Source of the DNA: Klebsiella pneumoniae
Lineage (GTDB): Bacteria > Desulfobacterota > Binatia > UBA12015
Assembly (NCBI GenBank): GCA_945872365.1
Contig: CAMBZJ010000013.1
Coordinates: 1 to 64,000 of the forward strand
Direction of reading: 5' to 3'
DNA: 64,000 bases
Shown here: piece after piece, positions 1 to 64,000 of the stretch
Position numbering within the stretch: the first letter of the stretch is position 1
Layout: each line of letters opens with the position of its first letter
Program-made: the position numbers and the translations under genes
The notes under the pieces: generated by a model
What the model saw: the letters and a program-made list of their open reading frames with translations, nothing else
Told to the model about the DNA's origin: nothing
Database searches by the model: none

Positions 1-1
1 C

Positions 2-910
2 CCGGCTTCGCCGCCCCCGCCGCCGGTCGCCGCCGCGCCCCCTCCTGCACCAATCCCGGCAGCCGCCGCTCCGCTCCGCCCGGCTCTGCCGGCGGCCGCA
101 GCCCCGGCGGCGCCCGCCGCCGACAGCTCGGCGACTGCCCAACCGGTTCCGCCGCCGCCGCCGCCGACAATGCCGCAGGTCGCCGCTCCCGGCGTCGCAA
201 GATCGGCGGCGCCGGCCGTCGCCCCGGCGCGATCCGCTCCTCCGGCTACGCCCGCGCGGCCCGCCCTGACGCCGGCGGTGCAGGCACCCGCACCGCCCCC
301 GCCGCCGCCGCAGATTTCCTCGGCGCCGCGCCCCCAGGCGGCGACTCCGGCCCCGGCGGCACCGACCGTCGACCAGGTCTATCGCCAGCAGCTCGCCCGG
401 GCGGAGACGGCCGTGCAACTGCGCCAGCCAGTGGCCGAGCCGCCCCCGGCACCGCCGGCGGTTCCGCCGCGCAGCGGTGCGCTTCAGCACACCGCGCGTG
501 AGTCGGGCAGGTCGCAGGTCGCCTATATCGAGAGCCGCGGGCCGGGGCTGGTCGTCCGCCCGGGCGAGCCGGCGGCCACGATCCGTTTCGGCGAAGGCTC
601 CGCCCGGCTTGGTCCGAGCGATCGCCAGACGCTGTCCCGCGTCGCGGCGCTGGCCCAAGAACTCGGCGGCCGCGTCCGCATCGTCGGGCATGCCGGCCGC
701 GCGAACGGCGGCGAGGGGGCGAAGAGCGAGATGGCCGAATTCGGGCTGTCGCTGGACCGCGCCAATGCGGTCGCCCAGGAACTGATGCGAAACGGTCTCA
801 CCAGCGATCGCCTGCAGGTCGAGGCAATGGGCGATGCCGAGCCGTTGGTGATCGCCGGAAGCGCCGCGGCGGAAGCGCCCAATCGCAGGGCGGAGGTGTT
901 CGTCGAGTAA
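2..910 (+). CDS. OmpA-family peptidoglycan-associated protein (5' end outside window)
   Basis: The open frame runs in from the window edge without a stop, so only the last 302 residues are visible. Roughly the first 150 visible residues are a Pro/Ala-rich low-complexity linker, such as a periplasmic or wall-spanning segment. The last ~110 residues look like the OmpA C-terminal peptidoglycan-binding fold: a VGHAGR stretch where the family has GHTD, LSLDRANAV with the conserved Arg, GDAEP, and a terminal NRRAEVFVE. The Asp of GHTD that helps bind diaminopimelate is absent, so binding may be weak or altered. In Alphaproteobacteria a similar protein is sometimes found near hom, which matches the next gene. 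The true start and any signal peptide lie upstream. Confidence 0.75.
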   Translation, partial: PASPPPPPVAAAPPPAPIPAAAAPLRPALPAAAAPAAPAADSSATAQPVPPPPPPTMPQVAAPGVARSAAPAVAPARSAPPATPARPALTPAVQAPAPPPPPPQISSAPRPQAATPAPAAPTVDQVYRQQLARAETAVQLRQPVAEPPPAPPAVPPRSGALQHTARESGRSQVAYIESRGPGLVVRPGEPAATIRFGEGSARLGPSDRQTLSRVAALAQELGGRVRIVGHAGRANGGEGAKSEMAEFGLSLDRANAVAQELMRNGLTSDRLQVEAMGDAEPLVIAGSAAAEAPNRRAEVFVE

Positions 911-1013
911 AGGCCTCCTGGCCTCGTGACCCTCGCTTTTTGGTCTCTCCGCCGGTATTAGGGGACCCCCTGCAACTGTGGCGACTCAAGGTCGCCGCCG
1001 CCTGAAGAATCCG

Positions 1014-2306
1014 ATGTCGAAGCCTCTCAAGATCGCCATTGCCGGCCTCGGAACAGTCGGCGCCGGGACCGTGAAGCTCCTCGCCGAGCAGGGCGACCTC
1101 TTGACCCGGCGCGCCGGTCGGCCGATCCAGGTGACCGCGGTGTCGGCGAAGTCCAAGGGCAAGGACCGCGGCGTCGACCTCTCGGCGTTCAAATGGTTCG
1201 ACGACCCGGTGGCGTTGGCCGCCGATGCCGATGCCGATGTGGTGGTCGAGCTGATCGGCGGCGTCGACGGCGCCGCCAGACGGACGGTCGAGACGGCGCT
1301 AGCGAAGGGCCGCCATGTCGTCACCGCCAACAAGGCGCTGCTCGCCCATCACGGCACCGAGCTCGCCAAGGCCGCGGAAGCGAAGAACCTGGCGCTCGCC
1401 TTCGAGGCCTCGGTCGCCGGCGGCATCCCGATCGTCAAGGCGCTCCGCGAAGGTCTCGCCGGCAACCGGATCAGCCGCGTCTACGGCATCCTCAACGGCA
1501 CCTGCAATTACATCCTGACGACGATGCGGAAAACCGGTCGGCCGTTCACCGACGTGCTGGCCGATGCGCAGAAGCTGGGTTACGCCGAGGCCGATCCCGC
1601 CTTCGATATCGACGGCATCGATGCCGCTCACAAGCTCGCGATCCTGACCTCGCTCGCCTTCGGCCGTGCCGTCGACTTCGCCGGCGTGCATGTCGAGGGC
1701 ATCCGTCACGTCTCCGCGCTCGACATCGAATACGCGGCCGAGCTCGGCTATCGCATCAAGCTGCTCGGCATCGCGCGCCAGACCGACCATGGCATCGAGC
1801 AGCGCGTCCATCCCTGCATGGTGCCGCTGGAGACACCGATCGCCCATGTCGAGGGCGTGTTCAACGCCGTCGTCGCCGAGGGCGACTTCGTCGGCCAGAC
1901 CGTGTTCGAGGGCCGCGGCGCCGGCGCCGGCCCGACGGCCTCCGCGGTGGTGTCCGACCTCGTCGACATCGCCCGGGGCCGCGCGACGCCCACCTTCGGC
2001 GTTCCCGCCGCGGATCTGGCCGCCGAGCCGACCGCGGCGATGGAGCGCCATGTCGGTCCCTACTATGTCCGCTTCATGGTCATGGACCAGCCGGGCGTGG
2101 TCGCCGACATTGCCGCTGCCCTTCGCGACGAGCGGGTGTCGCTGGAGGCGGTGCTGCAGCGGGCGCGGGCGCCCGACGAAGGCGTGCCGCTGGTGCTAAC
2201 CACTCATGACGCCGAGGAAGCCGCGATGCGTCGCGCGCTCGCCCGCATCGAGACCTTGAAGAGCGTGGTCGAGCCGCCACGCATGATCCGCATCGAGTCG
2301 CTCTAA
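1014..2306 (+). CDS. hom: Homoserine dehydrogenase with C-terminal ACT domain
   Basis: Reduces aspartate semialdehyde to homoserine with NAD(P)H in the cytoplasm, the branch point to threonine and methionine. The 430-residue protein has an N-terminal Rossmann loop GLGTVGAG (about residues 11-18), [12 protein letters not shown] with the nucleotide-site Lys, [11 protein letters not shown], and the family signature [21 protein letters not shown]-terminal ACT domain ([15 protein letters not shown]) suggests feedback control by threonine. ATG 1014 gives the usual [13 protein letters not shown] start; a GTG 12 codons upstream is in frame but less typical. The sequence reads as an alphaproteobacterial-type enzyme, and GAT and CAT codons are more frequent than in genes farther right. 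glpX follows after 25 nt, an order I associate with Alphaproteobacteria. Confidence 0.95.
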
Positions 2307-2331
2307 AAGAAGACGAAAGCCGGAGGAAACC

Positions 2332-3333
2332 ATGTCGAAGTCTGCCGCATCCGATTCCGCAATGGACCGCAACCTCGCCCTCGAGGCAGTGCGCGTGACC
2401 GAAGCGGCGGCCCTGGCCGCCTCGCTGTGGATGGGGCGCGGCAACGAGAAGGCCGCCGACCAGGCCGCGGTCGACGCCATGCGCCGCGCGCTCAACGGGC
2501 TTGCCATCGATGGCACCGTGGTGATCGGCGAGGGCGAGCGCGACGAGGCGCCGATGCTCTACATCGGCGAGCACGTCGGCCGCGGCCGCCAGGAGGACCC
2601 CGAGGTCGACATCGCGGTCGATCCGCTCGAGGGCACGAACCTCTGCGCGACCGGCTCGCCGGGTGCGATCGCGGTGCTGGCGGCCTCGACCCGCGGTGGC
2701 CTCCTGAAGGCACCCGACTGCTACATGGAGAAGATCGTCGTCGGCCCGGCCGCGCGCGGTGCGGTCCACCTCGACGCGACGGTCCAAGAGAATCTCGACG
2801 CGATTGCGAAGCGGCTGAACCGCTCGGTGACCGACCTGGTCGTCATCGTGCTCGACCGGCCGCGCCACGAGCAATTGATCGAGGACATCCGACGCGCCGG
2901 CGCGCGCATCCGGCTGATCAGCGACGGCGACCTCTCGGCCGGCATCTCGGCGGCCGTCCGCGGCACGAACGTGCATGCCCTCATGGGGATCGGCGGCGCG
3001 CCCGAGGGCGTACTCACCGCCGCGGCCCTGCGCTGCCTGAACGGCGGCATGCAGGGACGCCTCGTCCCGACCAAGGACGGCAACGAGGAGCGCATGCTGG
3101 CGATGGGCATCACCGACCCCAAGCGCATCTACACCGAGCGCGACCTCGCACCGGGCAAGGAGATCATCTTCGCCGCGTCGGGCGTGACCGACGGCTCGCT
3201 CATGCGCGGCGTGCGCTTCTTCGGCCACGGCATCCGGGTGAGTTCGATGTTGATGACGCTGCGCAGCCGCAAGATCCGCTTCATCGACACCGTGCACGTC
3301 TCGGACAAGCCCGACGCCGTGATCGAGTTCTAG
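2332..3333 (+). CDS. glpX: Class II fructose-1,6-bisphosphatase
   Basis: Hydrolyses fructose 1,6-bisphosphate to fructose 6-phosphate in gluconeogenesis or the Calvin cycle. It has 333 residues, normal for GlpX. Metal and substrate motifs are visible: [10 protein letters not shown] near residue 65, DPLEGTN near residue 100, [14 protein letters not shown] and [13 protein letters not shown]. The ATG at 2332 is preceded by a clear GGAGGA. The [21 protein letters not shown] type resembles deltaproteobacterial enzymes more than the DPLEGTTIC type I recall from Alphaproteobacteria, although the hom-glpX order is alphaproteobacterial. The usual alphaproteobacterial next gene, recJ, is absent. Codon use (mostly GAC and CAC) is closer to the genes on the right. 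Confidence 0.95.
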
Positions 3334-3345
3334 ATCGAGTTCTAG
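3321..3345. repeat. 12-bp tandem duplication at the glpX 3' end
   Basis: GATCGAGTTCTA occurs twice in a row, at 3321-3332 and 3333-3344, followed by G. The first copy carries the glpX stop codon. The second carries the stop codon of the convergent DUF2064 gene. Such a short perfect duplication is typical of replication slippage, of an end-joining scar, or of an assembly join. Confidence 0.9.
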
Positions 3346-4064
3346 GCGAGGCGACCCGCAGCGCGGAGTCGCGCGAGCGCGACGCGGGTCGCCGGCATGG
3401 CGGGCGACCCGCCCGCCGAGCCGGCCACGAGGCGCCCGAGTCGATCGAGTGCTGCGGCATCGTCGACGTCGAAGTCGGCCTGCAGGAGGCGCGTCCGCAG
3501 GCCGCGCGCTCGGGCCCGGTCGAGGGTCGCCTCGAGCACCTGCGGGGTGCTCCACGCGATGCCCTCGAACACGTCGTGCGGCTCGCGCATCGCGATCAGG
3601 TAGTAGCCGCCGTCGAGCGCGGGCCCGAGGACCAGGTCGGCGCCGCCGGCACCGGCGGGTTCGACCCACCCCGGCGGCCCGACCGGTCCGAGCGCGGCGA
3701 ACGCCTCGGCGATACGCGTCGCGTCGAGTTGGGGCGCGTCGGAGCCGATCAGCACCGTGCGCGCGAAGCCATCCTCCCGCGCAAGCCGGAAGGCGTCGCG
3801 CATGCGCTCGCCGAGGTCGCGGCCTCGTTGCGCAATGCAGGTCCGAGTTAGCAGCCCGAAGCGCTCGGCGAAATCCTCGACCGGCGCGGCGACCTGCCAG
3901 CGGGTCTCCCACCGCGGGTCGTCCATCGAGCCGACGAGGTCGACGACGAAGGCCGCGTAGAGTTCCGCCGCGGCGACGTCGCCGAGGACGGCCGCGAGGC
4001 GCGTCTTCACGCGGCCCGGGGCCGGGAGGCGTGCGAAGACGATCAGCAGGGTGCGTTCACGCAC
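3342..4064 (-). CDS. DUF2064 / TIGR04282-type glycosyltransferase-like protein
   Basis: About 240 residues with a GT-A-like nucleotidyl/glycosyltransferase fold. Family hallmarks are in order: FARLPAPGRVKTRLA at the N-terminus, IGSDAPQL in the middle, and GPALDGGYYLIAM. Relatives are annotated as arsenosugar-biosynthesis or cell-surface glycosyltransferases (TIGR04282), but the substrate here cannot be read from sequence. GTG at 4064 (VRERTLLIVFAR) is the best start because the family begins at this strand. A start at 4208 would add ~48 residues of unrelated Arg/Pro-rich sequence. It converges on glpX with an 8-nt gap and diverges from the beta-helix gene. Confidence 0.82.
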   Translation of the reverse strand: MRERTLLIVFARLPAPGRVKTRLAAVLGDVAAAELYAAFVVDLVGSMDDPRWETRWQVAAPVEDFAERFGLLTRTCIAQRGRDLGERMRDAFRLAREDGFARTVLIGSDAPQLDATRIAEAFAALGPVGPPGWVEPAGAGGADLVLGPALDGGYYLIAMREPHDVFEGIAWSTPQVLEATLDRARARGLRTRLLQADFDVDDAAALDRLGRLVAGSAGGSPAMPATRVALARLRAAGRLA

Positions 4065-4157
4065 GGCGGCCTCCCGGGCGGGCCGGGGCGCTGGCACGGC
4101 GGCCCGCCGCAGCGCTCCTCCGCGGCTGGGCAACGCTCGACCCGTGGGATTCGCGCA

Positions 4158-4187
4158 TTGCCCGCCCTTCGCACCCGGTGCTAGTCC
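4158..4187 (+). promoter_or_regulatory. Putative leaderless promoter of the beta-helix gene
   Basis: TTGCCC (4158-4163), 18-nt spacer, TAGTCC (4182-4187), then 7 nt to GTG 4195, with no Shine-Dalgarno. Transcription would start at or near the start codon. Confidence 0.4.
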
Positions 4188-4194
4188 GGTGCCG

Positions 4195-5634
4195 GTGCGA
4201 CGCCGCAACGCTCCCCTGTTCGCCGGCGCGGCCGCGGCCGCGGCCGCGGTCGCGTTCGGACTGCTCGCGGCGAGCCCCGCGCTCGCGACGCGCTACTATG
4301 TGCGCGCGAGCGGCGACGACACGGCGGCGGGCACCTCGTCGGCGACCGCTTGGCGCACGATCGAGCGCGCGAACGCCGCCGACCTCGAACCCGGCGACCG
4401 CCTCATGTTCGAGGGCGGCACTCGATTTCCCGGCCGCGTCGTGATCGGCCCCGAGGACGCAGGCACCGCGCGCAAACCGGTCACCGTTTCGAGCTTCGGC
4501 CACGGCCGCGCGACGATCGATGCCGGCACCGGCGGCGGCATCCTCGTCCACGACGCCGGCGGCGTGCGGGTCGTGCGGCTGAACGTCGTCGGCGGCGGGC
4601 GTGCAAGCGGCAATCGTTCCGACGGCATCTCCTTCTACACCGACGTCGCGCTGCCCGGCTCGCGCCTGCGCCTCGCGCGCGTCGAGCACGTCGAGGTGAG
4701 CGGCTTCGGCAAGTCGGGTCTCATCCTCGGCGGCTGGGCGTGGGACGACGCGACGCAGGCGCCGGTCAAGACCGGCTTCGCCGACGTGCGCTTCTTCGAC
4801 GTCGACTCGCACGACAACGCCGACGCCGGCATCCTCACCTGGGGGTCCTACGGGACGAACGTCTCCGGCTGGGCGCACGCGAACGTGCTGGTCGACCGCT
4901 GCCGCAGCCACGCGAACCCGGGCATCCCCGGCAAGGGCGGCAACAGCGGCAACGGCATCGTTCTGGTCGACGTCGACGGCGGGCGCATCGTCCGCTCGCT
5001 CGCCTGGGATAACGGGTGGCTGAACGACGCTGCGAGCGGCCCGATCGGCATCTGGGCCTGGGACTCGAACCGGGTCGTCATCGAGGACAGCGAGGCCTGG
5101 GGGAACCGGCTCGGCACGCGCGACGGCGGGGGCTTCGACCTCGACGGCGGCGCCACGAACTGCACGATGCGCCGCAACACGAGCCACGACAACGTCGGCT
5201 CGGGCTTCCTCGTCTACCAGTTCGGGGGCGCGCGCCCGATGCACGACAACCTGGTCGCCGACAACCTGAGCACGAATGACGGCCGCACGAACGGCGGCGG
5301 GCTCGTGGTCGGCGGCGGTGGTGTGCGCACGACCTTCGAGCGCAACCGCGTGGACGTCGGGCCGCGCGCGCCGGGCGCGGGCAGCGACGGCCCCTATGGC
5401 GTCCACGTCGTACTCGACGGCGCGATCAACGTCGCCACCGTGTTCCGCGACAACGCGATCTCGACCACGGGCGGCGTGCCGCTGCTGGTCGTGCCGCAGC
5501 CGGCGCTGCAGCCCGGGCTCCTCTTCGCGGGCAACACCTGGGACGCCGATGCGGGCCCGGTCACGATCGCGTGGGGCGCCATCACCTTCGACGACGTCGG
5601 GGCCTGGACCGCAGCGACCGGCCAGGGACCCTGA
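4195..5634 (+). CDS. Secreted right-handed parallel beta-helix protein
   Basis: A 479-residue protein with a basic N-terminus and hydrophobic Ala/Phe/Leu signal segment ending near SPALATRYYV, so export is likely. The rest has the beta-helix pattern: SGDDTAAGTSSATAWRTIERA at the mature N-terminus, then successive turns such as VEHVEVSGFGKSGLIL, NADAGILTWGSY, GNGIVLVDVDGGRIV and MRRNTSHDNVGSGFLVY, with many Asn/Asp/Gly turns. This fits the NosD/pectate-lyase-like family that binds or cleaves polysaccharides. I see no catalytic signature that fixes an activity. GTG 4195 is chosen because the signal peptide begins there; GTG 4189 would add two residues. It is probably monocistronic. Confidence 0.8.
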   Translation: MRRRNAPLFAGAAAAAAAVAFGLLAASPALATRYYVRASGDDTAAGTSSATAWRTIERANAADLEPGDRLMFEGGTRFPGRVVIGPEDAGTARKPVTVSSFGHGRATIDAGTGGGILVHDAGGVRVVRLNVVGGGRASGNRSDGISFYTDVALPGSRLRLARVEHVEVSGFGKSGLILGGWAWDDATQAPVKTGFADVRFFDVDSHDNADAGILTWGSYGTNVSGWAHANVLVDRCRSHANPGIPGKGGNSGNGIVLVDVDGGRIVRSLAWDNGWLNDAASGPIGIWAWDSNRVVIEDSEAWGNRLGTRDGGGFDLDGGATNCTMRRNTSHDNVGSGFLVYQFGGARPMHDNLVADNLSTNDGRTNGGGLVVGGGGVRTTFERNRVDVGPRAPGAGSDGPYGVHVVLDGAINVATVFRDNAISTTGGVPLLVVPQPALQPGLLFAGNTWDADAGPVTIAWGAITFDDVGAWTAATGQGP

Positions 5635-5644
5635 GCAGCCCGCC

Positions 5645-5812
5645 TCAGCAGGCGCCCCCGGGCACGATCCGCAGCCGCACCGCGCCCACCGCGCCGTCGG
5701 TGCGCAGCCGCAGCCGGCTCGCGCACGGCTCCGAGACGACGGTCGCGCCCTCGACCTCGACCGAGTAGCCGTTGGGATAGACCCGCGGCGAGGCGAGCGT
5801 GGCATCATCGGC
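5645..5812 (-). pseudogene. Decayed 3' end of a secreted enzyme gene (possible GH5 C-terminal domain)
   Basis: On the minus strand an open stretch of about 55 codons ends at TGA 5645-5647 and reads ATLASPRVYPNGYSVEVEG, then VVSEPCASRLRLRTDG and RLRIVPGGAC. Its beta-rich pattern and codon use look coding, and it vaguely resembles the small C-terminal beta domain of family 5 endoglycosidases. There is no start codon or upstream domain. Sequence above 5812 loses any family look, so this is most likely the tail of a deleted gene. The rest of the gap, 5813-6031, holds only a 6-bp hairpin (5848-5867) and the ribosome-binding site of the next gene. Confidence 0.4.
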
Positions 5813-6031
5813 TTCATCCCTTCGGTGGCGGAGTCTCCAACCTGCCCGGGGGAGCGGTCAATCCCCCTGAGCGGCCCGGAGTGCAGCGACCTCGCGGGGC
5901 CGGCGAGCGCACCCAGCGGTTTGCAGCCTCCGGGGTGGCTGATTAGGAACACCGACGCCCGTCCGCCGCCGCGGCCCGTCCGGCCTCGTGGGAAGCCGGG
6001 CGCCCCCACCCCAACAAGGGAGCCGCGAGCG

Positions 6032-7264
6032 ATGGATCTAAGCTTCAGTGCCGAGTACGAGAAGTTCCGCGAGCAGGTCCGGGCCTTTCTAGCGGAGAAC
6101 TGGTCCGCCGAGGACGCCGCCGTGGAGCCCCCCGCCGACGAGCGCAACGCGCTCGGTGGCCCGATCCGGGTGGATCCCCGCGCGACCGAGTTCCGCCGGA
6201 AGGCCTGCGAACGCGGCTACCTCTATCCCCACGTGCCCAAGCGCTACGGCGGCGGCGAGAAGTCGCCCGACCCGCTCGCCCAGACGATCATCGCCGACGA
6301 GTTCCGCAAGACCAAGGCGCCGCACGAGATGATCGGCCAGGGGCCGAGCATGCTCGTCCCGACGCTCATCGAGCACGGCACCGAGGAACAGAAGAAGCAG
6401 TTCGTCGAGGGAACGATCCTCGGGAAGATCAAGTGGTGCCAGGGCTACTCGGAGCCCGGCTCGGGCTCCGACCTCGCCTCGCTGCGCACCAAGGGCGAGC
6501 GCGACGGCGACGACTGGGTGATCAACGGCCAGAAGATCTGGACCTCGGATGCGCAGAACGCGGACTGGATGTTCTGTCTCGTGCGCACCGAGCCCGACGC
6601 CCCCAAGCACGACGGCATCAGCTACATCCTGATCGACATGAAGACGCCGGGCCTGACGGTGCGCCCGCTCCGCCAGATGACCGGCACGGCCGACTTCAAC
6701 GAGGTCTTCCTCGAGAACGTCCGCGTCCCTTTCACGAACCTAGTCGGCGACCGCGGCAAGGGCTGGATCGTCTCCCGTTCCACGCTCAAGCACGAGCGGG
6801 CGCTCATCGGCAGCGCCAGCATGAGCCGGCGGGTCTTCGACGGGGTCGCCCTCCTCGCCCAGTTCACCAACGTACGCGGCAGGCCCGCCATCCAGGACGC
6901 GGTGATCCGCGATCGCCTGGTGCAGCTCGAGGCGAAGCTGCTCGCGAGTGAGTACCACGGCTACCGCCAGCTCACGATGAGCGCGCGCGGCGAGGAGCCG
7001 GGCATGGCCGCCCTGGTCAGCAAGCTCTCCTCGACCACGCTCGGCTACGACGTCGCGAAGCTCGCCATGGACGTCATGGGCGACCGCGGCGCGCTCGCGC
7101 CGGGCGAACCCGAGGCGCCGGGAATGGGCATGCTCGTCTCGGCCTACATGTGGTCGCTCGGCGTGCTCATCGCCGGTGGCACCGCCAACATCCAGCGCAA
7201 CATCATCGCCGAGCGCGGACTCGGGCTGCCGCGCGATGCGGCCGCCTCGGCCGGGCGGAAGTGA
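6032..7264 (+). CDS. Acyl-CoA dehydrogenase, first subunit
   Basis: A 410-residue FAD-dependent acyl-CoA dehydrogenase that introduces a 2,3-double bond into an acyl-CoA. All three domains are visible: helical N-terminus (RYGGGEKSPDPLAQTIIADEF), middle beta domain (WCQGYSEPGSGSDLASLRTKG and IWTSDAQNADWMFC, the FAD/substrate-binding motifs), and C-terminal helices ending in IQRNIIAERGLGLPR. The position before IQRN reads GGTAN rather than an EGT-type Glu. With a second dehydrogenase 16 nt downstream, this suggests a heteromeric alpha2beta2 enzyme like those acting on sterol or bulky side chains (FadE pairs). ATG 6032 has AGGGAG upstream. Confidence 0.9.
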   Translation: MDLSFSAEYEKFREQVRAFLAENWSAEDAAVEPPADERNALGGPIRVDPRATEFRRKACERGYLYPHVPKRYGGGEKSPDPLAQTIIADEFRKTKAPHEMIGQGPSMLVPTLIEHGTEEQKKQFVEGTILGKIKWCQGYSEPGSGSDLASLRTKGERDGDDWVINGQKIWTSDAQNADWMFCLVRTEPDAPKHDGISYILIDMKTPGLTVRPLRQMTGTADFNEVFLENVRVPFTNLVGDRGKGWIVSRSTLKHERALIGSASMSRRVFDGVALLAQFTNVRGRPAIQDAVIRDRLVQLEAKLLASEYHGYRQLTMSARGEEPGMAALVSKLSSTTLGYDVAKLAMDVMGDRGALAPGEPEAPGMGMLVSAYMWSLGVLIAGGTANIQRNIIAERGLGLPRDAAASAGRK

Positions 7265-7280
7265 GAGGAGCGGACGCACC

Positions 7281-8369
7281 ATGGACTTCGGACTCTCCCA
7301 GGACCAGGTTCTCCTCAAGGACACGATCCGCCGCTTCCTCGACGCTGAGTGCCCGACCAGCCGGGTGCGCAGCGTAATGGAAGGCCCGACCGGCCACGAC
7401 CCTGCACTCTGGCAGGGACTGGTCAGCCTCGGCGTGACCGGCCTCGCCGCGCCCGCCGACTTCGGTGGAGCCGGGCTCGAACTGCTCGACCTGGCACTCG
7501 CGGCCGAGGAACTCGGCTACAATGCGACGCCCGGTCCGTTCCTCGCCTCCGCCCTCGCGGCAATCGCGATCGCCGAGGGCGGAAGCGAAGCCCAGAAGAA
7601 GCGCTGGCTCCCGCGGCTCGCCGACGGCACGGCACTCGGCACCTTCGCCCTCGGCGAGGCCGACGGCGTCTGGGCCCCCGAGGATGTCGTGGTCGAGGCC
7701 AGGGGCGGCAAGCTCTCCGGCGCGAAGGCGCTCGTCCCCAACGGCGCCATCGCCGACGTGATCGTCGTCGCCGCGCGCGGCGAGAAGGGTCCGGGACTCT
7801 TCCTCGCCGAGCGCGCGGCTTCCGGCGTCACCGCCGGCGACTACAACGGCGTCGACATGACCCGGCGCCTGTCACACCTGAAGTTCGAAGGCACCCCGGC
7901 CGAGGCCATGCCCGGCGGACTCGCCGCGGCCGGGCGGACGCGCGACGCCGCCCTCGTGCTGCTCGCGGCCGACGCCTACGGAGGCTGCCGGCGCATGCTG
8001 GACATGACCACCCGCTATGCGAAACAGCGCGAGCAGTTCGGGCAGACGATCGGCGCCTTCCAGGCGGTGAAGCACCAGCTGGCGAACCTCGCCTGCGAGC
8101 TCGAACCGTCGCTCTCGCTCTGGTGGTACGCCGCGCACGCCTTCGACGCGATCCGCGACCAGTCCGAGCGCCACGCGGCACTCGCCAAGTCGCACATGAC
8201 CGACGTATACGACCGCTTCGCCCGCGACACGACGGAACTGCACGGCGGCATCGGCTTCACCTGGGAGTACGACCTGCACCTGTGGTTCCGCCGTGCGATC
8301 TACGACCGGTCGCTCTTCGGCGACGCCACCTTCCAGCGCGAGCGGGCCGCCGGCCTCGCCGGCTGGTGA
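7281..8369 (+). CDS. Acyl-CoA dehydrogenase, second subunit
   Basis: A 362-residue acyl-CoA dehydrogenase-like protein, shorter and more divergent than its upstream partner. Visible features are the N-terminal helical domain (GVTGLAAPADFGGAGLELLDLALAAEELG), a reduced middle domain (FALGEADG in place of a full SEPGxGSD motif), and the C-terminal domain with REQFGQTIGAFQAVKHQLANL and LHGGIGFTWEYDLHLWFRRA. ATG 7281 has GAGAGGAG just upstream and lies 16 nt after the first subunit, so the two are co-transcribed. The pairing fits heterotetrameric steroid- or branched-chain-acyl dehydrogenases. The actual substrate is unknown. Confidence 0.88.
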   Translation: MDFGLSQDQVLLKDTIRRFLDAECPTSRVRSVMEGPTGHDPALWQGLVSLGVTGLAAPADFGGAGLELLDLALAAEELGYNATPGPFLASALAAIAIAEGGSEAQKKRWLPRLADGTALGTFALGEADGVWAPEDVVVEARGGKLSGAKALVPNGAIADVIVVAARGEKGPGLFLAERAASGVTAGDYNGVDMTRRLSHLKFEGTPAEAMPGGLAAAGRTRDAALVLLAADAYGGCRRMLDMTTRYAKQREQFGQTIGAFQAVKHQLANLACELEPSLSLWWYAAHAFDAIRDQSERHAALAKSHMTDVYDRFARDTTELHGGIGFTWEYDLHLWFRRAIYDRSLFGDATFQRERAAGLAGW

Positions 8370-8436
8370 CCCCGGGCATCGCCCCGGACACGGTTGCGAT
8401 CCACCCGCGAACGAACCCGACCCACGGAGAGAACCC

Positions 8437-9009
8437 ATGCTCGCGCTCGGCGACCTGAAGAAGCACCAGCGGATCCTCATCGACGGAGACCCGTGGACGG
8501 TCCTGGAGGTGCACTTGCAATCGTCCACGGCGCGCGGCTCGGGCTCCCTCACCAGAATCAAGATGCGCAACCTGCGCACCGCCCAGGTGCTCGAGAAGAC
8601 CTTCCGCAGCGGCGACAAGCTCGAGGAGCCCAACGTCGAGCTGCGAGCCGTCCAGTTCCTCTACAAGGACGCCGACGGCTTCCACTTCATGGATACACAG
8701 AGCTACGACCAGTTCAGCCTCACGGCCGAGGACCTCGGAGACTCGACCGGCTTCCTCAAGGACGGCATGGAGAACCTCCGCTCGATCGTCTTCAACGAGA
8801 AGTTCATCTCGGTCGACCTGCCGAATACGGTCGTACTCCAGGTCACCGAGACCGCGCCCGCGATCAAGGGCGCGACCGCCCAGGCGCAGACCAAGGCGGC
8901 GACGCTCGAAACCGGGCTGGAGATCCAGGTTCCCGCCTACCTCGAGTCCGGCGAGTTGGTCGTCGTCGACACCCGCGACTCGCGCTTCGTCTCGCGCGCG
9001 AAGAGCTGA
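8437..9009 (+). CDS. efp: Translation elongation factor P, Arg-tip type
   Basis: A 190-residue EF-P that relieves ribosome stalling at polyproline. All three beta-barrel domains are present: KOW-like N-domain, the middle OB domain with EKTFRSGDKLEEP and FLYKDADGFHFMDTQSYDQF, and the C-terminal OB domain ending in VVDTRDSRFVSR. The tip loop reads SSTARGSGSLT, so Arg33 stands where E. coli has the modified Lys34 in KPGKGQ. This is not the EarP-rhamnosylated SPGRNAA type either. It resembles the SARG-loop subfamily I recall from deltaproteobacteria and planctomycetes. ATG 8437 follows GGAGAG. It leads dcd with an 8-nt gap. The many Pro-rich proteins nearby make an active EF-P plausible. Confidence 0.95.
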   Translation: MLALGDLKKHQRILIDGDPWTVLEVHLQSSTARGSGSLTRIKMRNLRTAQVLEKTFRSGDKLEEPNVELRAVQFLYKDADGFHFMDTQSYDQFSLTAEDLGDSTGFLKDGMENLRSIVFNEKFISVDLPNTVVLQVTETAPAIKGATAQAQTKAATLETGLEIQVPAYLESGELVVVDTRDSRFVSRAKS

Positions 9010-9017
9010 CCGATCGC

Positions 9018-9527
9018 ATGATCCTCACCCGGGCGGTGATCCTCGCCGAACTCGCCGCCCGGCGCCTGCGCATCGAGCCGATGTCGATGGACCAGGTCGG
9101 ACCCGCCTCGATCGACCTGCACCTCGGCGACGAGATCCGGATCATCGACGTTGGCCCCCCGGTGATCGATGTAAACGACGCCGCCGACTTCCGCAGCGTG
9201 AGCCGCGTGCAGCCGCTCGTCGAACCCTACGTCCTGCAGCCCGGCGAGACGATCCACGGCATCACCCGCGAGCGAGTCACCCTGCCGGACGACGTCGCCG
9301 GCTGGCTCGAGGGGCGCTCGCGCTTCGCACGGCTCGGCCTCATGGTCCACGTCACCGCCGGCTTCGTGAACCCCGGCGTGAGCAACCGCCAGGTGCTCGA
9401 GATCAGCAACGTCTCCCACCGCAAGCTCGCGCTCCACGCCGGGACGCGGATCTGCCAGATCGTGCTGCAGCGGACCGAGGGACGCGCCGCCTACGCCGGC
9501 CGCTTTCGGGACCAGGAACACCTCTGA
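9018..9527 (+). CDS. dcd: dCTP deaminase (possibly bifunctional), divergent
   Basis: A 169-residue trimeric dUTPase-fold protein expected to turn dCTP into dUTP for thymidylate synthesis. Motifs seen: GPASIDLHLGDEI near the N-terminus, GRSRFARLGL (Arg100, Ser101 and Arg105 match E. coli Arg110, Ser111 and Arg115), and VTAGFVNPGVSN followed by VLEISN with catalytic Glu128. The IDPG motif is changed to VNPG, so Asn118 replaces the conserved Asp128 of E. coli, and SNRQ replaces the usual G-x-I turn. The length is at the short end of the family (E. coli 193). It lies 8 nt after efp, so the two likely share a transcript. Confidence 0.85.
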   Translation: MILTRAVILAELAARRLRIEPMSMDQVGPASIDLHLGDEIRIIDVGPPVIDVNDAADFRSVSRVQPLVEPYVLQPGETIHGITRERVTLPDDVAGWLEGRSRFARLGLMVHVTAGFVNPGVSNRQVLEISNVSHRKLALHAGTRICQIVLQRTEGRAAYAGRFRDQEHL

Positions 9528-9578
9528 GCCGAGGCGCCGCGTTCGGCCGCAGGGCCCCGAGGGCAGCCCGAAAGTGAA

Positions 9579-9607
9579 TTGACAGCGGACGCGCCACGAC
9601 CTAGACC
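9579..9607 (+). promoter_or_regulatory. Sigma70-like leaderless promoter
   Basis: Perfect -35 TTGACA (9579-9584), exactly 17 nt, TAGACC (9602-9607), then only 6 nt to ATG 9614. No ribosome-binding site fits in between, so the mRNA should begin at or within a base or two of the start codon. Confidence 0.6.
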
Positions 9608-9613
9608 GTTTCC

Positions 9614-10180
9614 ATGGACACCAAGCTGATCCTTTCCGCGCTCATGCTCGCCGCCCTCGCAGCGGCCTGCGGCAGCTCGTCGAGCGACGGCGGCCTGCGC
9701 GCGAGCGAGATCCCGGTCGCCCACACTCCCCCGGGCGGCTACCAGACGTTCCCGCCGCTCGTCCTCGCCGGCTGCACCGAACCGCTCGCACCCGGTGCGC
9801 CGGCTCTGCGCGGGATGTGGGATACTGTCGAGGTGAACGGCACCCCGCCGCCGGTCGGCCACCCGCTCTACGGACACTTCGAGCGGATCGAGCAATGCGG
9901 CAACCGGATCGCGATCACCAGCGGCGGCGTGATCCACGACATGGTCTGCGACGGAACCTTCGAGAACGGCGTCCACGACGTCGCGGCGCGCGACTTCACC
10001 ACCCCGATCGACGTCGTCTGCACCTTCGAGAACGGCGTCCACGTCCTGCGCCCGGTCCTAGCTCCCGGCGTCGAGGTCACCCGCCGACTCGACGGCGATG
10101 TCCTGGTCTGGAATTACCTGAACGGCTACGTCTCACGCCTGGTTCGCCTCGGCCCCCCGGAATCCGCCCCGCCCCGCTAG
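9614..10180 (+). CDS. Lineage-specific lipoprotein, unknown function
   Basis: 188 residues. The N-terminus is a lipoprotein signal: MDTK, a hydrophobic stretch, and a lipobox LAAAC with Cys at about residue 19, followed by a Ser/Gly linker. The body holds LRGMWDTVEVNG, GHFERIEQCGNRIAITSGGVIHDM and repeated ENGVHDV/ENGVHVL strands, suggesting a small beta-barrel or lipocalin-like fold. I do not recognise a family. No downstream partner is co-oriented closely enough to name an operon (185 nt to the next gene). It is preceded by a strong promoter placed for leaderless transcription. Confidence 0.75.
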   Translation: MDTKLILSALMLAALAAACGSSSSDGGLRASEIPVAHTPPGGYQTFPPLVLAGCTEPLAPGAPALRGMWDTVEVNGTPPPVGHPLYGHFERIEQCGNRIAITSGGVIHDMVCDGTFENGVHDVAARDFTTPIDVVCTFENGVHVLRPVLAPGVEVTRRLDGDVLVWNYLNGYVSRLVRLGPPESAPPR

Positions 10181-10325
10181 TCCGTCGGTAGGGCGCCGCG
10201 GTCGGGACGCGCGCGGGTACCGACGGCTCCTGACCGTTTGTTCGGTCCCGGACCGCTTCCGCATGCGACGCGATGGGGCCGAAAACGGCTCGACACCGGC
10301 CCCGTGACCTGATCTCCTCCGGCAA

Positions 10326-10348
10326 GAATGCATCGTTGACGTGCATTC
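10326..10348. promoter_or_regulatory. Inverted repeat upstream of the beta-propeller gene
   Basis: GAATGCA (10326-10332) and TGCATTC (10342-10348) form a perfect 7-bp inverted repeat with a 9-nt centre containing TTGAC. It sits 17 nt before the start codon and just before the GAAGGGGGAG ribosome-binding site. It could be an operator or a leader hairpin. I do not recognise the regulator. Confidence 0.35.
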
Positions 10349-10365
10349 GCGAAGGGGGAGCCTAG

Positions 10366-11604
10366 GTGAAGACCATCGATTCCGCCGCATCCCGTCGAGC
10401 CTCGAAAGCGGCGTGCGCAAGGTCGATGCGCGCCGCCAATACCGCACTCGCCGCGGCGACCGCCCTCGCCTGCATCGCCGGCTGTTCGGACACCTCGTCG
10501 CTCGCCCCGCTAGCCCCGCCCGCCGACGTGCAGCAGGTGGTGTTCAGCCCCGAGGGCAACAACCTCTGGGCCTACGGCACCGAGGCTCCCTTCCCCGCGC
10601 AGAAGGTCGACTCGGCCAACCACACCTTCGACGGTACGCCCGGCGACCCGGCCGGCTGGGACATCAACGGGCAGATCTGCCTGTTCCGGCGCGACGGCAA
10701 GACGTTCCTCGTGAGCGGCGAGGACACGCACCAGCCCGATCCACCCGCCGGCTGGGGCATCTTCGAACTCGGCGGCTCGATCGTGGGCGACTTCACCGTC
10801 GCGCGCCGCGGACGGCTGATCCCGACCTACCAGGACACGCCCGACGGCCCCGACAACTTCGGCTGCGGCGTCCTCTCCGACGGGCGCATCGTCACGACCG
10901 ACATCGGCAATTCCCAGGAGGGAGCGGCCAACGGCCAGCTCGTGGTCTGGTTCGCGCCCTTCGACCGTCTCGACGTCGCCTACTGCAAGCTCGACCTGCA
11001 ACTCGCGACCGGCCAGCAGATCTGGGTCGCCCCGAACGACGACATCTACATCGCCTCGCCTCGCCCGGTGCCCGAGGCGGGTGCCACCGCGTCGGGCGTG
11101 TTCCGCTACCGCGGCCCGTTCCCCACCTCGACCGACGCCGCCGGCGGCTGCGGCCGCATCGACAACCTGGGCTCGCCGCTCGCCGACGTCCTGCGCAAGG
11201 AGAAGGTGCTCGCGGCCGGGGACCACGGGCTCGCGACCCCGTCGGGCGTCGTGGGTACGCCCGAAGGCCACTTCTTTGTGTCGAGCGTGATCACCGGGGT
11301 GATCAACGAGTACGATGCCGACTGGAACTTCGTACAGACCGTCGTGGCACCACCCGCGGGCGAGACGCTCGGTGCGAACTCCTACTCGACCGGCACCCCG
11401 CTCGGGCTCGCGCTCGGCCGCGACGGGACGCTCTACTACGCCGACATCGGCATCGTCTACGACGGCGCGGGCTTCGGCCCCGGTCGCAAGAACGGGTCCG
11501 TGCGGCGCGTGACCTTCTCCGAGGGCAGGCCCCATGCGCCCGAGGTCGTCGCCTCGGGGCTGCAATTCCCCGACTGCCTCGGGATCTGGCCGGTCGCGGA
11601 CTGA
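10366..11604 (+). CDS. Secreted beta-propeller-like lipoprotein
   Basis: 412 residues, GTG start with GAAGGGGGAG upstream. The N-terminus has a long basic stretch, then a hydrophobic segment and the lipobox CIAGC, so it is probably exported and lipid-anchored. A start at the internal ATG giving MRAANTALAAA would make a more normal signal peptide. The body has repeating blade-like patterns: GILSDGRIVTTDIGN-like, GQQIWVAPNDDIYIASP, GVVGTPEGHFFVSSVITGVINEYD, GLALGRDGTLYYADIG and a final VRRVTFSEG. This is what SMP-30/NHL six-bladed propellers look like. Ligand and activity are unknown. A strong hairpin follows. Confidence 0.75.
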   Translation: MKTIDSAASRRASKAACARSMRAANTALAAATALACIAGCSDTSSLAPLAPPADVQQVVFSPEGNNLWAYGTEAPFPAQKVDSANHTFDGTPGDPAGWDINGQICLFRRDGKTFLVSGEDTHQPDPPAGWGIFELGGSIVGDFTVARRGRLIPTYQDTPDGPDNFGCGVLSDGRIVTTDIGNSQEGAANGQLVVWFAPFDRLDVAYCKLDLQLATGQQIWVAPNDDIYIASPRPVPEAGATASGVFRYRGPFPTSTDAAGGCGRIDNLGSPLADVLRKEKVLAAGDHGLATPSGVVGTPEGHFFVSSVITGVINEYDADWNFVQTVVAPPAGETLGANSYSTGTPLGLALGRDGTLYYADIGIVYDGAGFGPGRKNGSVRRVTFSEGRPHAPEVVASGLQFPDCLGIWPVAD

Positions 11605-11613
11605 CGCTCGACG

Positions 11614-11640
11614 GGCGGGCGCGTGGCCTGCGCGCCCGCC
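11614..11640. terminator. Hairpin between convergent genes
   Basis: GGCGGGCGCG (11614-11623), 7-nt loop, CGCGCCCGCC (11631-11640): a perfect 10-bp stem between the beta-propeller gene and convergent cusA. No T-run follows, so it is a bidirectional terminator candidate only by position and stability. Confidence 0.5.
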
Positions 11641-11662
11641 GACCCGCGGTCCACCCGCGCGA

Positions 11663-14600
11663 TCAACCCGGCCCGGCGGCGCCCGGCGCCGTCACCGGTC
11701 CGTCGCGCAGTGCGCGGCTCCGCCAGATGGCATAGATCACCGGGTAGACCAGGAGTTCGAGCAGGAAGGAGGTGAAGAGCCCGCCAACCATCGGCGCTGC
11801 GATGCGCTTCATCACGTCCGAGCCGGCCCCGGTCGACCACATGATCGGCAGGAGTCCCATGAACGCCGCGACCACTGTCATCATCTTCGGACGCACTCGC
11901 CGCACCGCCCCGTGGACGATCGCCTCCTCGAGGTCCTGCACGTCGCGCATCCGACCCTGCCGTACGCGCTCGTCCCAGGCGAGGTCGAGGAAGAGCAGCA
12001 TGAACACGCCGGTCTCGGCGTCGAGGCCCATGAGCGCGATCATCCCGACCCAGACCGCGATCGACGTGTTGTAGCCGAGCCCCCAGAGGAGCCAGACCGC
12101 GCCCACGAGCGAGAACGGCACGGCGAGCAGCACGATCCCCGCCTTCACCGCGGAACGCGTGTTCAGGTAGAGCAGGATCGCGATCAGGAAGATGGTGACT
12201 GGCACCACCGTGCGCAGCCGTTCGCGGACGCGGATCATGTTCTCCCACTGCCCGCTCCAGACGAGGCTGGTGCCGACCGGCAGGCGCACCCGTTGCGCGA
12301 CCGCGCGCTTGGCCTCGTCGACCCAGCCACCGAGGTCGCGACCGGCCATGTCGACGAAGACGTAGCCGGCTAGCTGGCCGTTCTCGTTGCGGATCATCGC
12401 CGGCCCCTCGACGACCCGGATGTCGGCGATCTCGGACATCGGCACCTGCGCGCCCGACGGGGTCGCGACGAGCGTCCGGCGCAGCGCAGCCAGGTCGTCG
12501 CGATCGTCGCGGGCATAGCGCACGTTCACCGGGTAGCGACCGCGCCCCTCGATCGTCGTGGTCACGTTCTCGCCGCCGATCGCGGAGAGGATGGTCGTCT
12601 GCGCATCCTCGACGGCGAGCCCGTAGCGGGCGAGCGCGTCGCGCTTGAGGTCGAAATCGACGTAGTAGCCGCCGGCCGTCCGCTCGGCGACCACGGTGCG
12701 GGTGCCGGGTACCGTGCGCAGCACCCGTTCGATCTCCTCGCCGACCTGCTGGATCACCGTGAGGTCGGAGCCCAGGACCTTGACGCCGACCGGGGTGCGG
12801 ATGCCGGTCGAGAGCATGTCGATGCGATTGCGGATCGGCATCGTCCAGATGTTGGGCAGCCCGGGGAGCTGCAGCTTCGCATCCATCTCTTCCTGGAGTT
12901 CCTCCCAGGTGAGATGCTCGGGGACGAACCGGGAGAGCAGGCGACGGACCGGGGCGGGCATGTCGGAGTACCACCGCCGCACCGGGCGCCACTCCGACTC
13001 CGGCCGGAGCACCACGGTCGTCTCGACCATCGAGAGCGGCGCCGGGTCGGTCGGCGAATCGGCGCGTCCTGCCTTGCCGAAGACGCTCTGCACCTCGGGA
13101 AAGCCGTGCAGGATCCGGTCCTGCACCTGGAGCACGCGCTGCGCCTCACCGACCGACATCCCGGGTAGCGCCGTCGGCATGTAGAGCATGGCGCCCTCGT
13201 GGAGAGGCGGCATGAATTCCGAACCCAGGCGGAGATAGACCGGCACCGTACTCGCGACGAGCGCGCCGGCGAGGCCAAGGGTGAGCAGGCGATGTCGCAG
13301 GACGAACCGGCAGACCGGCTCGTAGACCCGGAAGAGCACTCGGCTGATCGGGTGGCGCTCCTCGGGATGGTAGCGCCCGACGGCGACCGAGGTTGCCAAA
13401 GCGGCGAGTGCACGCGGCCGGAATCGAAAAGGCTCCATGCGCGTGAAGAGCATGCGGATCGCCGGGTCGAGCGTGATCGCCAGCAGGGCCGCGATCGCCA
13501 TCGCGAGGTTCTTCGACCAGGCGAGCGGCCTGAAGAGCCGGCCCTCCTGGTCGACCAGCGTGAACACCGGCAGGAAGGCGACCGCGATCACCAGCAGCGA
13601 GAAGAAGACCGACGGGCCGACCTCGCGCAGCGCCTGCAGCCGCACTTCGTGGAAATCACCCTGGCGTCCACCCGCGATCCATTCCTCGAGTCGCTTGTAA
13701 GCGTTCTCGACCTCGACGATCGCACCATCGACGAGCACGCCGATCGAGATCGCGATCCCCGACAGCGACATGATGTTCGAGGTGACGCCGAGGAACCACA
13801 TCGGCAGGAAGGCGAGCACGACCGAGACCGGGATCGTGACGATCGGGATGATCGCCGACGGCACGTGCCAGAGGAAGACGAGGATCACCAGGCTCACGAT
13901 GACCATCTCCTCGACGAGCGAGTGCAAGAGCGTGTCGATCGCGCGACGGATCAGGTCCGAGCGGTCGTAGACGGGAACGATCTCGACCCCGGGCGGCAGT
14001 CCCGAGGACAGCTCGGCGAGCGCCGCCTTCACCCGGTCGATCACGGCGAGCGCGTTCTCGCCCTGGCGCATGACCACGATGCCGCCCACCGTATCGCCCT
14101 CGCCGTCGAGATCGGCCACGCCGCGCCGCATCTCGGGCCCGGTCGCGACCCGTGCCACGTCGCGGACGAGGATCGGCGTGGCCGTCTTCGCGTCGACCGA
14201 CACGACCGTGTTCTCGATGTCCTCGACCGACTTCAGGTAGCCCCGGCCGCGCACCATGTACTCGGCGCCGCCCATTTCGAGCAGGCGCCCGCCGACCTCG
14301 CCGTTGGACTTGCGGATCGCGTCGACCACCTGCGGCAGGCCGAGACCGTAGGCGAGCAGGCGCTGCGGGTCGGCACTCACCTGGTACTGCTTCACGAAGC
14401 CGCCGACCGCTGCGACCTCAGCGACGCCCGGCACGGCCTGCAGCTGGTAGCGCAGGTACCAGTCCTGCAGGCTGCGCAGCTGGGCCAGATCGGTCCCGCC
14501 GGAGCGGTCGACGAGTGCGTACTGGAAGACCCAGCCGACGCTGGTCGCGTCGGGCCCGATCTCGGTGCGGACGCCCTCGGGCAGCCGCGGCAGGATCTTG

Positions 14601-14941
14601 CTCAGGAGTTCGAGCACCCGGGAGCGGGCCCAGTAGAGGTCGGTTCCGTCCTCGAAGACGACGTAGACGTAGGAATATCCGAAGTCCGAGGTGCCGCGGA
14701 CCGCTTTGACGTGCGGAGCGCCGAGCAGCGCGCTTGCGATCGGGTAGGTGACCTGGTCCTCGATGATGTCGGGGCTGCGGTCCCAGCGCGAGTAGACGAT
14801 GACCTGGACGTCGGAGAGGTCGGGGATCGCGTCGAGGGGCACGCGGCGCATCGCCCAGAGTCCGCCCGCGAAGGCGGCGGCGCACAGCAGGAGGACGAGG
14901 AACTTGTTCCGCGCACTCCAGTCGATGATGCGCTCGACCAC
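11663..14941 (-). CDS. cusA: CusA-type heavy-metal efflux RND transporter
   Basis: About 1092 residues, the inner-membrane proton-driven pump of a tripartite Cu(I)/Ag(I)-type efflux system. Seen: N-terminal TM and RVPLDAIPDLSDVQVIVYSRW, GVLVDGAIVEVENAYKRLEEW in TM4 (the HME-RND motif), FMPPLHEGAMLYMPTALPGMS, GKAGRADSPTDPAPL, and the C-terminal GAVRRVRPKMMT and AGSDVMKRIAAP. Met residues in PLSMVETT, DMLSTGI and GPAMIRNEN align, from memory, with the CusA methionine triad, which favours monovalent metals over CzcA-type Zn/Co/Cd. The GTG start at 14941 lies 10 nt after the cusB stop, with GAGGGGC between. It is the last gene of cusCBA. Confidence 0.93.
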   Translation of the reverse strand: MVERIIDWSARNKFLVLLLCAAAFAGGLWAMRRVPLDAIPDLSDVQVIVYSRWDRSPDIIEDQVTYPIASALLGAPHVKAVRGTSDFGYSYVYVVFEDGTDLYWARSRVLELLSKILPRLPEGVRTEIGPDATSVGWVFQYALVDRSGGTDLAQLRSLQDWYLRYQLQAVPGVAEVAAVGGFVKQYQVSADPQRLLAYGLGLPQVVDAIRKSNGEVGGRLLEMGGAEYMVRGRGYLKSVEDIENTVVSVDAKTATPILVRDVARVATGPEMRRGVADLDGEGDTVGGIVVMRQGENALAVIDRVKAALAELSSGLPPGVEIVPVYDRSDLIRRAIDTLLHSLVEEMVIVSLVILVFLWHVPSAIIPIVTIPVSVVLAFLPMWFLGVTSNIMSLSGIAISIGVLVDGAIVEVENAYKRLEEWIAGGRQGDFHEVRLQALREVGPSVFFSLLVIAVAFLPVFTLVDQEGRLFRPLAWSKNLAMAIAALLAITLDPAIRMLFTRMEPFRFRPRALAALATSVAVGRYHPEERHPISRVLFRVYEPVCRFVLRHRLLTLGLAGALVASTVPVYLRLGSEFMPPLHEGAMLYMPTALPGMSVGEAQRVLQVQDRILHGFPEVQSVFGKAGRADSPTDPAPLSMVETTVVLRPESEWRPVRRWYSDMPAPVRRLLSRFVPEHLTWEELQEEMDAKLQLPGLPNIWTMPIRNRIDMLSTGIRTPVGVKVLGSDLTVIQQVGEEIERVLRTVPGTRTVVAERTAGGYYVDFDLKRDALARYGLAVEDAQTTILSAIGGENVTTTIEGRGRYPVNVRYARDDRDDLAALRRTLVATPSGAQVPMSEIADIRVVEGPAMIRNENGQLAGYVFVDMAGRDLGGWVDEAKRAVAQRVRLPVGTSLVWSGQWENMIRVRERLRTVVPVTIFLIAILLYLNTRSAVKAGIVLLAVPFSLVGAVWLLWGLGYNTSIAVWVGMIALMGLDAETGVFMLLFLDLAWDERVRQGRMRDVQDLEEAIVHGAVRRVRPKMMTVVAAFMGLLPIMWSTGAGSDVMKRIAAPMVGGLFTSFLLELLVYPVIYAIWRSRALRDGPVTAPGAAGPG

Positions 14942-14951
14942 GGCGAGCCCC

Positions 14952-16112
14952 TCAGCGGGTCCGCGCTGCGGCGGCGCCGGAAGCGCTCGGGTCCGCGGGC
15001 GCTCGGAAATCGCCCGCCGCGGCGCGGAAGCGCGACTCGGAATCGACGAGGAAGTTCGCGGAGACGACGACGCGATCGCCGGGCTGGAGGCCGGAGAGCA
15101 CCTCGCGAAAACCCTCGCCGTCGCGCCCGAGGACGATCGACCGCGGCTCGAAACGGTGGCCGTCGTGGACCACGAAGACGAACTGCTCGCGCCCGGTGTC
15201 GACGATCGCCTCGTCGGGCACCGCCAGCACCTCGGAGGAGGCGACGAAGATCGTCGCGTCGACGAGCGATTCCGGCCGGAGCTCCCCGGCCGGGGTCGAT
15301 ACCTGCGCCCGCACCCGCACGGTGCGCGTCGACGGGTCGACGATCGGGTCCACGGAGGCGACCCGGGTCTCGATCGCGCGACCGGGGAGTGCGGGCGTAC
15401 GGATCGACATGCGCTGCCCCGGCCGGACCACCGCTGCGTCGCGATCCTGTAACTGCGCGTAGATCCACGCCGTGCGGCCGGGCAGCAGGAGGCTCTCCGC
15501 ACTCGTCCCGCCGCGCAGGATTTCGCGGGCCTGCTCCTCGGAGACGCCCTGTTGGCGGAGCTTCAGGCGCGCGGCGCGCGCGAGCCCCTCCGCGCCCACA
15601 CGAGCCTCCGGCGAACTGCTGCCCGCGAGTTCTCGCTGCGAGCGCATCGCCTCGCGGTATTCCGTCAGCGCCTGGTACGACTTCGGGTCGTAGGCGACGC
15701 GGCCCGTCGCGCGGATTTCCCGCTCGATGCGGCGCAGACCGACGACGGCGGTGCGCACGCCGATCAGTTGCTGGCGCTCGGAGTCGATCGTGATCGGCAT
15801 CCGACCCAGCACCGAGCCCGGCGCGGCCGGGGGCGATTCCGTGACGGGGCCCTGCACCGGCACGGCCCCGCCCGACACCGCCGCGTCGTCGGCGACGAAG
15901 ACGAGTTTCATGCCGCAGATCGGGCAGGACCCGGGTCGGTCGGAGACGATCTGCGGGTGCATCGCGCACTGGTAGTGACCGTGCGCCTGCGGGGCGGCCA
16001 CCCCTCCGTCGGGACGCATGGCGGGGAGTCGCAGTGGCATCCCCGTCCACCAGGCGACGGCCACGGCGACGGACGCGAGGACGACGAGTGCGCCCAGTAC
16101 GCGCCCCATCAC
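14952..16112 (-). CDS. cusB: CusB-type periplasmic adaptor with heavy-metal-binding domain
   Basis: 386-residue membrane-fusion protein linking the RND pump to the outer-membrane channel. Residues 1-25 are a membrane anchor or signal. Residues ~47-70 form a YHS-like heavy-metal-binding domain (YQCAMHP then CPICGMKL, with Cys49, His52, Cys63, Cys66 and Met68). The hairpin and lipoyl/barrel region follow (RATGRVAYDPKSYQALTEY, GRTAWIYAQLQDRDAAVVRPGQ, VDPIVDPSTRTVRVRAQV). The fused metal domain suggests the adaptor collects Cu or Ag itself, perhaps replacing a CusF chaperone, which is not seen here. Its ATG overlaps the cusC stop by 4 nt (ATGA), so translation is coupled. Confidence 0.92.
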   Translation of the reverse strand: MMGRVLGALVVLASVAVAVAWWTGMPLRLPAMRPDGGVAAPQAHGHYQCAMHPQIVSDRPGSCPICGMKLVFVADDAAVSGGAVPVQGPVTESPPAAPGSVLGRMPITIDSERQQLIGVRTAVVGLRRIEREIRATGRVAYDPKSYQALTEYREAMRSQRELAGSSSPEARVGAEGLARAARLKLRQQGVSEEQAREILRGGTSAESLLLPGRTAWIYAQLQDRDAAVVRPGQRMSIRTPALPGRAIETRVASVDPIVDPSTRTVRVRAQVSTPAGELRPESLVDATIFVASSEVLAVPDEAIVDTGREQFVFVVHDGHRFEPRSIVLGRDGEGFREVLSGLQPGDRVVVSANFLVDSESRFRAAAGDFRAPADPSASGAAAARTR

Positions 16113-17563
16113 GGGTGCCCCCCGGCGCGCGGAGCCGCCGTCGCGGACGCCCGACCGGTGGCGCGGTTGCCCCCGGCGGAGGCGGGTGCGGCCGGGGTCG
16201 GGGTCCGCGGATCGGTCGCGTCGCCTTCGTCGATCGTGCCGCGGACACGCGGCAGGTCGCGGCCGACCGTGCGCTCGATCTCGGCCCAGGTGAGTTCGAA
16301 CTCCGCCTGCGTGGCGACGTGTTCGAGGTGCGCCTGCTCGATCGCACGCACCGTGTCGAGGAAGGCCATCAGGTCCACCGCGCCCGAGGCATAGGCCGCC
16401 TCGGTGACGCGCAGTGCCTGCTCGGCCTGCGGAATGTGGGTGTCGAGAAAGAGGTCGTGCTGGAGGACGTCGGTGCGGGCGCGCAGCAGCAGTTCCTCGA
16501 TCGAGCGGCGGATGCGGTCCTCGAGCGCACGCTTGTCGGCGCGCGCCGCCGCAATGCGCGCGTTCCCCTCCGCCATCGCCGCCTCGTACTTGCGGCGCTG
16601 GACGAACGGCAGGGTGATCGAGGCCATCGCGCCGAAGCCGTCGCGCTGGTCGTGGTTCACGAAACGCCCGACCGACACCTCGAAGTCCGGGTAGAAGCCC
16701 TTCTCCGCGAGCGCCACGCCCGCCTGCTCGCGGCCGATCGCAGCGTCCCGACCGAGCAGCTCCGGGCGGGCCTCGAAGGCGATCTCGCCGAGTTCCGCGG
16801 CGGTCCAGCCGACCCGCGGGTGACCGGGCGCCTGCGGTCCGCCGAGCGGCGTTGCGGGGTCGCGGCTCAGGAGCGAATTGATCCGCACCCGCGCCTGGTC
16901 GATCGCCAGGTCGCCGGTGCGCACCCGGTTGATCGAGTGTCCGAGTTCGACCTGGGCTCGCAGGACGTCGGCTTGTGGCACGTCCCCGGTCCCGTATTTC
17001 TGCTCGGCGGTGCGCGCAAAGCGCTCGAGGATCTGGCGTTCGCGGGCGAAGATCTCGGCGTCGGCGCGCGCCTTCCAGTACGCGACGAAGGCCCCCTTCA
17101 GTTCGAACTCGACGTCGAGCCGTGCCGCGTTGGCCTCGGTGCGCGCGACGTCGGCGTCGCGCTCGGCCATCTCCCCGGTGAGCCGGCGCTTGCCCGGGAA
17201 CGGCACTCTCTGGGACAGCCGGAAGATGTTGTTGTCCGCCTGGTCGAGCTTGACGCCGTCGGGAAAGTTCCAGGCCTCCCAGCCGAGCGTCGGATCATCG
17301 AGAGCCGACACCCGCGCGGGGACGGCCGCCGCGGCGCCCGCCCGCGCCTCGGCCGCCGCGATGAGCGGGTTGCGCGTGCGGGCCTCCCGCAGGAGGTCGG
17401 CGAGGCGTACGACCGGGAGGACTCCGGCGCGCGGGCCGGTTTCGGGACCCGCGACGGAGACCCGGCCGCCTCCGGCGCACGGGAGCAGGACGATTCCGAG
17501 CGCCAGCGCGACCTGCGCTGCGCTCCGCGCCACAACGGTCCGGGGGTTCGGGAGTCGATCCAT
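16109..17563 (-). CDS. cusC: CusC/TolC-type outer-membrane efflux channel
   Basis: 484 residues of the outer-membrane efflux protein family, with two repeated coiled-coil helical hairpins. Seen: hydrophobic signal near residues 15-30, LADLLREARTRNPLIAAAEARAGAA at the start of the first repeat, FRLSQRVPFPGKR, KYGTGDVPQADVLRAQVELG, and the second-repeat counterpart YASGAVDLMAFLDTVRA. The C-terminus (last ~50 residues) is a disordered Pro/Ala tail. It is first in the cusCBA operon and overlaps cusB by 4 nt. The start at ATG 17563 has no Shine-Dalgarno and sits 6 nt after a CGTATTCC box shared with the divergent ECF sigma gene. Confidence 0.92.
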   Translation of the reverse strand: MDRLPNPRTVVARSAAQVALALGIVLLPCAGGGRVSVAGPETGPRAGVLPVVRLADLLREARTRNPLIAAAEARAGAAAAVPARVSALDDPTLGWEAWNFPDGVKLDQADNNIFRLSQRVPFPGKRRLTGEMAERDADVARTEANAARLDVEFELKGAFVAYWKARADAEIFARERQILERFARTAEQKYGTGDVPQADVLRAQVELGHSINRVRTGDLAIDQARVRINSLLSRDPATPLGGPQAPGHPRVGWTAAELGEIAFEARPELLGRDAAIGREQAGVALAEKGFYPDFEVSVGRFVNHDQRDGFGAMASITLPFVQRRKYEAAMAEGNARIAAARADKRALEDRIRRSIEELLLRARTDVLQHDLFLDTHIPQAEQALRVTEAAYASGAVDLMAFLDTVRAIEQAHLEHVATQAEFELTWAEIERTVGRDLPRVRGTIDEGDATDPRTPTPAAPASAGGNRATGRASATAAPRAGGHP

Positions 17564-17569
17564 CGACTC

Positions 17570-17600
17570 GGAATACGTCCGGGCCGGCCCCCGGTAACGC
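17570..17600 (-). promoter_or_regulatory. Putative ECF-sigma promoter of cusCBA
   Basis: Read on the minus strand: GCGTTAC (17600-17594), 16 nt, CGTATTCC (17577-17570), then 6 nt to ATG 17563. It differs at only one of 15 fixed positions from the element in front of the ECF sigma gene, with identical spacing. The short distance to the start implies a leaderless cus mRNA. Confidence 0.65.
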
Positions 17601-17732
17601 CACTCACCGGCGCCTGCCTGCCCGGGCGGACGATCGCGCGACGCGCGACCACGCTATCGGGCGGTCTGCTAGTCTCGACCGGCCCAGCGCGGTTCTCCGG
17701 CGCCCGCGCGCATGGCCCCGATTTCCGGGTCG

Positions 17733-17751
17733 TGCGCGCGTTACGCGCGCA
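17733..17751. promoter_or_regulatory. Perfect 9-bp palindrome over the -35 box of the ECF gene
   Basis: TGCGCGCGTTACGCGCGCA is two 9-bp arms around a single T. It covers the GTTAC box of the ECF promoter, so a repressor or metal sensor binding here would block transcription. It may instead be a by-product of alternating GC. Confidence 0.4.
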
Positions 17752-17768
17752 GCCCCCGCGCGTATACC
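17738..17768 (+). promoter_or_regulatory. Putative autoregulatory ECF promoter
   Basis: GCGTTAC (17738-17744), 16 nt, CGTATACC (17761-17768), followed by AAGGA and GTG 17784. It matches the cusC promoter element in sequence and spacing, as expected if the ECF sigma factor transcribes its own gene and the efflux operon. Confidence 0.65.
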
Positions 17769-17783
17769 CAAGGACGACGACGC

Positions 17784-18392
17784 GTGACCGACGAGTCGAC
17801 CAGCGACGAGATCCTCATGGCCGCCTACCAGGCAGGAAATCCGCGGGCGTTCCGCACCCTCCACGACCGCCACGGCGCGAGCGTCTACGGTTTTCTCGTC
17901 CGCCGCCTGGGCGACCGGGCCGCGGCGGAGGATCTCTACCAGGAGACCTTCCTGCGCCTGCACCGGGCGCGTGCTTCCTGGGATCCCGAGCGACCGCTGC
18001 GCCCCTGGCTGTTCGGCATCGTCCACAACCTCCTGGCCGACCACCTGCGGGCCCGCGGACGCTCGCCGGAGCGCGCCGATGCCGACGCCGTCGATCGCGC
18101 CGCTTCCGGCCGGGCGACGGGCCCGTGGGACGGGATCGCCTCGGGCGCCCCTTCAGACCCGGAGCGCGCCGCGGCGACGCGGGAGTCGACCGAGGCGCTC
18201 GACCGCGCCCTGCGACGCCTGCCCGACGACGAGGCGACCGTGCTCCTGCTCGCGCGCGTCGAGGGCCTGCCCTACGAGGCGATCGGTGCCATCCTGGGGC
18301 GCTCGCCCGCCGCGGCCAAGCAACTCGCCTACCGGGCGCTCAAGCGGGTGCGCGCCGAACTCGCGGCGGCCGGGCACGGAGAAGGCTCGTGA
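17784..18392 (+). CDS. ECF-family RNA polymerase sigma factor
   Basis: 202-residue sigma-70 factor with only regions 2 and 4. Region 2: AFRTLHDRHGASVYGFLVRRLGDRAAAEDLYQETFLRLHRAR, with the -10-binding helix and RPWLFGIVHNLLADHLRARGR. Region 4 helix-turn-helix: LRRLPDDEATVLLLARVEGLPYEAIGAILGRSPAAAKQLAYRALKRVRAEL. GTG 17784 is preceded by AAGGA. The stop overlaps the anti-sigma start by 4 nt. It diverges from cusCBA and shares a promoter-like element with it, so metal-responsive control of efflux is the natural reading. The ECF subgroup cannot be set by eye. Confidence 0.93.
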   Translation: MTDESTSDEILMAAYQAGNPRAFRTLHDRHGASVYGFLVRRLGDRAAAEDLYQETFLRLHRARASWDPERPLRPWLFGIVHNLLADHLRARGRSPERADADAVDRAASGRATGPWDGIASGAPSDPERAAATRESTEALDRALRRLPDDEATVLLLARVEGLPYEAIGAILGRSPAAAKQLAYRALKRVRAELAAAGHGEGS

Positions 18393-19327
18393 ACCGCATC
18401 ACCGACCGCGCTTGCGGCACCGTCGAGATCCTCCTCATGGACGAACTCGACGGCTCGATCGGCGAGGCCGAGCGGCACGCCCTCGATGCACACCTCTCGG
18501 GCTGCGAGGACTGCTCCCGCGCACGGCGCGACCTGCGCGAATCATGGGACGCCCTCGCCGCCACCCGGCCCGTCGAGCCGCCCGTGGCCCTGCGCGAGCG
18601 GACGACGCAGCGGGTGTCGGCGCTGCTCGCCGACGAGCGCGCGGATCACCGCGCGAGACGCGAGGCCAGAGCGGACTCGCCGGGGGTCGTCGCGCCGATG
18701 CGCGACACCTCGCGCGACTGGAGCCTCGTTCCGCTCGCCGTCGCCTCCGCATTGCTGGTCGCCGCAGTGACGATGCTGCTTCTCGGCGGACTGGTCTGGG
18801 GCACCGCTCTGCCGCAGAGCCACGTCTTCTTCTGTGCCGCGACCTACACCGGCCTGCTGGTCGGGGCCTTCTCCTGGATCTACAGCGCCACCACGGTGCG
18901 CGGCCTGCACCTCGACGCCGCGGCGCGGATCGGCGTGATCGCGCTCGCCATCACCATCGCTGCGACGACCGCCTGTCCCGGCTTCCACGTGCTCGCGTGG
19001 TGGGACCGCTCGATCCCCGGGCGGTGGCTCACCGGGACGATCGGCCCGGGCGGCAGCTCGCTCATCTTCGGGTTCGCCTACGGGTTGGTACCGGGATTCC
19101 TCGCCGCACTTTTCGGCGGACGCATGCTGGCCGAGCGGCCGGTCGCCAACGCGCTGGTCGCCGCGACGGTCGTCTTCCTGCTCGCCCTGCCGGTCGTGTA
19201 CCTGCAGTCGGCTCCCTTCACCTCCGGGCTGATCGCGAGCTGGGTGGCCGGGATCGCCGCCGGCACGCTTTGCGGGGTCGGAGGCGCCGTCCGGGTTCGC
19301 CGCCGCACCGCGGGGCTCGCCACCTAG
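18389..19327 (+). CDS. Membrane anti-sigma factor with zinc-finger domain
   Basis: 312 residues. The N-terminal ~100 form an anti-sigma zinc-binding domain with His35-x3-Cys39-x2-Cys42 (HLSGCEDC). The C-terminal ~200 contain about six hydrophobic segments (for example LVPLAVASALLVAAVTMLLLGGLVWG and ALVAATVVFLLALPVVYL), resembling the NrsF/DUF1109-like membrane part. It should hold the upstream ECF sigma factor at the membrane until an envelope or metal signal releases it. GTG 18389 overlaps the sigma stop (GTGA), so the pair is translated together. The internal FHVLAWW and RSIPGRW loops are rich in His/Trp. Confidence 0.88.
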   Translation: MNRITDRACGTVEILLMDELDGSIGEAERHALDAHLSGCEDCSRARRDLRESWDALAATRPVEPPVALRERTTQRVSALLADERADHRARREARADSPGVVAPMRDTSRDWSLVPLAVASALLVAAVTMLLLGGLVWGTALPQSHVFFCAATYTGLLVGAFSWIYSATTVRGLHLDAAARIGVIALAITIAATTACPGFHVLAWWDRSIPGRWLTGTIGPGGSSLIFGFAYGLVPGFLAALFGGRMLAERPVANALVAATVVFLLALPVVYLQSAPFTSGLIASWVAGIAAGTLCGVGGAVRVRRRTAGLAT

Positions 19328-19354
19328 TCGACGCGACCGGCCGGCGCTGCGCGC

Positions 19355-20005
19355 TCAGGGGGCCGCGACGAGAGGATGCACGACGAGCACCGCTAGGTCC
19401 CAGGCGAGGTGCGCGACGATCACCGCGGCGAGACTTCCCGACCATGACCGCAGGACGTTCCAGCAGAACCCGACGCACAGGCAGGTGAGCACCAGCGCCG
19501 GCGAGCCGATCGGGGCATGGGCAAGCGCGTAGAGGATCGACCCGAGGATCGCGACACCGAACCAGCCGAAGTGTGTGGCGAGTGCCGAATGGACTGCCCC
19601 CCGCCAGACGATCTCCTCGCTGGCCACGACCACCGGCAGGAGGAGCAGGATCCCGGTGAGGCCGGGTCGTCCGAACGCGACGTAGAGATGCGTCACGTCG
19701 TCGCGGATCCCCGGCAGGACGGCCGTGACCGGCGGGAAGAGCGCGAACGTCGCGGCCGCCATCGCGCAGCCCACCACCAGTCCGAGCAGGAGCTTCGATG
19801 GAGCCGCATCGAGCGCATCCGCCAGCGCCCCGCCTTCCAGACCCACGGCGAGCGCACCGAGCGTCGACGCGGTCAGGCCGACGGCCGGCCAGATGCCGAA
19901 GGAGCGCGAGAGCCCCGCCCCGCACGCCCAGAGCACGACCATGACGGCCGCGATCGCATCCGACCGGGCTGGTCGCGACGCGGGAATCGTGAGCGGTGCG
20001 CTCAC
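19355..20005 (-). CDS. CPBP-family intramembrane metalloprotease
   Basis: About 216 residues with several TM helices. The CPBP (CAAX/Abi) motifs are present: EEIVWRG (paired Glu and Arg, catalytic), a second-helix stretch with FGWFGVAILGSILYALAHAPIG (His), and a last helix with CVGFCWNVLRSWSGSLAAVIVAHLAWDL (catalytic His). Members cleave prenylated or membrane proteins, and some act in bacteriocin immunity. The target here is unknown. The GTG start at 20005 overlaps the upstream NAD(P)-binding gene stop (GTGA), giving a two-gene operon. Confidence 0.88.
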   Translation of the reverse strand: MSAPLTIPASRPARSDAIAAVMVVLWACGAGLSRSFGIWPAVGLTASTLGALAVGLEGGALADALDAAPSKLLLGLVVGCAMAAATFALFPPVTAVLPGIRDDVTHLYVAFGRPGLTGILLLLPVVVASEEIVWRGAVHSALATHFGWFGVAILGSILYALAHAPIGSPALVLTCLCVGFCWNVLRSWSGSLAAVIVAHLAWDLAVLVVHPLVAAP

Positions 20006-20997
20006 GCCCGGGCGCCCCGTGCCGCCAGCAGGATCCGCTCGATCACCCCCCATGCACCCGGCACCGGGCCCTCGGCGCGCTCGGCGGCGAGCGCCCGGCG
20101 CGCCGCCTCCTCGAAGCGGATCAGCGGGGCGCGACCGACGAGCTTCCAGAAGCGATCGTCCTTGGCGAGCAGGTCGTCCTTCAGTCCGACGACGACCTCG
20201 CGCGCCACCGACCACTCGGCGCGGGTGACGAAGCGGACCCAGTGCGACGAAAGTCGCGGCGAGACGAACGGCACCTGGATCATGAGCGGCCGCGAGGCAC
20301 CGAGAACCTCCGCCGTGCGCTCGAGGATCTCGCGACCGGAGAGAATGTCGGGGCCGGGAATGTCGAACCACCCGCTGCCGGGGACGGGCACGTCGATCGA
20401 CCCGAGGAGGGCGGCGACGACGTCGTCGATCGCGACCGGCTGGGTGCGCGACTCGAGCCAGCGCGGCAGCACCATGAGCGGCAGCCGGGCCGCGAGATCA
20501 CGCACGATGAGCCAGCTCAGGCTGCCGTATCCGATGATCATGCTCGCGCGCAGTTCGACCGTCTCCACGCTTCCCGAGCGCAGCGTCTCGCCGACTTCCT
20601 GGCGGCTGCGCAGGTGCTCGGAGGCATCGCGCGGCGCCGCGACCCCGCCGAGGTAGACGATGCGCCGGACGCCGCTCGCCTCGGCCGCCCGGAGGAAATT
20701 GCTCGCCTGCTCGATCTCGGCGCGGCGGAAGTCCGCGCCTGCCGACGCCATACCGTGCACGAGGTAAAAGGCCGCGTCGCAGCCCTCGAGCGCGCGCGCC
20801 GTGGCGGACTCGTCGGCGACATCGGCGGCAACCCAGGAGCGGGTAGGCCAGCGACGCGTGGCGCGCGCGGCGTCGCGCGTGGCACAGCGAACGGAAAAGC
20901 CCGCGGCTTCGAGCGCGGGCAACACCGCGTTGCCCACGAAACCGGTGGCACCCGTCAACAGGATGCCGCGACCGGCTCCCGACTTCTTACCCGACAT
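20002..20997 (-). CDS. NAD(P)-binding atypical SDR (NmrA/epimerase-like)
   Basis: 331 residues with an N-terminal Rossmann fold: ILLTGATGFVGNAV, then FYLVHGM and RRIVYLGGV where the SDR Ser/Tyr region lies, and DVVAALLGSID in the C-terminal substrate domain. This is the atypical SDR_a5/YbjT-like group of NAD(P)H-binding proteins; the classical YxxxK triad is not clear, so it may sense or bind NAD(P)H rather than catalyse. ATG 20997 is preferred over GTG 21003, two codons upstream. It is translationally coupled to the CPBP protease gene. Confidence 0.85.
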   Translation of the reverse strand: MSGKKSGAGRGILLTGATGFVGNAVLPALEAAGFSVRCATRDAARATRRWPTRSWVAADVADESATARALEGCDAAFYLVHGMASAGADFRRAEIEQASNFLRAAEASGVRRIVYLGGVAAPRDASEHLRSRQEVGETLRSGSVETVELRASMIIGYGSLSWLIVRDLAARLPLMVLPRWLESRTQPVAIDDVVAALLGSIDVPVPGSGWFDIPGPDILSGREILERTAEVLGASRPLMIQVPFVSPRLSSHWVRFVTRAEWSVAREVVVGLKDDLLAKDDRFWKLVGRAPLIRFEEAARRALAAERAEGPVPGAWGVIERILLAARGARA

Positions 20998-21157
20998 GAC
21001 CACTCCCGCCCGCCGGGACGCGCACCACCCGGATCTGAGGGGAGCGCGTGCCGATTCTCGGCCTTGACGCTACGCGGATCCGCGAATCGCACCAGAGCGG
21101 CGGTACCGGATTTCCGCACCGGCCCCACGAAATGCCGGGAGGGGCGGCATGCGGCGC

Positions 21158-21180
21158 CCCGGGGGAGTTCGTCCCCCGGG
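21158..21180 (-). terminator. Hairpin after the 69-residue membrane protein gene
   Basis: CCCGGGGGA (21158-21166), 5-nt loop, TCCCCCGGG (21172-21180), a 9-bp perfect stem 19 nt past the stop of the minus-strand small gene. No T-run. The rest of 21004-21198 shows nothing else. Confidence 0.45.
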
Positions 21181-21198
21181 ACGCCGTCGAGTGCCGGA

Positions 21199-21408
21199 TC
21201 AGGCCCCGGCCGGACGCGCCGATGCGCCCATCCCGGGAACCCGCGAGAACGGTCGCCCCTGGGCCCGCATCAGCGTGGCGACACCGGCCCCGAGCGCAAA
21301 CGCGAGCGCGATCAATCCCGCCCATGCAAAGGGCGTTGGATGGAGCCAGAGCGCGAACGACGGCACCGGCGCGGGCACGGCTTCGATGAGGGTGGACAAT
21401 GCGAACAT
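21199..21408 (-). CDS. Small single-pass membrane protein
   Basis: 69 residues starting at ATG 21408, with an excellent ribosome-binding site (AGGAGG, 7 nt upstream), which makes it a real gene despite the GC-rich context. The sequence MFALSTLIEAVPAPVPS is followed by a strong TM segment (about residues 17-45, LWLHPTPFAWAGLIALAFAL), a short GxGVATLMRAQG turn and a Pro/Arg tail. I recognise no family. There is no close co-directional neighbour. The only functional statement possible is that it is an inner-membrane microprotein. Confidence 0.65.
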   Translation of the reverse strand: MFALSTLIEAVPAPVPSFALWLHPTPFAWAGLIALAFALGAGVATLMRAQGRPFSRVPGMGASARPAGA

Positions 21409-21705
21409 GATGGCACCTCCTGCCCAGGGGCGACTTGCAGGAAGGATGCCAGCGCCGTCGATTCACCGAACCGGCCCGTGAAACCGCCACTCCGGCTTGG
21501 GCTTCGTCCGGAGCCGGCCGCGGCGAAGCGAGTCGGCAACCGAAGATGTCGCGATTCGCACCGGCAGGCTGGCGCATGAGCGGACACCGTGAGACAGCCG
21601 AGTTCCCGGTCGTGCGATCGCCCGAATCGGCCCGACCGGCATACCATCTCGTCTCGTGTTCCCCACGCGGCCGCGTCGCCCGGCTCGCGACCGCTTGCGC
21701 TGCGA
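21409..21705. other. Intergenic stretch, nothing recognised
   Basis: About 300 nt between two minus-strand small genes. I looked for coding frames, hairpins, tRNA-like and repeat structure on both strands and found no convincing feature beyond the ribosome-binding site of the 69-residue gene at its left edge. Confidence 0.5.
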
Positions 21706-21858
21706 TCAGCGCCGGCCGCCGTAGCCGTAGACCGAGGAGCGCGCTCCGTCTCGCCAGCCGAGTATCCCGCCGAGCGTCGACCCGAAGACGGCACCCTGCG
21801 TGACGTAAAGCCACACGGCGGCGGCTCCGACCAGGAGCCCGTAGACGAACGTCTTCAT
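21706..21858 (-). CDS. 50-residue membrane microprotein
   Basis: An ATG at 21858 with AGGGG 6 nt upstream opens a 50-codon frame ending at TGA 21706-21708. It begins MKTFVYGLLVGAAAVWLYVT, a classical single TM helix, then QGAVFGSTLGGILGWRDG and a Tyr/Gly/Arg-rich tail ending YGYGGRR. A charged start, one helix and a C-terminal basic tail are typical of inner-membrane small proteins. It is easily missed because of its size. It diverges from the prenyltransferase gene 110 nt away. Function unknown. Confidence 0.6.
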   Translation of the reverse strand: MKTFVYGLLVGAAAVWLYVTQGAVFGSTLGGILGWRDGARSSVYGYGGRR

Positions 21859-21932
21859 GCGAGGCCCCTGGAGGCGCCCGTCGCACCAGGCGCGGGAAAG
21901 GTCGACTTCCGCTCCGCCCTCGGTCGGGCGTC

Positions 21933-21961
21933 TGGCCGACCTCCCCGGGATGCGGTAGCGA
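21933..21961 (+). promoter_or_regulatory. Putative leaderless promoter of the prenyltransferase gene
   Basis: TGGCCG (21933-21938), 17 nt, TAGCGA (21956-21961), 7 nt to ATG 21969, no Shine-Dalgarno. The -35 match is weak; the placement repeats that of other genes in the window. Confidence 0.3.
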
Positions 21962-21968
21962 TGGGGCC

Positions 21969-22976
21969 ATGAACGTAGCCATGTGGGGCAAGGCCCTGCG
22001 CGTGATTCCGCGCGTGGACAAGGACGAATGGAACTCGCTCGACGTCGTGTCGCGCTGGCTGATCGCGACGCGCTCGGCGGTCCTGGTCATGACCTTCAAC
22101 GCCGCGGCGATCGCCGGACTTCTCGCGGCCCGCGACGGACGCTTCCACCTCGTGCCTTGGCTCATGGTGACGATCGGCCTCCTGTTCGCGCACGCGACGA
22201 ACAACCTGGTGAACGACCTGACCGACCATGCGAAGGGAGTAGATAAGGACAACTACTTCCGGGCGCAATACGGCCCCCAGCCGCTCGAGCACGGGCTCCT
22301 CACCTGGAACCAGATGCTCACCTACATCGCCGTCACCGGGGCGATTGCGCTCGCGGCGGGACTCTACCTCGTTGCAACGCGCGGACAGGCGACGCTTGCG
22401 CTGCTCGGCATCGGAGCCTTCTTTGTCCTCTTCTACACCTGGCCGCTCAAGTACATCGGCCTCGGCGAGTTGGCGGTCATCCTGGTGTGGGGGCCGCTCA
22501 TGGTCGGTGGCGGCTACTACGTGATCGCCGGCGACTGGAACTGGCCGGTCATCGTCGCGAGCCTGCCGTGCGCACTCGCCGCGACGACCGTGCTCTTCGG
22601 CAAGCACATCGACAAGCTGCAGGCCGACGAGGCCAAGGGCATCCGGACCATGCCCGTGCTGCTCGGCGAGACGAACGCCCGCTGGGCGACGATCGGCATG
22701 CTCACGCTCCAGTACCTGCTCGTGTTCTGGCTGGTCGGCACGGGCAAGTTTTCCTGGCTCCTGCTCGCGGTGCTCGGAGCCGCCGGATGGTACTGGCACT
22801 CGCTGCAGGTCTATTCCCAGCCGCGCCCCGCGGCCCCCCCGGCGGAGTACCCGCCGAACGTCTGGCCGCTGTGGTACGCGGCGTTCGCCTTCCAGCACAC
22901 GCGCCGCTTCGGGCTGCTGTTCCTCGCGGGTCTCACCGCCGAGGTCGTCGCCCGCAAGCTCGGATGGATCGGCTGA
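21969..22976 (+). CDS. UbiA-family prenyltransferase, MenA-like
   Basis: 335-residue membrane protein with about eight to nine TM helices. The first Asp-rich motif is NNLVNDLTDHAKGVDKDN (about residues 76-92) and the second KHIDKLQADEAKGIRTMPVLLG, both binding Mg2+-prenyl diphosphate. The NDxxD...GxD form and the following RTMPVLLGE resemble MenA (1,4-dihydroxy-2-naphthoate prenyltransferase), so menaquinone synthesis is likely. Related UbiA enzymes on other aromatic acceptors cannot be excluded. The LLM oxidoreductase starts 28 nt downstream with its own GGAGG. Confidence 0.85.
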   Translation: MNVAMWGKALRVIPRVDKDEWNSLDVVSRWLIATRSAVLVMTFNAAAIAGLLAARDGRFHLVPWLMVTIGLLFAHATNNLVNDLTDHAKGVDKDNYFRAQYGPQPLEHGLLTWNQMLTYIAVTGAIALAAGLYLVATRGQATLALLGIGAFFVLFYTWPLKYIGLGELAVILVWGPLMVGGGYYVIAGDWNWPVIVASLPCALAATTVLFGKHIDKLQADEAKGIRTMPVLLGETNARWATIGMLTLQYLLVFWLVGTGKFSWLLLAVLGAAGWYWHSLQVYSQPRPAAPPAEYPPNVWPLWYAAFAFQHTRRFGLLFLAGLTAEVVARKLGWIG

Positions 22977-23004
22977 GCCCGCGCATCGCCGAACGGAGGA
23001 CCCG

Positions 23005-24021
23005 ATGAAGCTCGACACCGGACTCGTGGCCGCAAATCTCCGCGAAGTGCCCGCCGCCGCGAGGGCGGCCGAGGCGATGGGGTTCGACGCCCTGTGGACG
23101 GCGGAGACCGGCCACGACGCCTTCTTCCCGCTCGTCCTTGCGGCCGAGCACACCGAGCGGGTGAAGCTCGGGACGTCGATCGCCGTCGCCTTCCCGCGCA
23201 GCCCGATGGTGCACGCGATGAATGCCTGGGACCTCCAGGCGCTCTCCGGCGGTCGCTTCATCCTGGGCCTCGGCACCCAGGTGAAGGCGCACAACGAGCG
23301 CCGCTTCGGCGTGAAGTGGGAGGCGCCCGTCCCGCGCCTGCGCGAGATGATCCATTTCATCCGCGCCGCCTGGGACAGCTTCCAGAATGGCACCCGCCCG
23401 CGCTTCGAGGGCAAGTACTACAACTTCACGCTCATGACACCGTTCTTCAGCGGCGGCCCGATCGAGCACCCGAACATTCCGATCTACATCGCGGGCGTGA
23501 ACGAGTACATGTGCCGCCTCGCGGGCGAGATCTGCGACGGCTTCCACGTCCACCCGTTCCACTCGCTCGAGTACCTGCGCGGGGCGATCATGCCCAACGT
23601 CGCGGCGGGTGCCGCGAAGGCGGGGCGTGACCCTAAGGACTGCAAGCTCTCGACCTCGGCCTTCGTCATCATCGGCGACACCGAGAAGGAGCGCGAGGGC
23701 CTCAAGGGCCTCGTGAAGCAGCAGATCTCGTTCTACGCTTCGACCCCGGCCTACCGCCCGGTGCTGGAGATGCACGGTTGGGGAGACCTGCAGGAGAAGC
23801 TGAACGAGATGACCCGGCGCGGCGACTGGACCGGCATGGCGAGCCTGATCTCCGACGAGATGCTCGACGCCTTCGCGACGACCGGCACCTGGTCGGAGAT
23901 CGCGGGCAAACTGAAGGACAAGTACGGCGGCATCCTCGATCGCCTGGGCTTCTACGTGCCCTTCCGGGAGGGCGAACACGCCGAGCGCTGGCGCGACGTG
24001 GTGCGCGCCTTCCGCGAGTAG
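23005..24021 (+). CDS. LLM-class, probably F420-dependent, oxidoreductase (TIGR03617-like)
   Basis: 338-residue luciferase-like monooxygenase fold (TIM barrel). Visible: MKLDTGLVAANLREVPAAARAAEAMGFDALW, TAETGHDAFFPLVLAAEHTERVKLGTSIAVAFPRSPM, the sheet-6 LSGGRFILGLGTQVKAHNERRFG, and FVIIGDTEKEREGLKGLVKQQISFYASTPAYRPVLEMHG. The pattern matches the TIGR03617 group of putative F420-dependent oxidoreductases. Substrate unknown. GGAGG precedes ATG 23005. It lies directly after the MenA-like gene, and a strong hairpin follows the stop. Whether this organism makes F420 is not shown in the window. Confidence 0.88.
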   Translation: MKLDTGLVAANLREVPAAARAAEAMGFDALWTAETGHDAFFPLVLAAEHTERVKLGTSIAVAFPRSPMVHAMNAWDLQALSGGRFILGLGTQVKAHNERRFGVKWEAPVPRLREMIHFIRAAWDSFQNGTRPRFEGKYYNFTLMTPFFSGGPIEHPNIPIYIAGVNEYMCRLAGEICDGFHVHPFHSLEYLRGAIMPNVAAGAAKAGRDPKDCKLSTSAFVIIGDTEKEREGLKGLVKQQISFYASTPAYRPVLEMHGWGDLQEKLNEMTRRGDWTGMASLISDEMLDAFATTGTWSEIAGKLKDKYGGILDRLGFYVPFREGEHAERWRDVVRAFRE

Positions 24022-24068
24022 GCCTCCGTCGTGGCCAGGCCGGCGGCGCGGTCGAGCGGTGACGACCC

Positions 24069-24098
24069 GACGGGGCGCCGTGCTTCGCGGCGCCCGTC
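24069..24098. terminator. Bidirectional hairpin between convergent genes
   Basis: GACGGGGCGCCG (24069-24080), 7-nt loop, CGGCGCCCGTC (24088-24098): 11 paired bases with one bulged G, between the LLM gene and the YfhO-like gene, whose stop codon it overlaps. Confidence 0.55.
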
Positions 24099-26451
24099 AG
24101 CCGGAGCGAGACCCGCCCGAAGCCTTCGCCGACCGAAAGCACAGCACGAGTGCGAGCAGTCCCGCGGCCAACGAAACCGCGAGCCCGACCCGGTGGCTGC
24201 GCGGGACATAGCGCATGACCACATGGTGGGTGCCCGCCGCCAGGAATACACCGCGCACGAAGTGGTCGGCGCGCACGACCGGCACCTCGACTTCGTCGAC
24301 GGTCGCGCGCCAGCCCGGGTCGAATGCGTCGCCCACCACGACGAGTCCCGGGGTCGCCATCTCGGCCGCGAACTCGACCTCGTCGCCGCGGTACGAGACG
24401 AGCGTCGCCGTCCCCTGCATCTCCTGCGGCAGCCCCGGCGGCACGTCGGCCGTGGCCACGGCCACCGCCGACGCGGGATCCGCAGCGTTGCGCAGGTATT
24501 CGACCGCGTCACGCGACCGGGCGACCGCGACGATCGAATGGGCCACGCGGACCCGTGCCTGCGACCGATCGACCCGGAACACCCAGGCCTCGACCGCGGA
24601 TTGCGGTGCGCGCACGAGTTCGAGGCCCGGATACGCCGAGAGATCCTTCGGGCTCGTGACCCACCCGACTCCGAACCTGGCGAGCAGGCTTGCCAGGCGC
24701 TCGCGCGGCACACCCTCGACCAGAGCCATCAAGAGTTCGTCGTCGGTGAGGTTGACCGAGGCCGGCGCGTTCAAGTTCGCGACCCCCCAGTAGTTGGCGA
24801 CCTCCCAGAGCAGGAGTTCGCGTTCCTGCAGGAAGGATTCGGGAAAGGCCGACACCGGCTTGCGGCCGAGCGCATCACCGTAGATGCGCAGCGGTTCCGC
24901 GCCTCGCGACATGAGACCCAAGCTTGCCGGCGGCGTGCGCAGGGCCGACGCCGCCACCGTCGGCAGGAAGCCCGCGTTGATGCGAACAAGATCCGCGAGG
25001 GCGACCAGCGCGAACACGGCGGCGGCCGGGCGGGGGTGGCGCACGCCGCCGAGCGCCACCGCACCCAAGACGAGCGAAAGCGCGAGCGCGACGCGGAGAT
25101 CCGAGCGCATCAGGACGAAGGCGAGTTCCCCGCGGCCCGACAGCGCTAAGGCCGCCAGGCTCCCGACCACGGCGAGCGCGAAGGCGGCACGGGCGATGCG
25201 AAGGAACCGGCCCGGCTCGCGGAGCGCCGCGTCCAGCCCCGTCGCGGCGCAGCCGGCTAGGATGAAGTGCACGACCAGGAGCGCCTTCTCCGGGTAGCGC
25301 ACCGAGCGCAGCAGTGCTGCGTGACCGATCAGCCAGCGATAGCCCGGCACATGGCCGCCATACGCGAGCAGGAGAAAGGCGAGACCGCCGGCGAGCCACG
25401 GAAGCAACCGACGCCCGCCGCGCAACGCCGCCGCCGCGACGAGCACGGGCCCCATGTACAGCGTGAGGGCCCAGGGCGCGCGCACGAGTCCCGGCTCCCA
25501 GAGCGCCGCGGTCTCGTGGAATCCACCGTCGGTGCCGACGAAGTGGCGAGGCAGCAGGAAGGCGAGAAGGCCGGCGGGCGCGAGCGAGAGATCGGCCGCA
25601 ACCGACGGGTCGAGCCCCGCGATCCGCGAGGAGCGCAGGATGTACTCGGCGGCCGGTACCCACTGCACCGCAGCGAGCGCGCAGCCAAGCAGGTCGGCGA
25701 GCGCCACCGCCAAGGCGGCCTCCGCGACGCGCGGCCCCCCGCCCCGCCCGCGACGGTCGAGCGCCAAGACCAGGAACAGCAATTGCTCGAAGGCGAACAC
25801 CTCGGGCAGGCCTCCGAGCAGGGTGAGGGCGATCCCGAGCGCGACGGCGACCAGCGCCTTCGTCCCGCGGCGCTCGCACCAGCGGTCGAAGGCGAGCAGA
25901 GTCCACGGCAGCCAGGTCGCCGACTGCAGCGCGTTGATCATGTTGTCGCAGGACACGAGCATCCCGCCGAAGCCGAAGAGCAGGCCGCCGAAGGCGGCCG
26001 CCTCCCAGCCCAGGCGCCGCTGGCGCAGGAAGGCGGCGAAGCCCGTCGCCGCGAGAACATGGTGGAGTGCGACGGACACCGCGTGGCCGAGCGGAAACGG
26101 AAACGCCCGGGCGAGTCCGTTGACCGGGTAGAAGACGCCGGCGAGCGGATCGGCGGCGAGCGGCTTGCCGAGCACCTGGAAGGGCGTCCATAGCGGAGGA
26201 TAGCCCCAGGTCGACAGCAGGCGGACGACCCAGTCGAGGGCGAGGAGGATCGTGTACTGGTCGCGGAAGACGACGACCCGGCCGCGGAGCAACTCGTCCC
26301 GGTAGAAGAAGAGCGCGACCGCCGCGGCGAGCGCGGCGAAGCAGGCTGCCTGGCGGACGTCCCCGCGGTGGAGCGCCGGTGTGGCGCGCTCCTTTCGCCT
26401 CGCGCGATCCTCTCCCGGAGGTGCGAACTCAGCCACGGGCGACGCACGCAC
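24097..26451 (-). CDS. YfhO-family multi-pass membrane protein
   Basis: 784 residues with about a dozen TM helices in the first ~500 residues and a soluble C-terminal part ending in one more TM. The N-terminal loop RDQYTILLALDWVVRLLSTWGYPPLWTPFQVLGKPLAADPLAGVFYPVN is the acidic/WTP-type first loop of GT-C-like YfhO proteins. Later MINALQSATWLPWTLLAFDRW and LLRSVRYPEKALLVVHF fit the family. The C-terminal domain (VVVGDAFDPGWRATVDE, AGTHHVVMRYVP) is the typical YfhO tail. Members glycosylate lipoteichoic acid or unknown surface polymers; the function here is unproven. GTG 26451 is the chosen start but has a poor ribosome site. Confidence 0.82.
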   Translation of the reverse strand: MRASPVAEFAPPGEDRARRKERATPALHRGDVRQAACFAALAAAVALFFYRDELLRGRVVVFRDQYTILLALDWVVRLLSTWGYPPLWTPFQVLGKPLAADPLAGVFYPVNGLARAFPFPLGHAVSVALHHVLAATGFAAFLRQRRLGWEAAAFGGLLFGFGGMLVSCDNMINALQSATWLPWTLLAFDRWCERRGTKALVAVALGIALTLLGGLPEVFAFEQLLFLVLALDRRGRGGGPRVAEAALAVALADLLGCALAAVQWVPAAEYILRSSRIAGLDPSVAADLSLAPAGLLAFLLPRHFVGTDGGFHETAALWEPGLVRAPWALTLYMGPVLVAAAALRGGRRLLPWLAGGLAFLLLAYGGHVPGYRWLIGHAALLRSVRYPEKALLVVHFILAGCAATGLDAALREPGRFLRIARAAFALAVVGSLAALALSGRGELAFVLMRSDLRVALALSLVLGAVALGGVRHPRPAAAVFALVALADLVRINAGFLPTVAASALRTPPASLGLMSRGAEPLRIYGDALGRKPVSAFPESFLQERELLLWEVANYWGVANLNAPASVNLTDDELLMALVEGVPRERLASLLARFGVGWVTSPKDLSAYPGLELVRAPQSAVEAWVFRVDRSQARVRVAHSIVAVARSRDAVEYLRNAADPASAVAVATADVPPGLPQEMQGTATLVSYRGDEVEFAAEMATPGLVVVGDAFDPGWRATVDEVEVPVVRADHFVRGVFLAAGTHHVVMRYVPRSHRVGLAVSLAAGLLALVLCFRSAKASGGSRSG

Positions 26452-26520
26452 CGAGCACGTCGGCGATCCGGATGCGGCCCCCTTCCTCGCGCCGGGCCGC
26501 GACTCGGGGGCTGCGGCTGC

Positions 26521-27054
26521 TCAGGGCACTCCGGTGAGTTTCGCGACCAGCGTCACGACCCCGCCGCCCACGATGAGGAAGAACGGGTTGACCCGTGCCC
26601 GGCCGAGGATGGCGAGCACGGCCAGGCTGATCGCATAGGGCAGGAGCCCGTGCCCCTGCATCACCGTGCGTTCGATCGACATCGCCCCGGCGAGCATGAG
26701 CCCGATCGTGACCGGTCCGAGGCCGCGCGCGAGTGCTGCGCGCCGGGGGTCGTCGCGGAGGCGGTCCCAGGCGCGGCCGGCGAAGAAGGTCAACAACCCG
26801 GCCGGTGCGAAGAAGCCGATCAGCGCGAGCGCGGCTCCCGCCATGCCCGACACGTGGTAGCCGATGACGCTCACCATGAGCATGTTCGGACCCGGGGCCA
26901 ATTGCCCCAGGCTGTAGATCTGCCCGAACTGCTCGGCGGTGATCCAGGGCGCCGGGCCGACGGTGAAGGCCTTCATCTCCGGCAGGACCGCGGCACCGCC
27001 GCCGATGGCCAGCATCGAGAGCAGGGAGAACAAGCCAAGGATCTGCAGAAGCAT
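26521..27054 (-). CDS. chrA: Chromate transporter, C-terminal half protein
   Basis: 177-residue single-domain CHR protein, the second of a short-chain pair. It starts MLLQILGLFSLLSMLAIGGGAAVLPEM, then WITAEQFGQIYSLGQLAPGPNMLMVSVIGYHVSGMAGAALALIGFFAPAGLL, which carries the conserved LAPGPN motif, and ends in several helices. Two such half-proteins assemble into the equivalent of full-length ChrA, which exports chromate using the proton motive force. ATG 27054 overlaps the stop of the first half by one base (TGATG). Confidence 0.9.
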   Translation of the reverse strand: MLLQILGLFSLLSMLAIGGGAAVLPEMKAFTVGPAPWITAEQFGQIYSLGQLAPGPNMLMVSVIGYHVSGMAGAALALIGFFAPAGLLTFFAGRAWDRLRDDPRRAALARGLGPVTIGLMLAGAMSIERTVMQGHGLLPYAISLAVLAILGRARVNPFFLIVGGGVVTLVAKLTGVP

Positions 27055-27686
27055 CAGCGGCCATCCACGTCGCGAGCGGAGTCGTGTCGACCGGCGGGCT
27101 CCTCGGTGACGGCGACCGCCGGGCGGGCAGCGTTGCCAACCGGCCGGTACCACCAGACCGCGAACGGCGCGACCGTCGACAATACCGCGAGAAGCGGTAG
27201 GTGCAGAACGGCGACCGCCGCGAAGGTCGCCAGCACGATTCCCACGTCGAAGGCGTCGCGCACGACCGGTTGCGCGAGCCTCCACGTGGTCTGCAGGAGC
27301 AGTCCCACCGCGGCCGAGCCGACGCCGAGCAGGACCGTGGAGAAGTCCCAGCCCTTCGAGTGCTCCGCGACGAGGATGCCGAGGGCCATGACCACGATGG
27401 TGCCCGGCAGCATCATGCCCAGACAGGCGACGAACGCGCCCGCGGAACCGCGCAGTCGCTCACCGACGTAGACGCTCATGTTCGTCGCGTTCAGGCCCGG
27501 CAGGATCTGGCTGAGTTCGAGCCCCTGGATGAAGGTCTCGTCGTCTAGCCACTTTTCACGTACGACGAGGGCTTCGCGCAGGTAGGCGACCACGCCGCCG
27601 CCGAAACTCGTCGCACCGAGCAACAGGAAGGCGCGGAAGATGCGGCCCAAGCCGATCTCCGGCGTCCTCGACTCGTCCTCACTCAT
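27054..27686 (-). CDS. chrA: Chromate transporter, N-terminal half protein
   Basis: 210-residue CHR-domain protein. It has the N-terminal FLLLGATSFGGGVVAYLREALVVREKWLDDETFIQGLELSQILPGLNATNMSVYVGERLRG, with the diagnostic SFGGG and QILPGLNATN motifs, plus five further helices and a short polar tail. It is co-encoded with the second half. Its ATG at 27686 lies inside the last codons of the upstream CYTH-like gene (8-nt overlap), so the three genes are translationally linked. No chromate-responsive regulator gene such as chrB is visible nearby. Confidence 0.9.
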   Translation of the reverse strand: MSEDESRTPEIGLGRIFRAFLLLGATSFGGGVVAYLREALVVREKWLDDETFIQGLELSQILPGLNATNMSVYVGERLRGSAGAFVACLGMMLPGTIVVMALGILVAEHSKGWDFSTVLLGVGSAAVGLLLQTTWRLAQPVVRDAFDVGIVLATFAAVAVLHLPLLAVLSTVAPFAVWWYRPVGNAARPAVAVTEEPAGRHDSARDVDGR

Positions 27687-28983
27687 CGTGGATCTTGCGA
27701 CCGGAGAGGCCGTAGTAGAGCCAGGTCTTCGTGTTCCCGAGTTCGACCCATGCACCGGTCTCGCGCTGCAGGATCCTGTACAACCGCTCGGAGCGCAGCT
27801 TGGGGACCGGGTTCAGCCGGCCGTAGTGGCGGAAGTGGGTCTCGTAGGCGAACTCGCCGATGAGGATCTGCCCGGTCGCCGCGTTGCGCCAGATCGCCAT
27901 GTCGACCTTGGCGGTCTTCGCGCCGCGGAAGCCCAACTCGCCGAGGTCGTAGAGCACCTCCTCGACCGGCGTCTCGATCGCGGGCGCGATCCTCGTCTCG
28001 GGCGGGATCGAGAGCACGCCGAGGATCGGGAAGATGCGCAGGCAATCGCCGAATGTCGCGGGCAGCGGCCCCTCGTAGTTCTTCAACTGACAGGTATGGG
28101 AGAAGATGCTGCGCATGCCGCCGAGCGCACTCGACACGAGCAGGATCTCCTCCTTGAACTTGACCTGTCCGCCGTAGTCGGCCGCGGCCTTCAGGTCGAC
28201 GCCGAGGGCGCGGCCGATGTCCGAGTCGCGGAACTTCAGCGTCAACTCGCAACGCGCCGCCAGCCCCGCCGGGCCGACCTCGCGCCGCACGCGGAGCATG
28301 AAGGCGTTGCGGTAGAGGTCGAAGTCCGGCGTGTCGAGGAAGACGATCTCGCGCAGCCGCGGCCTGGCCTCCGTCCGGTTGCGGCGTACGCTCAGGAGCA
28401 ATTGCCCCGCCACCCTGCGCGCGAGCCTCCAGTAGTCGGCGACGTCGCGCGCGACGTCTGCGGAGAAGTCCTCCGCCTTGAGCAGAATCTTGAACTCGCG
28501 GTAGTGGATCGACTCGTAGGCTTCGTGGAGATCGACGTGGCGGTGGCGGCCGCGCGCCATCTGCCGCTCGACCTCCGAGGCTCCGTGCACACCGACGGTC
28601 GACTGGCGCCGCTCGTGCGCGGCGACCGAGATGGCGCCGTCGCCAGCGTCGGCGGCCGCAAGGGCGGCCGCCCCGACGGCGGCGGTCGCCTCGCGGAAAG
28701 CCTCGGCGGTATCCGTCGCGGCCGAAGCCCGACGCGGCGCCTTGCGCGCCGTCGCCGACCTGACAGCACCGTCGCGACGAGCCGAGGACGTCCCGTCGGC
28801 CTTCGCCTTCCCCTGCGCGACCGCCTCCTTCTTCGCGGCCTTTTCCGTCTTCTTCCGCTTCTTCTTCTCCTTGCGGCTCTCGTCCGGAGCCGGGGCCTCG
28901 ACCTCGGGGGCGAGCGAGGTCACCTCCTCGGCCGACCGCTTCTGCTTCTTGCCGTGCTTCTTGCCCTTGTCGTGCTTGCCCAC
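27679..28983 (-). CDS. VTC/CYTH-like tunnel-domain protein with basic N-terminal tail
   Basis: 434 residues from a GTG with GGAGG upstream. Residues 1-~130 are an extremely Lys/Arg/Ala-rich tail (KHDKGKKHGKKQKR, KEKKKRKKTEKAAKKEA), like a histone-H1 or nucleic-acid/polyphosphate-binding extension. The rest has hallmarks of a triphosphate-tunnel fold: YREFKILLKAEDF, VFLDTPDFDLYRNAFMLRVRRE, CELTLKFRDSD, VKFKEEIL, TAKVDMAIWRN and GEFAYETHF, alternating charged strands as in VTC4/CYTH polyphosphate or triphosphate enzymes. I do not recognise an exact family. The 8-nt overlap with the chromate transporter pair suggests a shared stress role, which is inference. Confidence 0.6.
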   Translation of the reverse strand: MGKHDKGKKHGKKQKRSAEEVTSLAPEVEAPAPDESRKEKKKRKKTEKAAKKEAVAQGKAKADGTSSARRDGAVRSATARKAPRRASAATDTAEAFREATAAVGAAALAAADAGDGAISVAAHERRQSTVGVHGASEVERQMARGRHRHVDLHEAYESIHYREFKILLKAEDFSADVARDVADYWRLARRVAGQLLLSVRRNRTEARPRLREIVFLDTPDFDLYRNAFMLRVRREVGPAGLAARCELTLKFRDSDIGRALGVDLKAAADYGGQVKFKEEILLVSSALGGMRSIFSHTCQLKNYEGPLPATFGDCLRIFPILGVLSIPPETRIAPAIETPVEEVLYDLGELGFRGAKTAKVDMAIWRNAATGQILIGEFAYETHFRHYGRLNPVPKLRSERLYRILQRETGAWVELGNTKTWLYYGLSGRKIHDE

Positions 28984-29044
28984 GCGAGTCCTCCCGTGCC
29001 CCTTCTGTGCCGCAGCGCCCCGCGCGACACAACCCGCGGTCCCG

Positions 29045-30253
29045 TCAGGACGCGATCCCGTGCCGGAACCTGCGGAGCCCGCGCGCGAACACGGCGAATC
29101 CGGCCGCCGAGAGCGTGCAGGCGAGCCCTCCGACGACGACCGAGGTCTGGACGCCGACGAGTCGACCGAGCCAGCCGGCCTCGAGTTCCCCGAGCTGCGG
29201 TCCGCCCATGAAGAAGATCATGCTCACCCCGGTCATGCGGCCACGCAATTCGTCGGGCGTCAGCAATTGCCGCAGGGTCTGCCGCACGACCGTGCTCACG
29301 CCGTCGGCAGCACCGGCGAGCGCAAGACAGCCGAGAGCCATCGGGAAGGAGCGCGAGGCGCCGAAACCGGCCGTCGCCAGTCCGTAGAGAGCGATGCTCC
29401 AGAGTACGGTCGCACCCGCCAGCGGCGGTGCTCCGCGCAGGGAGATCACGGCGGCGACCAGCGCCGACCCGACCGCGGGCGCAGCGAACAGCAAGCCCAG
29501 CCCGCGCGGCCCGACCCGCAGCACCTGGTCGGCGAAGATCGGCATCAGCATCATGGCACCCGCGAAGAACGTACCGAGGAAGTCGGCAAGCATGAGCGAC
29601 AGCAGGATCGGCGTGCGGCGCAGGAACCGGAAGCCCTCGAAGAGCGACTCGAGGCCGGGAGACGCATCGGGCGCGGCCGCCCCGCGGCTGCGAATCGCGA
29701 GCAGTGCGGCGATGACGGCGAGAAAGGAGATCGCGTCGACCAGGTAGACGACCGAGGGCCCCGCGGCCGCGAGGGCGAATCCCCCGAGGCTCGGTCCGAG
29801 GACGGTCGCGAGCTGCCAGCTCGTGACACCGAGACCGAGCGCGCGCGGAAGCAGTTCCACCGGTACCAGGCTCGGGATCATCGCCTGCCGCGCGGGATTG
29901 GCCACGGCGACCGAGGCCCCGAGGAGCATGCTGAAGCCGTAGAGGATCGGCAGCGTCACCCGGTCGGCCGACGAGAGCGCGAACAGGCCGAAAGAGCCGG
30001 CCATCTGGACGACCGTCGCGCCGAGCAGCAGCCGGCGGCGGTCCACGACGTCGGCGAAGACGCCGCCGGCGAGCCCGAAGAGGATCACCGGCAGCACGCG
30101 TGCGAGGCCGAGTCCGCCGAGCGCGAGCGGGTCGTTGGTCAGGCGGTACACCTGCCAGGCGACGGCCACGATCTGCATCTGGCTGCCGATCTGGCTCACG
30201 AAGAAGCCGGCCCACAGCAGTGCGAAGTCGCGATGGCGGAGCGGCGACTCCAC
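29045..30253 (-). CDS. MFS exporter (EntS-like)
   Basis: 402-residue, 12-TM major facilitator protein. The N-terminal FALLWAGFFVSQIGSQMQIVAVAWQVYRLTNDPLALGGLGLARVLPVILFGLAGGVFADVVDRRRLLL carries the loop 2-3 G-x3-D-x2-DRRR motif of drug/siderophore exporters, and LGLGVTSWQLATVLGPSLGGFAL is the TM5 motif C. TPDELRGRMTGVSMIFFMGG near the end is typical of the EntS-like branch. The natural substrate cannot be named. GTG 30253 is the likely start, 13 nt from the lipoprotein gene stop, so the two form one unit with the lipoprotein gene upstream. Confidence 0.87.
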   Translation of the reverse strand: MESPLRHRDFALLWAGFFVSQIGSQMQIVAVAWQVYRLTNDPLALGGLGLARVLPVILFGLAGGVFADVVDRRRLLLGATVVQMAGSFGLFALSSADRVTLPILYGFSMLLGASVAVANPARQAMIPSLVPVELLPRALGLGVTSWQLATVLGPSLGGFALAAAGPSVVYLVDAISFLAVIAALLAIRSRGAAAPDASPGLESLFEGFRFLRRTPILLSLMLADFLGTFFAGAMMLMPIFADQVLRVGPRGLGLLFAAPAVGSALVAAVISLRGAPPLAGATVLWSIALYGLATAGFGASRSFPMALGCLALAGAADGVSTVVRQTLRQLLTPDELRGRMTGVSMIFFMGGPQLGELEAGWLGRLVGVQTSVVVGGLACTLSAAGFAVFARGLRRFRHGIAS

Positions 30254-30266
30254 GCAACGGCGTCGG

Positions 30267-30563
30267 CTAGCGTCCGCTGGGCGTGGCCGCCTGCGGAATA
30301 CCCATGTTGCCGGAACGACAGGGCGTGCCGCTCTCCCCGTTCATCGGGCAGGAAGCAGCAGCGCCCTGCGCCGTCGCGTCCTCCATCGGGCAGGGCGCGC
30401 CCGCCGAGTGGCACGGAGCCGCGTTCCCCAGCGCTGCCGCGGCGGCCTGGCAGGGCATCCCGGGGTGATTGCACGGAGCCGACGGCGACGCCGTCCTCTG
30501 CGCCGAGCAGGCCCCGAGAGAGAGTGCGACCAGGATCGCCGCGAGCAGACCGATGCGCTTCAT
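30267..30563 (-). CDS. Cys/Met/His-rich small lipoprotein, putative metal binder
   Basis: 98 residues from ATG 30563, with GGAGGG 7 nt upstream. The lipobox LSLGAC predicts an acylated Cys at residue 19. The mature part has paired-Cys modules: CNHPGMPC, PCHSAGAPCPMED, SCPMNGESGTPC. The CPM and H-P-G-M-P-C strings echo the CPM/HP elements of heavy-metal-binding domains, so a copper- or silver-binding envelope protein is a reasonable guess. Family unknown to me. An MFS exporter lies directly downstream (13 nt), and CusCBA is in the same window. Confidence 0.7.
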   Translation of the reverse strand: MKRIGLLAAILVALSLGACSAQRTASPSAPCNHPGMPCQAAAAALGNAAPCHSAGAPCPMEDATAQGAAASCPMNGESGTPCRSGNMGIPQAATPSGR

Positions 30564-30606
30564 CCCGAAACCCTCCCGCGGCTCCGACGGGAGCCTCGAC
30601 CGGTCC

Positions 30607-31125
30607 CTACCGGGCCGCGTCCGGCGCCGCCACGCCGCCGACGTCGGCCCCGTCGAGCCGAAGCCCGCGGACCCTGACCGAGCCGGTGCGATCGACGCCG
30701 ATCACGGCGCGGGCGGCACCGTGCGCCATGGCCTCCGAGAGCCGGCGCTCGAGCGCCGCGGCCTCGGCTTCCGGCACGTAGAAGCGCAGCGGAGCGACGG
30801 CGAGCAGGGCGCGCAGCACGCCGTCGCAGCCCGCGGTCGCCGAACAGGCGACACGGGTCGCCCGAGGCGGCGTGGCGGGGGCGACGGAACCGAGACACAG
30901 GCAGCACTCGGGATCCTCGTTCGCGCACGCGACCGCGGGCTCGTCCTCGGCGATGCGCAGCCGGAACTGCAGGTAGCGACCGCGCAGGAGATCGCGCGGG
31001 TCGTAGCCCTCGATGTCGAACACGAAGTCCCGTGAGCGGGCCGCACGGCGTTCCGCGCCGACGATCGCGACGAGCAGCGCGAGCAGCGGCAGCGCGACCG
31101 CGAACCAGACGCGACTACGCGACAA
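30607..31125 (-). CDS. GDYXXLXY-domain membrane-anchored protein
   Basis: 172 residues. One N-terminal TM (WFAVALPLLALLVAIVGAERR) is followed by the family signature region FVFDIEGYDPRDLLRGRYLQFRLRI, then an unusual CANEDPECCLCLGS insert with several Cys, and FYVPEAEAAALERRL. GDYXXLXY proteins are almost always encoded next to DUF2157 membrane proteins, as here, and their role is unknown. The probable start is TTG 31125, overlapping the DUF2157 gene end by 11 nt. Confidence 0.8.
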   Translation of the reverse strand: MSRSRVWFAVALPLLALLVAIVGAERRAARSRDFVFDIEGYDPRDLLRGRYLQFRLRIAEDEPAVACANEDPECCLCLGSVAPATPPRATRVACSATAGCDGVLRALLAVAPLRFYVPEAEAAALERRLSEAMAHGAARAVIGVDRTGSVRVRGLRLDGADVGGVAAPDAAR

Positions 31126-32272
31126 CGCCGTCGCCTCCCTCTCCGGCGACGGAACCGACCTGGCGGCGCCAGAGCCAGACCAGAAGCAGCGTCAGCAGAC
31201 CCCCGGCGAGCAGGCCGAGCCCCGTGCTCATGAGCGAACCGAACACCTCGAAGTAGACGAACAGGATGCGGAGGCCGAGTGCGGCCGTGAGCGAACGGAA
31301 CAGCGGGATCTGCCCGCCCGCGACGCTCGCCCAGGCGAGCGCGGCGAGAAAGGCAATCTGCGCGAGCGCACCCACCCAGGGCGTCGCCGGACGCTGCCAG
31401 GCCTGGGCCAGGGCGAGCGCGACCCAGGCGATTGCGAGTGCCAGCGCCACGCCGTTGCGCTGGCCCGACGGCCACTGCGGATACCGACGGCGGAGCAGCA
31501 CGACCAGCGCCACGACGACCAGGCCGACCCCGGCGAGTCCCCAGGTGAGCGAGGGCGCAGCACCACGCGCCTGGTACCAGGCGAAGCAGGCGACGAAACC
31601 CGCCGCGACGAAACCGCGCCAGCCGATCGCCTCCGCCGCCTTGGCGTGCTCCGGGTGCTCGCGCGAGAACCAGGGCGAGCGCCCGAGGATGATCCACGGG
31701 AGCGGCGCGGACGCGAGAAGGACCACCACGAGGTTCCGGGCGACCTCCGCGGGAACCCGCGCGTACAGCGAGGAGAAGAGCGCTTCGTATCCCGACGCCT
31801 GCGCCGCGAGCCAGCCGAATGCGGCCAAGCCGACGACCGGGCGGCTCCGCGCGAGAAGCATGAGCGGCATGGTCGTCGCCGCCCACCCGAGAAGCGCCCG
31901 GTGGAGCGGCGTGGCGAGTTGGTAGACCTGGCCGACCAGTCCGATCGACGCGAGCGCGAAGCCCCAGAACAAGGTCACCAGCGTCTCGGTCGCGAGAAAC
32001 TCGCCGCGCAGCGCGGCCCGTGCAGTCGCGATCGCCAGCGCGGCCCCGATCGCGAGGTCGCAACCGAGCTTCAACCGTCCCGGGATCGCGCCCCAGTTCG
32101 CGGCGACGATCGAGACCAGGCCGAGTGCGGCCGTCCCCGCTCCGATCGCCGCGAGGATCGAGAAGACGGCGGGCGCGCGACGCGCCCGCTCGTAGGAAGC
32201 GATTCGACCGGCCGTGTCGTCGTCGATCAGGCCTTCGGACCGCCAGAGCGCGAGCCGGCGCTCGACGTTCAC
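31115..32272 (-). CDS. DUF2157 multi-pass membrane protein
   Basis: 385 residues. The N-terminal cytoplasmic helix LALWRSEGLIDDDTAGRIASYER is the DUF2157 hallmark, followed by about ten TM helices (FSILAAIGAGTAALGLVSIVAANWG, TLVTLFWGFALASIGLVGQVYQLATPLHRALLGWAA). Start GTG 32272. It pairs with the GDYXXLXY gene as in many Proteobacteria and Bacteroidota. Function is unknown; a membrane stress or envelope role is often suggested but not shown by this sequence. Confidence 0.85.
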   Translation of the reverse strand: MNVERRLALWRSEGLIDDDTAGRIASYERARRAPAVFSILAAIGAGTAALGLVSIVAANWGAIPGRLKLGCDLAIGAALAIATARAALRGEFLATETLVTLFWGFALASIGLVGQVYQLATPLHRALLGWAATTMPLMLLARSRPVVGLAAFGWLAAQASGYEALFSSLYARVPAEVARNLVVVLLASAPLPWIILGRSPWFSREHPEHAKAAEAIGWRGFVAAGFVACFAWYQARGAAPSLTWGLAGVGLVVVALVVLLRRRYPQWPSGQRNGVALALAIAWVALALAQAWQRPATPWVGALAQIAFLAALAWASVAGGQIPLFRSLTAALGLRILFVYFEVFGSLMSTGLGLLAGGLLTLLLVWLWRRQVGSVAGEGGDGVVA

Positions 32273-32347
32273 GGCGCGTATCCGGAGCCGCCCATGGGGC
32301 GGCTCAGGCGGCCTCGGGCCCGCGCGTCCCCATCGGCGCGATCCCGA

Positions 32348-32683
32348 TCACTTCGCGGCCTGCCATGCAGCCCCGTGGAGGATCGGCGGCCAGGTGAACT
32401 CCTCGTCGCCCTCCTTCCACCCCACCTTGCCGGTCACGGTGAGTTCGCTGTCGCGCGTCGGGGCCGGCCCCTTGCCAAGGACCACGAGGCGATGCTCGCC
32501 GTCGGTCAGCGTCCAGCTCGACTCGCCCGCGAAACCGAGCGCGGGGTCGGCGACCCGCCCGGTGACCGTCACCTGCTGTCCGTCGAGGGACTCCGCGTTG
32601 GCGAACACGTCGGCGATGGTCGTCGCGGAGGCCGGCGCTGTGAGCGCCAGCAGCGCGATCACGGTGGCAAGTCGTCGACGCAT
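32348..32683 (-). CDS. Periplasmic OB-fold protein
   Basis: 111 residues from ATG 32683, with GGGGAGGA six bases upstream. The signal peptide MRRRLATVIALLALTAPASA is followed by a compact OB-type barrel: ANAESLDGQQVTVTGRVADPALGF, SSWTLTDGEHRLVVLGKGP, DSELTVTGKVGWKEGDEEF. It resembles periplasmic tRNA_anti/BOF-like OB proteins. The ligand is unknown. It sits 75 nt before the DUF2157 gene on the same strand and may lead that operon. Confidence 0.75.
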   Translation of the reverse strand: MRRRLATVIALLALTAPASATTIADVFANAESLDGQQVTVTGRVADPALGFAGESSWTLTDGEHRLVVLGKGPAPTRDSELTVTGKVGWKEGDEEFTWPPILHGAAWQAAK

Positions 32684-32806
32684 GGTGGATCCTCCCCGGC
32701 CGACCCATAGACCCACCGGGGGAGGCCGCGCAATCCCGGCCCGCGACCGGTCGGGCCGTTGACCCGCAGCGCGGACCGGGATAGCCGCGAACCGGAGGTT
32801 CCCCCC

Positions 32807-34528
32807 ATGCGCCGATCCCGCCCCGCCCTCCTCCTCTTCTTCCTGCTCGCCCTCGCCGTGCGCCCGTCGCCCGCGGCCGGATACGTCGACGGCAACCTCG
32901 CGGTCCCCGCCAACGGCGGTGGCTGCTACCCGACCGGGATCTCCCCGGGCCTCTTCGACATGCTCACGCTGATCAATCCCGAGTGGGCGCCGGTCGTGGA
33001 TGGCTCCTCGGTCGACTCGGCGCCGGTCCTGATCTCCGGCCGGGTCGACGCGATGCACGGCGACTTGAGCGGCGACTTCCCGTCCACCCACCTGCGCGCC
33101 GACGTGAACTTCGACGTCGAGCCCGACCCCGATTCCCTGCAGTACGTGGGCCTCCACAACGACGGTCTCGCGATGCACGTCGAGTGGGAGGGGGGCGTGT
33201 ACCCGGCCTGGGCCTGGGCCGGGCCGGGCGACCGGATGTACGCGCTCGGCCGCTGGATTTTCGACTGCGGCCATCCCGGCACCGACCCCGGACATTGCTC
33301 GACGAGTCTGCCGAAGACCTGCGCCAACGATGCCGACTGCGCGCCGCCACTCTGCCCCGACTGCACGACCGGCGAGACCTGCGAAGGACAGGACTACCGC
33401 TACTCGACCGAGATCCACCCGCCCTATGCGACCGTCGCGATCCGCTCCGGAAGGGGCGGTTTCGTCTCGGACGAGCCGGGGGCGAAGCCGATCCTCGTGA
33501 CGCGCGCCGACGTCTTCGTGGGCCCCGAGGGCGGGGGCGCCGGCGATCGCTGCATCCTCACCCACCAGCCGAGCGATCTCGACCTCCTCTCCGAACAGTG
33601 CTGGCCGCTCGACGAACCGATCGCGCAGTTGAACCAGCGCGACTTCGCGTTCTCGGTGCCGCTGCCGAAGCACCCGCCGCACGCTCGCGTGCGCTGGCGC
33701 ATGACGCCGCGCGAGACGCCCGGCGGCGTCCCCGCCGCCTGGAGCGTGCGGCGCAACTTCGACGATCCGGCCGACCGCAAGCTCGAGGTGACCATCCACC
33801 TGACCCAGCCCGTCGCGGGCGTCCTGCCGACCGGCTTCGCCGGGACGCTGGAGGCCGGGTGGGAAGGGGATCCGACTCCGCTCACCCACGTCCGGGTGAC
33901 CGCCGGCTCGATCGTCGTGCGCAACCCCCTGAAACCCAAGACGCCCACGGTGCCGCGCACCTGTTCGGCGAGCGACACCCCGTGCGCGACCACCGCCGAT
34001 TGCCCGAGCGGCGAGCAGTGCTTCGGGGCGGGCCCGGTGAACGGCTGGCGCGGACAGATCTCCGTGAACGGCGAGTGGGCGGAGTTCAAGCACCTGGGCC
34101 AGGTTTCGACCCCGGAGACGATCGGCGAGCGCATCGTCTTCGACCAGTGGCTGCCCGCCGACGGCAAGGTCGTGATCCACACCGAGGGGCGCTCGGACGA
34201 GTGCATCGACGCGATGTACGGACGGTCGCTCGGCACCGGGCTCGCGGAACTCGGCCTGTCGAAGGGGATCGCTTGTCTCGCGACCGAGGCGCGCAACCTC
34301 GGCACGATCGACACGACCTTCGCCGGACCCGACTTCGGCGCCGGCTCCTCGGGGAGCACGGCGCATCGCGTGCAGACGGTGAACGGCGCCGCCGGGACCT
34401 GCTCCGGATCGGGCGAAATCTGTGCCGTCGCCGAGGACTGCCCGACCGGCGAGTCCTGCGTCGCCGGATTCGCGCCGATGGTGCTGCGCTTCCGGATCCA
34501 GCGGATCGCGGACGCCCCGACCGGCTGA
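32807..34528 (+). CDS. Large secreted protein with repeated Cys motifs
   Basis: 573 residues from ATG 32807, GGAGG 8 nt upstream. The signal peptide (RRSRPALLLFFLLALAVRPSPAA) is clear. The body is mostly beta-type with Asp/Gly/Pro-rich loops and no enzyme motif I recognise. Three similar Cys stretches recur: around residue 167 (KTCANDADC...GETC), around 384 (CSASDTPCATTADCPSGEQC) and near 545 (CSGSGEICAVAEDCPTGESC). Such stretches are common in secreted proteins of Binatota- and Myxococcota-like genomes. The gene stands alone, converging with peptide deformylase. Confidence 0.75.
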   Translation: MRRSRPALLLFFLLALAVRPSPAAGYVDGNLAVPANGGGCYPTGISPGLFDMLTLINPEWAPVVDGSSVDSAPVLISGRVDAMHGDLSGDFPSTHLRADVNFDVEPDPDSLQYVGLHNDGLAMHVEWEGGVYPAWAWAGPGDRMYALGRWIFDCGHPGTDPGHCSTSLPKTCANDADCAPPLCPDCTTGETCEGQDYRYSTEIHPPYATVAIRSGRGGFVSDEPGAKPILVTRADVFVGPEGGGAGDRCILTHQPSDLDLLSEQCWPLDEPIAQLNQRDFAFSVPLPKHPPHARVRWRMTPRETPGGVPAAWSVRRNFDDPADRKLEVTIHLTQPVAGVLPTGFAGTLEAGWEGDPTPLTHVRVTAGSIVVRNPLKPKTPTVPRTCSASDTPCATTADCPSGEQCFGAGPVNGWRGQISVNGEWAEFKHLGQVSTPETIGERIVFDQWLPADGKVVIHTEGRSDECIDAMYGRSLGTGLAELGLSKGIACLATEARNLGTIDTTFAGPDFGAGSSGSTAHRVQTVNGAAGTCSGSGEICAVAEDCPTGESCVAGFAPMVLRFRIQRIADAPTG

Positions 34529-34582
34529 AGCGGAACGGAGCCGCGCGCGCAGCGCTCAGGCCGGGCCGGGCGTGCAGCCTCG

Positions 34583-35143
34583 TCACAGCCGGTCGACGTC
34601 GCGGTCCGGTCGGAGCGCCGCGACCACGCCGGGAAAGAGCACGTCGGTGAAGCCGAAGCGGGAGAAGTCGCGCATCCGCATCGGGAAGAGCCGACCGACG
34701 AGATGGTCGCACTCGTGCTGCACGACCCGGGCGTGAAACCCCTCCACCGTGCGGTCGATCGGCAGGCCGCTCGCGTCGTGGCCGCGGTAGCGGAGACGAC
34801 GGAAGCGCGGCACGACGCCGCGCAGGCCGGGCAGCGACAGACAGCCCTCCCAGCCGTCTTCTTCCTCTTCGCCGAGCGGCTCGAGAATCGGGTTCACCAG
34901 GACGGTGAACGGCAACGGTGGTGCATCCGGGTAGCGCGGGTTGGGCGCTCCCGTCCCGAAGACGACGACCTGCAGGTCGACGGCGATTTGCGGGGCGGCG
35001 AGCCCGGCCCCGCTCGCCGCGCGCATCGTGTCGACCAGGTCGCGCACGAGATCGTGCAGAGACGGCGTGTCGAACTCGCGCACCGGCTGCGCGAGGCGCA
35101 GCAGTCGCGGGTCGCCCATCCGCAGGATCTCGCGAATCGCCAT
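34583..35143 (-). CDS. def: Peptide deformylase
   Basis: 186 residues. Removes the N-formyl group from nascent peptides using Fe2+ or Zn2+. All three motifs are intact: GAGLAAPQI (residues 45-53), EGCLSLP (Cys101 as metal ligand), and QHECDHLVG (His143 and His147 ligands, Glu144 catalytic). The C-terminus ends shortly after the third motif, as is normal. ATG 35143 gives the standard [13 protein letters not shown] start. fmt is not adjacent; an SGNH hydrolase gene lies 31 nt upstream on the same strand. Confidence 0.95.
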
Positions 35144-35174
35144 GCCGTCGCCTCCGGTCGTCTCGGGCAGGCGC

Positions 35175-36437
35175 TCAGGGCGCCACGCCGCCTGTCGCCT
35201 CGTCCCGTAACGCGCCTGGGCGCGGCGCGGAAGTGCCGGGGCGCTCGGGCGGGTCGAGTTCGTCCGCGATCCGCCCGGCGAGCAGGCGCGCGACCACGCC
35301 GGTCCCCTCGGCCGAGAGGTGCGAGTCCTGGTTGCCCCTTCCCATGGCACGTCCGGCCGCGAACAGCGGGCGCAGTTCGTCGAACGGGTCGACGATCTCG
35401 ATCCCGTCGCGCGAGAGTTCGCCGAGGAAGTCCGCATAGCTTCCGGAGCGTCGCCCGGCGGCGAGGTCCGCGACGGTCGGGATGCCGAGCACGACGAGGC
35501 GGGCACGCGGCTTCAGTTCGCGCGCGAGCGCACCGAGCAGGCGGGCCCCGACCGGGCCGCCGCGCGGCGAGCCGTCGTCGCCGGGCAGGACGCACGGGAA
35601 GGTGCGACGCACCCGCGCGAGACCACGGTCGTACTCGGGGCGCCAGTCCCGGACGCCCCGACGCGTGTGCAGGAAGGCGACAAGGTTCGTCTTCCCCGCG
35701 AGCGCGCCGGTGGTGCGCCCGGCCCGGCGTGTGAGCCAGCGCACCAGCTGCGAGCCCAAGTCGACGTCGGGCCAACCTTCGGCGCGCGGCACAGGCACGT
35801 TGGCGAGGCAGAGTTCCTCGCCGTGCATGACGAAGAGCGGCTTGGCGACGCCGTGCGTCCGATCCGAAGCGATTTCCTCCAGATCGTTGCTCGCGAACCA
35901 GGCGAACACCACCAGGTCGGGCGAGTAGGCCTCGCCCGAGAGCAGGTAGGCGAGCACGCTCTGGTCGATCCCGTAGCCGCTCACGCCGAGATTGACCGTC
36001 TCGACTCCTGGGTGATCGTCCGCGGCGAGAGCGTCCGTGAGCTGGCGCGCGAGCGTCTCGTCGTCGGCGACCCCGAATCCCCAGGCCTGCGAGTCGCCGA
36101 GCACCACGACGCGCGGAGCCCCGCCGCGCTCGTACGCGACGTCGGGGCCGCGCTCGCCGCGGGCATTCTGGGTGACGATCGCCCCCCACGGCGCGCGCCA
36201 CGTCACGCCGGGGATGCCGGTGTAGCCGACGATCGGCTGGTAGCGGTAGCACCAGTAGCGCTCCTGCGTCGGCATGCCGCGGCCCGCCGGCGGCAGGTCG
36301 CCGGGGGTGCGCCAGAGCGGACGCGACACGAACAACATGAGTTCGAGGAGGAACAGCGTCGCGACGGCGACCCAGAGCGCGAACGCCACCGCGGTCCCGA
36401 ACCGGCGCCACGCGCCGCTTGAGCCTGCCTTCCGCAC
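35175..36437 (-). CDS. Membrane-anchored SGNH/GDSL hydrolase-like protein
   Basis: 420 residues. One N-terminal TM ([22 protein letters not shown]) anchors a periplasmic domain. SGNH blocks: block [15 protein letters not shown] (nucleophile Ser), block II Gly in [12 protein letters not shown], block [12 protein letters not shown] (Asn), and block [14 protein letters not shown] (Asp and His). Such proteins remove or transfer acyl groups on cell-surface polysaccharides. Partner unknown. GTG 36437 is the likely start. It is divergent from the thiolase gene, and the promoter regions overlap within 18 nt. Confidence 0.83.
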
Positions 36438-36447
36438 GCCCTAGAAC
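36419..36447 (+). promoter_or_regulatory. Putative leaderless promoter of the thiolase operon
   Basis: TTGAGC (36419-36424), 17 nt, TAGAAC (36442-36447), 7 nt to ATG 36455. No ribosome-binding site. It lies within the N-terminal codons of the divergent SGNH gene. Confidence 0.5.
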
Positions 36448-36454
36448 CTCTCGC

Positions 36455-37636
36455 ATGGAACGGCGCACCGCCCAAGCGGCCATCACCGGGCTCGGCATCA
36501 CCGAACAGGGCAAGGTCTTCGGCCCCAGCGCGATCGGCTTCGCCGTCGAGGCGGTGCGCCTCGCCCTCGACGACGCGGGACTCGAAGCGCACGAACTCGA
36601 CGGGCTGCTGGTGAATCCCGGACTCACCTGGGGCGGGTCGGCGCAGATGGGCTCGTTCGCCCTGCAGCAGGCGATGGGACTTCGCGACCTGCGCCTCTCG
36701 GCGGCGATGAGCCTAGGTGGCGCGACCGCCGGCGCCATGGTGATGCAGGCGGTGCTCGCGATCGAGGCCGGACTCGCCGACCACGTCGCCTGCGTATTCT
36801 CGGACGCGCCGCTGAAGCCGCCGCGCCCGCAAGAGACCGACGCAAAGGGCTCGGGCTCCTCGGGTGCCTACGCGTTCGCCGGCGGACTCGAGGCGGCCTA
36901 CGGAGCCTTCGGCGTGAACGGCCTCTACGCGCTCGTCGCCCAGCGCCACATGCACCGCTTCGGCACCACCCACGACCACCTCGGCGCGATCGCCGTCGCC
37001 GAGCGAGCCTGGGCGCAGGACAACCCGCGCGCGCAATTCCACGGCAAGACGCTTTCGATCGAGGAGTACCGCGCCTCGCGCTGGGTCGCCGAGCCCTTCC
37101 ACCTGCTCGACTGCTGCCTGGTCTCGAACGGCGGCCTCGCCGTCGTCGTGAGCCGCGGCGAGCGTGCGCGCAACCTGCGCAAGCCGCCGGTCTGGATCCG
37201 CGGGATGGGCCAGGGGCATCCGGGCGGCGACCCGCTCGAAACCCTCGCCTCGGGGGCGCCGATCGCGGCGAAGAGCGCGTTCGCCATGGCCGGCGCGGAA
37301 CTCGCCGACGTCGATTTCTGCGAACTCTACGACTGCTACACGTTCACCGTCCTGGTGACGCTCGAAGACTACGGCTTCTGCGGCAAGGGCGAGGGTGGCC
37401 CCTTCGTCGCCGACGGGCGGATCGGACCCGGCGGTTCGTTGCCGGTGAACACCGGCGGCGGGCAACTCTCCTCGTTCTACATGTGGGGCATGACCCCGAT
37501 CAGCGAGGCGGTGATCCAGGTGCGCGGCGAAGGGGGCGGCCGACAGGTCGCCAGGCACGACCTCGGCCTGGTGAGCGGCAACGGTGGCGTGCTCTCCACG
37601 CATACGACGCTGCTCCTCGGAAGGGAGTCCCGATGA
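36455..37636 (+). CDS. Thiolase-like lipid-transfer protein (SCP2-type)
   Basis: 393 residues with the thiolase fold but short: AAITGLGITEQGKVFGPSAIGFAVEAVRLALDDAGLEAHELDGLL, HMHRFGTTHDHLGAIAVAERAWAQDNP, CELYDCYTFTVLVTLEDYGFCGKGEGGPFV and LPVNTGGGQLSSFYMWGMTPISEA with the NxGGG loop. The catalytic N-terminal Cys of true thiolases is replaced (MSLGGATAG region), as in SCP2-like thiolases that act with a DUF35 partner, for example retro-aldolases of sterol side-chain degradation. The DUF35 gene overlaps by 4 nt. Confidence 0.88.
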   Translation: MERRTAQAAITGLGITEQGKVFGPSAIGFAVEAVRLALDDAGLEAHELDGLLVNPGLTWGGSAQMGSFALQQAMGLRDLRLSAAMSLGGATAGAMVMQAVLAIEAGLADHVACVFSDAPLKPPRPQETDAKGSGSSGAYAFAGGLEAAYGAFGVNGLYALVAQRHMHRFGTTHDHLGAIAVAERAWAQDNPRAQFHGKTLSIEEYRASRWVAEPFHLLDCCLVSNGGLAVVVSRGERARNLRKPPVWIRGMGQGHPGGDPLETLASGAPIAAKSAFAMAGAELADVDFCELYDCYTFTVLVTLEDYGFCGKGEGGPFVADGRIGPGGSLPVNTGGGQLSSFYMWGMTPISEAVIQVRGEGGGRQVARHDLGLVSGNGGVLSTHTTLLLGRESR

Positions 37637-38052
37637 GCGAGACGACGATCCCGCGGCCGGTACCGCGCGCGACCCCGGAACTCGCCCCGTTTCTCGACGC
37701 GGCGCGCGCCGGACGCCTCGAGGTGCAGCGCTGCACCGCCTGCGGGACGCTGCGCTTTCCGCCGCGGGAGTTGTGCAGCCGCTGCTGGTCGCGCGATTTC
37801 CGCTGGACGGCGGTCTCCGGGCGCGGCGAGGTGTACAGCTGGTACGTGATGCACCAAGTCTACCACCCGGGCTTTGCGGCCGACGTTCCCTACGTCGTCG
37901 TCGTGGTGAAGCTCGAGGAGGGTCCGCTCATGACGTCGAACCTCGTCGAGTGCGCACACGATCGCATCCGCATCGGCCTTGCGGTGGAGGTCGTCTTCGC
38001 GGAGCGCGACGGCGTGTCGCTGCCGAGGTTCCGGCCGGGGACGCACTCTTGA
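37633..38052 (+). CDS. DUF35 Zn-ribbon/OB-fold partner of the thiolase
   Basis: 139 residues. The N-terminal helix APFLDAARAGRLEVQRCTACG leads into a rubredoxin-like zinc ribbon (CTACG ... CSRCW), then an OB fold (GRGEVYSWYVMHQVYHPGFAADVPYVVVVVKLEEG). In characterised systems this family binds acyl-CoA beside a thiolase or aldolase. ATG 37633 overlaps the thiolase stop (ATGA), and its own stop overlaps the TTG of msrA, so the three are a coupled chain. Confidence 0.9.
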   Translation: MSETTIPRPVPRATPELAPFLDAARAGRLEVQRCTACGTLRFPPRELCSRCWSRDFRWTAVSGRGEVYSWYVMHQVYHPGFAADVPYVVVVVKLEEGPLMTSNLVECAHDRIRIGLAVEVVFAERDGVSLPRFRPGTHS

Positions 38053-38747
38053 TCGCGCCGACAACGGCGCGGCGCCGGCACGACGGGTTCGCCCTCGTCG
38101 CGGGTCTCGCCGTGGCCGCGATCGTGACCGTGCTCGTCACCGGCGCCCTCGCCGGCGCAGGGCCGCGGCCGGCCGAGAACTCGGCGCCGGCGAAATCCGC
38201 ACCCGGGAAACTGGATCGCGCGCGCGCGATCTTCGCCGGCGGCTGCTTCTGGTGCATGGAGCCGGCCTTCGACCGGGTGGACGGCGTGCTCTCCACGACC
38301 TCGGGCTACGTCGGCGGGCACAAGGACGACCCGACCTACGCGGAGGTCTCGGCCGGCACGACCGGCCACGCCGAGTCGGTCGAGGTCGTCTTCGATCCCG
38401 CCCGCGTGACCGACGAGAAACTACTCGACGTCTTCTGGCACAACGTCGATCCGCTCGCCGCCGGTCGACAGTTCTGCGACGTGGGCGAGCAATACCGGAG
38501 CGCGATCTTCTACCTCGACGAAGCGCAGCAGCGTGCCGCCGAGGCGTCGCGGGCGGCGCTCGAGAAGAGCGGCCGACTGCACGGCAGGATCGCGACCGAG
38601 ATCCTCCCGGCCGGGCGATTCTGGCCGGCCGAGGACTACCACCAGGACTACTACCGCAAGAATCCCGTGCGATACCATTACTATCGCTGGGGCTGCGGCC
38701 GCGACGCCCGACTGCGCGAGGTCTGGGGCGACGCCGCGCCGCACTGA
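38049..38747 (+). CDS. msrA: Peptide methionine-S-sulfoxide reductase, membrane-anchored/exported
   Basis: 232 residues reading from TTG 38049, which overlaps the DUF35 stop. Residues ~14-35 are a hydrophobic segment, so the enzyme is exported or anchored, unlike cytosolic MsrA. The catalytic motif GGCFWCMEP contains nucleophile Cys66 and is followed by GVLSTTSGYVGG, AEVSAGTTGHAESVEVVFDP, FWHNVDP and EDYHQDYYRKNP. Reduces Met-S-O in damaged envelope proteins. Coupling to a thiolase/DUF35 pair is unusual. The TTG start is inferred from the overlap and TM segment; a later start would remove the anchor. Confidence 0.88.
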   Translation: MIAPTTARRRHDGFALVAGLAVAAIVTVLVTGALAGAGPRPAENSAPAKSAPGKLDRARAIFAGGCFWCMEPAFDRVDGVLSTTSGYVGGHKDDPTYAEVSAGTTGHAESVEVVFDPARVTDEKLLDVFWHNVDPLAAGRQFCDVGEQYRSAIFYLDEAQQRAAEASRAALEKSGRLHGRIATEILPAGRFWPAEDYHQDYYRKNPVRYHYYRWGCGRDARLREVWGDAAPH

Positions 38748-38889
38748 CGGACGGGCACCGGGTACGCGGCCGGTCGGCATCGATCCCGCCCTCGCCCGCT
38801 CCCGGTTCCCGGAGTAGGGTGAGGGGCGATCCGGGATCGCGGTGGCGGTGCAAGGGGCGCCGGCCGCGCCTCGACGGGAGTAGCGCTCT

Positions 38890-39312
38890 ATGTCCGAGGA
38901 CGAGAAAGTCACCAAGTCGGAGCGGGAGTGGCAGGCCGAACTCCCCCCCGACCAGTTCGCGGTGTGTCGGCAAAAGGCGACCGAGCGCGCCTTCACCGGC
39001 AAGTACTGCGACCACCACGAGGAAGGGATCTATCGCTGCGCCGCCTGCCGGGCCGAACTCTTCGGCTCGGAGACCAAGTACGACTCGGGCAGCGGCTGGC
39101 CGAGCTTCTTCCAGCCGATCGCACCCGACCGCGTCGCCAACGAGGAGGACCGCAGCCACGGCATGCGCCGCGTCGAGATTCTCTGCACCCGGTGCGGTTC
39201 GCACCTGGGCCACCTTTTCGACGACGGGCCGCGCCCCACGGGGCAGCGTTATTGCGTCAATTCGCTCTCGCTCGACTTCGAACCGGGAGCCAGAAAGGAA
39301 GGCGCGAAATGA
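38890..39312 (+). CDS. msrB: Peptide methionine-R-sulfoxide reductase
   Basis: 140 residues, a normal MsrB. Zinc ligands Cys50/Cys53 (CAAC) and Cys99/Cys102 (CTRC), substrate motif SGSGWPSFF, and catalytic Cys122 in RYCVNSLSLDF. No signal peptide, so it is cytosolic, complementing the exported MsrA. GGGAG lies 9 nt before ATG 38890. It overlaps the next gene by 4 nt. The 142-nt gap from msrA may hold a separate promoter. Confidence 0.95.
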   Translation: MSEDEKVTKSEREWQAELPPDQFAVCRQKATERAFTGKYCDHHEEGIYRCAACRAELFGSETKYDSGSGWPSFFQPIAPDRVANEEDRSHGMRRVEILCTRCGSHLGHLFDDGPRPTGQRYCVNSLSLDFEPGARKEGAK

Positions 39313-40223
39313 ACGAGAAGGACCGCGAGCCGATCTTCACGATCGCCCTCATGGCAGCACTCGCCGACGGCACCGCGTCGCCCGAGGAGAAGCACCGCAT
39401 CCAGTCGCTCGGCAGCACGCTCGGCGCCGCCGACCTCGACGCGCTCGCCGGGCGCGTGGCCCTCGGCTCGGTCACGCTCGACGAGACGACCGCGCGCCTC
39501 TCCGACGACGAGGCGCGGCAACTCGCCTACGAGACCGCGGTCGCCGTCTGCATGGCCGACGGCGTGGCGGACGAGCGCGAGAAGCAATTCCTCGCCGAGT
39601 TGCGCCGTGCGCTCGGACTCGACACCGCCGCCACCGCTCCGGCCGACACCCGCGCGACCGACCTCGCGGGATCGCGTGCGCGGCCGCTCGAGATCGTCGA
39701 CGGGCCCGGCCCGACGAAGGGACTCGACGACCTCATCCTGCAGCAGTCGATCGCGACCGCAGCCCTCGAACTCCTGCCCGACCGGCTCGCCAACCTCGCG
39801 ATCCTGCCGCTCCAGGCGCGCCTCGTCTACCGCATCGGGCAGGCCAACGGACAGGCCCTCGACGCCGCGCAGGCGAAGGATCTCATGGGAACGCTCGGGC
39901 TCGGCGCGGCCGCCCAGATCGCGGAGACCGTCGTGCGGCGCTTGTTCGGCGGCGTCGCCGGCGGCGTCCTCGGCCGGGCGATCGGTGGACTCACCGGCGT
40001 GGCCGCGGGCGCCGCGGTGACCTTCGCCTCGACCTATGCGCTCGGCCACGCAGCACGGCAATACTACGCGCAGGGTCGGCAACTGAGCCCGGACGACCTG
40101 CGCAAGCTCTTCGAGCGCTTCCGGGGCGAGGCGATCGCGCTCTACCCCAAGGTCCGCGAGCAGATCGAGGCGCAGTCGAAGAACCTCGACCTCAAGAAGA
40201 TCCTCGAGCAGTCCAAGGCCTGA
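39309..40223 (+). CDS. TerB-like and DUF697-like domain protein
   Basis: 304 residues in two parts. Residues ~1-100 resemble TerB/DjlA-type helical domains (MAALADGTASPEEKHRIQSLG, AYETAVAVCMADGVADEREKQFLAELRRALG, with the acidic D-G-x3-xxE repeats that bind metal). Residues ~130-260 resemble DUF697 (LILQQSIATAALELLPDRLANLAILPLQARLVYRIGQANGQ, and the glycine-rich AGGVLGRAIGGLTGVAAGAAVTFASTYALGHAARQYYAQG membrane-associated hairpin). It overlaps msrB by ATGA, so it belongs to an oxidative-stress unit. Its role is unknown. A 13-bp hairpin follows. Confidence 0.75.
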   Translation: MNEKDREPIFTIALMAALADGTASPEEKHRIQSLGSTLGAADLDALAGRVALGSVTLDETTARLSDDEARQLAYETAVAVCMADGVADEREKQFLAELRRALGLDTAATAPADTRATDLAGSRARPLEIVDGPGPTKGLDDLILQQSIATAALELLPDRLANLAILPLQARLVYRIGQANGQALDAAQAKDLMGTLGLGAAAQIAETVVRRLFGGVAGGVLGRAIGGLTGVAAGAAVTFASTYALGHAARQYYAQGRQLSPDDLRKLFERFRGEAIALYPKVREQIEAQSKNLDLKKILEQSKA

Positions 40224-40233
40224 GCGGCCGAGT

Positions 40234-40262
40234 GCGAGGGCGTCGCGCAGCGACGCCCTCGC
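40234..40262. terminator. Strong bidirectional hairpin
   Basis: GCGAGGGCGTCGC (40234-40246), loop gca, GCGACGCCCTCGC (40250-40262): 13 perfect base pairs between the convergent TerB/DUF697 and quinone reductase genes. Confidence 0.75.
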
Positions 40263-40268
40263 GATCGA

Positions 40269-41246
40269 TCACGGCAGGAGGATCGTCGATCCGGTGGTCT
40301 CCCGGGCTTCGAGTTCGCGGTGCGCTCGCGCCGCCTCACGGAGCGCGTAGCGCTGGCGCACCGGGATCGAGACACGTCCGTCGGCGACTACCTCGAAGAG
40401 TTCGCCGGCAGTAGCCACGAGGTCCTCGCGCCGAGCGACATAGTGGTTCAGGGACGGACGCGTCGCGAAGAGCGAGCCCTTCAGCATGAGCAGGCCGATG
40501 TCGAAGGCGGAAATCGGGCCCGAAGCGCTGCCGTAGCTGACGAAGAGTCCGAGCGGTCGCAGGCAGTCGAGCGAGGCCGGGAACGTGGCGCGGCCGATGC
40601 CGTCGTAGACGACGTCGCAGAGCCGCCCACCGGTCAAGTCGCGCACCCGGGCGACGAAGTCCTCCTCACGGTACAGAATCGCGTGGTGCGCGCCGTGTGC
40701 GAGCGCGACTTCCGCCTTGTCGGCCGAACCGACGGTGCCGATGACGGTCGCACCGAGGGAGCGCGCCCACTGACAGAGGATCAGGCCGACGCCTCCCGCC
40801 GCCGCCTGGACGAGAATCGTCTCGCCCGCGGCGAGGCGATGCGTGCGTCGCAGCAGGTACTGCACGGTCATCCCCTTCAGCATCATCCCCGCGGCCTGCT
40901 CGAAGTCGATCGCGTCGGGCAGCACCACCGCCCGTTCCGCCGGGAGGATCCGCTCCTCCGCGTACCCGCCGAGTGGGTGGACGTAGGCGACGCGGTCGCC
41001 GACCCGCAGGCCCGTGACGCCCGCTCCCACGGCCACCACCACCCCCGCCCCCTCGTTGCCGGCGACGAAGGGAAGGCCGACCGGCGAGGGATACGCCCCG
41101 GTCCGGAAGTAGGTGTCGATGAAGTTGACGCCGCAGGCGCGCTGCGCGATCCGGATCTCGCCCGGACCCGGATCACCCGGATCGACCGACTCCCAGCGCA
41201 TGACCTCCGGCCCACCGTGGGCGTGCACTCTCATCGCGTGCGACAT
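40269..41246 (-). CDS. qor: NADPH:quinone reductase, zeta-crystallin type
   Basis: 325 residues of the medium-chain dehydrogenase superfamily without zinc ligands. Seen: QRACGVNFIDTYFRTGAYP, LPFVAGNEGAGVVVAVG, the nucleotide-binding AAAGGVGLILCQWARSLGATVIGTVGS, and VVYDGIGRATFPASLDCLRPLGLFVSYGSASG. Reduces quinones with NADPH. ATG 41246 has GAGGAG 6 nt upstream. It is divergent from the SulP gene with an inverted repeat between them. Confidence 0.92.
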   Translation of the reverse strand: MSHAMRVHAHGGPEVMRWESVDPGDPGPGEIRIAQRACGVNFIDTYFRTGAYPSPVGLPFVAGNEGAGVVVAVGAGVTGLRVGDRVAYVHPLGGYAEERILPAERAVVLPDAIDFEQAAGMMLKGMTVQYLLRRTHRLAAGETILVQAAAGGVGLILCQWARSLGATVIGTVGSADKAEVALAHGAHHAILYREEDFVARVRDLTGGRLCDVVYDGIGRATFPASLDCLRPLGLFVSYGSASGPISAFDIGLLMLKGSLFATRPSLNHYVARREDLVATAGELFEVVADGRVSIPVRQRYALREAARAHRELEARETTGSTILLP

Positions 41247-41279
41247 CTCGACTCCTCGAAGCCCGCGCAGCGGCTCGCC

Positions 41280-41322
41280 GCGGGTTTCGCGGCCCTAGCA
41301 CGAGCCGGTGGACGAAACCCGC
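41280..41322. promoter_or_regulatory. 10-bp inverted repeat between divergent qor and SulP genes
   Basis: GCGGGTTTCG (41280-41289) and CGAAACCCGC (41313-41322) are perfect inverted arms 23 nt apart. The centre contains CTAG. Possible operator for one or both genes, or a long hairpin. No regulator gene is adjacent. Confidence 0.45.
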
Positions 41323-41477
41323 AGCGACTCGGCGACGGGCGGCCCCCGCACCGGGGCGTTCGACGCGACCGGTTCGAGCCCGGCGTTCGCGGACAGTCGC
41401 GCCGGCGCCGGGCTGTCGGGATCGCCGGTGGCGTGCTACCGCCAAGCGGAACTCCCGGCCGGACCGGCGAGGCGGCG

Positions 41478-43277
41478 ATGGCGATTTCCAGGTCGAGCGA
41501 GCGATCAGCCCTGTTGCGGTACCTTCCGGCGCTGGCGTCGCTGCGGAACTACGGCCCCGCCGACGCGAGGGCCGACCTTCTGGCCGGCCTCTCGGTCGCC
41601 GCCGTGGCGGTGCCGCAGGCCATGGCCTACGCGATGATCGCCGGGTTGCCCGCCGAGTACGGACTCTACACCGCCATCGTGATGACGGCCGTCGGCGCCG
41701 TGCTCGACTCCTCCCGTCAACTCATCAACGGCCCGACCAACGCGATCTCGATCGCACTGCTCTCCGCCATCGGGGGGATCGCCTCCCAGGACGAGCGCAT
41801 CCAGGCGGCGGTGCTCATGGCGCTGCTCATCGGGTCGATCCAGGTGGGAATCAGCCTGCTGCGCCTCGGCGACCTGACGCGCTACATCTCCCACTCGGTG
41901 ATCGTCGGCTTCACCGCCGGGGCGAGCGTCCTGCTGGTGCTCGACCAGTTGAAGAACCTCCTCGGCCAGAAGGCGATGGGCGACGCCCACGACCACTTCC
42001 TCTACCGCGTCTGGCTCACGCTCACGCAGGGTGGGAACGTGCACCTGCCGACCCTCGTCGTCGGGCTCGCCACCATCGGCCTCGTCCTCCTGCTGCGCCT
42101 GCTCAAGCGCAGGCTCGGCTGGGAACTCTTCCCCGAGTTTCTGGTCGCCGTGGCGGCCGCCGGCTGCGCCACCTTCTGGCTCGGACTCGAAGCACGGGGC
42201 GTGAAGGTCGTCGGCGACATCCCCGCGCACCTCCCCGGCTTTCGCCTGCCCGAACTCGACGCGGAGCGCATCCGCGACCTCGCGAGCGGTGCACTCGCGA
42301 TCGCGCTCCTGGGGCTACTAGAAGCGATCGCGATGGCCAAGGCGATCGCCGCGGTCACCCGGCAGAAGCTCGACCTGAACCAGCAGTGCCTGAGCGAGGG
42401 CGTGGCGAACCTGACCGGCAGCTTCTTCCAGTGCATGCCCGGCTCGGGATCGCTCACCCGCTCGGCGATCAACCAGCAGGCCGGCGCGCGCACGCAGTGG
42501 TCCGGCGTGGTCTCGGCCCTCGCGGTGGCGCTCATCATGGTCGCCTTCGCACCGTGGGCGCGCTTCATTCCGCGCTCGGCGCTGGCCGGCCTCCTCATGC
42601 TGACCGCCGCCCGCATGGTGCGCTGGGACGAACTGCGGTTCCATGCACGGACGTCGCGCTTCGACGCGGCGATCGTCGCCGTCACCGCGATCGCCGCCTT
42701 CGCCATCTCGATCGAGTTCTGCGTGCTCATCGGCGTCTTCATGTCGTTCATGCTGGCGGTTCCTCGTACCGGGCAGATGCACCTGACGGAATTCGTCGTC
42801 GCGTCGGACCGCAACCTGCACGAGCGGCTGCGCGACGACCGGGTCTGCGGCTGCGTGCTGCTCTTCGGACTCGAGGGCGAGATGTACTTCGGCTCCGGCG
42901 TGAGCCTGGAAAACCACCTCGACGCGATCACCGAGCGCCTCGAGCCCTGGACGAGGATCGTGCTGCTTCGCCTGAAGCGCGCCCGCAACCCCGACGCCGT
43001 CGGGATCGCCCTGCTCGACCACTTCGTCGATCGGATGAAGGCCGAGGGCGTCGAGGTGATCCCCTGCGGCGTGCGCGAGGGAATGTACATCTGCCTCGAA
43101 ACCTCCGGACTCGCCGACAAGATCGGCCGCGAGAACATCTTCCGCGAGGAGTCGGTGCGCCAGACGAGCACGCTCAAGGCGCTGCTCCACGCGAGCGACA
43201 GCATGCGCGAACCCTGTCCGCATTGCGGCGGCCGCGGCGGCCTTCCCTCCGACGGCGTCCTCCACTACGTGATCTGA
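41478..43277 (+). CDS. SulP-family anion transporter with STAS domain
   Basis: 599 residues. About 10-12 TM helices with SulP signatures: LAGLSVAAVAVPQAMAYAMIAGLPAEYGLYTAIV and NGPTNAISIALLSAIGG, then CMPGSGSLTRSAINQQAGARTQWSGVVSAL. Residues ~430-560 form a C-terminal STAS domain. A short Cys-rich tail (CPHCGGRGG) near the end is unusual and could bind metal. Substrate is probably sulfate, bicarbonate or another small anion. ATG 41478 has GAGGCGG close upstream. No carbonic anhydrase or sulfate-assimilation gene is nearby. Confidence 0.9.
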   Translation: MAISRSSERSALLRYLPALASLRNYGPADARADLLAGLSVAAVAVPQAMAYAMIAGLPAEYGLYTAIVMTAVGAVLDSSRQLINGPTNAISIALLSAIGGIASQDERIQAAVLMALLIGSIQVGISLLRLGDLTRYISHSVIVGFTAGASVLLVLDQLKNLLGQKAMGDAHDHFLYRVWLTLTQGGNVHLPTLVVGLATIGLVLLLRLLKRRLGWELFPEFLVAVAAAGCATFWLGLEARGVKVVGDIPAHLPGFRLPELDAERIRDLASGALAIALLGLLEAIAMAKAIAAVTRQKLDLNQQCLSEGVANLTGSFFQCMPGSGSLTRSAINQQAGARTQWSGVVSALAVALIMVAFAPWARFIPRSALAGLLMLTAARMVRWDELRFHARTSRFDAAIVAVTAIAAFAISIEFCVLIGVFMSFMLAVPRTGQMHLTEFVVASDRNLHERLRDDRVCGCVLLFGLEGEMYFGSGVSLENHLDAITERLEPWTRIVLLRLKRARNPDAVGIALLDHFVDRMKAEGVEVIPCGVREGMYICLETSGLADKIGRENIFREESVRQTSTLKALLHASDSMREPCPHCGGRGGLPSDGVLHYVI

Positions 43278-43365
43278 ACGCGCACCGGCGGCCGGGCGCC
43301 GGGTCATCGACGCACCGCGGCCGTCGCGGCACGGCCTCACGTCGGCGATTGCGGGCGGTACCGGA

Positions 43366-43791
43366 TCAGTCCGTCGCCGCGCCTCCGGCGCGAAGCCGCT
43401 TGGTCGCGCCGCGCGCCTTCTTGTCGGCGAGGCGACGCTCGCGCGCCCCGCGCCCAGGACGCGTCGGCTTGCGGGGCCGCGGCGCCGACGCGACGGCCGC
43501 GATCATCGCGCGAAGTTTCTCGAGGCAGTCGGCGACGTTGCGTCCCTGGTCGCGGTAGCGGTCGCTCGACAGGACGACGTCGCCGGCGAGGGTGATCCGG
43601 GTCGCGAAGCGTTCGAGGAACCTCGCGTGCACGTCGCTCGGCAGGGCGGCGCTCGACGCGACGGACCAGCGCAGGACCGCCTTGGTGTTGACCTTGTTGA
43701 CGTTCTGTCCGCCAGCACCGGAGCTGCGGACGAAGCGGATCTCGAGTTCGCGCGGCGGCACCATGGGCACGAGCGGCGGCGGCTTCAGCAC
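43366..43791 (-). CDS. arfB: ArfB-type peptidyl-tRNA hydrolase (alternative ribosome rescue)
   Basis: 141 residues, a stand-alone release-factor domain that frees peptides from stalled ribosomes. FVRSSGAGGQNVNKVNTKAVLRW contains the catalytic GGQ (residues 27-29), followed by LSSDRYRDQGRNVADCLEKLRAMI. The C-terminus is a basic tail (KPTRPGRGARERRLADKKARGATKR) that inserts in the mRNA entry channel. Start GTG 43791 overlaps the GNAT stop by 7 nt. Confidence 0.93.
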   Translation of the reverse strand: MLKPPPLVPMVPPRELEIRFVRSSGAGGQNVNKVNTKAVLRWSVASSAALPSDVHARFLERFATRITLAGDVVLSSDRYRDQGRNVADCLEKLRAMIAAVASAPRPRKPTRPGRGARERRLADKKARGATKRLRAGGAATD

Positions 43792-44282
43792 AAGGGCTTC
43801 TCCCAGAAGAACGTCTGTTCCGGGCGGCCGCCGAGGGCCTCGCCCGGGGCGCCCGCTCCACCGACGAAGCCGAAGCTCCGGTAGAGCCCCTGGGCGACCC
43901 GGTTGTCGCCGCGCACCTCGAGCGTGAGCTTGCAGCAGCCCAGTGTGCGCGCGCGCTCCTCGACCGCCCGGAGCAGGCGGCGCCCCACGCCGAGCCGGCG
44001 CTCCGCGGCGCGCACGGCGAGATCGTGCAGGTTCAGGAGGGGGCGTGCGTTCCAGGTCGAGAAGCCGCGGAAGCAGACGGCGATCCCGACCGGATCACCG
44101 CCCCGCCACGCGAGGATCACGCAGGCCGTGGGATGCGCGGCGAGTCCGGCGACGAGCGATTGCCGCACCTCGTCGGGAAGCGCGCGGCCGTCGCGACTCT
44201 CCTCGCGCGCATACCCGTCTATCAACTCGACGACCGCCCGCGCCTCGCGGGGGTCGTCGAGGTCGGCGTCGCGGATCTCCAC
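43785..44282 (-). CDS. GNAT-family N-acetyltransferase
   Basis: About 165 residues from GTG 44282 (VEIRDADLDDP). The acetyl-CoA-binding motif A is LAVRAAERRLGVGRRLLRAVEERARTLGC, then LTLEVRGDNRVAQGLYRSFGFV, the motif B typical of GNATs. The acceptor is unknown. A longer form from 44342 would overlap the SDR gene by 40 nt, so the shorter one is preferred (19-nt gap). Operon with arfB downstream. Confidence 0.85.
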   Translation of the reverse strand: MEIRDADLDDPREARAVVELIDGYAREESRDGRALPDEVRQSLVAGLAAHPTACVILAWRGGDPVGIAVCFRGFSTWNARPLLNLHDLAVRAAERRLGVGRRLLRAVEERARTLGCCKLTLEVRGDNRVAQGLYRSFGFVGGAGAPGEALGGRPEQTFFWEKPLC

Positions 44283-44301
44283 CGCGAGCAAAGCTTCTTC
44301 C

Positions 44302-45081
44302 TCAGAAGGGATCGAGCGGCCAGTTGGAGGCCTCGGTGCCACCGTCGACCTCGAGGATCTTGCCCGTCACCCAGCTCGACGCCGGCGAGGCAAGGTAGAG
44401 AGCCGCGATCGCGATGTCCTCGACCGTACCGAGCCGGCCCATCGGCGTCAGCGACTCCATCCGGCCACGCAAGTCGTCGTTCAGGAACGGCGTGAGCGCG
44501 CTCGTCTCGGTCGCACCCACGGCGATCGCGTTCACCCGCACCTTCGGTGCGAGTTCCATGCCGAGCAGGCGCGTCAGGAACGAGAGGGCCGCCTTCGACG
44601 TGCCGTAGGCGGCGAAGCCCGCCTGCGGGAAGCGACCAGCCGCCGACGAAATATTGACGATCGAGCCGCCGCCGACCTCGAGCATCTTCGGAAGCACCAG
44701 CCGGGAGAGGACGAAGGCCGAGGAGACGTTGAAGCGGAATGCATCCTCGAACGATTTCTGGCTCGTGCGCTGGAAAGCCTGCGGCGGCCAGCCGCCGGCG
44801 TTGTTCACGAGCACGTCGATGCGCCCGAACTCCGCCATCGCGCGTGCGACGACCTCCTCGAGCTGCTCCCGTTCGTTCACGTCGCAGCGCACGGTGACGG
44901 CGCGGCGGCCGAGCTTGCGGACCGCGTCCGCGACCTCCTCGAGCTGCTCGGGGGTGCGGGCGGCACAGACGACGTCCGCGCCCATCTCGGCGAACGCGGT
45001 CGCGCAGCCGGCGCCGATGCCGCGGCCTGCGCCGGTGACGATCGCCGTCTTTCCATCGAGGCGAAACCGATCGAGTATCAT
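44302..45081 (-). CDS. Short-chain dehydrogenase/reductase
   Basis: 259-residue classical SDR. Cofactor loop TGAGRGIGAG (about residues 16-25), NNAGG, catalytic Ser in NISSAAG, and YGTSK (Tyr and Lys of YxxxK), ending in VTGKILEVDGGTEASNW. NADP(H) is favoured by the Arg in CAARTP. A close match to FabG-like 3-oxoacyl reductases, but the substrate is undetermined. ATG 45081 has GGAAGGGAG upstream. Confidence 0.92.
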   Translation of the reverse strand: MILDRFRLDGKTAIVTGAGRGIGAGCATAFAEMGADVVCAARTPEQLEEVADAVRKLGRRAVTVRCDVNEREQLEEVVARAMAEFGRIDVLVNNAGGWPPQAFQRTSQKSFEDAFRFNVSSAFVLSRLVLPKMLEVGGGSIVNISSAAGRFPQAGFAAYGTSKAALSFLTRLLGMELAPKVRVNAIAVGATETSALTPFLNDDLRGRMESLTPMGRLGTVEDIAIAALYLASPASSWVTGKILEVDGGTEASNWPLDPF

Positions 45082-45113
45082 GGATCTCCCTTCCTTAGCG
45101 GGGTGGCTGCTGG

Positions 45114-46349
45114 TCACTTCGTTTCGACGGGCGCGACGCGCTGCCCCTCGCGGGGGACCGGCTCGCCGACGACGACGCTCTCCCCGCCCGCGAGGCCCGA
45201 GGCGACGCGCACCTGCGCACCCGTCTCCCCGGCGAGTTCCACGCGGACGCGCGACGCCCGCCCCTCGCGTACCACCCAGACGTTCGCCACGCCCCCTTCG
45301 CGGTGCACCGCGCCGGAGGGGACGAGCACAGGCGGTTCGGTGGCGGGCTCGGCACTCGCCTCGGGCAGAAAGGCGACCCGCGCGCTCATATCCGGCAGGA
45401 GCCTCGCGTCGGGCTCGAGGATCCTCACCTCGACCTTGAGCGTACCCTTCTGGCGGTCGACCTGGGGGTAGAGTTTGACCACCCGCGCCGGGTAGCGGAC
45501 GTCGGGGTAGGCGTCCGGGGTCACCTCGGCCGGTCCGCCCATGCGCACCCGCGCGAGGTCGGCTTCGTTCACGTCGACCTCGGCGCGCAGGTCGGCCAGG
45601 TTGGCGATGCGGATCAGGTCGCCCGAGCCGGAGAATCCGCCGGGCACGGCGATCTCGCCGACCTCCTTCAGTTTGGCGAGCACCACGCCGTCGGTGGGCG
45701 CACGCAGGGTCGTGTACTCCAGGTTGACGCGCGCCTGGGACAATTCGGCCTGCAGTTGCGCGATCGTCGCCCGGGTGACCGAGACCTTGTTGCGCAGCAC
45801 GTCGTGCTCCTGCGCAGAGAGGACACCCGCGCGTCGCAGGGCGTCGCCGCGGCGCAACTCGGTGGCGGCGAGTTCCGCGTTGGCGCGTGCGAGGGCGAGC
45901 GAAGCCTGCGTGCGCTGGACGGCCGCCTGATAATCGCGATCGTCGAGGGCCACGAGGGAATCGCCCTTGCGAACCGCCTGCCCCTCCTCGACGAAGTAGC
46001 GCTCGATCCGCCCGGGAACGCGCACGCCGATCGAGACGTAGCGGTCGCCGGTCACGACGTAGCCCGAGCCGGAGAGCAACGGGGCGCGCGCGGCTCCGGG
46101 CTCGGCGCGTCGTGCCAGCGCCACCGACACCGGGAGCGGCCGGGCGCGCAGCCCCACCCAGCCAGCGAGCGCCGCCAGGAGCGCGAGCAGAGGCAGGAGC
46201 CAGCGGCGTCGCGGGCGAGCCGACCGAAGTTTCGCGCGGGGCGCCGCGTCGCGCTCGAGGCGCAGCGAGGCCAGGTCGGAGCGCAGACGGTCCTCCCGTT
46301 CGGTCCCGGTCCCGCTGGTCGTCGTCTCCAAAACCGCCTCGCTACGCAC
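45114..46349 (-). CDS. HlyD/MacA-like periplasmic adaptor of an ABC exporter
   Basis: 411 residues. One N-terminal TM (WLLPLLALLAALAGWVGL), then a biotinyl/lipoyl-like domain (RVPGRIERYFVEEGQAVRKGDSLVALDDRDYQAAV), a helical hairpin (NAELAATELRRGDALRRAGVLSAQEHDVLRNKVSVTRATIAQLQAELSQARVNLEYTTLRAPTDGVV) and beta-barrel domains. Pairs with the FtsX-type permease upstream (8-nt overlap). The ATPase and second permease are 4-7 kb away on the same strand. Confidence 0.9.
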   Translation of the reverse strand: MRSEAVLETTTSGTGTEREDRLRSDLASLRLERDAAPRAKLRSARPRRRWLLPLLALLAALAGWVGLRARPLPVSVALARRAEPGAARAPLLSGSGYVVTGDRYVSIGVRVPGRIERYFVEEGQAVRKGDSLVALDDRDYQAAVQRTQASLALARANAELAATELRRGDALRRAGVLSAQEHDVLRNKVSVTRATIAQLQAELSQARVNLEYTTLRAPTDGVVLAKLKEVGEIAVPGGFSGSGDLIRIANLADLRAEVDVNEADLARVRMGGPAEVTPDAYPDVRYPARVVKLYPQVDRQKGTLKVEVRILEPDARLLPDMSARVAFLPEASAEPATEPPVLVPSGAVHREGGVANVWVVREGRASRVRVELAGETGAQVRVASGLAGGESVVVGEPVPREGQRVAPVETK

Positions 46350-47517
46350 GTCGCAGGGCCTCGATCGGTCGCAGGCGCGCCGCCCGCCAGGCCGGCCCGA
46401 GGCCGCCCCCGATGCCGACCGCCAGCGCGAGCAGCAGTGCCCCGCCGAGATCCGCGAGCCCCACCCTTAGCGTGACCACGTTCGTCGTGAAAGTCGCCGC
46501 CCCGAAGGCGATCCCGCCGAGCCACCGCGAAAGCAGCCAGGCAAGCCCGACGGAGAGCACTGCGCCCAGGAGGAAGCCCAGCAGCGAGAGCGCGATCGCC
46601 TCGGCTTCGAAGGCGCCCAGAATGGCGCCCCGCGAGAAGCCGAGCGCGCGCAGCGTACCGATCTCCGTGGTGCGTGCCTGGACGGCGGCGTACATCGTGT
46701 TCGCGGCGCCGAAGCCGGCTCCGAGGCCGGCCAGCACGGCGATGCCGATGACGAGCACATAGAGCGTGTTCGCCGAACTCGCCTGCTTGCGATAATACTC
46801 GGTCTCCTCGAGCGCCTCGATCGCGTAGCGCGGATCGGCGTCGATGCGCGCTTTCAGGTTGCGTGCCGCCTCGGCTGACACGGCGCGCAGGCGCACGCCC
46901 GAGTAGGGAAACGGCCGGCGCGCGTCGTTGGCGAGTTCGCGCGCGTCCACCCAGACCTCGCTCTCGAAGGAGGAGCCGCCGGACTCCAGGATACCGACGA
47001 CCTTCCAGCGGCCGCGCCCGAACTCGAGTTCGCTGCCCACGCCCGCGTCCGCGTAGCGGCCGAGGGCACCTCGCCCGACGACCGCCTCCCCGGAACTCGG
47101 GCGAAGCATCCGGCCCTCGACGATGCGGACGTCGTCGTGGACGCCGAGCGCCATCGCCTCGACCCCGCGCACCAAAACGTTCTCGCGACCGCCGTCGCGG
47201 GTCCGGAAGAACGGCTGCACGACGAGTTCCGGCGACACCAGCGGACGCTCCTCCGGATCGTGCGCGATTCCGTCGAGGAAACGGATCGACTGGAAAGCCT
47301 CGAGCGTGATCTGGCTCGAACCGTCATTGTCCGATCCCTTGCGCATGATGACGAGGTTCAGCGGGTGGCCGGTGGAGACGAGGGTGCGCTTCAGGCTGGA
47401 GATGAGACCGAGCAGCAGCGTGCACGCGACGACGACCAGCGCGATCACGAGGGTCGTCATCAGGCTGCGCGTCGGTCGCGCGACGACGTTGCGGACGCTG
47501 TAGGAGAGCGGCAGCAC
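46342..47517 (-). CDS. FtsX/DevC-type ABC transporter permease
   Basis: 391 residues with four TM helices: one near the N-terminus (LMTTLVIALVVVACTLLLGLI) and three at the C-terminus, separated by a ~200-residue extracytoplasmic MacB-like domain. The coupling-helix region EIGTLRALGFSRGAILGAFEAEAIALSLLG is characteristic. GTG 47517 lies 2 nt after the GT39 stop. It has no adjacent ATPase, so it must use the one at 52244-53041 or another. Confidence 0.9.
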   Translation of the reverse strand: MLPLSYSVRNVVARPTRSLMTTLVIALVVVACTLLLGLISSLKRTLVSTGHPLNLVIMRKGSDNDGSSQITLEAFQSIRFLDGIAHDPEERPLVSPELVVQPFFRTRDGGRENVLVRGVEAMALGVHDDVRIVEGRMLRPSSGEAVVGRGALGRYADAGVGSELEFGRGRWKVVGILESGGSSFESEVWVDARELANDARRPFPYSGVRLRAVSAEAARNLKARIDADPRYAIEALEETEYYRKQASSANTLYVLVIGIAVLAGLGAGFGAANTMYAAVQARTTEIGTLRALGFSRGAILGAFEAEAIALSLLGFLLGAVLSVGLAWLLSRWLGGIAFGAATFTTNVVTLRVGLADLGGALLLALAVGIGGGLGPAWRAARLRPIEALRRA

Positions 47518-47519
47518 CC

Positions 47520-49190
47520 TCAACGCCCCTCGCCCGCACCGGCCGCCGGGGCGACCTCGACGGGCGGGCGACGCCGCTGCGCCCTGCCGATCCACAGCCC
47601 CGGCGGCGCCGACAGGCGCTCGACCTCGAAGCCGGCCGCTTCGAGTGTGCCGACGAGAGCGGGCGACGAGAACGCACCGGCCCATGCGAGCACGAGCACC
47701 GTGCGCTCCGGGAACGAGTCCGCCTGCCCCGCGATCGCCTCGAACGTCAGGCAGCGGATCCCCTCGCGCCGGAGTCGCCGGTAGAGCCGACCGGGCGCGA
47801 AATAGCCACCGGGGCCGAAGAGGGTTCCGACCAGGTCCGGACGAAAGTGGTATGCGAATGTGATGCACGCGATCGACGGCGACACGATCGCCTCGTCGGC
47901 GCCTTGCGCGCGCTCGGCGCTCACCCGGCGCGCCGCCTCCCGCCAACCCGGCCCCTCGCCGATCCCGGCGGCCCTCAAGCGTCCGAAGCCGCGACAGCTC
48001 GCGAGCGCGAGCGCGAGCGCGAACGCCACCCGTGCGAGCGCGGGCCCGGGCAGGCGAGCGATCAGCGCACCGGCGAGCACGCACCAGCCGAGGGCCGCGA
48101 ACAACAGGTAGCGCGACAGGAAGATCGGCACCCGCTGCGCGATCGCGAACCCGAGCAGCAGCGGGACGATCGCCCATGTCGCGACGGTCGCCAGCCGCCA
48201 GGCCTCGCCCGCGCCGGCCGGACTTCCGCAACCGCCCGCGTCGGCGGGAACGCCGCTGGGCGCGCCGTCGATCGCTGCGTCCGCGACGCCCGCCGCGTGT
48301 CGAGAGCGCCGCCAGGCGGCGGTCGCGACCGCAATGGCGACCAGAGCGAGCCCCCAACCGAGGGCCGATCGCGAACCGACGAGTTCGCTCGCGACACGGA
48401 GGAATCCGCTCGCGTCGGGCACCGGCCGCCAGACCTCCGGCTTCGTCGGGGCGTTGCGCCAGAGCGATTGCAGGAGCGGCGAGAAGAGCGCCAGGGCGAG
48501 CGCCTGCGCTCCGCACCAGAACCGGAAGGCCCGCGGTGCCGCGCGACACGCGAGCAGGGCCGCGAGCGCCTGCGCGGCGAAGGCGAGACCGAGCAGGTAG
48601 TGCGTCGCCATGCCCACGGCTTCGATCATCCCGAGCGCGAGCGCCACGACCCAGGTCGGGCGATCGAAGAGCCGCAGGAAGAGTCCGTAGGAAACGATGC
48701 AGAGAAGTTGGATGATCGCGTAGGCCCGGGCCTCGCGCGAGTAGTGCCACTCGAGGGGATTGACGAGCAGGAGCAGGGACGCCCACAAGCTCGCTTCGGC
48801 GCCGAAGCGTCGGTGGACGACGAGCAGCAGCGCGGCCGCACAGGCGCCACCCGCGATCACCGACGGCACGCGCAGCGCTACCTCGGAGATGCCGAACAGC
48901 CGGACCCAACCCGCGGTGAAAAGATTGTAGAGCGGCGGGTTCTCGTCATGCAGGCCGGCGAAGAGGATCGCCCGGGGCGCCTGCACGGCGAGCGCCGCGG
49001 TCCATGCCTCGTCGAGCCAGAAGCCGCGCCGTCCGAGGCCCGGCAGGCGCGTGGCGAGGTGGAGCAACGCCACCGCGAGTGCCGCCCCGGACGGGTTCCC
49101 GTCGATGCGGCCCGAAATCCGGGCGACCGCGGTCGCGATGTACCCCGGCGCGTCCGCGACTTCGACGGCGGCCGTGGTCTCCGGTCTCAC
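47520..49190 (-). CDS. GT39-like membrane mannosyl/glycosyltransferase
   Basis: 556 residues with 10 or more TM helices. The first periplasmic loop has the catalytic acidic pair in RRGFWLDEAWTAALAVQAP, later HYSREARAYAIIQLLCIVSYGLF (the REARxY motif of PMT_2/ArnT-like GT-C enzymes) and a C-terminal soluble part. It transfers a sugar from a polyprenyl-phosphate donor; the acceptor is unknown. It sits in the middle of the ABC exporter genes, and GTG 49190 is the best start. Confidence 0.85.
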   Translation of the reverse strand: MRPETTAAVEVADAPGYIATAVARISGRIDGNPSGAALAVALLHLATRLPGLGRRGFWLDEAWTAALAVQAPRAILFAGLHDENPPLYNLFTAGWVRLFGISEVALRVPSVIAGGACAAALLLVVHRRFGAEASLWASLLLLVNPLEWHYSREARAYAIIQLLCIVSYGLFLRLFDRPTWVVALALGMIEAVGMATHYLLGLAFAAQALAALLACRAAPRAFRFWCGAQALALALFSPLLQSLWRNAPTKPEVWRPVPDASGFLRVASELVGSRSALGWGLALVAIAVATAAWRRSRHAAGVADAAIDGAPSGVPADAGGCGSPAGAGEAWRLATVATWAIVPLLLGFAIAQRVPIFLSRYLLFAALGWCVLAGALIARLPGPALARVAFALALALASCRGFGRLRAAGIGEGPGWREAARRVSAERAQGADEAIVSPSIACITFAYHFRPDLVGTLFGPGGYFAPGRLYRRLRREGIRCLTFEAIAGQADSFPERTVLVLAWAGAFSSPALVGTLEAAGFEVERLSAPPGLWIGRAQRRRPPVEVAPAAGAGEGR

Positions 49191-49686
49191 GACCGTACGT
49201 CCCCGGGCCGTCCCGTCGACCGGCTCGCGCCAGCGGCAGGGTTCCCGGTCGATCTCGACGATCGCTGTTGCTCCAAGGTGGACCTCGACTTGGACATGAT
49301 CCCTGCCAGACCCGATTGCGCCCGATCGGCAAGGCGACGCAAGCCCGCCCGGCGACGGCTCCGCGGTGCGCTTCGCGGTGGTGGCACCGGGGCGACGGCC
49401 CGCGCCGTCGCCTCCCGGGCCGCTGCGGAGTCGAATACGGGTACCGCGCGCGGGGTGTCAACGACCCACCGGGCGCAGCCTTCGCCGGAGGGACCCGACC
49501 GACCAAGGTCACCCCGGAAGGTCGCGGGATCGTCGCGGAGAGCCGACGGGCGCGGGACCGAGTCGCGCCGGCGGCGGATCGCCGAACGAAGTCGCTTGCC
49601 CGCCGGGGCGGCACGCGACTATGACGATTGAACCGCGCGAGTCGCGCGCCCGGCCCGCGCAAGGCCCGGTGTACGGAGAACCGACC
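49191..49686. other. 496-nt intergenic stretch between divergent genes
   Basis: No convincing gene in any frame. It holds one 8-bp perfect hairpin (49391-49398 with 49405-49412, loop of 6) and the GGAGAA ribosome site of the serine hydrolase gene at the right edge. Promoters for both flanking genes presumably lie here, but I cannot place them. Confidence 0.5.
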
Positions 49687-50955
49687 ATGAGAATGCTCGC
49701 CCTGCTTTCGCTGCTCGCGCTGCTCGCCGGATGCTCGAATTCCTCGGAGGCGCTGCCGGTGGCGGGCCCGGCCGATCCGGGCCAGGGACCGTGGCAGCCG
49801 GTTCCCCCCGAGCGCGTCGCCGAGGACTGCGGTCTCGACCCGGCACTCCTCGCGCAGGCCGACGCCAGTCTCGACCGCCCGTGGGCGATCGTCCGCCACG
49901 GCCGCCTCTGCCATGAATTCTACCCGGCCGCCGATCCGAACTCCGGTCGTTCCGAGGTCTTCTCGGCGACCAAGACGCTGGGCGCGGTGGTGACCGGCAT
50001 CGCGGCCTGGGAGACGCGCGACATGGTGCGCACGGGTCGCAAGACCGGCCCGCTCTCGGACGAGGACCGCGTCGACCAGTGGCTCGACTCCTTCACCTTC
50101 AACCCCGACGCGCAGGTCGCGCACGTCCTCGCCATGGTCGCCCAGAACCTCGACCTCTCCTACGGGGCCAAGTCCTTCCAGTACGACACGATCGGGACCG
50201 TCCAGATCAACCGCCTGAGCGACGTCGTCAACGCGGCGATCGCCCAGGACCAGCGCCGCCTCGGGAGCGACATCGACGAGTTCACGCAGCACTTCCTGTT
50301 CGAGCCGCTCGGCATGACCGACTCCGTCTGGAACGGCGGCGCGCCCGACAAGGTCTTCGCCTACTCCTGGGAGACCACGGTTCGCGACATGGGGCGTCTC
50401 GGGCTGCTCCTGCTGAACGACGGCGTGTGGAGCGGCCAGCGAATCCTCGGCTCCGACTGGGTCTACAAGATGACGCACCCGTCCTTCGAGGATGCGAACA
50501 CCGGCTACGGCTACCTGACCTGGCTCATGTCGAATTCGAACTGGGACTTCGGCGACGGCCTTCCCAAGGGCGACGAGCCGGCGTATCCATGCTTCCCGGC
50601 CGCCCTCTGGGGCGGCTACCCGCACGGACCGGCGGGTTCGCCGGACTGCAACTACGTCGAGCCCTGGAGTTGCGGACAGCCGTTCGACGACGGCGTCTGG
50701 TACGCGGCAGGCGCAGGCGGGCAGTACATCGAGGGGCATCCCGGCCTCGATCTCGTGCTGGTCGCGAAGAACCTCGGGCCTGGCGGCGCCTCCAAGCTGT
50801 GGGAGGCCGCTCGCCCGGCCCTTGTCCGGCTCGACCGGACCTTCCCGGGCAACGACGAGGCGTTCTGCGAAGCCTACGCCGCGAACGAGTACGCGCCGGC
50901 ACGGCGGCAAGGCAGTGTTTGCTCTGTCGGAGATGATGACGACCTCGATCGCTGA
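49687..50955 (+). CDS. Lipoprotein serine hydrolase (beta-lactamase/esterase fold)
   Basis: 422 residues with lipobox LLAGC (Cys16). Class-C-like motifs: VFSATKTLGA gives nucleophile Ser93 and Lys96; YDTIGTVQIN stands at the YxN position (Asn replaced); WYAAGAGGQYIE near the C-terminus replaces the HxG strand. It is therefore likely an esterase or peptidase rather than a drug-degrading lactamase. The end, VGDDDDLDR, is acidic. It interrupts the ABC exporter genes and runs opposite to them. Confidence 0.85.
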   Translation: MRMLALLSLLALLAGCSNSSEALPVAGPADPGQGPWQPVPPERVAEDCGLDPALLAQADASLDRPWAIVRHGRLCHEFYPAADPNSGRSEVFSATKTLGAVVTGIAAWETRDMVRTGRKTGPLSDEDRVDQWLDSFTFNPDAQVAHVLAMVAQNLDLSYGAKSFQYDTIGTVQINRLSDVVNAAIAQDQRRLGSDIDEFTQHFLFEPLGMTDSVWNGGAPDKVFAYSWETTVRDMGRLGLLLLNDGVWSGQRILGSDWVYKMTHPSFEDANTGYGYLTWLMSNSNWDFGDGLPKGDEPAYPCFPAALWGGYPHGPAGSPDCNYVEPWSCGQPFDDGVWYAAGAGGQYIEGHPGLDLVLVAKNLGPGGASKLWEAARPALVRLDRTFPGNDEAFCEAYAANEYAPARRQGSVCSVGDDDDLDR

Positions 50956-51008
50956 CGGTAGCCGCCGGGTCGGCGCCCTTGACCTCCCGGGGCCTGCGGA
51001 CGCAGCCA

Positions 51009-51025
51009 CGTGGCCGGCGGCCACG
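51009..51025. terminator. Hairpin between convergent hydrolase and permease genes
   Basis: CGTGGCC (51009-51015), GGC, GGCCACG (51019-51025): perfect 7-bp stem, no T-run. Modest terminator candidate. Confidence 0.35.
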
Positions 51026-51080
51026 AGCGAAACTCTCCCTCGTCAGGGGAAGTTGCAGCCGGCCGGCGGGACAGGCGCTC

Positions 51081-52247
51081 TCAGAACACCTCCCGCAGCG
51101 CCTCGACGACCGGTTTGCGGGCCGCGCCGAGTGCCGGCAGGAGTCCCGAGAGAAGGCCGACCAGCAGCGAGAGGCCGAGCCCGGCCACGACGACCTCGCG
51201 CGTGACGACGAAGTTCCCGAGCGGGCCGAGCGCCGGGCCGAGGCCGGAGACGACCTTGAGGCCGCGGGTGAGCGCGACCGCCGCGGCGACGCCGAGGGCG
51301 CCCGCCACGCCCGAGAGCAGCGCCGCCTCGGCGAGCAGCGTCCCGAAGATCGCGCCGCGACCGAAGCCCATGGCCTTCATGACCGCGATCTCGCCCGAGC
51401 GCTCGCGCACCGCCATCGAGGCGGTGTTCGCCGCGATGAAGACGATGCAGAGCGAGACGAGCGCCGTCACGATCAGGATGATCGTGACGAAGCCCTTCAG
51501 CGAGCCGAAGAAGTTCGAGATGAAGCTCTTCTCGGTCTCGCTCGCGGTCGGCGACTCGCTGTTGCGCGACATCTCGTCGATCTCGGACATGAGCGGACCC
51601 GCCCGCTCCGGTCGATCGACGCGCACCCAGATGATGCCGGCGATCCCGAGCCCGCCGCGCCCGGCCGCCTTCAGCGTCTCGTCGAGGTAGTTCCGGTTGA
51701 TCCACAGCATCGGCGCGTTGTCGTCGGCGATCTCGCCGACGATCCGGACGTCCAGGTTCGCGGGCCAGACGGTGCTGCGCAGCGTGATCCGGTCGCCCGC
51801 CTTCCAGCCGTACTGGCGCATGATCTTGCGTCCGACGATCGCGCCGTCGCGGTGGCGCACGAACTCGTCGACCGCCCCGGGCGTGAACTTGTAGTCGGGG
51901 TAGACCGACTCGACGTGCTCCGCCTCGACCGCGAAGTTCGGGAAGGTGACCCGCCCCGCCTCCTCGTAGGCGCCGCCGAACCAGGTCATCGCGACCGCAC
52001 CGACGACGCCGTCGAGCTGGCGCACCTTGCGCGTGAAGGACTGCGGCATCGAGTAGACGAGGCCCGCCTTGTTGTGGACCGAGATGCGGGTGTTGCTGCC
52101 GAGGTCCGAGAGCAGACGGTCGAGGCCCGCGGGCATGGTCATCAGCAGGCAGACGAGCAGCACCGCGAGCGCGATCGCCCCTGCCGTGAACAGGCTGCGC
52201 AGCTTGTTGCGGCCGAGGTTGGCGAAGACGAGGCCCGCGTACTTCAC
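51081..52247 (-). CDS. FtsX/MacB-type ABC transporter permease
   Basis: 388 residues. N-terminal TM (LFTAGAIALAVLLVCLLMTMPAGLD), a large extracytoplasmic domain, and three C-terminal TM helices; coupling region GEIAVMKAMGFGRGAIFGTLLAEAALLSG. It overlaps the ATPase gene by 4 nt (ATGA). This is the same family as the permease at 46342-47517; together they make the usual pair of a two-permease exporter. Confidence 0.92.
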   Translation of the reverse strand: MKYAGLVFANLGRNKLRSLFTAGAIALAVLLVCLLMTMPAGLDRLLSDLGSNTRISVHNKAGLVYSMPQSFTRKVRQLDGVVGAVAMTWFGGAYEEAGRVTFPNFAVEAEHVESVYPDYKFTPGAVDEFVRHRDGAIVGRKIMRQYGWKAGDRITLRSTVWPANLDVRIVGEIADDNAPMLWINRNYLDETLKAAGRGGLGIAGIIWVRVDRPERAGPLMSEIDEMSRNSESPTASETEKSFISNFFGSLKGFVTIILIVTALVSLCIVFIAANTASMAVRERSGEIAVMKAMGFGRGAIFGTLLAEAALLSGVAGALGVAAAVALTRGLKVVSGLGPALGPLGNFVVTREVVVAGLGLSLLVGLLSGLLPALGAARKPVVEALREVF

Positions 52248-53041
52248 GGGCTTCCTCCGGCGGTCCCGTGGCCGCCCGCCGCGAGCCGGATCGCCTCGGA
52301 GGCGCGCTCGGCGTCGTGCCCCTCGAGCAGCAGCCCCTTGTCGAGGTGGAAGACCTGGTCGACGAAGCGCAGCGCGCGCGGGTCGTGGGTCACCATGACG
52401 ACCGTCTTGCCGAAGGCGTCCTTGAGTTCGCGCAGGAGGCCGAGGGTCGCCTCGGCGTTCTTCGCGTCGAGGTCGCCGGTCGGCTCGTCGGCGACGATCA
52501 GGTCGGGGTCGGTCACGATCGCGCGCGCGATCGCGACCCGCTGCTGCTCGCCGCCGGAGAGCGTGTTCGGGTAGTGGCCGAGGCGGTGTTCCAGGCCAAC
52601 CACGCGCAGCGCGGTCTCGGCACGCCGATGGCGCTCGGCCTTGTCGAGCTTCGTCAGCAGGAGCGGCAGCGCGACGTTGTCGCGGGCGTCGAGCACCGGG
52701 ATCAGGTTGAAGAACTGGAAGATCAGCCCGACGTGCCGCGCCCGCCAGGTCGCGAGTTCGTCCTCGTCGAGGTCGCCGAGCGACTGCCCCGCGACGAGGA
52801 CCTCGCCGCTACTGGGCCGGTCGAGCCCCGAGACCAGGTTCATGAGCGTCGACTTGCCGGACCCGGACGGCCCCATGAAGGCGACGAAGCGACCCGGGGA
52901 GATCCGCAGCGACACGTCCTCGAGTGCGTGGACCTCGTCGACGCCGCGCCGGTAGCGCCGCGAAACGTGCCGGATGTCGATGAGCGTTGCCTCCTCGGGC
53001 GCAGACGGTGGCGGCTCGGGAAACGCGTCCGCGGAAGGCAT
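52244..53041 (-). CDS. LolD/MacB-type ABC transporter ATP-binding protein
   Basis: 265 residues. Walker A GPSGSGKST, signature LSGGEQQRVAIARAIV, Walker B LIVADEPTGDLD and H-loop MVTHDPR are all intact. The FQFFNLIPVLDARDNVALPL stretch is typical of the LolD/MacB/FtsE group. It drives an exporter whose permease overlaps downstream. ATG 53041 has no Shine-Dalgarno and lies 6 nt from a TAGCCT box. Confidence 0.94.
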   Translation of the reverse strand: MPSADAFPEPPPSAPEEATLIDIRHVSRRYRRGVDEVHALEDVSLRISPGRFVAFMGPSGSGKSTLMNLVSGLDRPSSGEVLVAGQSLGDLDEDELATWRARHVGLIFQFFNLIPVLDARDNVALPLLLTKLDKAERHRRAETALRVVGLEHRLGHYPNTLSGGEQQRVAIARAIVTDPDLIVADEPTGDLDAKNAEATLGLLRELKDAFGKTVVMVTHDPRALRFVDQVFHLDKGLLLEGHDAERASEAIRLAAGGHGTAGGSP

Positions 53042-53047
53042 GCGACG

Positions 53048-53076
53048 AGGCTACCGGACCCCCCGAAGAGGAGCCA
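53048..53076 (-). promoter_or_regulatory. Putative leaderless promoter of the ABC ATPase gene
   Basis: Minus strand: TGGCTC (53076-53071), 17 nt, TAGCCT (53053-53048), 6 nt to ATG 53041. Weak -35, but the same placement as other genes here. Confidence 0.35.
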
Positions 53077-53261
53077 TCGGGGTGCGCCTCCGCCGGGTTC
53101 CCGTCGAGGACAGGCTCCATGCCTGCAAAGGCTCTGGCCAGGTGCGGGGAGAAGCGAATGCGCCCTCGAGTGAGGCGACGGTCCAGCGGATGGAAGGTGA
53201 CTCGCCTGCCTCGACGGGGCCCCGGGAGCATGCCCGGAGCCTGGGGGTTCGTGGATTTATC

Positions 53262-53299
53262 CCGAAAAGCGACCCGCCCGCGGCAGAGCCGCGGGCGGG
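53262..53299 (-). terminator. Intrinsic terminator downstream of the DUF1566 pseudogene
   Basis: On the minus strand a 12-bp perfect GC stem (arms 53273-53284 and 53288-53299, 3-nt loop) is followed by GTCGCTTTTCGG, so it has the T-run of a rho-independent terminator. It lies 41 nt past the pseudogene's last stop. The gap 53042-53339 shows nothing else except the ATPase promoter. Confidence 0.75.
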
Positions 53300-53339
53300 G
53301 AAGACTAATGGTCAAGTCACGAATGATCCAATGACCAAG

Positions 53340-53790
53340 TCACAAGCCTCCGCGACCAGCGCGAGCCTAGTTGTAGTTCGTCTGACCGTTCCTGACCACG
53401 TTGCCATTGTAGAAGTCCACTTACCACGCCATGTTCGTAGCGTACCCGCCCGGAGGCGACGACCAGTAGTTCCCGGACACCGTCGAGCTGCAAGTATTGG
53501 AAGTTGCCGTGCAGCCGGCAATCGCTCCGGCCTTGAAGATCGCTAAGGTCTTCGGAGCGTCCTGCGAGAGATCAATCAGCCCCGACCGCTCGTCAACTAA
53601 CGGCAATCGTCAGTCGAATTTCTGCGTGAAGCAGTTGCCGCCGGACGCGCCGTTCAGTGCCGCAAAGAATACCGTGTACGCGGTGCCGTTCGGTGGGCAG
53701 GGGTTAGAAATAAGGCTGCTTCCCCAATTGCACTTGGCGTCCTTGTCGTGGATGTCGCCGTTGTCCGACGTCTTCTCCCAGATCCCTCCC
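53340..53790 (-). pseudogene. DUF1566 (Lcl C-terminal domain) protein, broken by three in-frame stops
   Basis: The minus strand reads a DUF1566 domain in a single frame: GGIWEKTSDNGDIHDKD, then FTQKFD, a TGA (53612-53610) where the family has Trp of DWRLP, RLPLVDERSGLIDLS, YWSSPPGGYATNMAW, a TAA (53423-53421), VDFYNGNVVRNGQTNYN, a TAG (53369-53367) and ARAGRGGL, ending at TGA 53342-53340. The last two stops sit at Tyr-like positions. The start and N-terminal domain are not recognisable, and a 10-C homopolymer (53850-53859) lies just upstream. DUF1566 proteins are usually secreted surface proteins and sometimes targets of diversity-generating retroelements. No reverse transcriptase is seen here. 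Confidence 0.8.
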
Positions 53791-54022
53791 TCCTTCCCCG
53801 ACGGCCCACGCCGTGCGGGGGATTCGACGACCGGCGAAGACTCGCACGGCCCCCCCCCCGCAAGAGCGAAAATGACGCTCCGCTGCGAGGACGCCGGGGT
53901 GAGTCCGAGGCCGGCCTCCGCCATGTCCGGCAAGCCGGGTTTCAAGGACCCACGGAGACCTCTCGGGGTGGCTCGGCGAACTGCGGACGACAGCCGGGCG
54001 TCGGCGTGGTAGCGCTCCGGCC

Positions 54023-54190
54023 GTGTACAACCCGTTCGCCCGAGCGATCCGGATCGTCCTCGAAGCGGCCGACCGTGGGGGCTACCGGGCGGCCCTCATC
54101 GGGGGGGGCTATTTCTCCCTCCTGGAAGCGGACCATGACCTCGAACGACTCCTCACCGAAGCGCACGATCAGCGAGCCCAACGGGGCTGA
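54023..54190 (+). CDS. Small ORF or fragment, nucleotidyltransferase-like start
   Basis: 55 codons from GTG 54023: VYNPFARAIRIVLEAADRG, then YRAALIGGGYFSLLEADHD and RLLTEAHDQRAQRG. The start resembles the N-terminal helix and GG strand of minimal nucleotidyltransferases (antitoxin-type), but no D-x-D motif follows and the frame ends. A run of eight G (54101-54108) inside invites frameshifting. It overlaps the next small gene by 56 nt. It may be a remnant. Confidence 0.3.
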   Translation: MYNPFARAIRIVLEAADRGGYRAALIGGGYFSLLEADHDLERLLTEAHDQRAQRG

Positions 54191-54356
54191 CCCCCGGCCG
54201 GAGCAGGCCCCCGTCGCGAACCGCGAGACCACTCCCGCCGCCCGGGTCCCGCACGACATCGACGAGTTCCTTCGCTTCCTCGAGCAGGTCGAGGAGATCG
54301 GCGGGAAGATCCGCAAGCCGCGGACGATCAGCGTCGGGAACCGCTTCGTACTCTAG
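54135..54356 (+). CDS. Small hypothetical protein (73 residues)
   Basis: ATG 54135 with GGAAGCGGA upstream. The N-terminal half is Ser/Pro/Glu-rich; the second half DIDEFLRFLEQVEEIGGKI then RKPRTISVGNRFVL is a compact amphipathic helix plus strand. I have the impression of similar small proteins next to nucleotidyltransferase genes in accessory regions, but I cannot name the family. Coding look is moderate. Confidence 0.5.
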   Translation: MTSNDSSPKRTISEPNGADPRPEQAPVANRETTPAARVPHDIDEFLRFLEQVEEIGGKIRKPRTISVGNRFVL

Positions 54357-54375
54357 CCCGGACCGATCGCCGGGA

Positions 54376-54408
54376 ATGATGAAACGCGGCAGCGCTGCAT
54401 TTCATCAT
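54376..54408. repeat. Nested palindromic element
   Basis: ATGATGAAA (54376-54384) and TTTCATCAT (54400-54408) are perfect 9-bp inverted arms around a second palindrome GCAGCGCTGC (54389-54398). The right arm also belongs to a third palindrome TCATCATGATGA (54402-54413). AT-rich arms stand out in this GC-rich DNA. Possible operator, mobile-element end or terminator. The rest of 54357-54530 shows nothing. Confidence 0.45.
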
Positions 54409-54530
54409 GATGAGGCGCATCCCCTAGGCGGGCCCCGGCGTCAATTTCGGGGGCTCGCACCGTCATGGCGGTCGGGACGACCGAATGGCGCGAACCGCGA
54501 GGCGGCTCCCGCTGCGCTGGCCGCGGAAAC

Positions 54531-54914
54531 TCACCACGTGGCCGACCGAAAGCGGCGTCGGATCGACCGACCCTTGGTCAGGAGTCCGCGTCCGACCACG
54601 ATGGCCTGACCGACGATCACGCGGTCGAAGGGATCGCGAGTCCAGCTCACCTCGCACGCCGACGCGGCTACCCGGCGAAAGTCGAGGTCGCCGATCTCCA
54701 GACCGATCCGACCTCGCAGCTCTTCGATGACCAGATTCGCAGCGCCACCAAGGTGCCCGATCTCGCGCAGGAACTCCAGTTCCAGGAGCACCATCGGCGA
54801 CACCAGGACGGGCTCCCTTTCGATCGCTTCCTGGGCCGGCTCGCTCAGCAACTCCGTCGCACCCGCTCAGAGCCCCGCGACGACGTGAGTGTCGAGGTAG
54901 ATCACGGCTTCCAT
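54531..54914 (-). pseudogene. PIN-domain (VapC-like) toxin, inactivated
   Basis: From ATG 54914 the frame reads MEAVIYLDTHVVAGL, a TGA stop (54869-54867), then AGATELLSEPAQEAIE on in the same frame to TGA 54531, 127 codons in all. PIN features: first Asp in LDTHVV, Glu in LLELEFL, and RDPFDRVIVGQA. The normal LLTKD has become LLTKGRSI, losing a fourth acidic ligand. One nonsense change and one catalytic loss say it is dead. A product from an internal start near 54851 would lack the first Asp. Confidence 0.75.
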
Positions 54915-55131
54915 TCCGCCGACCAGTCGAGGTGCACAAGATCGTCGGGATCCCCGCGGATCGCGTCGGGGTGCGGCTCGAGCCGGTCGAGCTTGGACTT
55001 CGTCACCTCTTCGACCGGAACGATCCGCAGCCGCTTCCCACGGCGCTCGACCTCGGCGGGCACACCGGTCTCCACCACCTGGTCGAGCAGCCGAAAATAT
55101 TCTCCCTGAACTTCGACGCCGTGATCTTCAT
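54902..55131 (-). pseudogene. Phd/YefM-type antitoxin, frameshifted
   Basis: ATG 55131 gives MKITASKFRENIF. One missing base near 55092-55098 then shifts the frame. In the next frame the antitoxin continues RLLDQVVETGVPAEVERRG, KRLRIVPVEEVTKSKLDRL, then PDDLVHLDWSAEWKP to TGA 54904-54902. The rejoined protein would be about 76 residues and overlaps the PIN gene start, as in normal phd-type/vapC operons. Upstream DNA 55178-55193 is unusually AT-rich (GTAAATACGTTAC) and may be the old promoter/operator. Confidence 0.75.
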
Positions 55132-55284
55132 GGCTCCCGTGATACCCCGGGGTGCGCCCGTAAGAGAATCATTCACCATGTAAATACGTTACGGTCGAGC
55201 GGCCCGAACAGGTCATCATCGACCGCTCGCGCCGGGCCGGCCGGACATGGGTGGTTGCATGGCATGCGGGCCGGTACACGCTCC

Positions 55285-55314
55285 TTGAGCGAGAGCAGGC
55301 AGGGCCGTTATACC
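55285..55314 (+). promoter_or_regulatory. Putative leaderless promoter of the MazEF-like pair
   Basis: TTGAGC (55285-55290), 18 nt, TATACC (55309-55314), 6 nt (AAGAGT) to ATG 55321. Confidence 0.5.
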
Positions 55315-55320
55315 AAGAGT

Positions 55321-55557
55321 ATGAAAACTGCGATCTCCGTCCCGGACGATGTCTTCGAAGCGGCCGAGCGCCAGGCCCGCCGGATGCGAATGTCTCGGAG
55401 CCAACTCTACTCCGAGGCGCTGTCCGAGTACCTCGCGAGGCATGGATCGGACGAGGTGACCGACGCCATGAACGACGTCGTCGATCGCCTGCAGGGGCTC
55501 TCTGGCGAGTTCGTCGCGGCCGCCACCCGGCGCGTCCTCGAGAAGACCGAATGGTAG
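55321..55557 (+). CDS. Ribbon-helix-helix antitoxin (MazE/CopG-like)
   Basis: 78 residues: MKTAISVPDDVFEAAERQARRMRMSRSQLYSEALSEYLARHG is a full RHH DNA-binding motif, followed by a C-terminal toxin-binding tail (DVVDRLQGLSGEFVAAATRR). It overlaps the toxin gene by 7 nt (ATGGTAG). It should neutralise the toxin and autorepress the operon. Confidence 0.9.
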   Translation: MKTAISVPDDVFEAAERQARRMRMSRSQLYSEALSEYLARHGSDEVTDAMNDVVDRLQGLSGEFVAAATRRVLEKTEW

Positions 55558-55898
55558 ACGTCGCCCAGGGGGACACGTGGTGGGCCGACTTGCCGGACCC
55601 TGCGGGTTCAGGTCCGGGGTTCCGTCGACCCGTCTTGGTCGTCCAAGGGAATCACCTGAACCGCAGTCGCATCGCCACGGTGGTGTGCGTTCCGTTGACG
55701 AGCAACGTCGCCTGGGCCGAAGCCCCCGGGAACGTTCTTCTCGGAACCGCCGCAACCGGTCTTCCCAGGGACTCGGTCGCGAACGTCTCGCAGATTGTCG
55801 CGGTCGATCGAGGATACCTGACGCAACGGGCAGGGCGGGTCCCCGCGGCAAAGTTGGCCCTCGTGTTGAGCGGCATCGACGTCGTGCTCAGTCGCTGA
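55551..55898 (+). CDS. MazF/PemK-family endoribonuclease toxin
   Basis: 115 residues: MVDVAQGDTWWADLPDPAGSGPGFRRPVLVVQGNHLNRSRIATVVCVPLTSN is the typical MazF fold (GDxW...RPxLVVQxD region), then GTAATGLPRDSVANVSQIVAVDRGYLTQRAGRV with the conserved SQI and D-R segments. An mRNA interferase, apparently intact. Its antitoxin is directly upstream. Confidence 0.92.
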   Translation: MVDVAQGDTWWADLPDPAGSGPGFRRPVLVVQGNHLNRSRIATVVCVPLTSNVAWAEAPGNVLLGTAATGLPRDSVANVSQIVAVDRGYLTQRAGRVPAAKLALVLSGIDVVLSR

Positions 55899-55944
55899 CG
55901 ACCCGAGCGTTGCCGGCAGGCTTCTCCGTGTCACGTCGTCGCAC

Positions 55945-56166
55945 ATGAAGACTTCGACGATCACGATTCCCCTCGACGAAGAACTTGGGCGCAAGCTCGA
56001 CCGGGCCTGCGCCCGCACGGGCCGAACGCGCATCGCCCGCGCGCGGGACGCGCTCCGGTGGCAGCTTCTGCTGCTGCGGTTCGAGCGCCTGCGGAAGCGG
56101 ACGCTGCCCTTGGCGGAGTCGCAGGGGTACCTGACCGACGAGGATGTCTTCGGCGACGTGTCGTGA
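55945..56166 (+). CDS. Ribbon-helix-helix-like antitoxin
   Basis: 73 residues, MKTSTITIPLDEELGRKLDRACARTGRTRIARARDALRWQLLLLRFERLRKRTLPLAESQGYLTDEDVF. The first 45 residues fit an RHH DNA-binding domain; the end (ESQGYLTDEDVFGDVS) is the typical toxin-binding tail before PIN genes. The stop overlaps the PIN GTG by GTGA. Confidence 0.85.
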   Translation: MKTSTITIPLDEELGRKLDRACARTGRTRIARARDALRWQLLLLRFERLRKRTLPLAESQGYLTDEDVFGDVS

Positions 56167-56510
56167 AGGTCTTCTTCGACGCGAACGTGCTCATGGCGGC
56201 TTTCGCGACACGCGGGCTTTGCGCGGATCTGTTCGCGCATGTCCTGCTCGAGCACGAATTGATCGTCGGTGAGATCGTCCTCGACGAACTTCGCAAAACG
56301 CTCCGCACCAGGATCACACTCCCGAAGAAGTCGATCGACGAGATCGAGGGGCTGGTGCGCGAGGCGACGGTCGTCGAGAAGCCACGGAAGCACCTCGGCT
56401 TGAAGATCACCGACCCGGACGACGAGTGGGTCGTGGCATCCGCCGTTGCCGGTGCTGCGGACGTGCTGGTCACCGGTGACGCAGCCGTAGTCGGCCGGGG
56501 CCTGTCGTGA
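56163..56510 (+). CDS. PIN-domain toxin, C-terminally short
   Basis: 115 residues from GTG 56163: MKVFFDANVLMAAF (Asp6), IVLDELRKTL (Glu), LKITDPDDEWVVASAVAG (Asp pair) and LVTGDAAVVGRG. This COG1569-like PIN family normally has another ~20 residues with the last strand and helix; here TGA comes right after the fourth acidic motif. It could still be an RNase, or be recently truncated. Antitoxin upstream, folP downstream. Confidence 0.85.
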   Translation: MKVFFDANVLMAAFATRGLCADLFAHVLLEHELIVGEIVLDELRKTLRTRITLPKKSIDEIEGLVREATVVEKPRKHLGLKITDPDDEWVVASAVAGAADVLVTGDAAVVGRGLS

Positions 56511-56548
56511 CACAGGCCCCCGGCAGTCCTTCCCGACGGCACCATGAT

Positions 56549-57439
56549 ATGCACCGCTCCATGCCACACGGAGGCGACACGCCTTTCCCCCGAGCCGCCC
56601 GCCCGCAAATCGCCGGCATCCTCAACATGACCGAGGACTCCTTCTCCGACGGGGGGCGCTGGCTCGACCCCGACCGCGCCTTCGAGCGTGCGCTCGAACT
56701 CGTCGCCGCAGGCGCGGACCTGGTCGATCTCGGCGCCGCGTCGAGCAGGCCGGGAGCAGTCCCGGTGCCGGCCGCGGAGGAGATCCGCCGTCTCTCGACG
56801 GTCGTCGAGCGACTGCAGGAGCGCGGCGTCCCGCTCTCGATCGACACCTTCTCCCCCGAGACCCAGCGCTGGGCGATCGCACGCGGCGTCGCCTGGCTGA
56901 ACGACATCCAGGGCTTTCCCGACGCGGCGCTCCACGCGGAACTCGGGCGTGCGCGTTGCGGCTTGATCGTCATGCACTCCGTGCAGCGCGTCGGGCCCGC
57001 GACGCGGGTCGAGACCGATTCGGAAACGGTGCTGCGCGACATCGACGAGTTCTTCGCGCGCCGCATCGCCGAGTTGGAAGCAGCCGGCGTCGCGCGGGAG
57101 CGCATCGTCCTCGATCCCGGCATGGGCTTCTTCCTCGGCAAGGATCCCGCGGTTTCGCTCGCTGTGCTGCGGGGGCTCGTCGGCCTGCGCGATCGCTTCG
57201 GGCTGCCGATCTGGATCTCGGTGTCGCGCAAGTCGTTCCTCGGCCAGTTGACGGCGAGGCCGGTCCCCGAGCGCGGCGCCGGCACGCTCGCGGTCGAGTT
57301 GTGGGCGGCGGCGCGCGGTGTCGACTGGATCCGCACGCACGACGTCGCGGCGCTGCGCGACGGCCTCCTGCTCTGGCGCGCTCTCGACGAGGATCCGGGC
57401 CGCCCGCCGGGAGATCGCGCAGGTTCCGGGCAAGGCTAG
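56549..57439 (+). CDS. folP: Dihydropteroate synthase
   Basis: About 296 residues, TIM-barrel enzyme joining p-aminobenzoate to the pterin pyrophosphate in folate synthesis. QIAGILNMTEDSFSDGG is the N-terminal signature (NMTE in place of NVTP), followed by VDLGAASSRPGA, LSIDTFSPETQRWA, VAWLNDIQGFPD, VMHSVQRVG, LDPGMGFFLGKD, SVSRKSFLGQL and WIRTHDVAALRDGL. Starts at ATG 56549 or 56561 are both possible; a TATGCA box at 56548 favours 56561. It is not obviously in operon with the TA genes or the helicase. Confidence 0.93.
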   Translation: MHRSMPHGGDTPFPRAARPQIAGILNMTEDSFSDGGRWLDPDRAFERALELVAAGADLVDLGAASSRPGAVPVPAAEEIRRLSTVVERLQERGVPLSIDTFSPETQRWAIARGVAWLNDIQGFPDAALHAELGRARCGLIVMHSVQRVGPATRVETDSETVLRDIDEFFARRIAELEAAGVARERIVLDPGMGFFLGKDPAVSLAVLRGLVGLRDRFGLPIWISVSRKSFLGQLTARPVPERGAGTLAVELWAAARGVDWIRTHDVAALRDGLLLWRALDEDPGRPPGDRAGSGQG

Positions 57440-57544
57440 GCCACAGGACCGACGGCGCATCCGCGTCTCGGCTCCGGCGTGGTGGCCGAGCCTCCGACCC
57501 GGGCACCCCGCCGTCGCCCGCGACCCCGGGTATCGAAATCCCTG

Positions 57545-57573
57545 TTGCCTTCGCCGGGAACCGGGGCTATGCC
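57545..57573 (+). promoter_or_regulatory. Putative promoter of the RecQ-like gene
   Basis: TTGCCT (57545-57550), 17 nt, TATGCC (57568-57573). The transcript would begin near 57580, a few bases before GGAAGAGG and the start codon. Confidence 0.45.
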
Positions 57574-57597
57574 TAGGGCCGATGGTTGGAAGAGGTC

Positions 57598-60021
57598 ATG
57601 GCGCGCGCTCGGACCACGCGTCGAGCGACCGCCTCCTCTGAGCCGGCGACCCAGCAGACGCCGACCGATCATGCAGTAGCGGCCGAAGAGGTCGCGCCCG
57701 TCCCGATGAAGGACGTGCAGGCGGACTGGTCCGCAGAGGCCGCTTCGCCCGATGCATGGGGTCTGGACCTACCTGGGCTCGCCGAGAACTCGGAGGGGGA
57801 CGGACTCGCCCTCGACGGCATGATCGTGCCGGGCTCCGCCCGTGGTGCACGGCGCCGTCGGCGGCGGCGTGGTCAGCGCTCGACCGGGGCGAATGCCGGG
57901 CCGGACGGAGCGCCGGCCTCGCTGACCGCGCCGGCGGTGCAGGCACCTTCGGCGGTGCAGGCACCTTCGGCGACCGCGGCCCCGGCTGCCCGCCGGGAGC
58001 CACAGGGGCGCAACCGCCGGCGGGATTCCGGCGCACCGGCACGGCCGGCACGGCCGGCACGGCCGGCACGCCCGCCGAAGCCGCCGCGCGTCGGCGCCGT
58101 GCCGCCGGCCGAGCGCCCCCAGCGACGCGCGATCTCCGACCCCGATCCCGCCACCCTCGGCGACGGACTCGACCTCCACCTCGACCCCGACCTCATCGAG
58201 GAGGACGAGGATCTCGAAGTCCTGGTCGAGGAGCCGAGCGGTCCGCGCACGCCGGCCGGCGAGATCGCGCTGCGCATCGGCATCCGCCGCCTCCACCCCG
58301 AGCAGGAACGCGGCATCGCCGCTGCCCTCGACGGCCACGACGTCCTCATGGTCCTGCCGACCGGGTTCGGCAAGTCGGCCTGCTACCAGATCCCGTCGAT
58401 GATGCTGCCGAAGCCGGTGGTGCTGGTGTCACCCCTGCTCGCGCTCATCAAGGATCAGCACGAGAAGCTGCTCAAGTATGGCATCCCCTGCGTGCGGCTC
58501 GACGGGACGATCCGCGGCAAGGCGCGCGAGGCGGCGTTCGCCAAGATCCGGGCCGGCGGACCGCTGCTCGTAATGACGACGCCCGAGACTCTCGGCTCGC
58601 CCGAGGCTCACGCGGCGCTCAAGGTTTCGGGTCTTTCGCTCGCCGCGATCGACGAGGCCCACTGCATCTCGGAGTGGGGCTACGACTTCCGTCCCGCCTA
58701 CCTCCAGATCGGCGATCGGCTGCGCGCGCTCGGCAACCCGCCGATCATGGCGCTCACGGCGACCGCCACCGACAAGGTCCGCGCCGACATCACGCGCTTT
58801 CTGCACCTGCGCGACCCGGTCGTGGTCTCGGGCTCGCCGCACCGCTCGAATCTCGCCTTCGAGGTCCTGGAGTGCCGCGAGGCGGCGCGCATGCGGGCGA
58901 TTGCCCGCCTGGCCCAGCGGCTGCGGCGGCCGGGCATCATCTACTGCACGACGACCCGCGAGGTCGACACCGTGTACACGATTCTGAACCGCCTCGGGAT
59001 CCCGGCGCACCGCTACCACGGGAAGATGAAGGCCTCGGACCGCACGACGCAGCAGGACCTGTTCATGAAGCCCGGGCGCCGCACCGTCATGGTCGCGACC
59101 AACGCCTTCGGTCTCGGGATCGACAAGCCCGACATCCGCTACGTCGTGCACGGGCAGTCGCCGGCCTCGCTCGAGCAGTACGTGCAGGAGGCGGGCCGCG
59201 CCGGACGCGACGGGGCGCGGGCGAATTGCATCCTGCTCTTTGACCCCGACGACCGTGAGACGCACGAGGCGCTGCTGTCGCGCAGCCGACTGCGCCCCGA
59301 CCAGCTCTTCCGGCTGGGCAGCGCACTGGCCGCGTGGGGCGCCGAGAGCCGGACCCCGACGGTGGATGCACTCGCGCTCTCCGCCGATCTCGGCGAGCGG
59401 CCGACGAACGCCCTGCTCGTGCCGATCGAGGAAGCCGGAATCGTCGAGCTGCACGACGACGGCACGGTCGAGACGATGGGCGACCCCGAGGAGATCGAGG
59501 CCCGGGTGCGGAGCCTCGCGAGCCAGTTCGCGACGCTGCGCACGCAGGACTCGCGACGTCTCGAGACGGTGGCGGAGTATGCGCACACGCCCGAATGCCG
59601 GGCGGTGTTCCTGCGCATGTACTTCGGCGAGGAGCACGGACCCTCGTGCGGGCTCTGCGACATCTGCCGCGGACGTCCCGACCGGCCGAACACGTTCTGG
59701 TCGCCGATCGCCGCACCGCCGCGCCCCGGCAAGAAGCGGCGCCGCGGCAAGGGCGTGCCGATGAACCAGCCCGCCGCACGCAACTCGCGGCGCCGCGGGC
59801 GCAACGGTCGCAACAACCGGCCGGCCCCACCGCCCGCACCACGCGTGCCGCAGCCCTTCTTCGGGCAGACCGGGCCGTTGCCCGCGGCGCCGGCCCCGGG
59901 CAACGGCCCGAATCCAGGCGCGCCGCAAGGCCAGAACCCCAACGCCAAGCGTAGCCGACGCCGCCGGGGCCGGCGCCGGCGTGGCGGTCCGCCCGCGCCG
60001 GCCCCGGCGCCCGCGAACTGA
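57598..60021 (+). CDS. recQ: RecQ-like ATP-dependent DNA helicase with basic tails
   Basis: About 807 residues. Residues ~1-195 are an Ala/Pro/Arg-rich tail (RRRRRRGQR). The helicase core follows: HPEQERGIAAALDGHDVLMVLPTGFGKSACYQIPSMM (motifs 0 and I), DEAHCISEWGYDFRPAY (motif II), MALTATAT (III), RPGIIYCTTTREVD (IV) and VATNAFGLGIDKPDIRYVVHGQSPASLEQYVQEAGRAGRDG (V-VI). The zinc site CRAVFLRMYFGEEHGPSCGLCDICRG is intact. No HRDC domain is seen. The C-terminal ~120 residues are basic and Pro/Gly-rich (KKRRRGKG, SRRRGRRRRGG). The start is uncertain: ATG 57598 or TTG 57586. Confidence 0.9.
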   Translation: MARARTTRRATASSEPATQQTPTDHAVAAEEVAPVPMKDVQADWSAEAASPDAWGLDLPGLAENSEGDGLALDGMIVPGSARGARRRRRRRGQRSTGANAGPDGAPASLTAPAVQAPSAVQAPSATAAPAARREPQGRNRRRDSGAPARPARPARPARPPKPPRVGAVPPAERPQRRAISDPDPATLGDGLDLHLDPDLIEEDEDLEVLVEEPSGPRTPAGEIALRIGIRRLHPEQERGIAAALDGHDVLMVLPTGFGKSACYQIPSMMLPKPVVLVSPLLALIKDQHEKLLKYGIPCVRLDGTIRGKAREAAFAKIRAGGPLLVMTTPETLGSPEAHAALKVSGLSLAAIDEAHCISEWGYDFRPAYLQIGDRLRALGNPPIMALTATATDKVRADITRFLHLRDPVVVSGSPHRSNLAFEVLECREAARMRAIARLAQRLRRPGIIYCTTTREVDTVYTILNRLGIPAHRYHGKMKASDRTTQQDLFMKPGRRTVMVATNAFGLGIDKPDIRYVVHGQSPASLEQYVQEAGRAGRDGARANCILLFDPDDRETHEALLSRSRLRPDQLFRLGSALAAWGAESRTPTVDALALSADLGERPTNALLVPIEEAGIVELHDDGTVETMGDPEEIEARVRSLASQFATLRTQDSRRLETVAEYAHTPECRAVFLRMYFGEEHGPSCGLCDICRGRPDRPNTFWSPIAAPPRPGKKRRRGKGVPMNQPAARNSRRRGRNGRNNRPAPPPAPRVPQPFFGQTGPLPAAPAPGNGPNPGAPQGQNPNAKRSRRRRGRRRRGGPPAPAPAPAN
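57933..58070 (+). repeat. Low-complexity repeats inside the helicase N-terminal tail
   Basis: An 18-bp unit coding for AVQAPS is present twice in tandem (57933-57950, 57951-57968), and a 9-bp CCGGCACGG unit coding for Ala-Arg-Pro about four times (58036-58070). These would readily expand or contract. Confidence 0.85.
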
Positions 60022-60035
60022 TCGGGTCCGAAACG

Positions 60036-60956
60036 TTGCCGCCGCTCTCGATCGACGACGGGTGTCTGCGCCTGTCCGTCCTGCCGGAGGCCGGGGCGAG
60101 CATGATCTCGCTCGAGACGCGCCTGAGCGGCGGCTCCGGCGAGTGGGTCGAGATCATGCGCCCGACCCCCGCCGCGGCGGTCGCGGCAGGCAACTCGTCC
60201 TTGTTCGCGAACTTCGCGCTCCTGCCCTGGTCGAACCGGGTGCGCGGCGCGCACTTCTCCTTCGAGGGGCGCGAGATCCGGCTGCGCGCCAACACCGGGG
60301 ACGGCCACGCGATCCACGGCGACGTGCGCAAGCGCCCGTGGAAGACGATCGAGAGTACGCCCGCGCGGTTGCGCTTCACCCTGGAGTCCCGCGACTTCGC
60401 CGACGTGAACTTCCCCTTCCCCTTCGCCGCGAGCCTCGACTACACGGTCGCAGGCGGCACGCTCGAGATGCGACTCGGGGTCGTGAACCGGGGCGGGAGC
60501 GCGATGCCCGCCGGCCTGGGCTTCCACCCCTACTTCCGGCGCGCGCTGCGCCCGGTCGGCGACCGGGCGAGACTCGACTTCCGGGCAACCGGTCTCTACC
60601 GCGGGCTCCTGCCGGTGACGGCCGCGGGTCCGGTCGGCGAAGGTTTCGACTTCTCCACGACGCGCCCCTTCGGCGACGCGACCTTCGACCACTGCTACGC
60701 AGGCTGGGACGGACGCGCGACGATCGCCTGGCCCGACAGCCGTATCACCGCGACCATCGACGCGAGCGAGCCGTTCCGCCATCTGGTGCTCTACGTGCCG
60801 CCGGGCGAGGACTTCTTCGCCGTCGAGCCGGTCAGCAACGCGAACGACGGCTTCAACCTGCTCGCCGCCGGTGTCGCGGGCTCCGGCGTGCGCGTACTGC
60901 TTCCGGGCGAGAGCCTCGAGGGCACGGTGCGCATCGTGGTCGAAGTGCCCGCCTGA
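60036..60956 (+). CDS. Aldose 1-epimerase
   Basis: 306 residues of the galactose-mutarotase beta-sandwich: FANFALLPWSNRVRGAHFSFEGREIRLRANTGDGHAIHGDV (NR and catalytic His), GLGFHPYFRR (second His), TFDHCYAGWDG (Asp) and FFAVEPVSNANDGFNL (catalytic Glu). Interconverts sugar anomers; the sugar may be a hexose or an unusual one. Start TTG 60036; no Shine-Dalgarno of note. 14 nt after the helicase stop, same strand. Confidence 0.9.
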   Translation: MPPLSIDDGCLRLSVLPEAGASMISLETRLSGGSGEWVEIMRPTPAAAVAAGNSSLFANFALLPWSNRVRGAHFSFEGREIRLRANTGDGHAIHGDVRKRPWKTIESTPARLRFTLESRDFADVNFPFPFAASLDYTVAGGTLEMRLGVVNRGGSAMPAGLGFHPYFRRALRPVGDRARLDFRATGLYRGLLPVTAAGPVGEGFDFSTTRPFGDATFDHCYAGWDGRATIAWPDSRITATIDASEPFRHLVLYVPPGEDFFAVEPVSNANDGFNLLAAGVAGSGVRVLLPGESLEGTVRIVVEVPA

Positions 60957-61020
60957 GCCCGACGCGCGATCGCCGCCGGCGCGCGGGGCCATTCCGGTCG
61001 CCCCGGTCCGGCGGTGCCGC

Positions 61021-61659
61021 TCAGCGCGCGAAGCCGCCGACGTAGGGAAGTCGCGCCGCCGCCTCCCGCACCTGCGGCAGCGCCTCGACGAGGATCCGCG
61101 TCGCGTCCCAAGTGCCGCGCAGGAGCTGCGTGCGCGCACCGTCGGGCAATGTCACCGGGTACACGACCCCGCGATGGGTCGCGGTCATCGCTTCGATGTC
61201 GATCGCGACCTCCTGCGCCGGGTCCTCGCCCGCCGCGCGCAGCAGCTTCGCGACGTCGGCCTCGGCCGCGGTCACGCAGGGGATCCCCATCGCGACGCAG
61301 TTGCCGAAGAAGATGTCGGCAAAGGACTCGCCGATGATGCCCTGCACGCCCCAGCGCCACATCGCCTGTGGCGCATGCTCGCGCGAGGAGCCGCAGCCGA
61401 AGTTCTTGTTCACGATCGCGATGCGCGGCCCCTTCGCCTGGAAGCGCGGGTCGTTCATCGGGTGGTCGAGCGGCTTGCCGTCGCCGCCGAAGCGGGCGTC
61501 GCGGAAAGCGAGTTCGCCGAGTCCGTCGAAGGTGATCGCCGTCATGAAGCGCGCCGGGATGATCCGGTCCGTGTCGATGTCGTTGCCCGGCAACGGGATC
61601 GGACGCCCGGCCACCCCGGGCACCGGGAGGAGCGCACTCGATTTCGCCTGGTCGGTCAT
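61021..61659 (-). CDS. leuD: 3-isopropylmalate dehydratase small subunit
   Basis: 212 residues. LPGNDIDTDRIIPARFM, VNKNFGCGSSREHAPQAMWRWG and ESFADIFFGNCVAMGIP are the swivel-domain motifs of LeuD. Works with LeuC to isomerise 2- to 3-isopropylmalate in leucine synthesis. 23 nt after leuC, same strand. Confidence 0.96.
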   Translation of the reverse strand: MTDQAKSSALLPVPGVAGRPIPLPGNDIDTDRIIPARFMTAITFDGLGELAFRDARFGGDGKPLDHPMNDPRFQAKGPRIAIVNKNFGCGSSREHAPQAMWRWGVQGIIGESFADIFFGNCVAMGIPCVTAAEADVAKLLRAAGEDPAQEVAIDIEAMTATHRGVVYPVTLPDGARTQLLRGTWDATRILVEALPQVREAAARLPYVGGFAR

Positions 61660-61682
61660 TCGGATCGCCTCCGGGGCCGGTC

Positions 61683-63098
61683 TCAGCCGGCCGCCCGCGC
61701 GAGCATGTCGCGCACGTCGGTCACCGCGCCCTCGATCGCCGCCGCCGCGACCATGGCGGGGCTCATGAGCAGGGTGCGGCCGGTCGGGCTGCCTTGGCGG
61801 CCCTTGAAGTTGCGATTGCTCGACGAGGCGCAGACCTGGCGCCCGGAGAGCTTGTCGGGGTTCATCGCGAGACACATCGAGCAACCCGGCAGGCGCCACT
61901 CGAAGCCCGCCGCGCGGAATACCTCGTGCAGGCCCTCGGCCTCGGCCGCGCGTGCGACCGCCTGGGAGCCGGGCACGACGAGAGCCTTCACGCCGGGGCG
62001 GACACGGCCGAGCTTCGCGACGCGCGCCGCCTCGCGCAGGTCGGACAGGCGGCCGTTCGTGCACGAGCCGATGAAGGCGACGTCGATCTTCGTCCCGGCG
62101 ATCGCCTGCCCGGCATGGAGGCCCATGTACGCGTAGGCGTCCTCGACCGTCGCCCGCTCGTCGGTGGCGAAGTCGGCGGCCGCCGGGATCCGCTCGTCCA
62201 CGCCGATCGCCTGGCCTGGGTTGATGCCCCAGGTCACGGTCGGCGCGATCGAGCCGCCGTCGATCGAGACGCGATCCGTGAAGGACGCGTCGGCATCCGA
62301 GGCCATCGCGAGCCACCACGCTTCGGCGCGCGCGAAGGCCTTGCCCGCGGGCGAGAACTCGCGACCGCGCAGGTACTCGACCGTGGTGCGATCGGGGTTC
62401 ACGTAGCCGAGCCGCGCGCCGCCCTCGATCGACATGTTGCAGACGGTCATGCGCTCTTCCATCGTCATCGCGTCGAAGACCGCGCCCGCGTACTCGTAGG
62501 CGAAGCCGACGCCGCCCTTCACGCCGAGGCGCCGGATGATGTCGAGGATCACGTCCTTCGCATAGACGCCGGGGCGCAGGGTTCCCCCGACCTCGATCCG
62601 GCGCAGCTTGGGGCGCTGGATCGCGAGGCACTGGCTCGCCAGCACGTCGCGCACCTGGCTCGTGCCGATACCGAAGGCGACCGCGCCGAAGGCGCCGTGG
62701 GTGCTCGTGTGGCTGTCGCCGCAAGCGATCGTCGTGCCGGGCTGGGTCAGACCGAGTTCGGGGCCGATCACGTGGACGATCCCCTGGTGGCCGGTGTCGG
62801 GCGTGAACAGCCGGATGCCGAACTCGCGGCAGTTCTGCTCGACCGCCGACATCATGGTCTCGGCCTGGCCGTCGGCGAGCGGGCGCGCCTGGGAGTCGGT
62901 CGGGATGATGTGGTCCACCGTCGCGAAGGTGCGATCCGGGAACGGGACCCCGAGCCCGGCCTCGCGGATCATCGCGAAGGCCTGCGGGCTGGTCACCTCG
63001 TGCACCAGGTGGAGGCCGATGAACAGCTGCGTCTGGCCCGACTCGAGCTGACGTACCGAGTGCAGGTCCCAGACCTTGTCGAGCAAGCTCTTCCCCAT
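61683..63098 (-). CDS. leuC: 3-isopropylmalate dehydratase large subunit
   Basis: 471 residues, aconitase superfamily. The 4Fe-4S ligands are seen as Cys in [17 protein letters not shown] and the pair in [11 protein letters not shown]; also [27 protein letters not shown] and [22 protein letters not shown]. Standard length. leuD follows; leuB and leuA are not in the window. A leaderless-type promoter ends 6 nt before ATG 63098. Confidence 0.97.
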
Positions 63099-63104
63099 GG
63101 TGGT

Positions 63105-63133
63105 TACCTACTGGTCCGGGGGCGGGGGTGCAA
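63105..63133 (-). promoter_or_regulatory. Putative leaderless promoter of leuCD
   Basis: Minus strand: TTGCAC (63133-63128), 17 nt, TAGGTA (63110-63105), then ACCACC and ATG 63098. AGGTAACC could instead act as a weak ribosome site. Confidence 0.45.
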
Positions 63134-63193
63134 AATCCGGGCGATCCCGGGTCGACGCGCGATCCCCTCTTGCCGCGTCGGCTCCCGCGGCGC

Positions 63194-63835
63194 ATGGTGA
63201 CGCGCAGAATGTCGAGCCAGGCCGACGACATCGTCGCGGTGGGAGGTCCCCTCGATCCGGCCACCCTGCTGCGCGCCTACCGGCGCGGCGTCTTCCCGTG
63301 GCCGGCCGAGGGACTCCCGCTTCTGTGGTTCTGCCCGAGGGAGCGAGCGGTCCTCGACTTCGAGCGTCTCCACCTCTCGCGCTCGCTGCTGCGCGCGCAG
63401 CGCCGGAGCGGGCTGCACTTCACGATCGACGCGGTGTTCCCCGCCGTCATCCGCGCCTGCGCCGACGCCGAGCGGCCCGGCCAGGCCGGCACCTGGATCA
63501 CTCCCGAGATGGAGCAGGCCTACGTCCGGCTGCACCAGGTCGGGGCCGCGCACAGCGTCGAGGCCTGGGACGGCGACGAACTCGTCGGTGGCGCCTACGG
63601 CGTCGATGCCGACGGTTCGTTCTCCGCCGAGAGCATGTTCCACCGCCGTCCCTGGGCCTCGAAGTTCGCCCTCCTCCACCTGGTCGACCACCTCCGCGCG
63701 CGCGGACTCGGCTGGATCGACATCCAGGTGATGACGCCCCACATGGAGCGCATGGGCGCGCACCTGTTGCCGCGCCCGGCGTTCCTGCTCGAACTCGAGC
63801 GCACCCGCCGGCGCGGTCTCCGCCTCTTCGACTGA
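63194..63835 (+). CDS. aat: Leucyl/phenylalanyl-tRNA-protein transferase
   Basis: 213 residues. Adds Leu or Phe to N-terminal Arg/Lys of proteins, marking them for ClpAP. Signature seen: PATLLRAYRRGVFPW, WFCPRERAVLDF, GTWITPEMEQAYVRLHQVGAAHSVEAW, GGAYGVDADGSFSAESMFHRRPWASKFALLHLVDHL and DIQVMTPHMERMGAHLLPR. ATG 63194 is chosen; ATG 63209 also fits. Divergent from leuC and convergent with the last gene by 3 nt. Confidence 0.95.
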   Translation: MVTRRMSSQADDIVAVGGPLDPATLLRAYRRGVFPWPAEGLPLLWFCPRERAVLDFERLHLSRSLLRAQRRSGLHFTIDAVFPAVIRACADAERPGQAGTWITPEMEQAYVRLHQVGAAHSVEAWDGDELVGGAYGVDADGSFSAESMFHRRPWASKFALLHLVDHLRARGLGWIDIQVMTPHMERMGAHLLPRPAFLLELERTRRRGLRLFD

Positions 63836-63838
63836 GTC

Positions 63839-64000
63839 TCAGCCGGCGTCGAGTCCGCCGAGCTGGTCGGCGGTGAGCAGCCACTCGAGGACGGCGCGTC
63901 GCTGCGGCGGGAGTTGCGCGCCCGAGACGCAGGCGACGGCCCCCTTGCGGAAGTGGGTCGCGAAGCCCTCGATCGAGCCGGTGAGCCAGAACGAGAGCAA
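63839..64000 (-). CDS. C-terminal end of an unidentified protein (partial)
   Basis: The minus-strand frame is open from the window edge to TGA 63841-63839, showing the last 53 residues: SFWLTGSIEGFATHFRKGAV, ACVSGAQLPPQRRAVLEWLL and TADQLGGLDAG. Mostly helical with a Cys. I do not recognise it. Codon use looks coding. It converges with aat, leaving 3 nt between stops. Confidence 0.55.
   Translation of the reverse strand: MLSFWLTGSIEGFATHFRKGAVACVSGAQLPPQRRAVLEWLLTADQLGGLDAG

Follow-up and report, generated by a model that had tools for sequence, protein, structure and literature searches.

The closest described systems are EfpL (YeiP in Escherichia coli), a paralog of elongation factor P (EF-P), and EF-P itself, a ribosome-rescue factor; the account of them given here follows parts of two papers (PMC11611912 and PMC6544042). 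EfpL has a working definition, a loop longer than seven residues with an arginine at its tip, and the loop of the E. coli protein, SPTARGAAT, is two residues longer than that of EF-P (PMC11611912). Its Arg33 was unmodified by mass spectrometry, yet needed for function, and the R33K form did not rescue growth; the usual companion of EfpL is an EF-P of the lysylated type (PMC11611912). A proline preceding Arg33 is described as strictly conserved in EfpL, as a trait and not as part of the working definition, and there is also the published idea that EarP-type EF-Ps, which are without the proline, arose from EfpL-like ancestors by shortening of the loop (PMC11611912). The corresponding proline of EF-P is of crucial importance in E. 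coli and does not allow the factor to be activated by rhamnosyl-arginine; loss of this proline accompanies the presence of arginine at the tip (PMC6544042). Here we describe an EfpL that keeps Arg33 without this proline, encoded by an uncultured bacterium in a window of 64,000 nt, which is the whole stretch of DNA that was analyzed.

The gene, efpL (yeiP-like), occupies positions 8437–9009 on the plus strand and its translation gives 190 aa plus a stop codon, without internal stops. All three EF-P domains are present above their cut-offs (EFP_N, PF08207, 55.8 bits; EFP/OB, PF01132, 63.9 bits; Elong-fact-P_C, PF09285, 79.4 bits), and this is a real gene of the EF-P family. In an AlphaFold model of the product (mean pLDDT of 87.9, and 69 for residues 31–40), predicted strands span residues 18–28 and 38–45 and leave between them a nine-residue β3–β4 loop, S29–S37 (SSTARGSGS; positions 8521–8547, plus strand). 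Within it, on the same strand, codon TCC (8524–8526) encodes Ser30, at the position of the conserved proline of EfpL, and codon CGC (8533–8535) encodes Arg33, placed at the loop tip by translation and alignment. A congener represented by a separate assembly, G002, has an identical loop, and the codons for residues 28–38 show six synonymous and no non-synonymous differences between both species, which makes a sequencing error in this loop unlikely.

The loop aligns without gaps to that of E. coli EfpL, with Arg33 on Arg33, and has both the length and the arginine tip by which EfpL is defined. The sister genera have EfpL loops of the form [ST]PSARGASS, and Arg33 is invariant in the 20 EfpLs that we aligned, with Pro30 or without it. 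The initial annotation had reported an EF-P family protein with Arg33 in an STARGSGS tip loop, which the translation, the domains and the congener bear out, and had considered that the loop matched neither of the known modified types. The latter is right as far as it goes, the loop being neither of the lysylated nor of the rhamnosylated type, but it overlooked that the loop does match a third described type, that of EfpL, as well as the truly odd point, the loss of EfpL's conserved proline. What seemed an EF-P of unknown type is thus an EfpL, and the novelty is the modest one of a variant loop in a protein of known type.

Overall similarity is of little help in this assignment. The product is 34% identical to E. 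coli EfpL and 36% identical to E. coli EF-P, and overall identity therefore cannot separate both possibilities. Likewise, searches of the PDB with the AlphaFold model retrieved a mixture of EF-Ps and EfpL, with the first EfpL at rank 9, so the fold does not discriminate either. Against the NCBI models for EfpL and YeiP, the window protein scored 175.3 of the 216 bits and 146 of the 264 bits required, below the cut-off in both cases, whereas E. coli EfpL passes both; since the general NCBI efp model is matched above its cut-off, a pipeline using these models would call the gene elongation factor P. The top-scoring model was NCBIfam NF011175 (PRK14578, elongation factor P), with 209 bits, which also matches all 20 EfpLs of the alignment, although the score of the window protein is below the 301-bit cut-off of that model.

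None of the known modification systems appears to operate on this protein. Profile searches found no EarP in the window genome (97% complete), in 58 relatives or in 148 genomes of the class. As the EarP model matched 0 of 14 default control genomes, we used as controls 56 genomes from the class to which an Alcanivorax genome belongs, of which 2 were matched (E-values of 1e-135 and 6e-101), both with the earP gene adjoining an EF-P gene for a KSGRNAA loop. Rhamnosylation is accordingly rejected, with a model that works in the control. EpmB had no match in the window genome and only partial matches, far below the cut-off, in 5 of the 58 relatives. The GenX/EpmA model found matches in all 58 relatives, none of them above the cut-off, and its best match in the window genome is a lysine--tRNA ligase (TIGR00499, 619 bits, cut-off of 427.6); given these results and the arginine tip, we reject lysylation by EpmA and EpmB. 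None of the three EF-P family proteins of the genome has the tip lysine expected in the lysylated type or in the type 5-aminopentanolylated by YmfI, whose known target is lysine. Proteins of the deoxyhypusine synthase family occur in 54 of the 58 relatives, and such proteins have been offered as merely plausible modifiers of EF-Ps with a Lys or Asn tip (PMC6544042). That of the window genome is a homospermidine biosynthesis protein (557.5 bits, cut-off of 450) and no EF-P found there has a tip lysine, for which reasons we also reject a hypusine-like modification in this genome.

The absence of epmA, epmB and earP noted in the initial annotation for the window thus extends to the genome, and the observation that it had set against its own reading, an earP gene co-occurring across the subfamily, was looked for and found in none of the 148 genomes of the class. 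Its proposal that Arg33 is unmodified or carries an unknown modification probably holds in its first half: an unmodified arginine is the expected state, because the loop is of the EfpL type and mass spectrometry showed no modification on Arg33 of E. coli EfpL (PMC11611912). The second half is unnecessary, because no unknown modification of Arg33 is needed to explain the protein.

For the phylogeny, the relatives, E. coli and a scan of named genomes supplied the EF-P family proteins; after removing a repeat of the window protein (L084), one short row and eight duplicates, 162 remained, of which 75 were included in a tree built without the loop columns. The window protein lies within the EfpL branch: it pairs with its homolog from G002 (support of 97, starred) among the EfpLs of its own class, which in turn join gammaproteobacterial and planctomycete EfpLs, near the clade holding E. 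coli YeiP. A branch with a support of 86 leaves EfpLs on one side and the other labelled groups on the other. In the free tree, only 17 of the 72 inner branches are starred, and five EfpLs from other phyla lie on the far side of the midpoint root as drawn; constraining all 35 EfpL rows to stay together improved the score by 10.8 units over that of the free tree (AU p = 0.779). Two EF-P paralogs with a GTAKFKQ loop (L065 from G019 and L081 from G044), both lacking the proline or glycine pattern usually seen, also appeared among the EfpLs in the free tree, on a long branch (1.4). Forcing the window pair outside EfpL was worse by 38 log-likelihood units, with a borderline AU p of 0.055. Joining the pair with two EarP-type EF-Ps cost 13.7 units and was not rejected (AU p = 0.169), which, with the arginine tip and the lack of an upstream proline, would suit an EarP-type EF-P rhamnosylated on Arg33. 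We consider this extremely improbable, since the loop has nine residues and not the seven, with Arg32, of the EarP type, the best tree places the protein elsewhere, and EarP had no match in any of the 148 genomes of the class with a model whose control worked.

Gene order agrees with the window gene being an EfpL ortholog. Directly after efpL, which ends at position 9009, starts dcd (9018–9527, plus strand), for a dCTP deaminase (TIGR02274, 127.3 bits, cut-off of 92.8). Of 10 further loci tested in this bacterial family (the window excluded), 9 likewise have dcd adjoining efpL, among them the locus of the Ser30 congener and loci of genera with Pro30. We did not see this pairing in the loci examined from other families of the class, some of these loci having short flanks. 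Further along the window, a long ORF on the minus strand (11663–15502) resembles, by eye, an RND-type efflux pump.

The two remaining EF-Ps of the window genome have an Asn tip, in loops TPGNLRA and TPGNWRG, and 21 of the 24 relatives bearing EfpL have a partner EF-P with an Asn tip. Asn-tip EF-Ps are already known, and an E. coli EF-P with Asn in place of Lys34 is inactive (PMC6544042). Among the 58 relatives, 47 have an Asn-tip EF-P (PGNWRG, PGNKRG or PGNLRA; e.g., L002, L004, L017, and L024) and seven have PGKG instead. The third EF-P of the window genome (L001, loop TPGNLRAF) is on another contig, C39 of genome G000 (positions 20497–21060). Three EF-P family proteins were reported in only 6 of 4777 surveyed genomes (PMC11611912); a third one, with a KGGGQAGA loop, is also present in G041 (L069). 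The C39 protein is 87% identical to one from G055, from another family of the class, and 78–80% identical to those from three more genomes there; outside that family, identity was at most 52% in full-length matches and 53% in one fragment of 49 residues, and no EF-P of this type was found in 13 other genomes of the window genome's own family. The tetranucleotide composition of C39 has a correlation of 0.993–0.994 with the window, vs. 0.942 and 0.927 with two of the four genomes that carry this EF-P type, both less close than G055. Contamination is disfavored by this composition, matching that of the window genome, and the gene was probably acquired by horizontal transfer from a relative.

The loss of the proline is confined to this genus in our data. 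Among the matches listed, 52 of the 162 proteins have a long loop with arginine, and the residue three positions before it is proline in 50 and serine in two, those of the window and of G002. One of the two patterns used in the scan of named genomes contained SPSARGA, which biases that set toward Pro30; the count within the class is therefore less biased. There, a protein search gave a close EfpL-like match in at least 28 of the 148 genomes, and of the 27 loops that were readable among the matches listed, a set from which a very divergent EfpL could be missing, 25 have Pro30 and two, from the same two genomes, have Ser30. A literature search revealed no earlier description of an EfpL lacking the proline; beyond the listings, it covered parts of PMC11611912 and PMC6544042.

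The proline is one of several loop residues changed in the genus (Pro30Ser, Ser31Thr, Ala35Ser, and Ser36Gly). Taking as conserved those columns identical in 85% or more of 18 further EfpLs of the class (18 of the 25 with Pro30), changes common to both congeners affect 4 of 8 conserved columns in the loop vs. 1 of 78 elsewhere (Fisher p = 1.6e-4; 1e-4 to 2e-3 under five other settings), for a loop chosen beforehand from the finding and the literature and for 18 related sequences that amount to few independent histories. Over the whole gene, the two species differ by 42 synonymous and 29 non-synonymous changes, with a dN of 0.10 and a dS of 0.48 (NG86). From this pattern of substitutions, the gene looks undecayed and under continued selection.

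These changes at residues conserved elsewhere could, nevertheless, be those of a relaxed EfpL that is losing its function, dispensable through the extra EF-P of the genome, and G001, the third genome of this genus, is without an EfpL match at 95% completeness. We find this unlikely, because the frame is open, the dN/dS ratio is around 0.2 with only synonymous changes in the loop codons, and the shared changes at conserved columns are almost confined to the loop. Additionally, no third EF-P is seen in G002, which shares the loop, albeit in an assembly that is only 81% complete. The same joint change of loop residues might instead accommodate a modification of Arg33 by an undescribed enzyme, the loss of Pro30 making room for it as in EarP-type EF-Ps for rhamnose; in EF-P, indeed, rhamnosyl-arginine cannot activate the factor when the proline is there, and an Arg tip accompanies the loss of the proline (PMC6544042). 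To us, this is quite unlikely: E. coli EfpL is unmodified (PMC11611912), Arg33 is invariant in the aligned EfpLs whether or not they have Pro30, EarP is not found in the class, and dcd, on the downstream side, the one neighbor with demonstrated conservation in the family, does not encode a protein-modifying enzyme.

We therefore favor, as the likely reading, that the window gene encodes an EfpL that works without modification and has a loop specific to its lineage. Its function, its contact with the ribosome and its lack of modification are most likely those of E. coli EfpL. By analogy with that protein, it would enter the ribosomal E site, where the long loop would carry the bare Arg33 to the end of the P-site tRNA and help with slow proline bonds, presumably working beside the two Asn-tip EF-Ps of the same cell. 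The rewriting of the loop around Arg33 would have taken place with selection still acting, and probably tunes the way in which the arginine is presented. The case shows that the proline described as strictly conserved in EfpL can give way to another residue with Arg33 retained, which bears on the idea that EarP-type EF-Ps originated from EfpL-like ancestors. More speculatively, the genus might be a natural intermediate on the way from EfpL to an Arg-modified EF-P, with a long loop, the proline lost and Arg33 newly presented, perhaps with a different spectrum of stalls or a new arginine modification, in a cell for which we found no EF-P with a tip lysine; we hold this to be unlikely. The prevalence of Asn-tip partners among the EfpL-bearing relatives, together with the lack of matches above the cut-off to EpmA, EpmB and EarP in the 58 relatives, makes the clade suitable for studying how EF-P can function when no modification of a known kind is available.

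Compared with known systems, the window protein resembles EarP-type EF-Ps, with rhamnosyl-Arg32, in the arginine at the loop tip and the lack of a proline just upstream, but these have a seven-residue loop and an accompanying earP gene, whereas here the loop has nine residues and EarP had no match. It differs from E. coli EfpL (b2171; PDB 8S8U) in having Ser instead of Pro at residue 30, in scoring below the NCBI cut-off for EfpL, and in the Asn tip of its partner EF-Ps. Additionally, the acylated lysines of E. coli EfpL, K23, K40, K51, and K57 (PMC11611912), correspond to L, R, V, and R in the window protein, and the control by acylation of the E. coli protein therefore does not carry over. 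It shares with E. coli EfpL, in turn, the three EF-P domains, a nine-residue loop with a T-A-R-G core that contains Arg33, and their placement together in the tree.

Follow-up and report, generated by a model that had tools for sequence, protein, structure and literature searches.

A CusCBA-type pump in the 64,000-nucleotide stretch of DNA analysed here (the window) is encoded divergently from an operon for an ECF sigma factor and a membrane-bound anti-sigma factor, and the question that this locus raises is what switches the pump on. The first-pass annotation had pointed to two copies of one promoter-like element in the interval 17564-17783, which is the exact gap between the cusC ATG (17563) and the sigma GTG (17784). 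It had suggested that the sigma factor transcribes both its own gene and the Cu/Ag efflux operon, with the anti-sigma factor as sensor. We compared the locus with related genomes and with known regulators of metal efflux.

Results

Organization of the locus

The features of the locus are collected in Table 1. The sigma factor consists of regions 2 and 4 only, in about 200 residues, and scores 95.5 bits against TIGR02937 (cut-off 42.9), which places it among the ECF (group 4) sigma factors. Its start is conserved among orthologues, and there are no cysteines in its 202 residues. The GTG of the anti-sigma gene overlaps the sigma stop codon by 4 nt.

Table 1. Genes and predicted promoters of the cus and sigma operons (positions in the window)
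Feature	Position	Strand	Description
cusA	11663..14941	-	Heavy-metal RND permease, 1092 aa, GTG start; TIGR00914, 1043 bits (cut-off 701)
cusB-like	14952..16112	-	Periplasmic adaptor with N-terminal heavy-metal binding domain (HMBD); PF16576, PF19335
cusC-like	16109..17563	-	Outer membrane factor, 484 aa from listed ATG; PF02321, E 1.2e-35
Predicted ECF promoter of cusCBA operon	17570..17600	-	GCGTTAC-N16-CGTATTCC; faces cus in 10/10 related divergent regions
Predicted ECF promoter of sigma/anti-sigma operon	17738..17768	+	GCGTTAC-N16-CGTATACC; faces sigma gene in 9/10 related regions
ECF sigma factor gene	17784..18392	+	GTG start, 202 aa; sigma-70 regions 2 and 4; PF04542 and PF08281 above cut-off
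Anti-sigma factor gene	18389..19327	+	GTG start, 312 aa; N-terminal zf-HC2, then predicted six-helix membrane domain

Convergent to the anti-sigma gene we noticed a gene for an Rce1-like (CPBP) membrane protease (window 19355-20371, minus strand), which was not seen conserved beside the cluster. Proteases of the Rce1/CPBP superfamily are able to cut anti-sigma factors. Two overlapping open frames elsewhere in the window (26521-27755, minus strand) resemble, by eye, the halves of a chromate transporter.

Two copies of one element in the intergenic region

Both elements were found exactly as the first-pass annotation had placed them, in coordinates, strand and spacing, and they agree at 14 of their 15 fixed positions. 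Between box and start codon there are 6 nt on the cusC side (ATG) and 15 nt on the sigma side (GTG), which would leave the mRNAs with very short leaders or none. A scan of the whole genome (3,117,715 bases, 57 contigs) with GCGTTAC-N(15-17)-CGTATWCC returned two matches, both at this locus. The same pattern read backward, as a control, had no match in the genome, and dinucleotide shuffles of the window gave none. Relaxing the pattern to the core GTTAC-N16-CGTA yielded four matches in the genome versus one in the backward control, the two additional ones lying on other contigs and not fitting the fuller consensus described below. GGAAC, a typical feature of many ECF promoters, is absent from the -35 part of the element, a point that we counted against the ECF reading. 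No sigma-70-type promoter was found in the gap between cusC and the sigma gene, and basal transcription perhaps comes from read-through or weak leakage.

The element accompanies the sigma gene across related genomes

The compared genomes all belong to one class of the genome collection, which, from a named record, we take to be Binatia; those relatives that carry names are MAGs of uncultured organisms, filed under Deltaproteobacteria, Candidatus Binatia, Polyangiaceae UTPRO1 and others. A profile of the anti-sigma factor detected strong relatives in 9 of the 148 genomes of the class, plus two weak ones. Two peptide patterns run against 84,980 species genomes, a scan that reaches close relatives only, returned nine loci that largely coincide with the relatives found by the profile. 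About ten Binatia genomes have the syntenic cluster of cus, sigma and anti-sigma genes, and in them the element faces both operons. The two operons diverge, each with its own element, in G001, G004 (two copies), G005, G009, G024, G030, G037, G146 and G147. The G146 cluster was reached via CusA alone; it lies partly at a contig end and includes the sigma gene as well as both elements. A gap of 6 nt separates the box from the cusC ATG in G000 and G001, where the cusC mRNA would be leaderless, or the start annotated too far upstream.

Single genes of otherwise intact clusters contain an internal stop or frame break: cusA in G037 (L037) and G146 (L109), the anti-sigma gene in G005 (L034) and cusC in G004 (L098). 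Either assembly error or decay may be the cause of these breaks.

Of ten divergent intergenic regions, all have GTTAC-N16-CGTA towards cus and nine have it towards the sigma gene, the exception being G009, which reads GTTAT-N16-CGTAG on its sigma side. When the spacer was varied over these regions, N16 accounted for 9+10 matches and the remaining spacers from 8 to 30 for one altogether. Dinucleotide shuffling of the ten regions (1000 rounds) produced a mean of 0.005 matches, against the 19 observed. The sequence between the boxes is unrelated across genomes, whereas the boxes and their spacing are retained. Nine cus operons that have no sigma gene (G096, G100, G089, G101, G102, G104, G105, G031 and G038; CusA 65-79% identical) showed no GTTAC-N16-CGTA on the cus stretches read. 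On a CusA tree the sigma-bearing pumps cluster, with 3 changes versus 6.9 in shuffles, but not as one clean clade.

Aligning 27 Binatia sites gave the consensus YGTTACS-N15-CGTATTC. The leading GC that the first-pass annotation had counted as part of the element is not conserved, the constrained parts being YGTTACS and CGTATTC; a Y precedes GTTAC in 27 of 27 sites, and the TTC after CGTA is also constrained. Because the core pattern itself was used to gather the sites, its nine bases are in part invariant by construction; Y, S and TTC, which were absent from the search pattern, are independent evidence, as is the spacer scan. That the sigma factor would transcribe both itself and cusCBA is strongly supported by these comparisons: the element occurs together with the sigma gene, keeps N16 and its orientation, and is absent at cus operons without the sigma gene.

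Absence of CusRS-type matches

The first-pass annotation had the sigma factor acting in place of CusRS, and in keeping with this, no member of the CusS/CopS or CusR/CopR families was matched over the curated cut-off in nine genomes with the cluster. In the window genome, the best CopR-type matches cover the receiver half only. Some other regulator may still act. We found no third regulatory gene common to the clusters, and no CnrX-like gene.

The anti-sigma factor combines a zinc finger with a conserved membrane domain

The N-terminus of the anti-sigma factor matches zf-HC2 (PF13490; 29.7 bits, cut-off 22.2) and is similar to RsiW (5wuq, E 6.6e-6). The window protein carries the HxxxCxxC of class I anti-sigma factors; the first His of this zinc-binding motif is absent from the G009 protein. 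The zinc-finger part is the predicted cytoplasmic sigma-binding domain. For such zinc-finger domains the literature suggests a structural role.

In the orthologue alignment, conservation is far higher in the membrane part than in either the zinc finger or the sigma factor. Six helices and a cytoplasmic N-terminus are suggested by a simple Kyte-Doolittle scan in which neighbouring peaks were merged by eye. The predicted topology puts three residues on the periplasmic side, H145 and C149 at the start of helix 2 and C196 at the end of helix 3, and H174 on the cytoplasmic side. All four residues are invariant across eight full relatives; C149 and C196 are kept in one distant relative (L088), not in another (L089). 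The position of H145, C149 and C196 would be natural for a Cu(I)/Ag(I) site, and the fused membrane domain is probably the sensor. The first-pass annotation had named the zinc-finger anti-sigma factor as sensor; the protein keeps that probable role, but its zinc finger looks like the RsiW-like, sigma-binding part, and the conserved membrane domain is the likelier place of sensing. An AlphaFold model (10 sequences; mean pLDDT 64.5, pTM 0.33) was confident in the zinc-finger domain and not in the membrane part.

A Cys...Cys-Pro at similar spacing had raised homology of the membrane domain to NrsF, which found no support. NrsF (PF06532) gave no hmmscan match up to E 1 in the anti-sigma factor and none in the genome, and profile-profile comparison with hhalign returned a probability of 0.2%.

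Reach of the predicted regulon

No further target of the element was found in the window genome outside the cluster, so its regulon seems to consist of cusCBA and the sigma/anti-sigma operon only. In most genomes, counts of GTTAC-N16-CGTA outside the cluster are about those of the backward control, and clear extras occur only in G004 and at one site in G009. In G004 a further divergent Cus operon, whose CusA is about 50% identical, is also preceded by the element, as are short secreted proteins of two families, for which Pfam gave no match. The G009 site (L059, contig 83, about 1119, minus strand) is unlinked to the cluster and stands, with a good ribosome site, before a secreted protein of about 103 aa with HWH and Met motifs. 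A distant homologue pair was found in G124 (L113, contig 47; sigma factor 40% and anti-sigma factor 29% identical), on the same strand and downstream of genes for a heavy-metal P-type ATPase with HMA domains, a DUF7482 protein and a DsbD-like protein.

The short secreted proteins are located at L043 6853-7179 and 9091-9435, L046 635-952, and L047 4349-4645 and 8606-8893, several of them directly behind an element. A relative (L102 7030-7305) lies near the G100 cus operon, which has no sigma gene. G004 also encodes a third anti-sigma-like membrane domain (L047 8001-8525), 79% identical over the membrane part. Its zinc-finger part is apparently absent in the matched region, and the domain may be either a membrane domain that stands alone or a broken copy.

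These observations bear on whether copper is the signal at all. The sigma factor might answer general envelope or redox stress, with cusCBA as one output among others, as pairs of ECF and zinc-finger anti-sigma factors often do; the secreted proteins of unknown function behind the G004 element would suit such a role, and the conserved cysteines are possibly redox-active. We regard this as unlikely, though worth keeping in mind, given a regulon that is tiny and centred on Cus, extends to the second Cus operon of G004 and elsewhere hardly departs from the backward control, and given a distant pair that sits beside a heavy-metal P-type ATPase.

The pump is of the Cu/Ag type by sequence

Among solved structures, E. 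coli CusA is closest to the window CusA (1025 bits), versus 491 bits for ZneA. In the alignment to 3ne5 and 3k07 the methionine triad of E. coli CusA (M573, M623 and M672; numbered 580, 630 and 679 in the structure chains, a tag offset of 7) is kept completely, the residues lying within YMPTA, SMVETT and DMLSTG. Because of the two scores and the three retained methionines of the Cu/Ag site, a Cu/Ag exporter is a better reading of the window pump than a divalent-metal pump, and the pump type given by the first-pass annotation gains support from the triad. Exporting divalent metals, as Czc does, would turn the locus into a Zn/Co/Ni circuit like Cnr. TIGR00914 does span both CusA and CzcA, and the nearest regulatory precedent, CnrH, controls a Ni/Co pump; nevertheless, with the scores and the triad against it and an HMBD of the kind found in Cu/Ag adaptors on CusB, we consider a divalent-metal circuit quite improbable. 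The metal assigned to the preferred Cu/Ag switch is read from its pump, not from its sensor.

The element is directional

Because TACG and CGTA form a small inverted repeat, TACG-N15-CGTA, the element could instead be the operator of a dimeric regulator of the MerR, TetR or response-regulator type. The four base pairs are symmetric in most sites, and the arms are about 21 bp apart, near two helical turns. Outside this 4-bp core, however, the sites are asymmetric: G1 and T2 are invariant, whereas their mirror positions hold T/A/C and T/G/C and never the complement of T2. G6 is replaced by C in 7 of 27 sites, which breaks the repeat. CGTA lies on the gene side at all examined sites, and no conserved DNA-binding regulator other than the sigma factor was found in the cluster. 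An operator is, on these grounds, very improbable. Chance, or shared ancestry of a duplicated and functionless intergenic stretch, would account for the close agreement of the two window copies, but we give it next to no credit in view of the unrelated spacers between retained boxes, the shuffling result and the sigma-less cus operons that do not have the element.

Discussion

The reading that we hold with considerable confidence is that an ECF sigma/anti-sigma switch with positive autoregulation governs Cu(I)/Ag(I) efflux at this locus. As long as the cell is unstressed, the N-terminal zinc finger of the membrane-anchored anti-sigma factor would hold the sigma factor. Periplasmic Cu(I)/Ag(I), or damage from the metal, would act on the six-helix membrane domain, and the sigma factor, once freed, would join RNA polymerase and read the two divergent copies of YGTTACS-N15-CGTATTC. 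Transcription from the sigma-side promoter would bring autoactivation as well as fresh inhibitor, and transcription from the cus-side promoter would supply CusCBA, by which the metal is pumped out; new anti-sigma factor and removal of the metal would then close the feedback. The steps differ in strength. That the window sigma factor reads both elements is very likely, and inhibition by the anti-sigma factor of its neighbouring sigma factor is likely, judged from family and operon. Sensing of Cu/Ag by the membrane domain, perhaps via H145, C149 and C196, is plausible.

In a bolder version, the six-helix domain would be a Cu(I)/Ag(I) receptor embedded in the membrane (H145, C149, C196), of a kind not described before, and the sole regulator of CusCBA, replacing CusRS in a branch of Binatia and commanding a small regulon of secreted metal-handling proteins; this we put forward tentatively, giving it somewhat less than an even chance.

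If the switch operates as proposed, a pump otherwise known under CusRS two-component control can run on a dedicated ECF switch, YGTTACS-N15-CGTATTC becomes a promoter code for finding targets in an uncultured phylum, and the anti-sigma factor represents a compact new membrane type and a candidate metal sensor. The promoter/sigma pair would also be narrow and orthogonal enough for reporter use. A search limited to open-access literature found no description of direct control of a CusCBA operon by an ECF sigma factor; as far as found, such control is known for nickel pumps and the variant for a CusCBA-type pump is apparently undescribed. To call ECF control of such a system uncommon, as the first-pass annotation did, is fair, but CnrH-CnrCBA (PMC9045368) is a clear precedent for a heavy-metal RND pump run by an ECF sigma factor.

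Comparison with known systems

E. coli cusCFBA encodes the same kind of pump under two-component CusRS control, unlike the window genome with its lack of a CusRS-family match over cut-off. In Acinetobacter baumannii, overexpression of the copper-responsive ECF sigma factor SigAb raises transcripts of CusA-type pumps (PMC12153292); the effect is indirect, the pump genes having no upstream SigAb motif, in contrast to the window cus operon. Myxococcus xanthus devotes the ECF sigma factors CorE and CorE2 to metals, copper in the case of CorE (PMC8999054, PMC10141476). CorE works without an anti-sigma factor, sensing through a Cys-rich C-terminal domain of its own and a CxC linker, whereas the cysteine-free window sigma factor has neither a Cys-rich domain nor a CxC. 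In Cupriavidus metallidurans, the ECF sigma factor RpoQ and the putative membrane anti-sigma factor RsqA form a divergon with copper/gold-induced genes (PMC10304878), but the targets of that divergon are gigPABT, not CusCBA, and RpoQ is only putatively their direct controller.

The polytopic membrane anti-sigma factor NrsF of Caulobacter crescentus works with SigF in the response to Cr and Cd, and substitution of two conserved Cys frees the sigma factor (PMC3511200). The window pair likewise joins an ECF sigma factor to an anti-sigma factor that is predicted to be polytopic and has two conserved Cys, although NrsF has no zinc-finger domain and SigF has other genes as targets. CnrYXH of C. metallidurans, an ECF sigma factor with a membrane anti-sigma factor, autoregulates from cnrYp and drives the heavy-metal RND pump CnrCBA from cnrCp (PMC9045368); here, too, the regulator operon and that of the RND pump each have a predicted ECF promoter in front of them. 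Cnr serves Ni/Co with a small class II anti-sigma factor, CnrY, a separate periplasmic sensor, CnrX, and genes in one direction, whereas the window has a Cu/Ag-type pump, a class I zinc-finger anti-sigma factor fused to six predicted helices, and divergent operons; CnrH itself is one of several ECF sigma factors at similar distance from the window one. CnrYXH-CnrCBA is the closest system in logic, SigF-NrsF in the kind of anti-sigma factor, CorE in the metal, and RpoQ-RsqA/gig in the divergent layout and the response to copper and gold.
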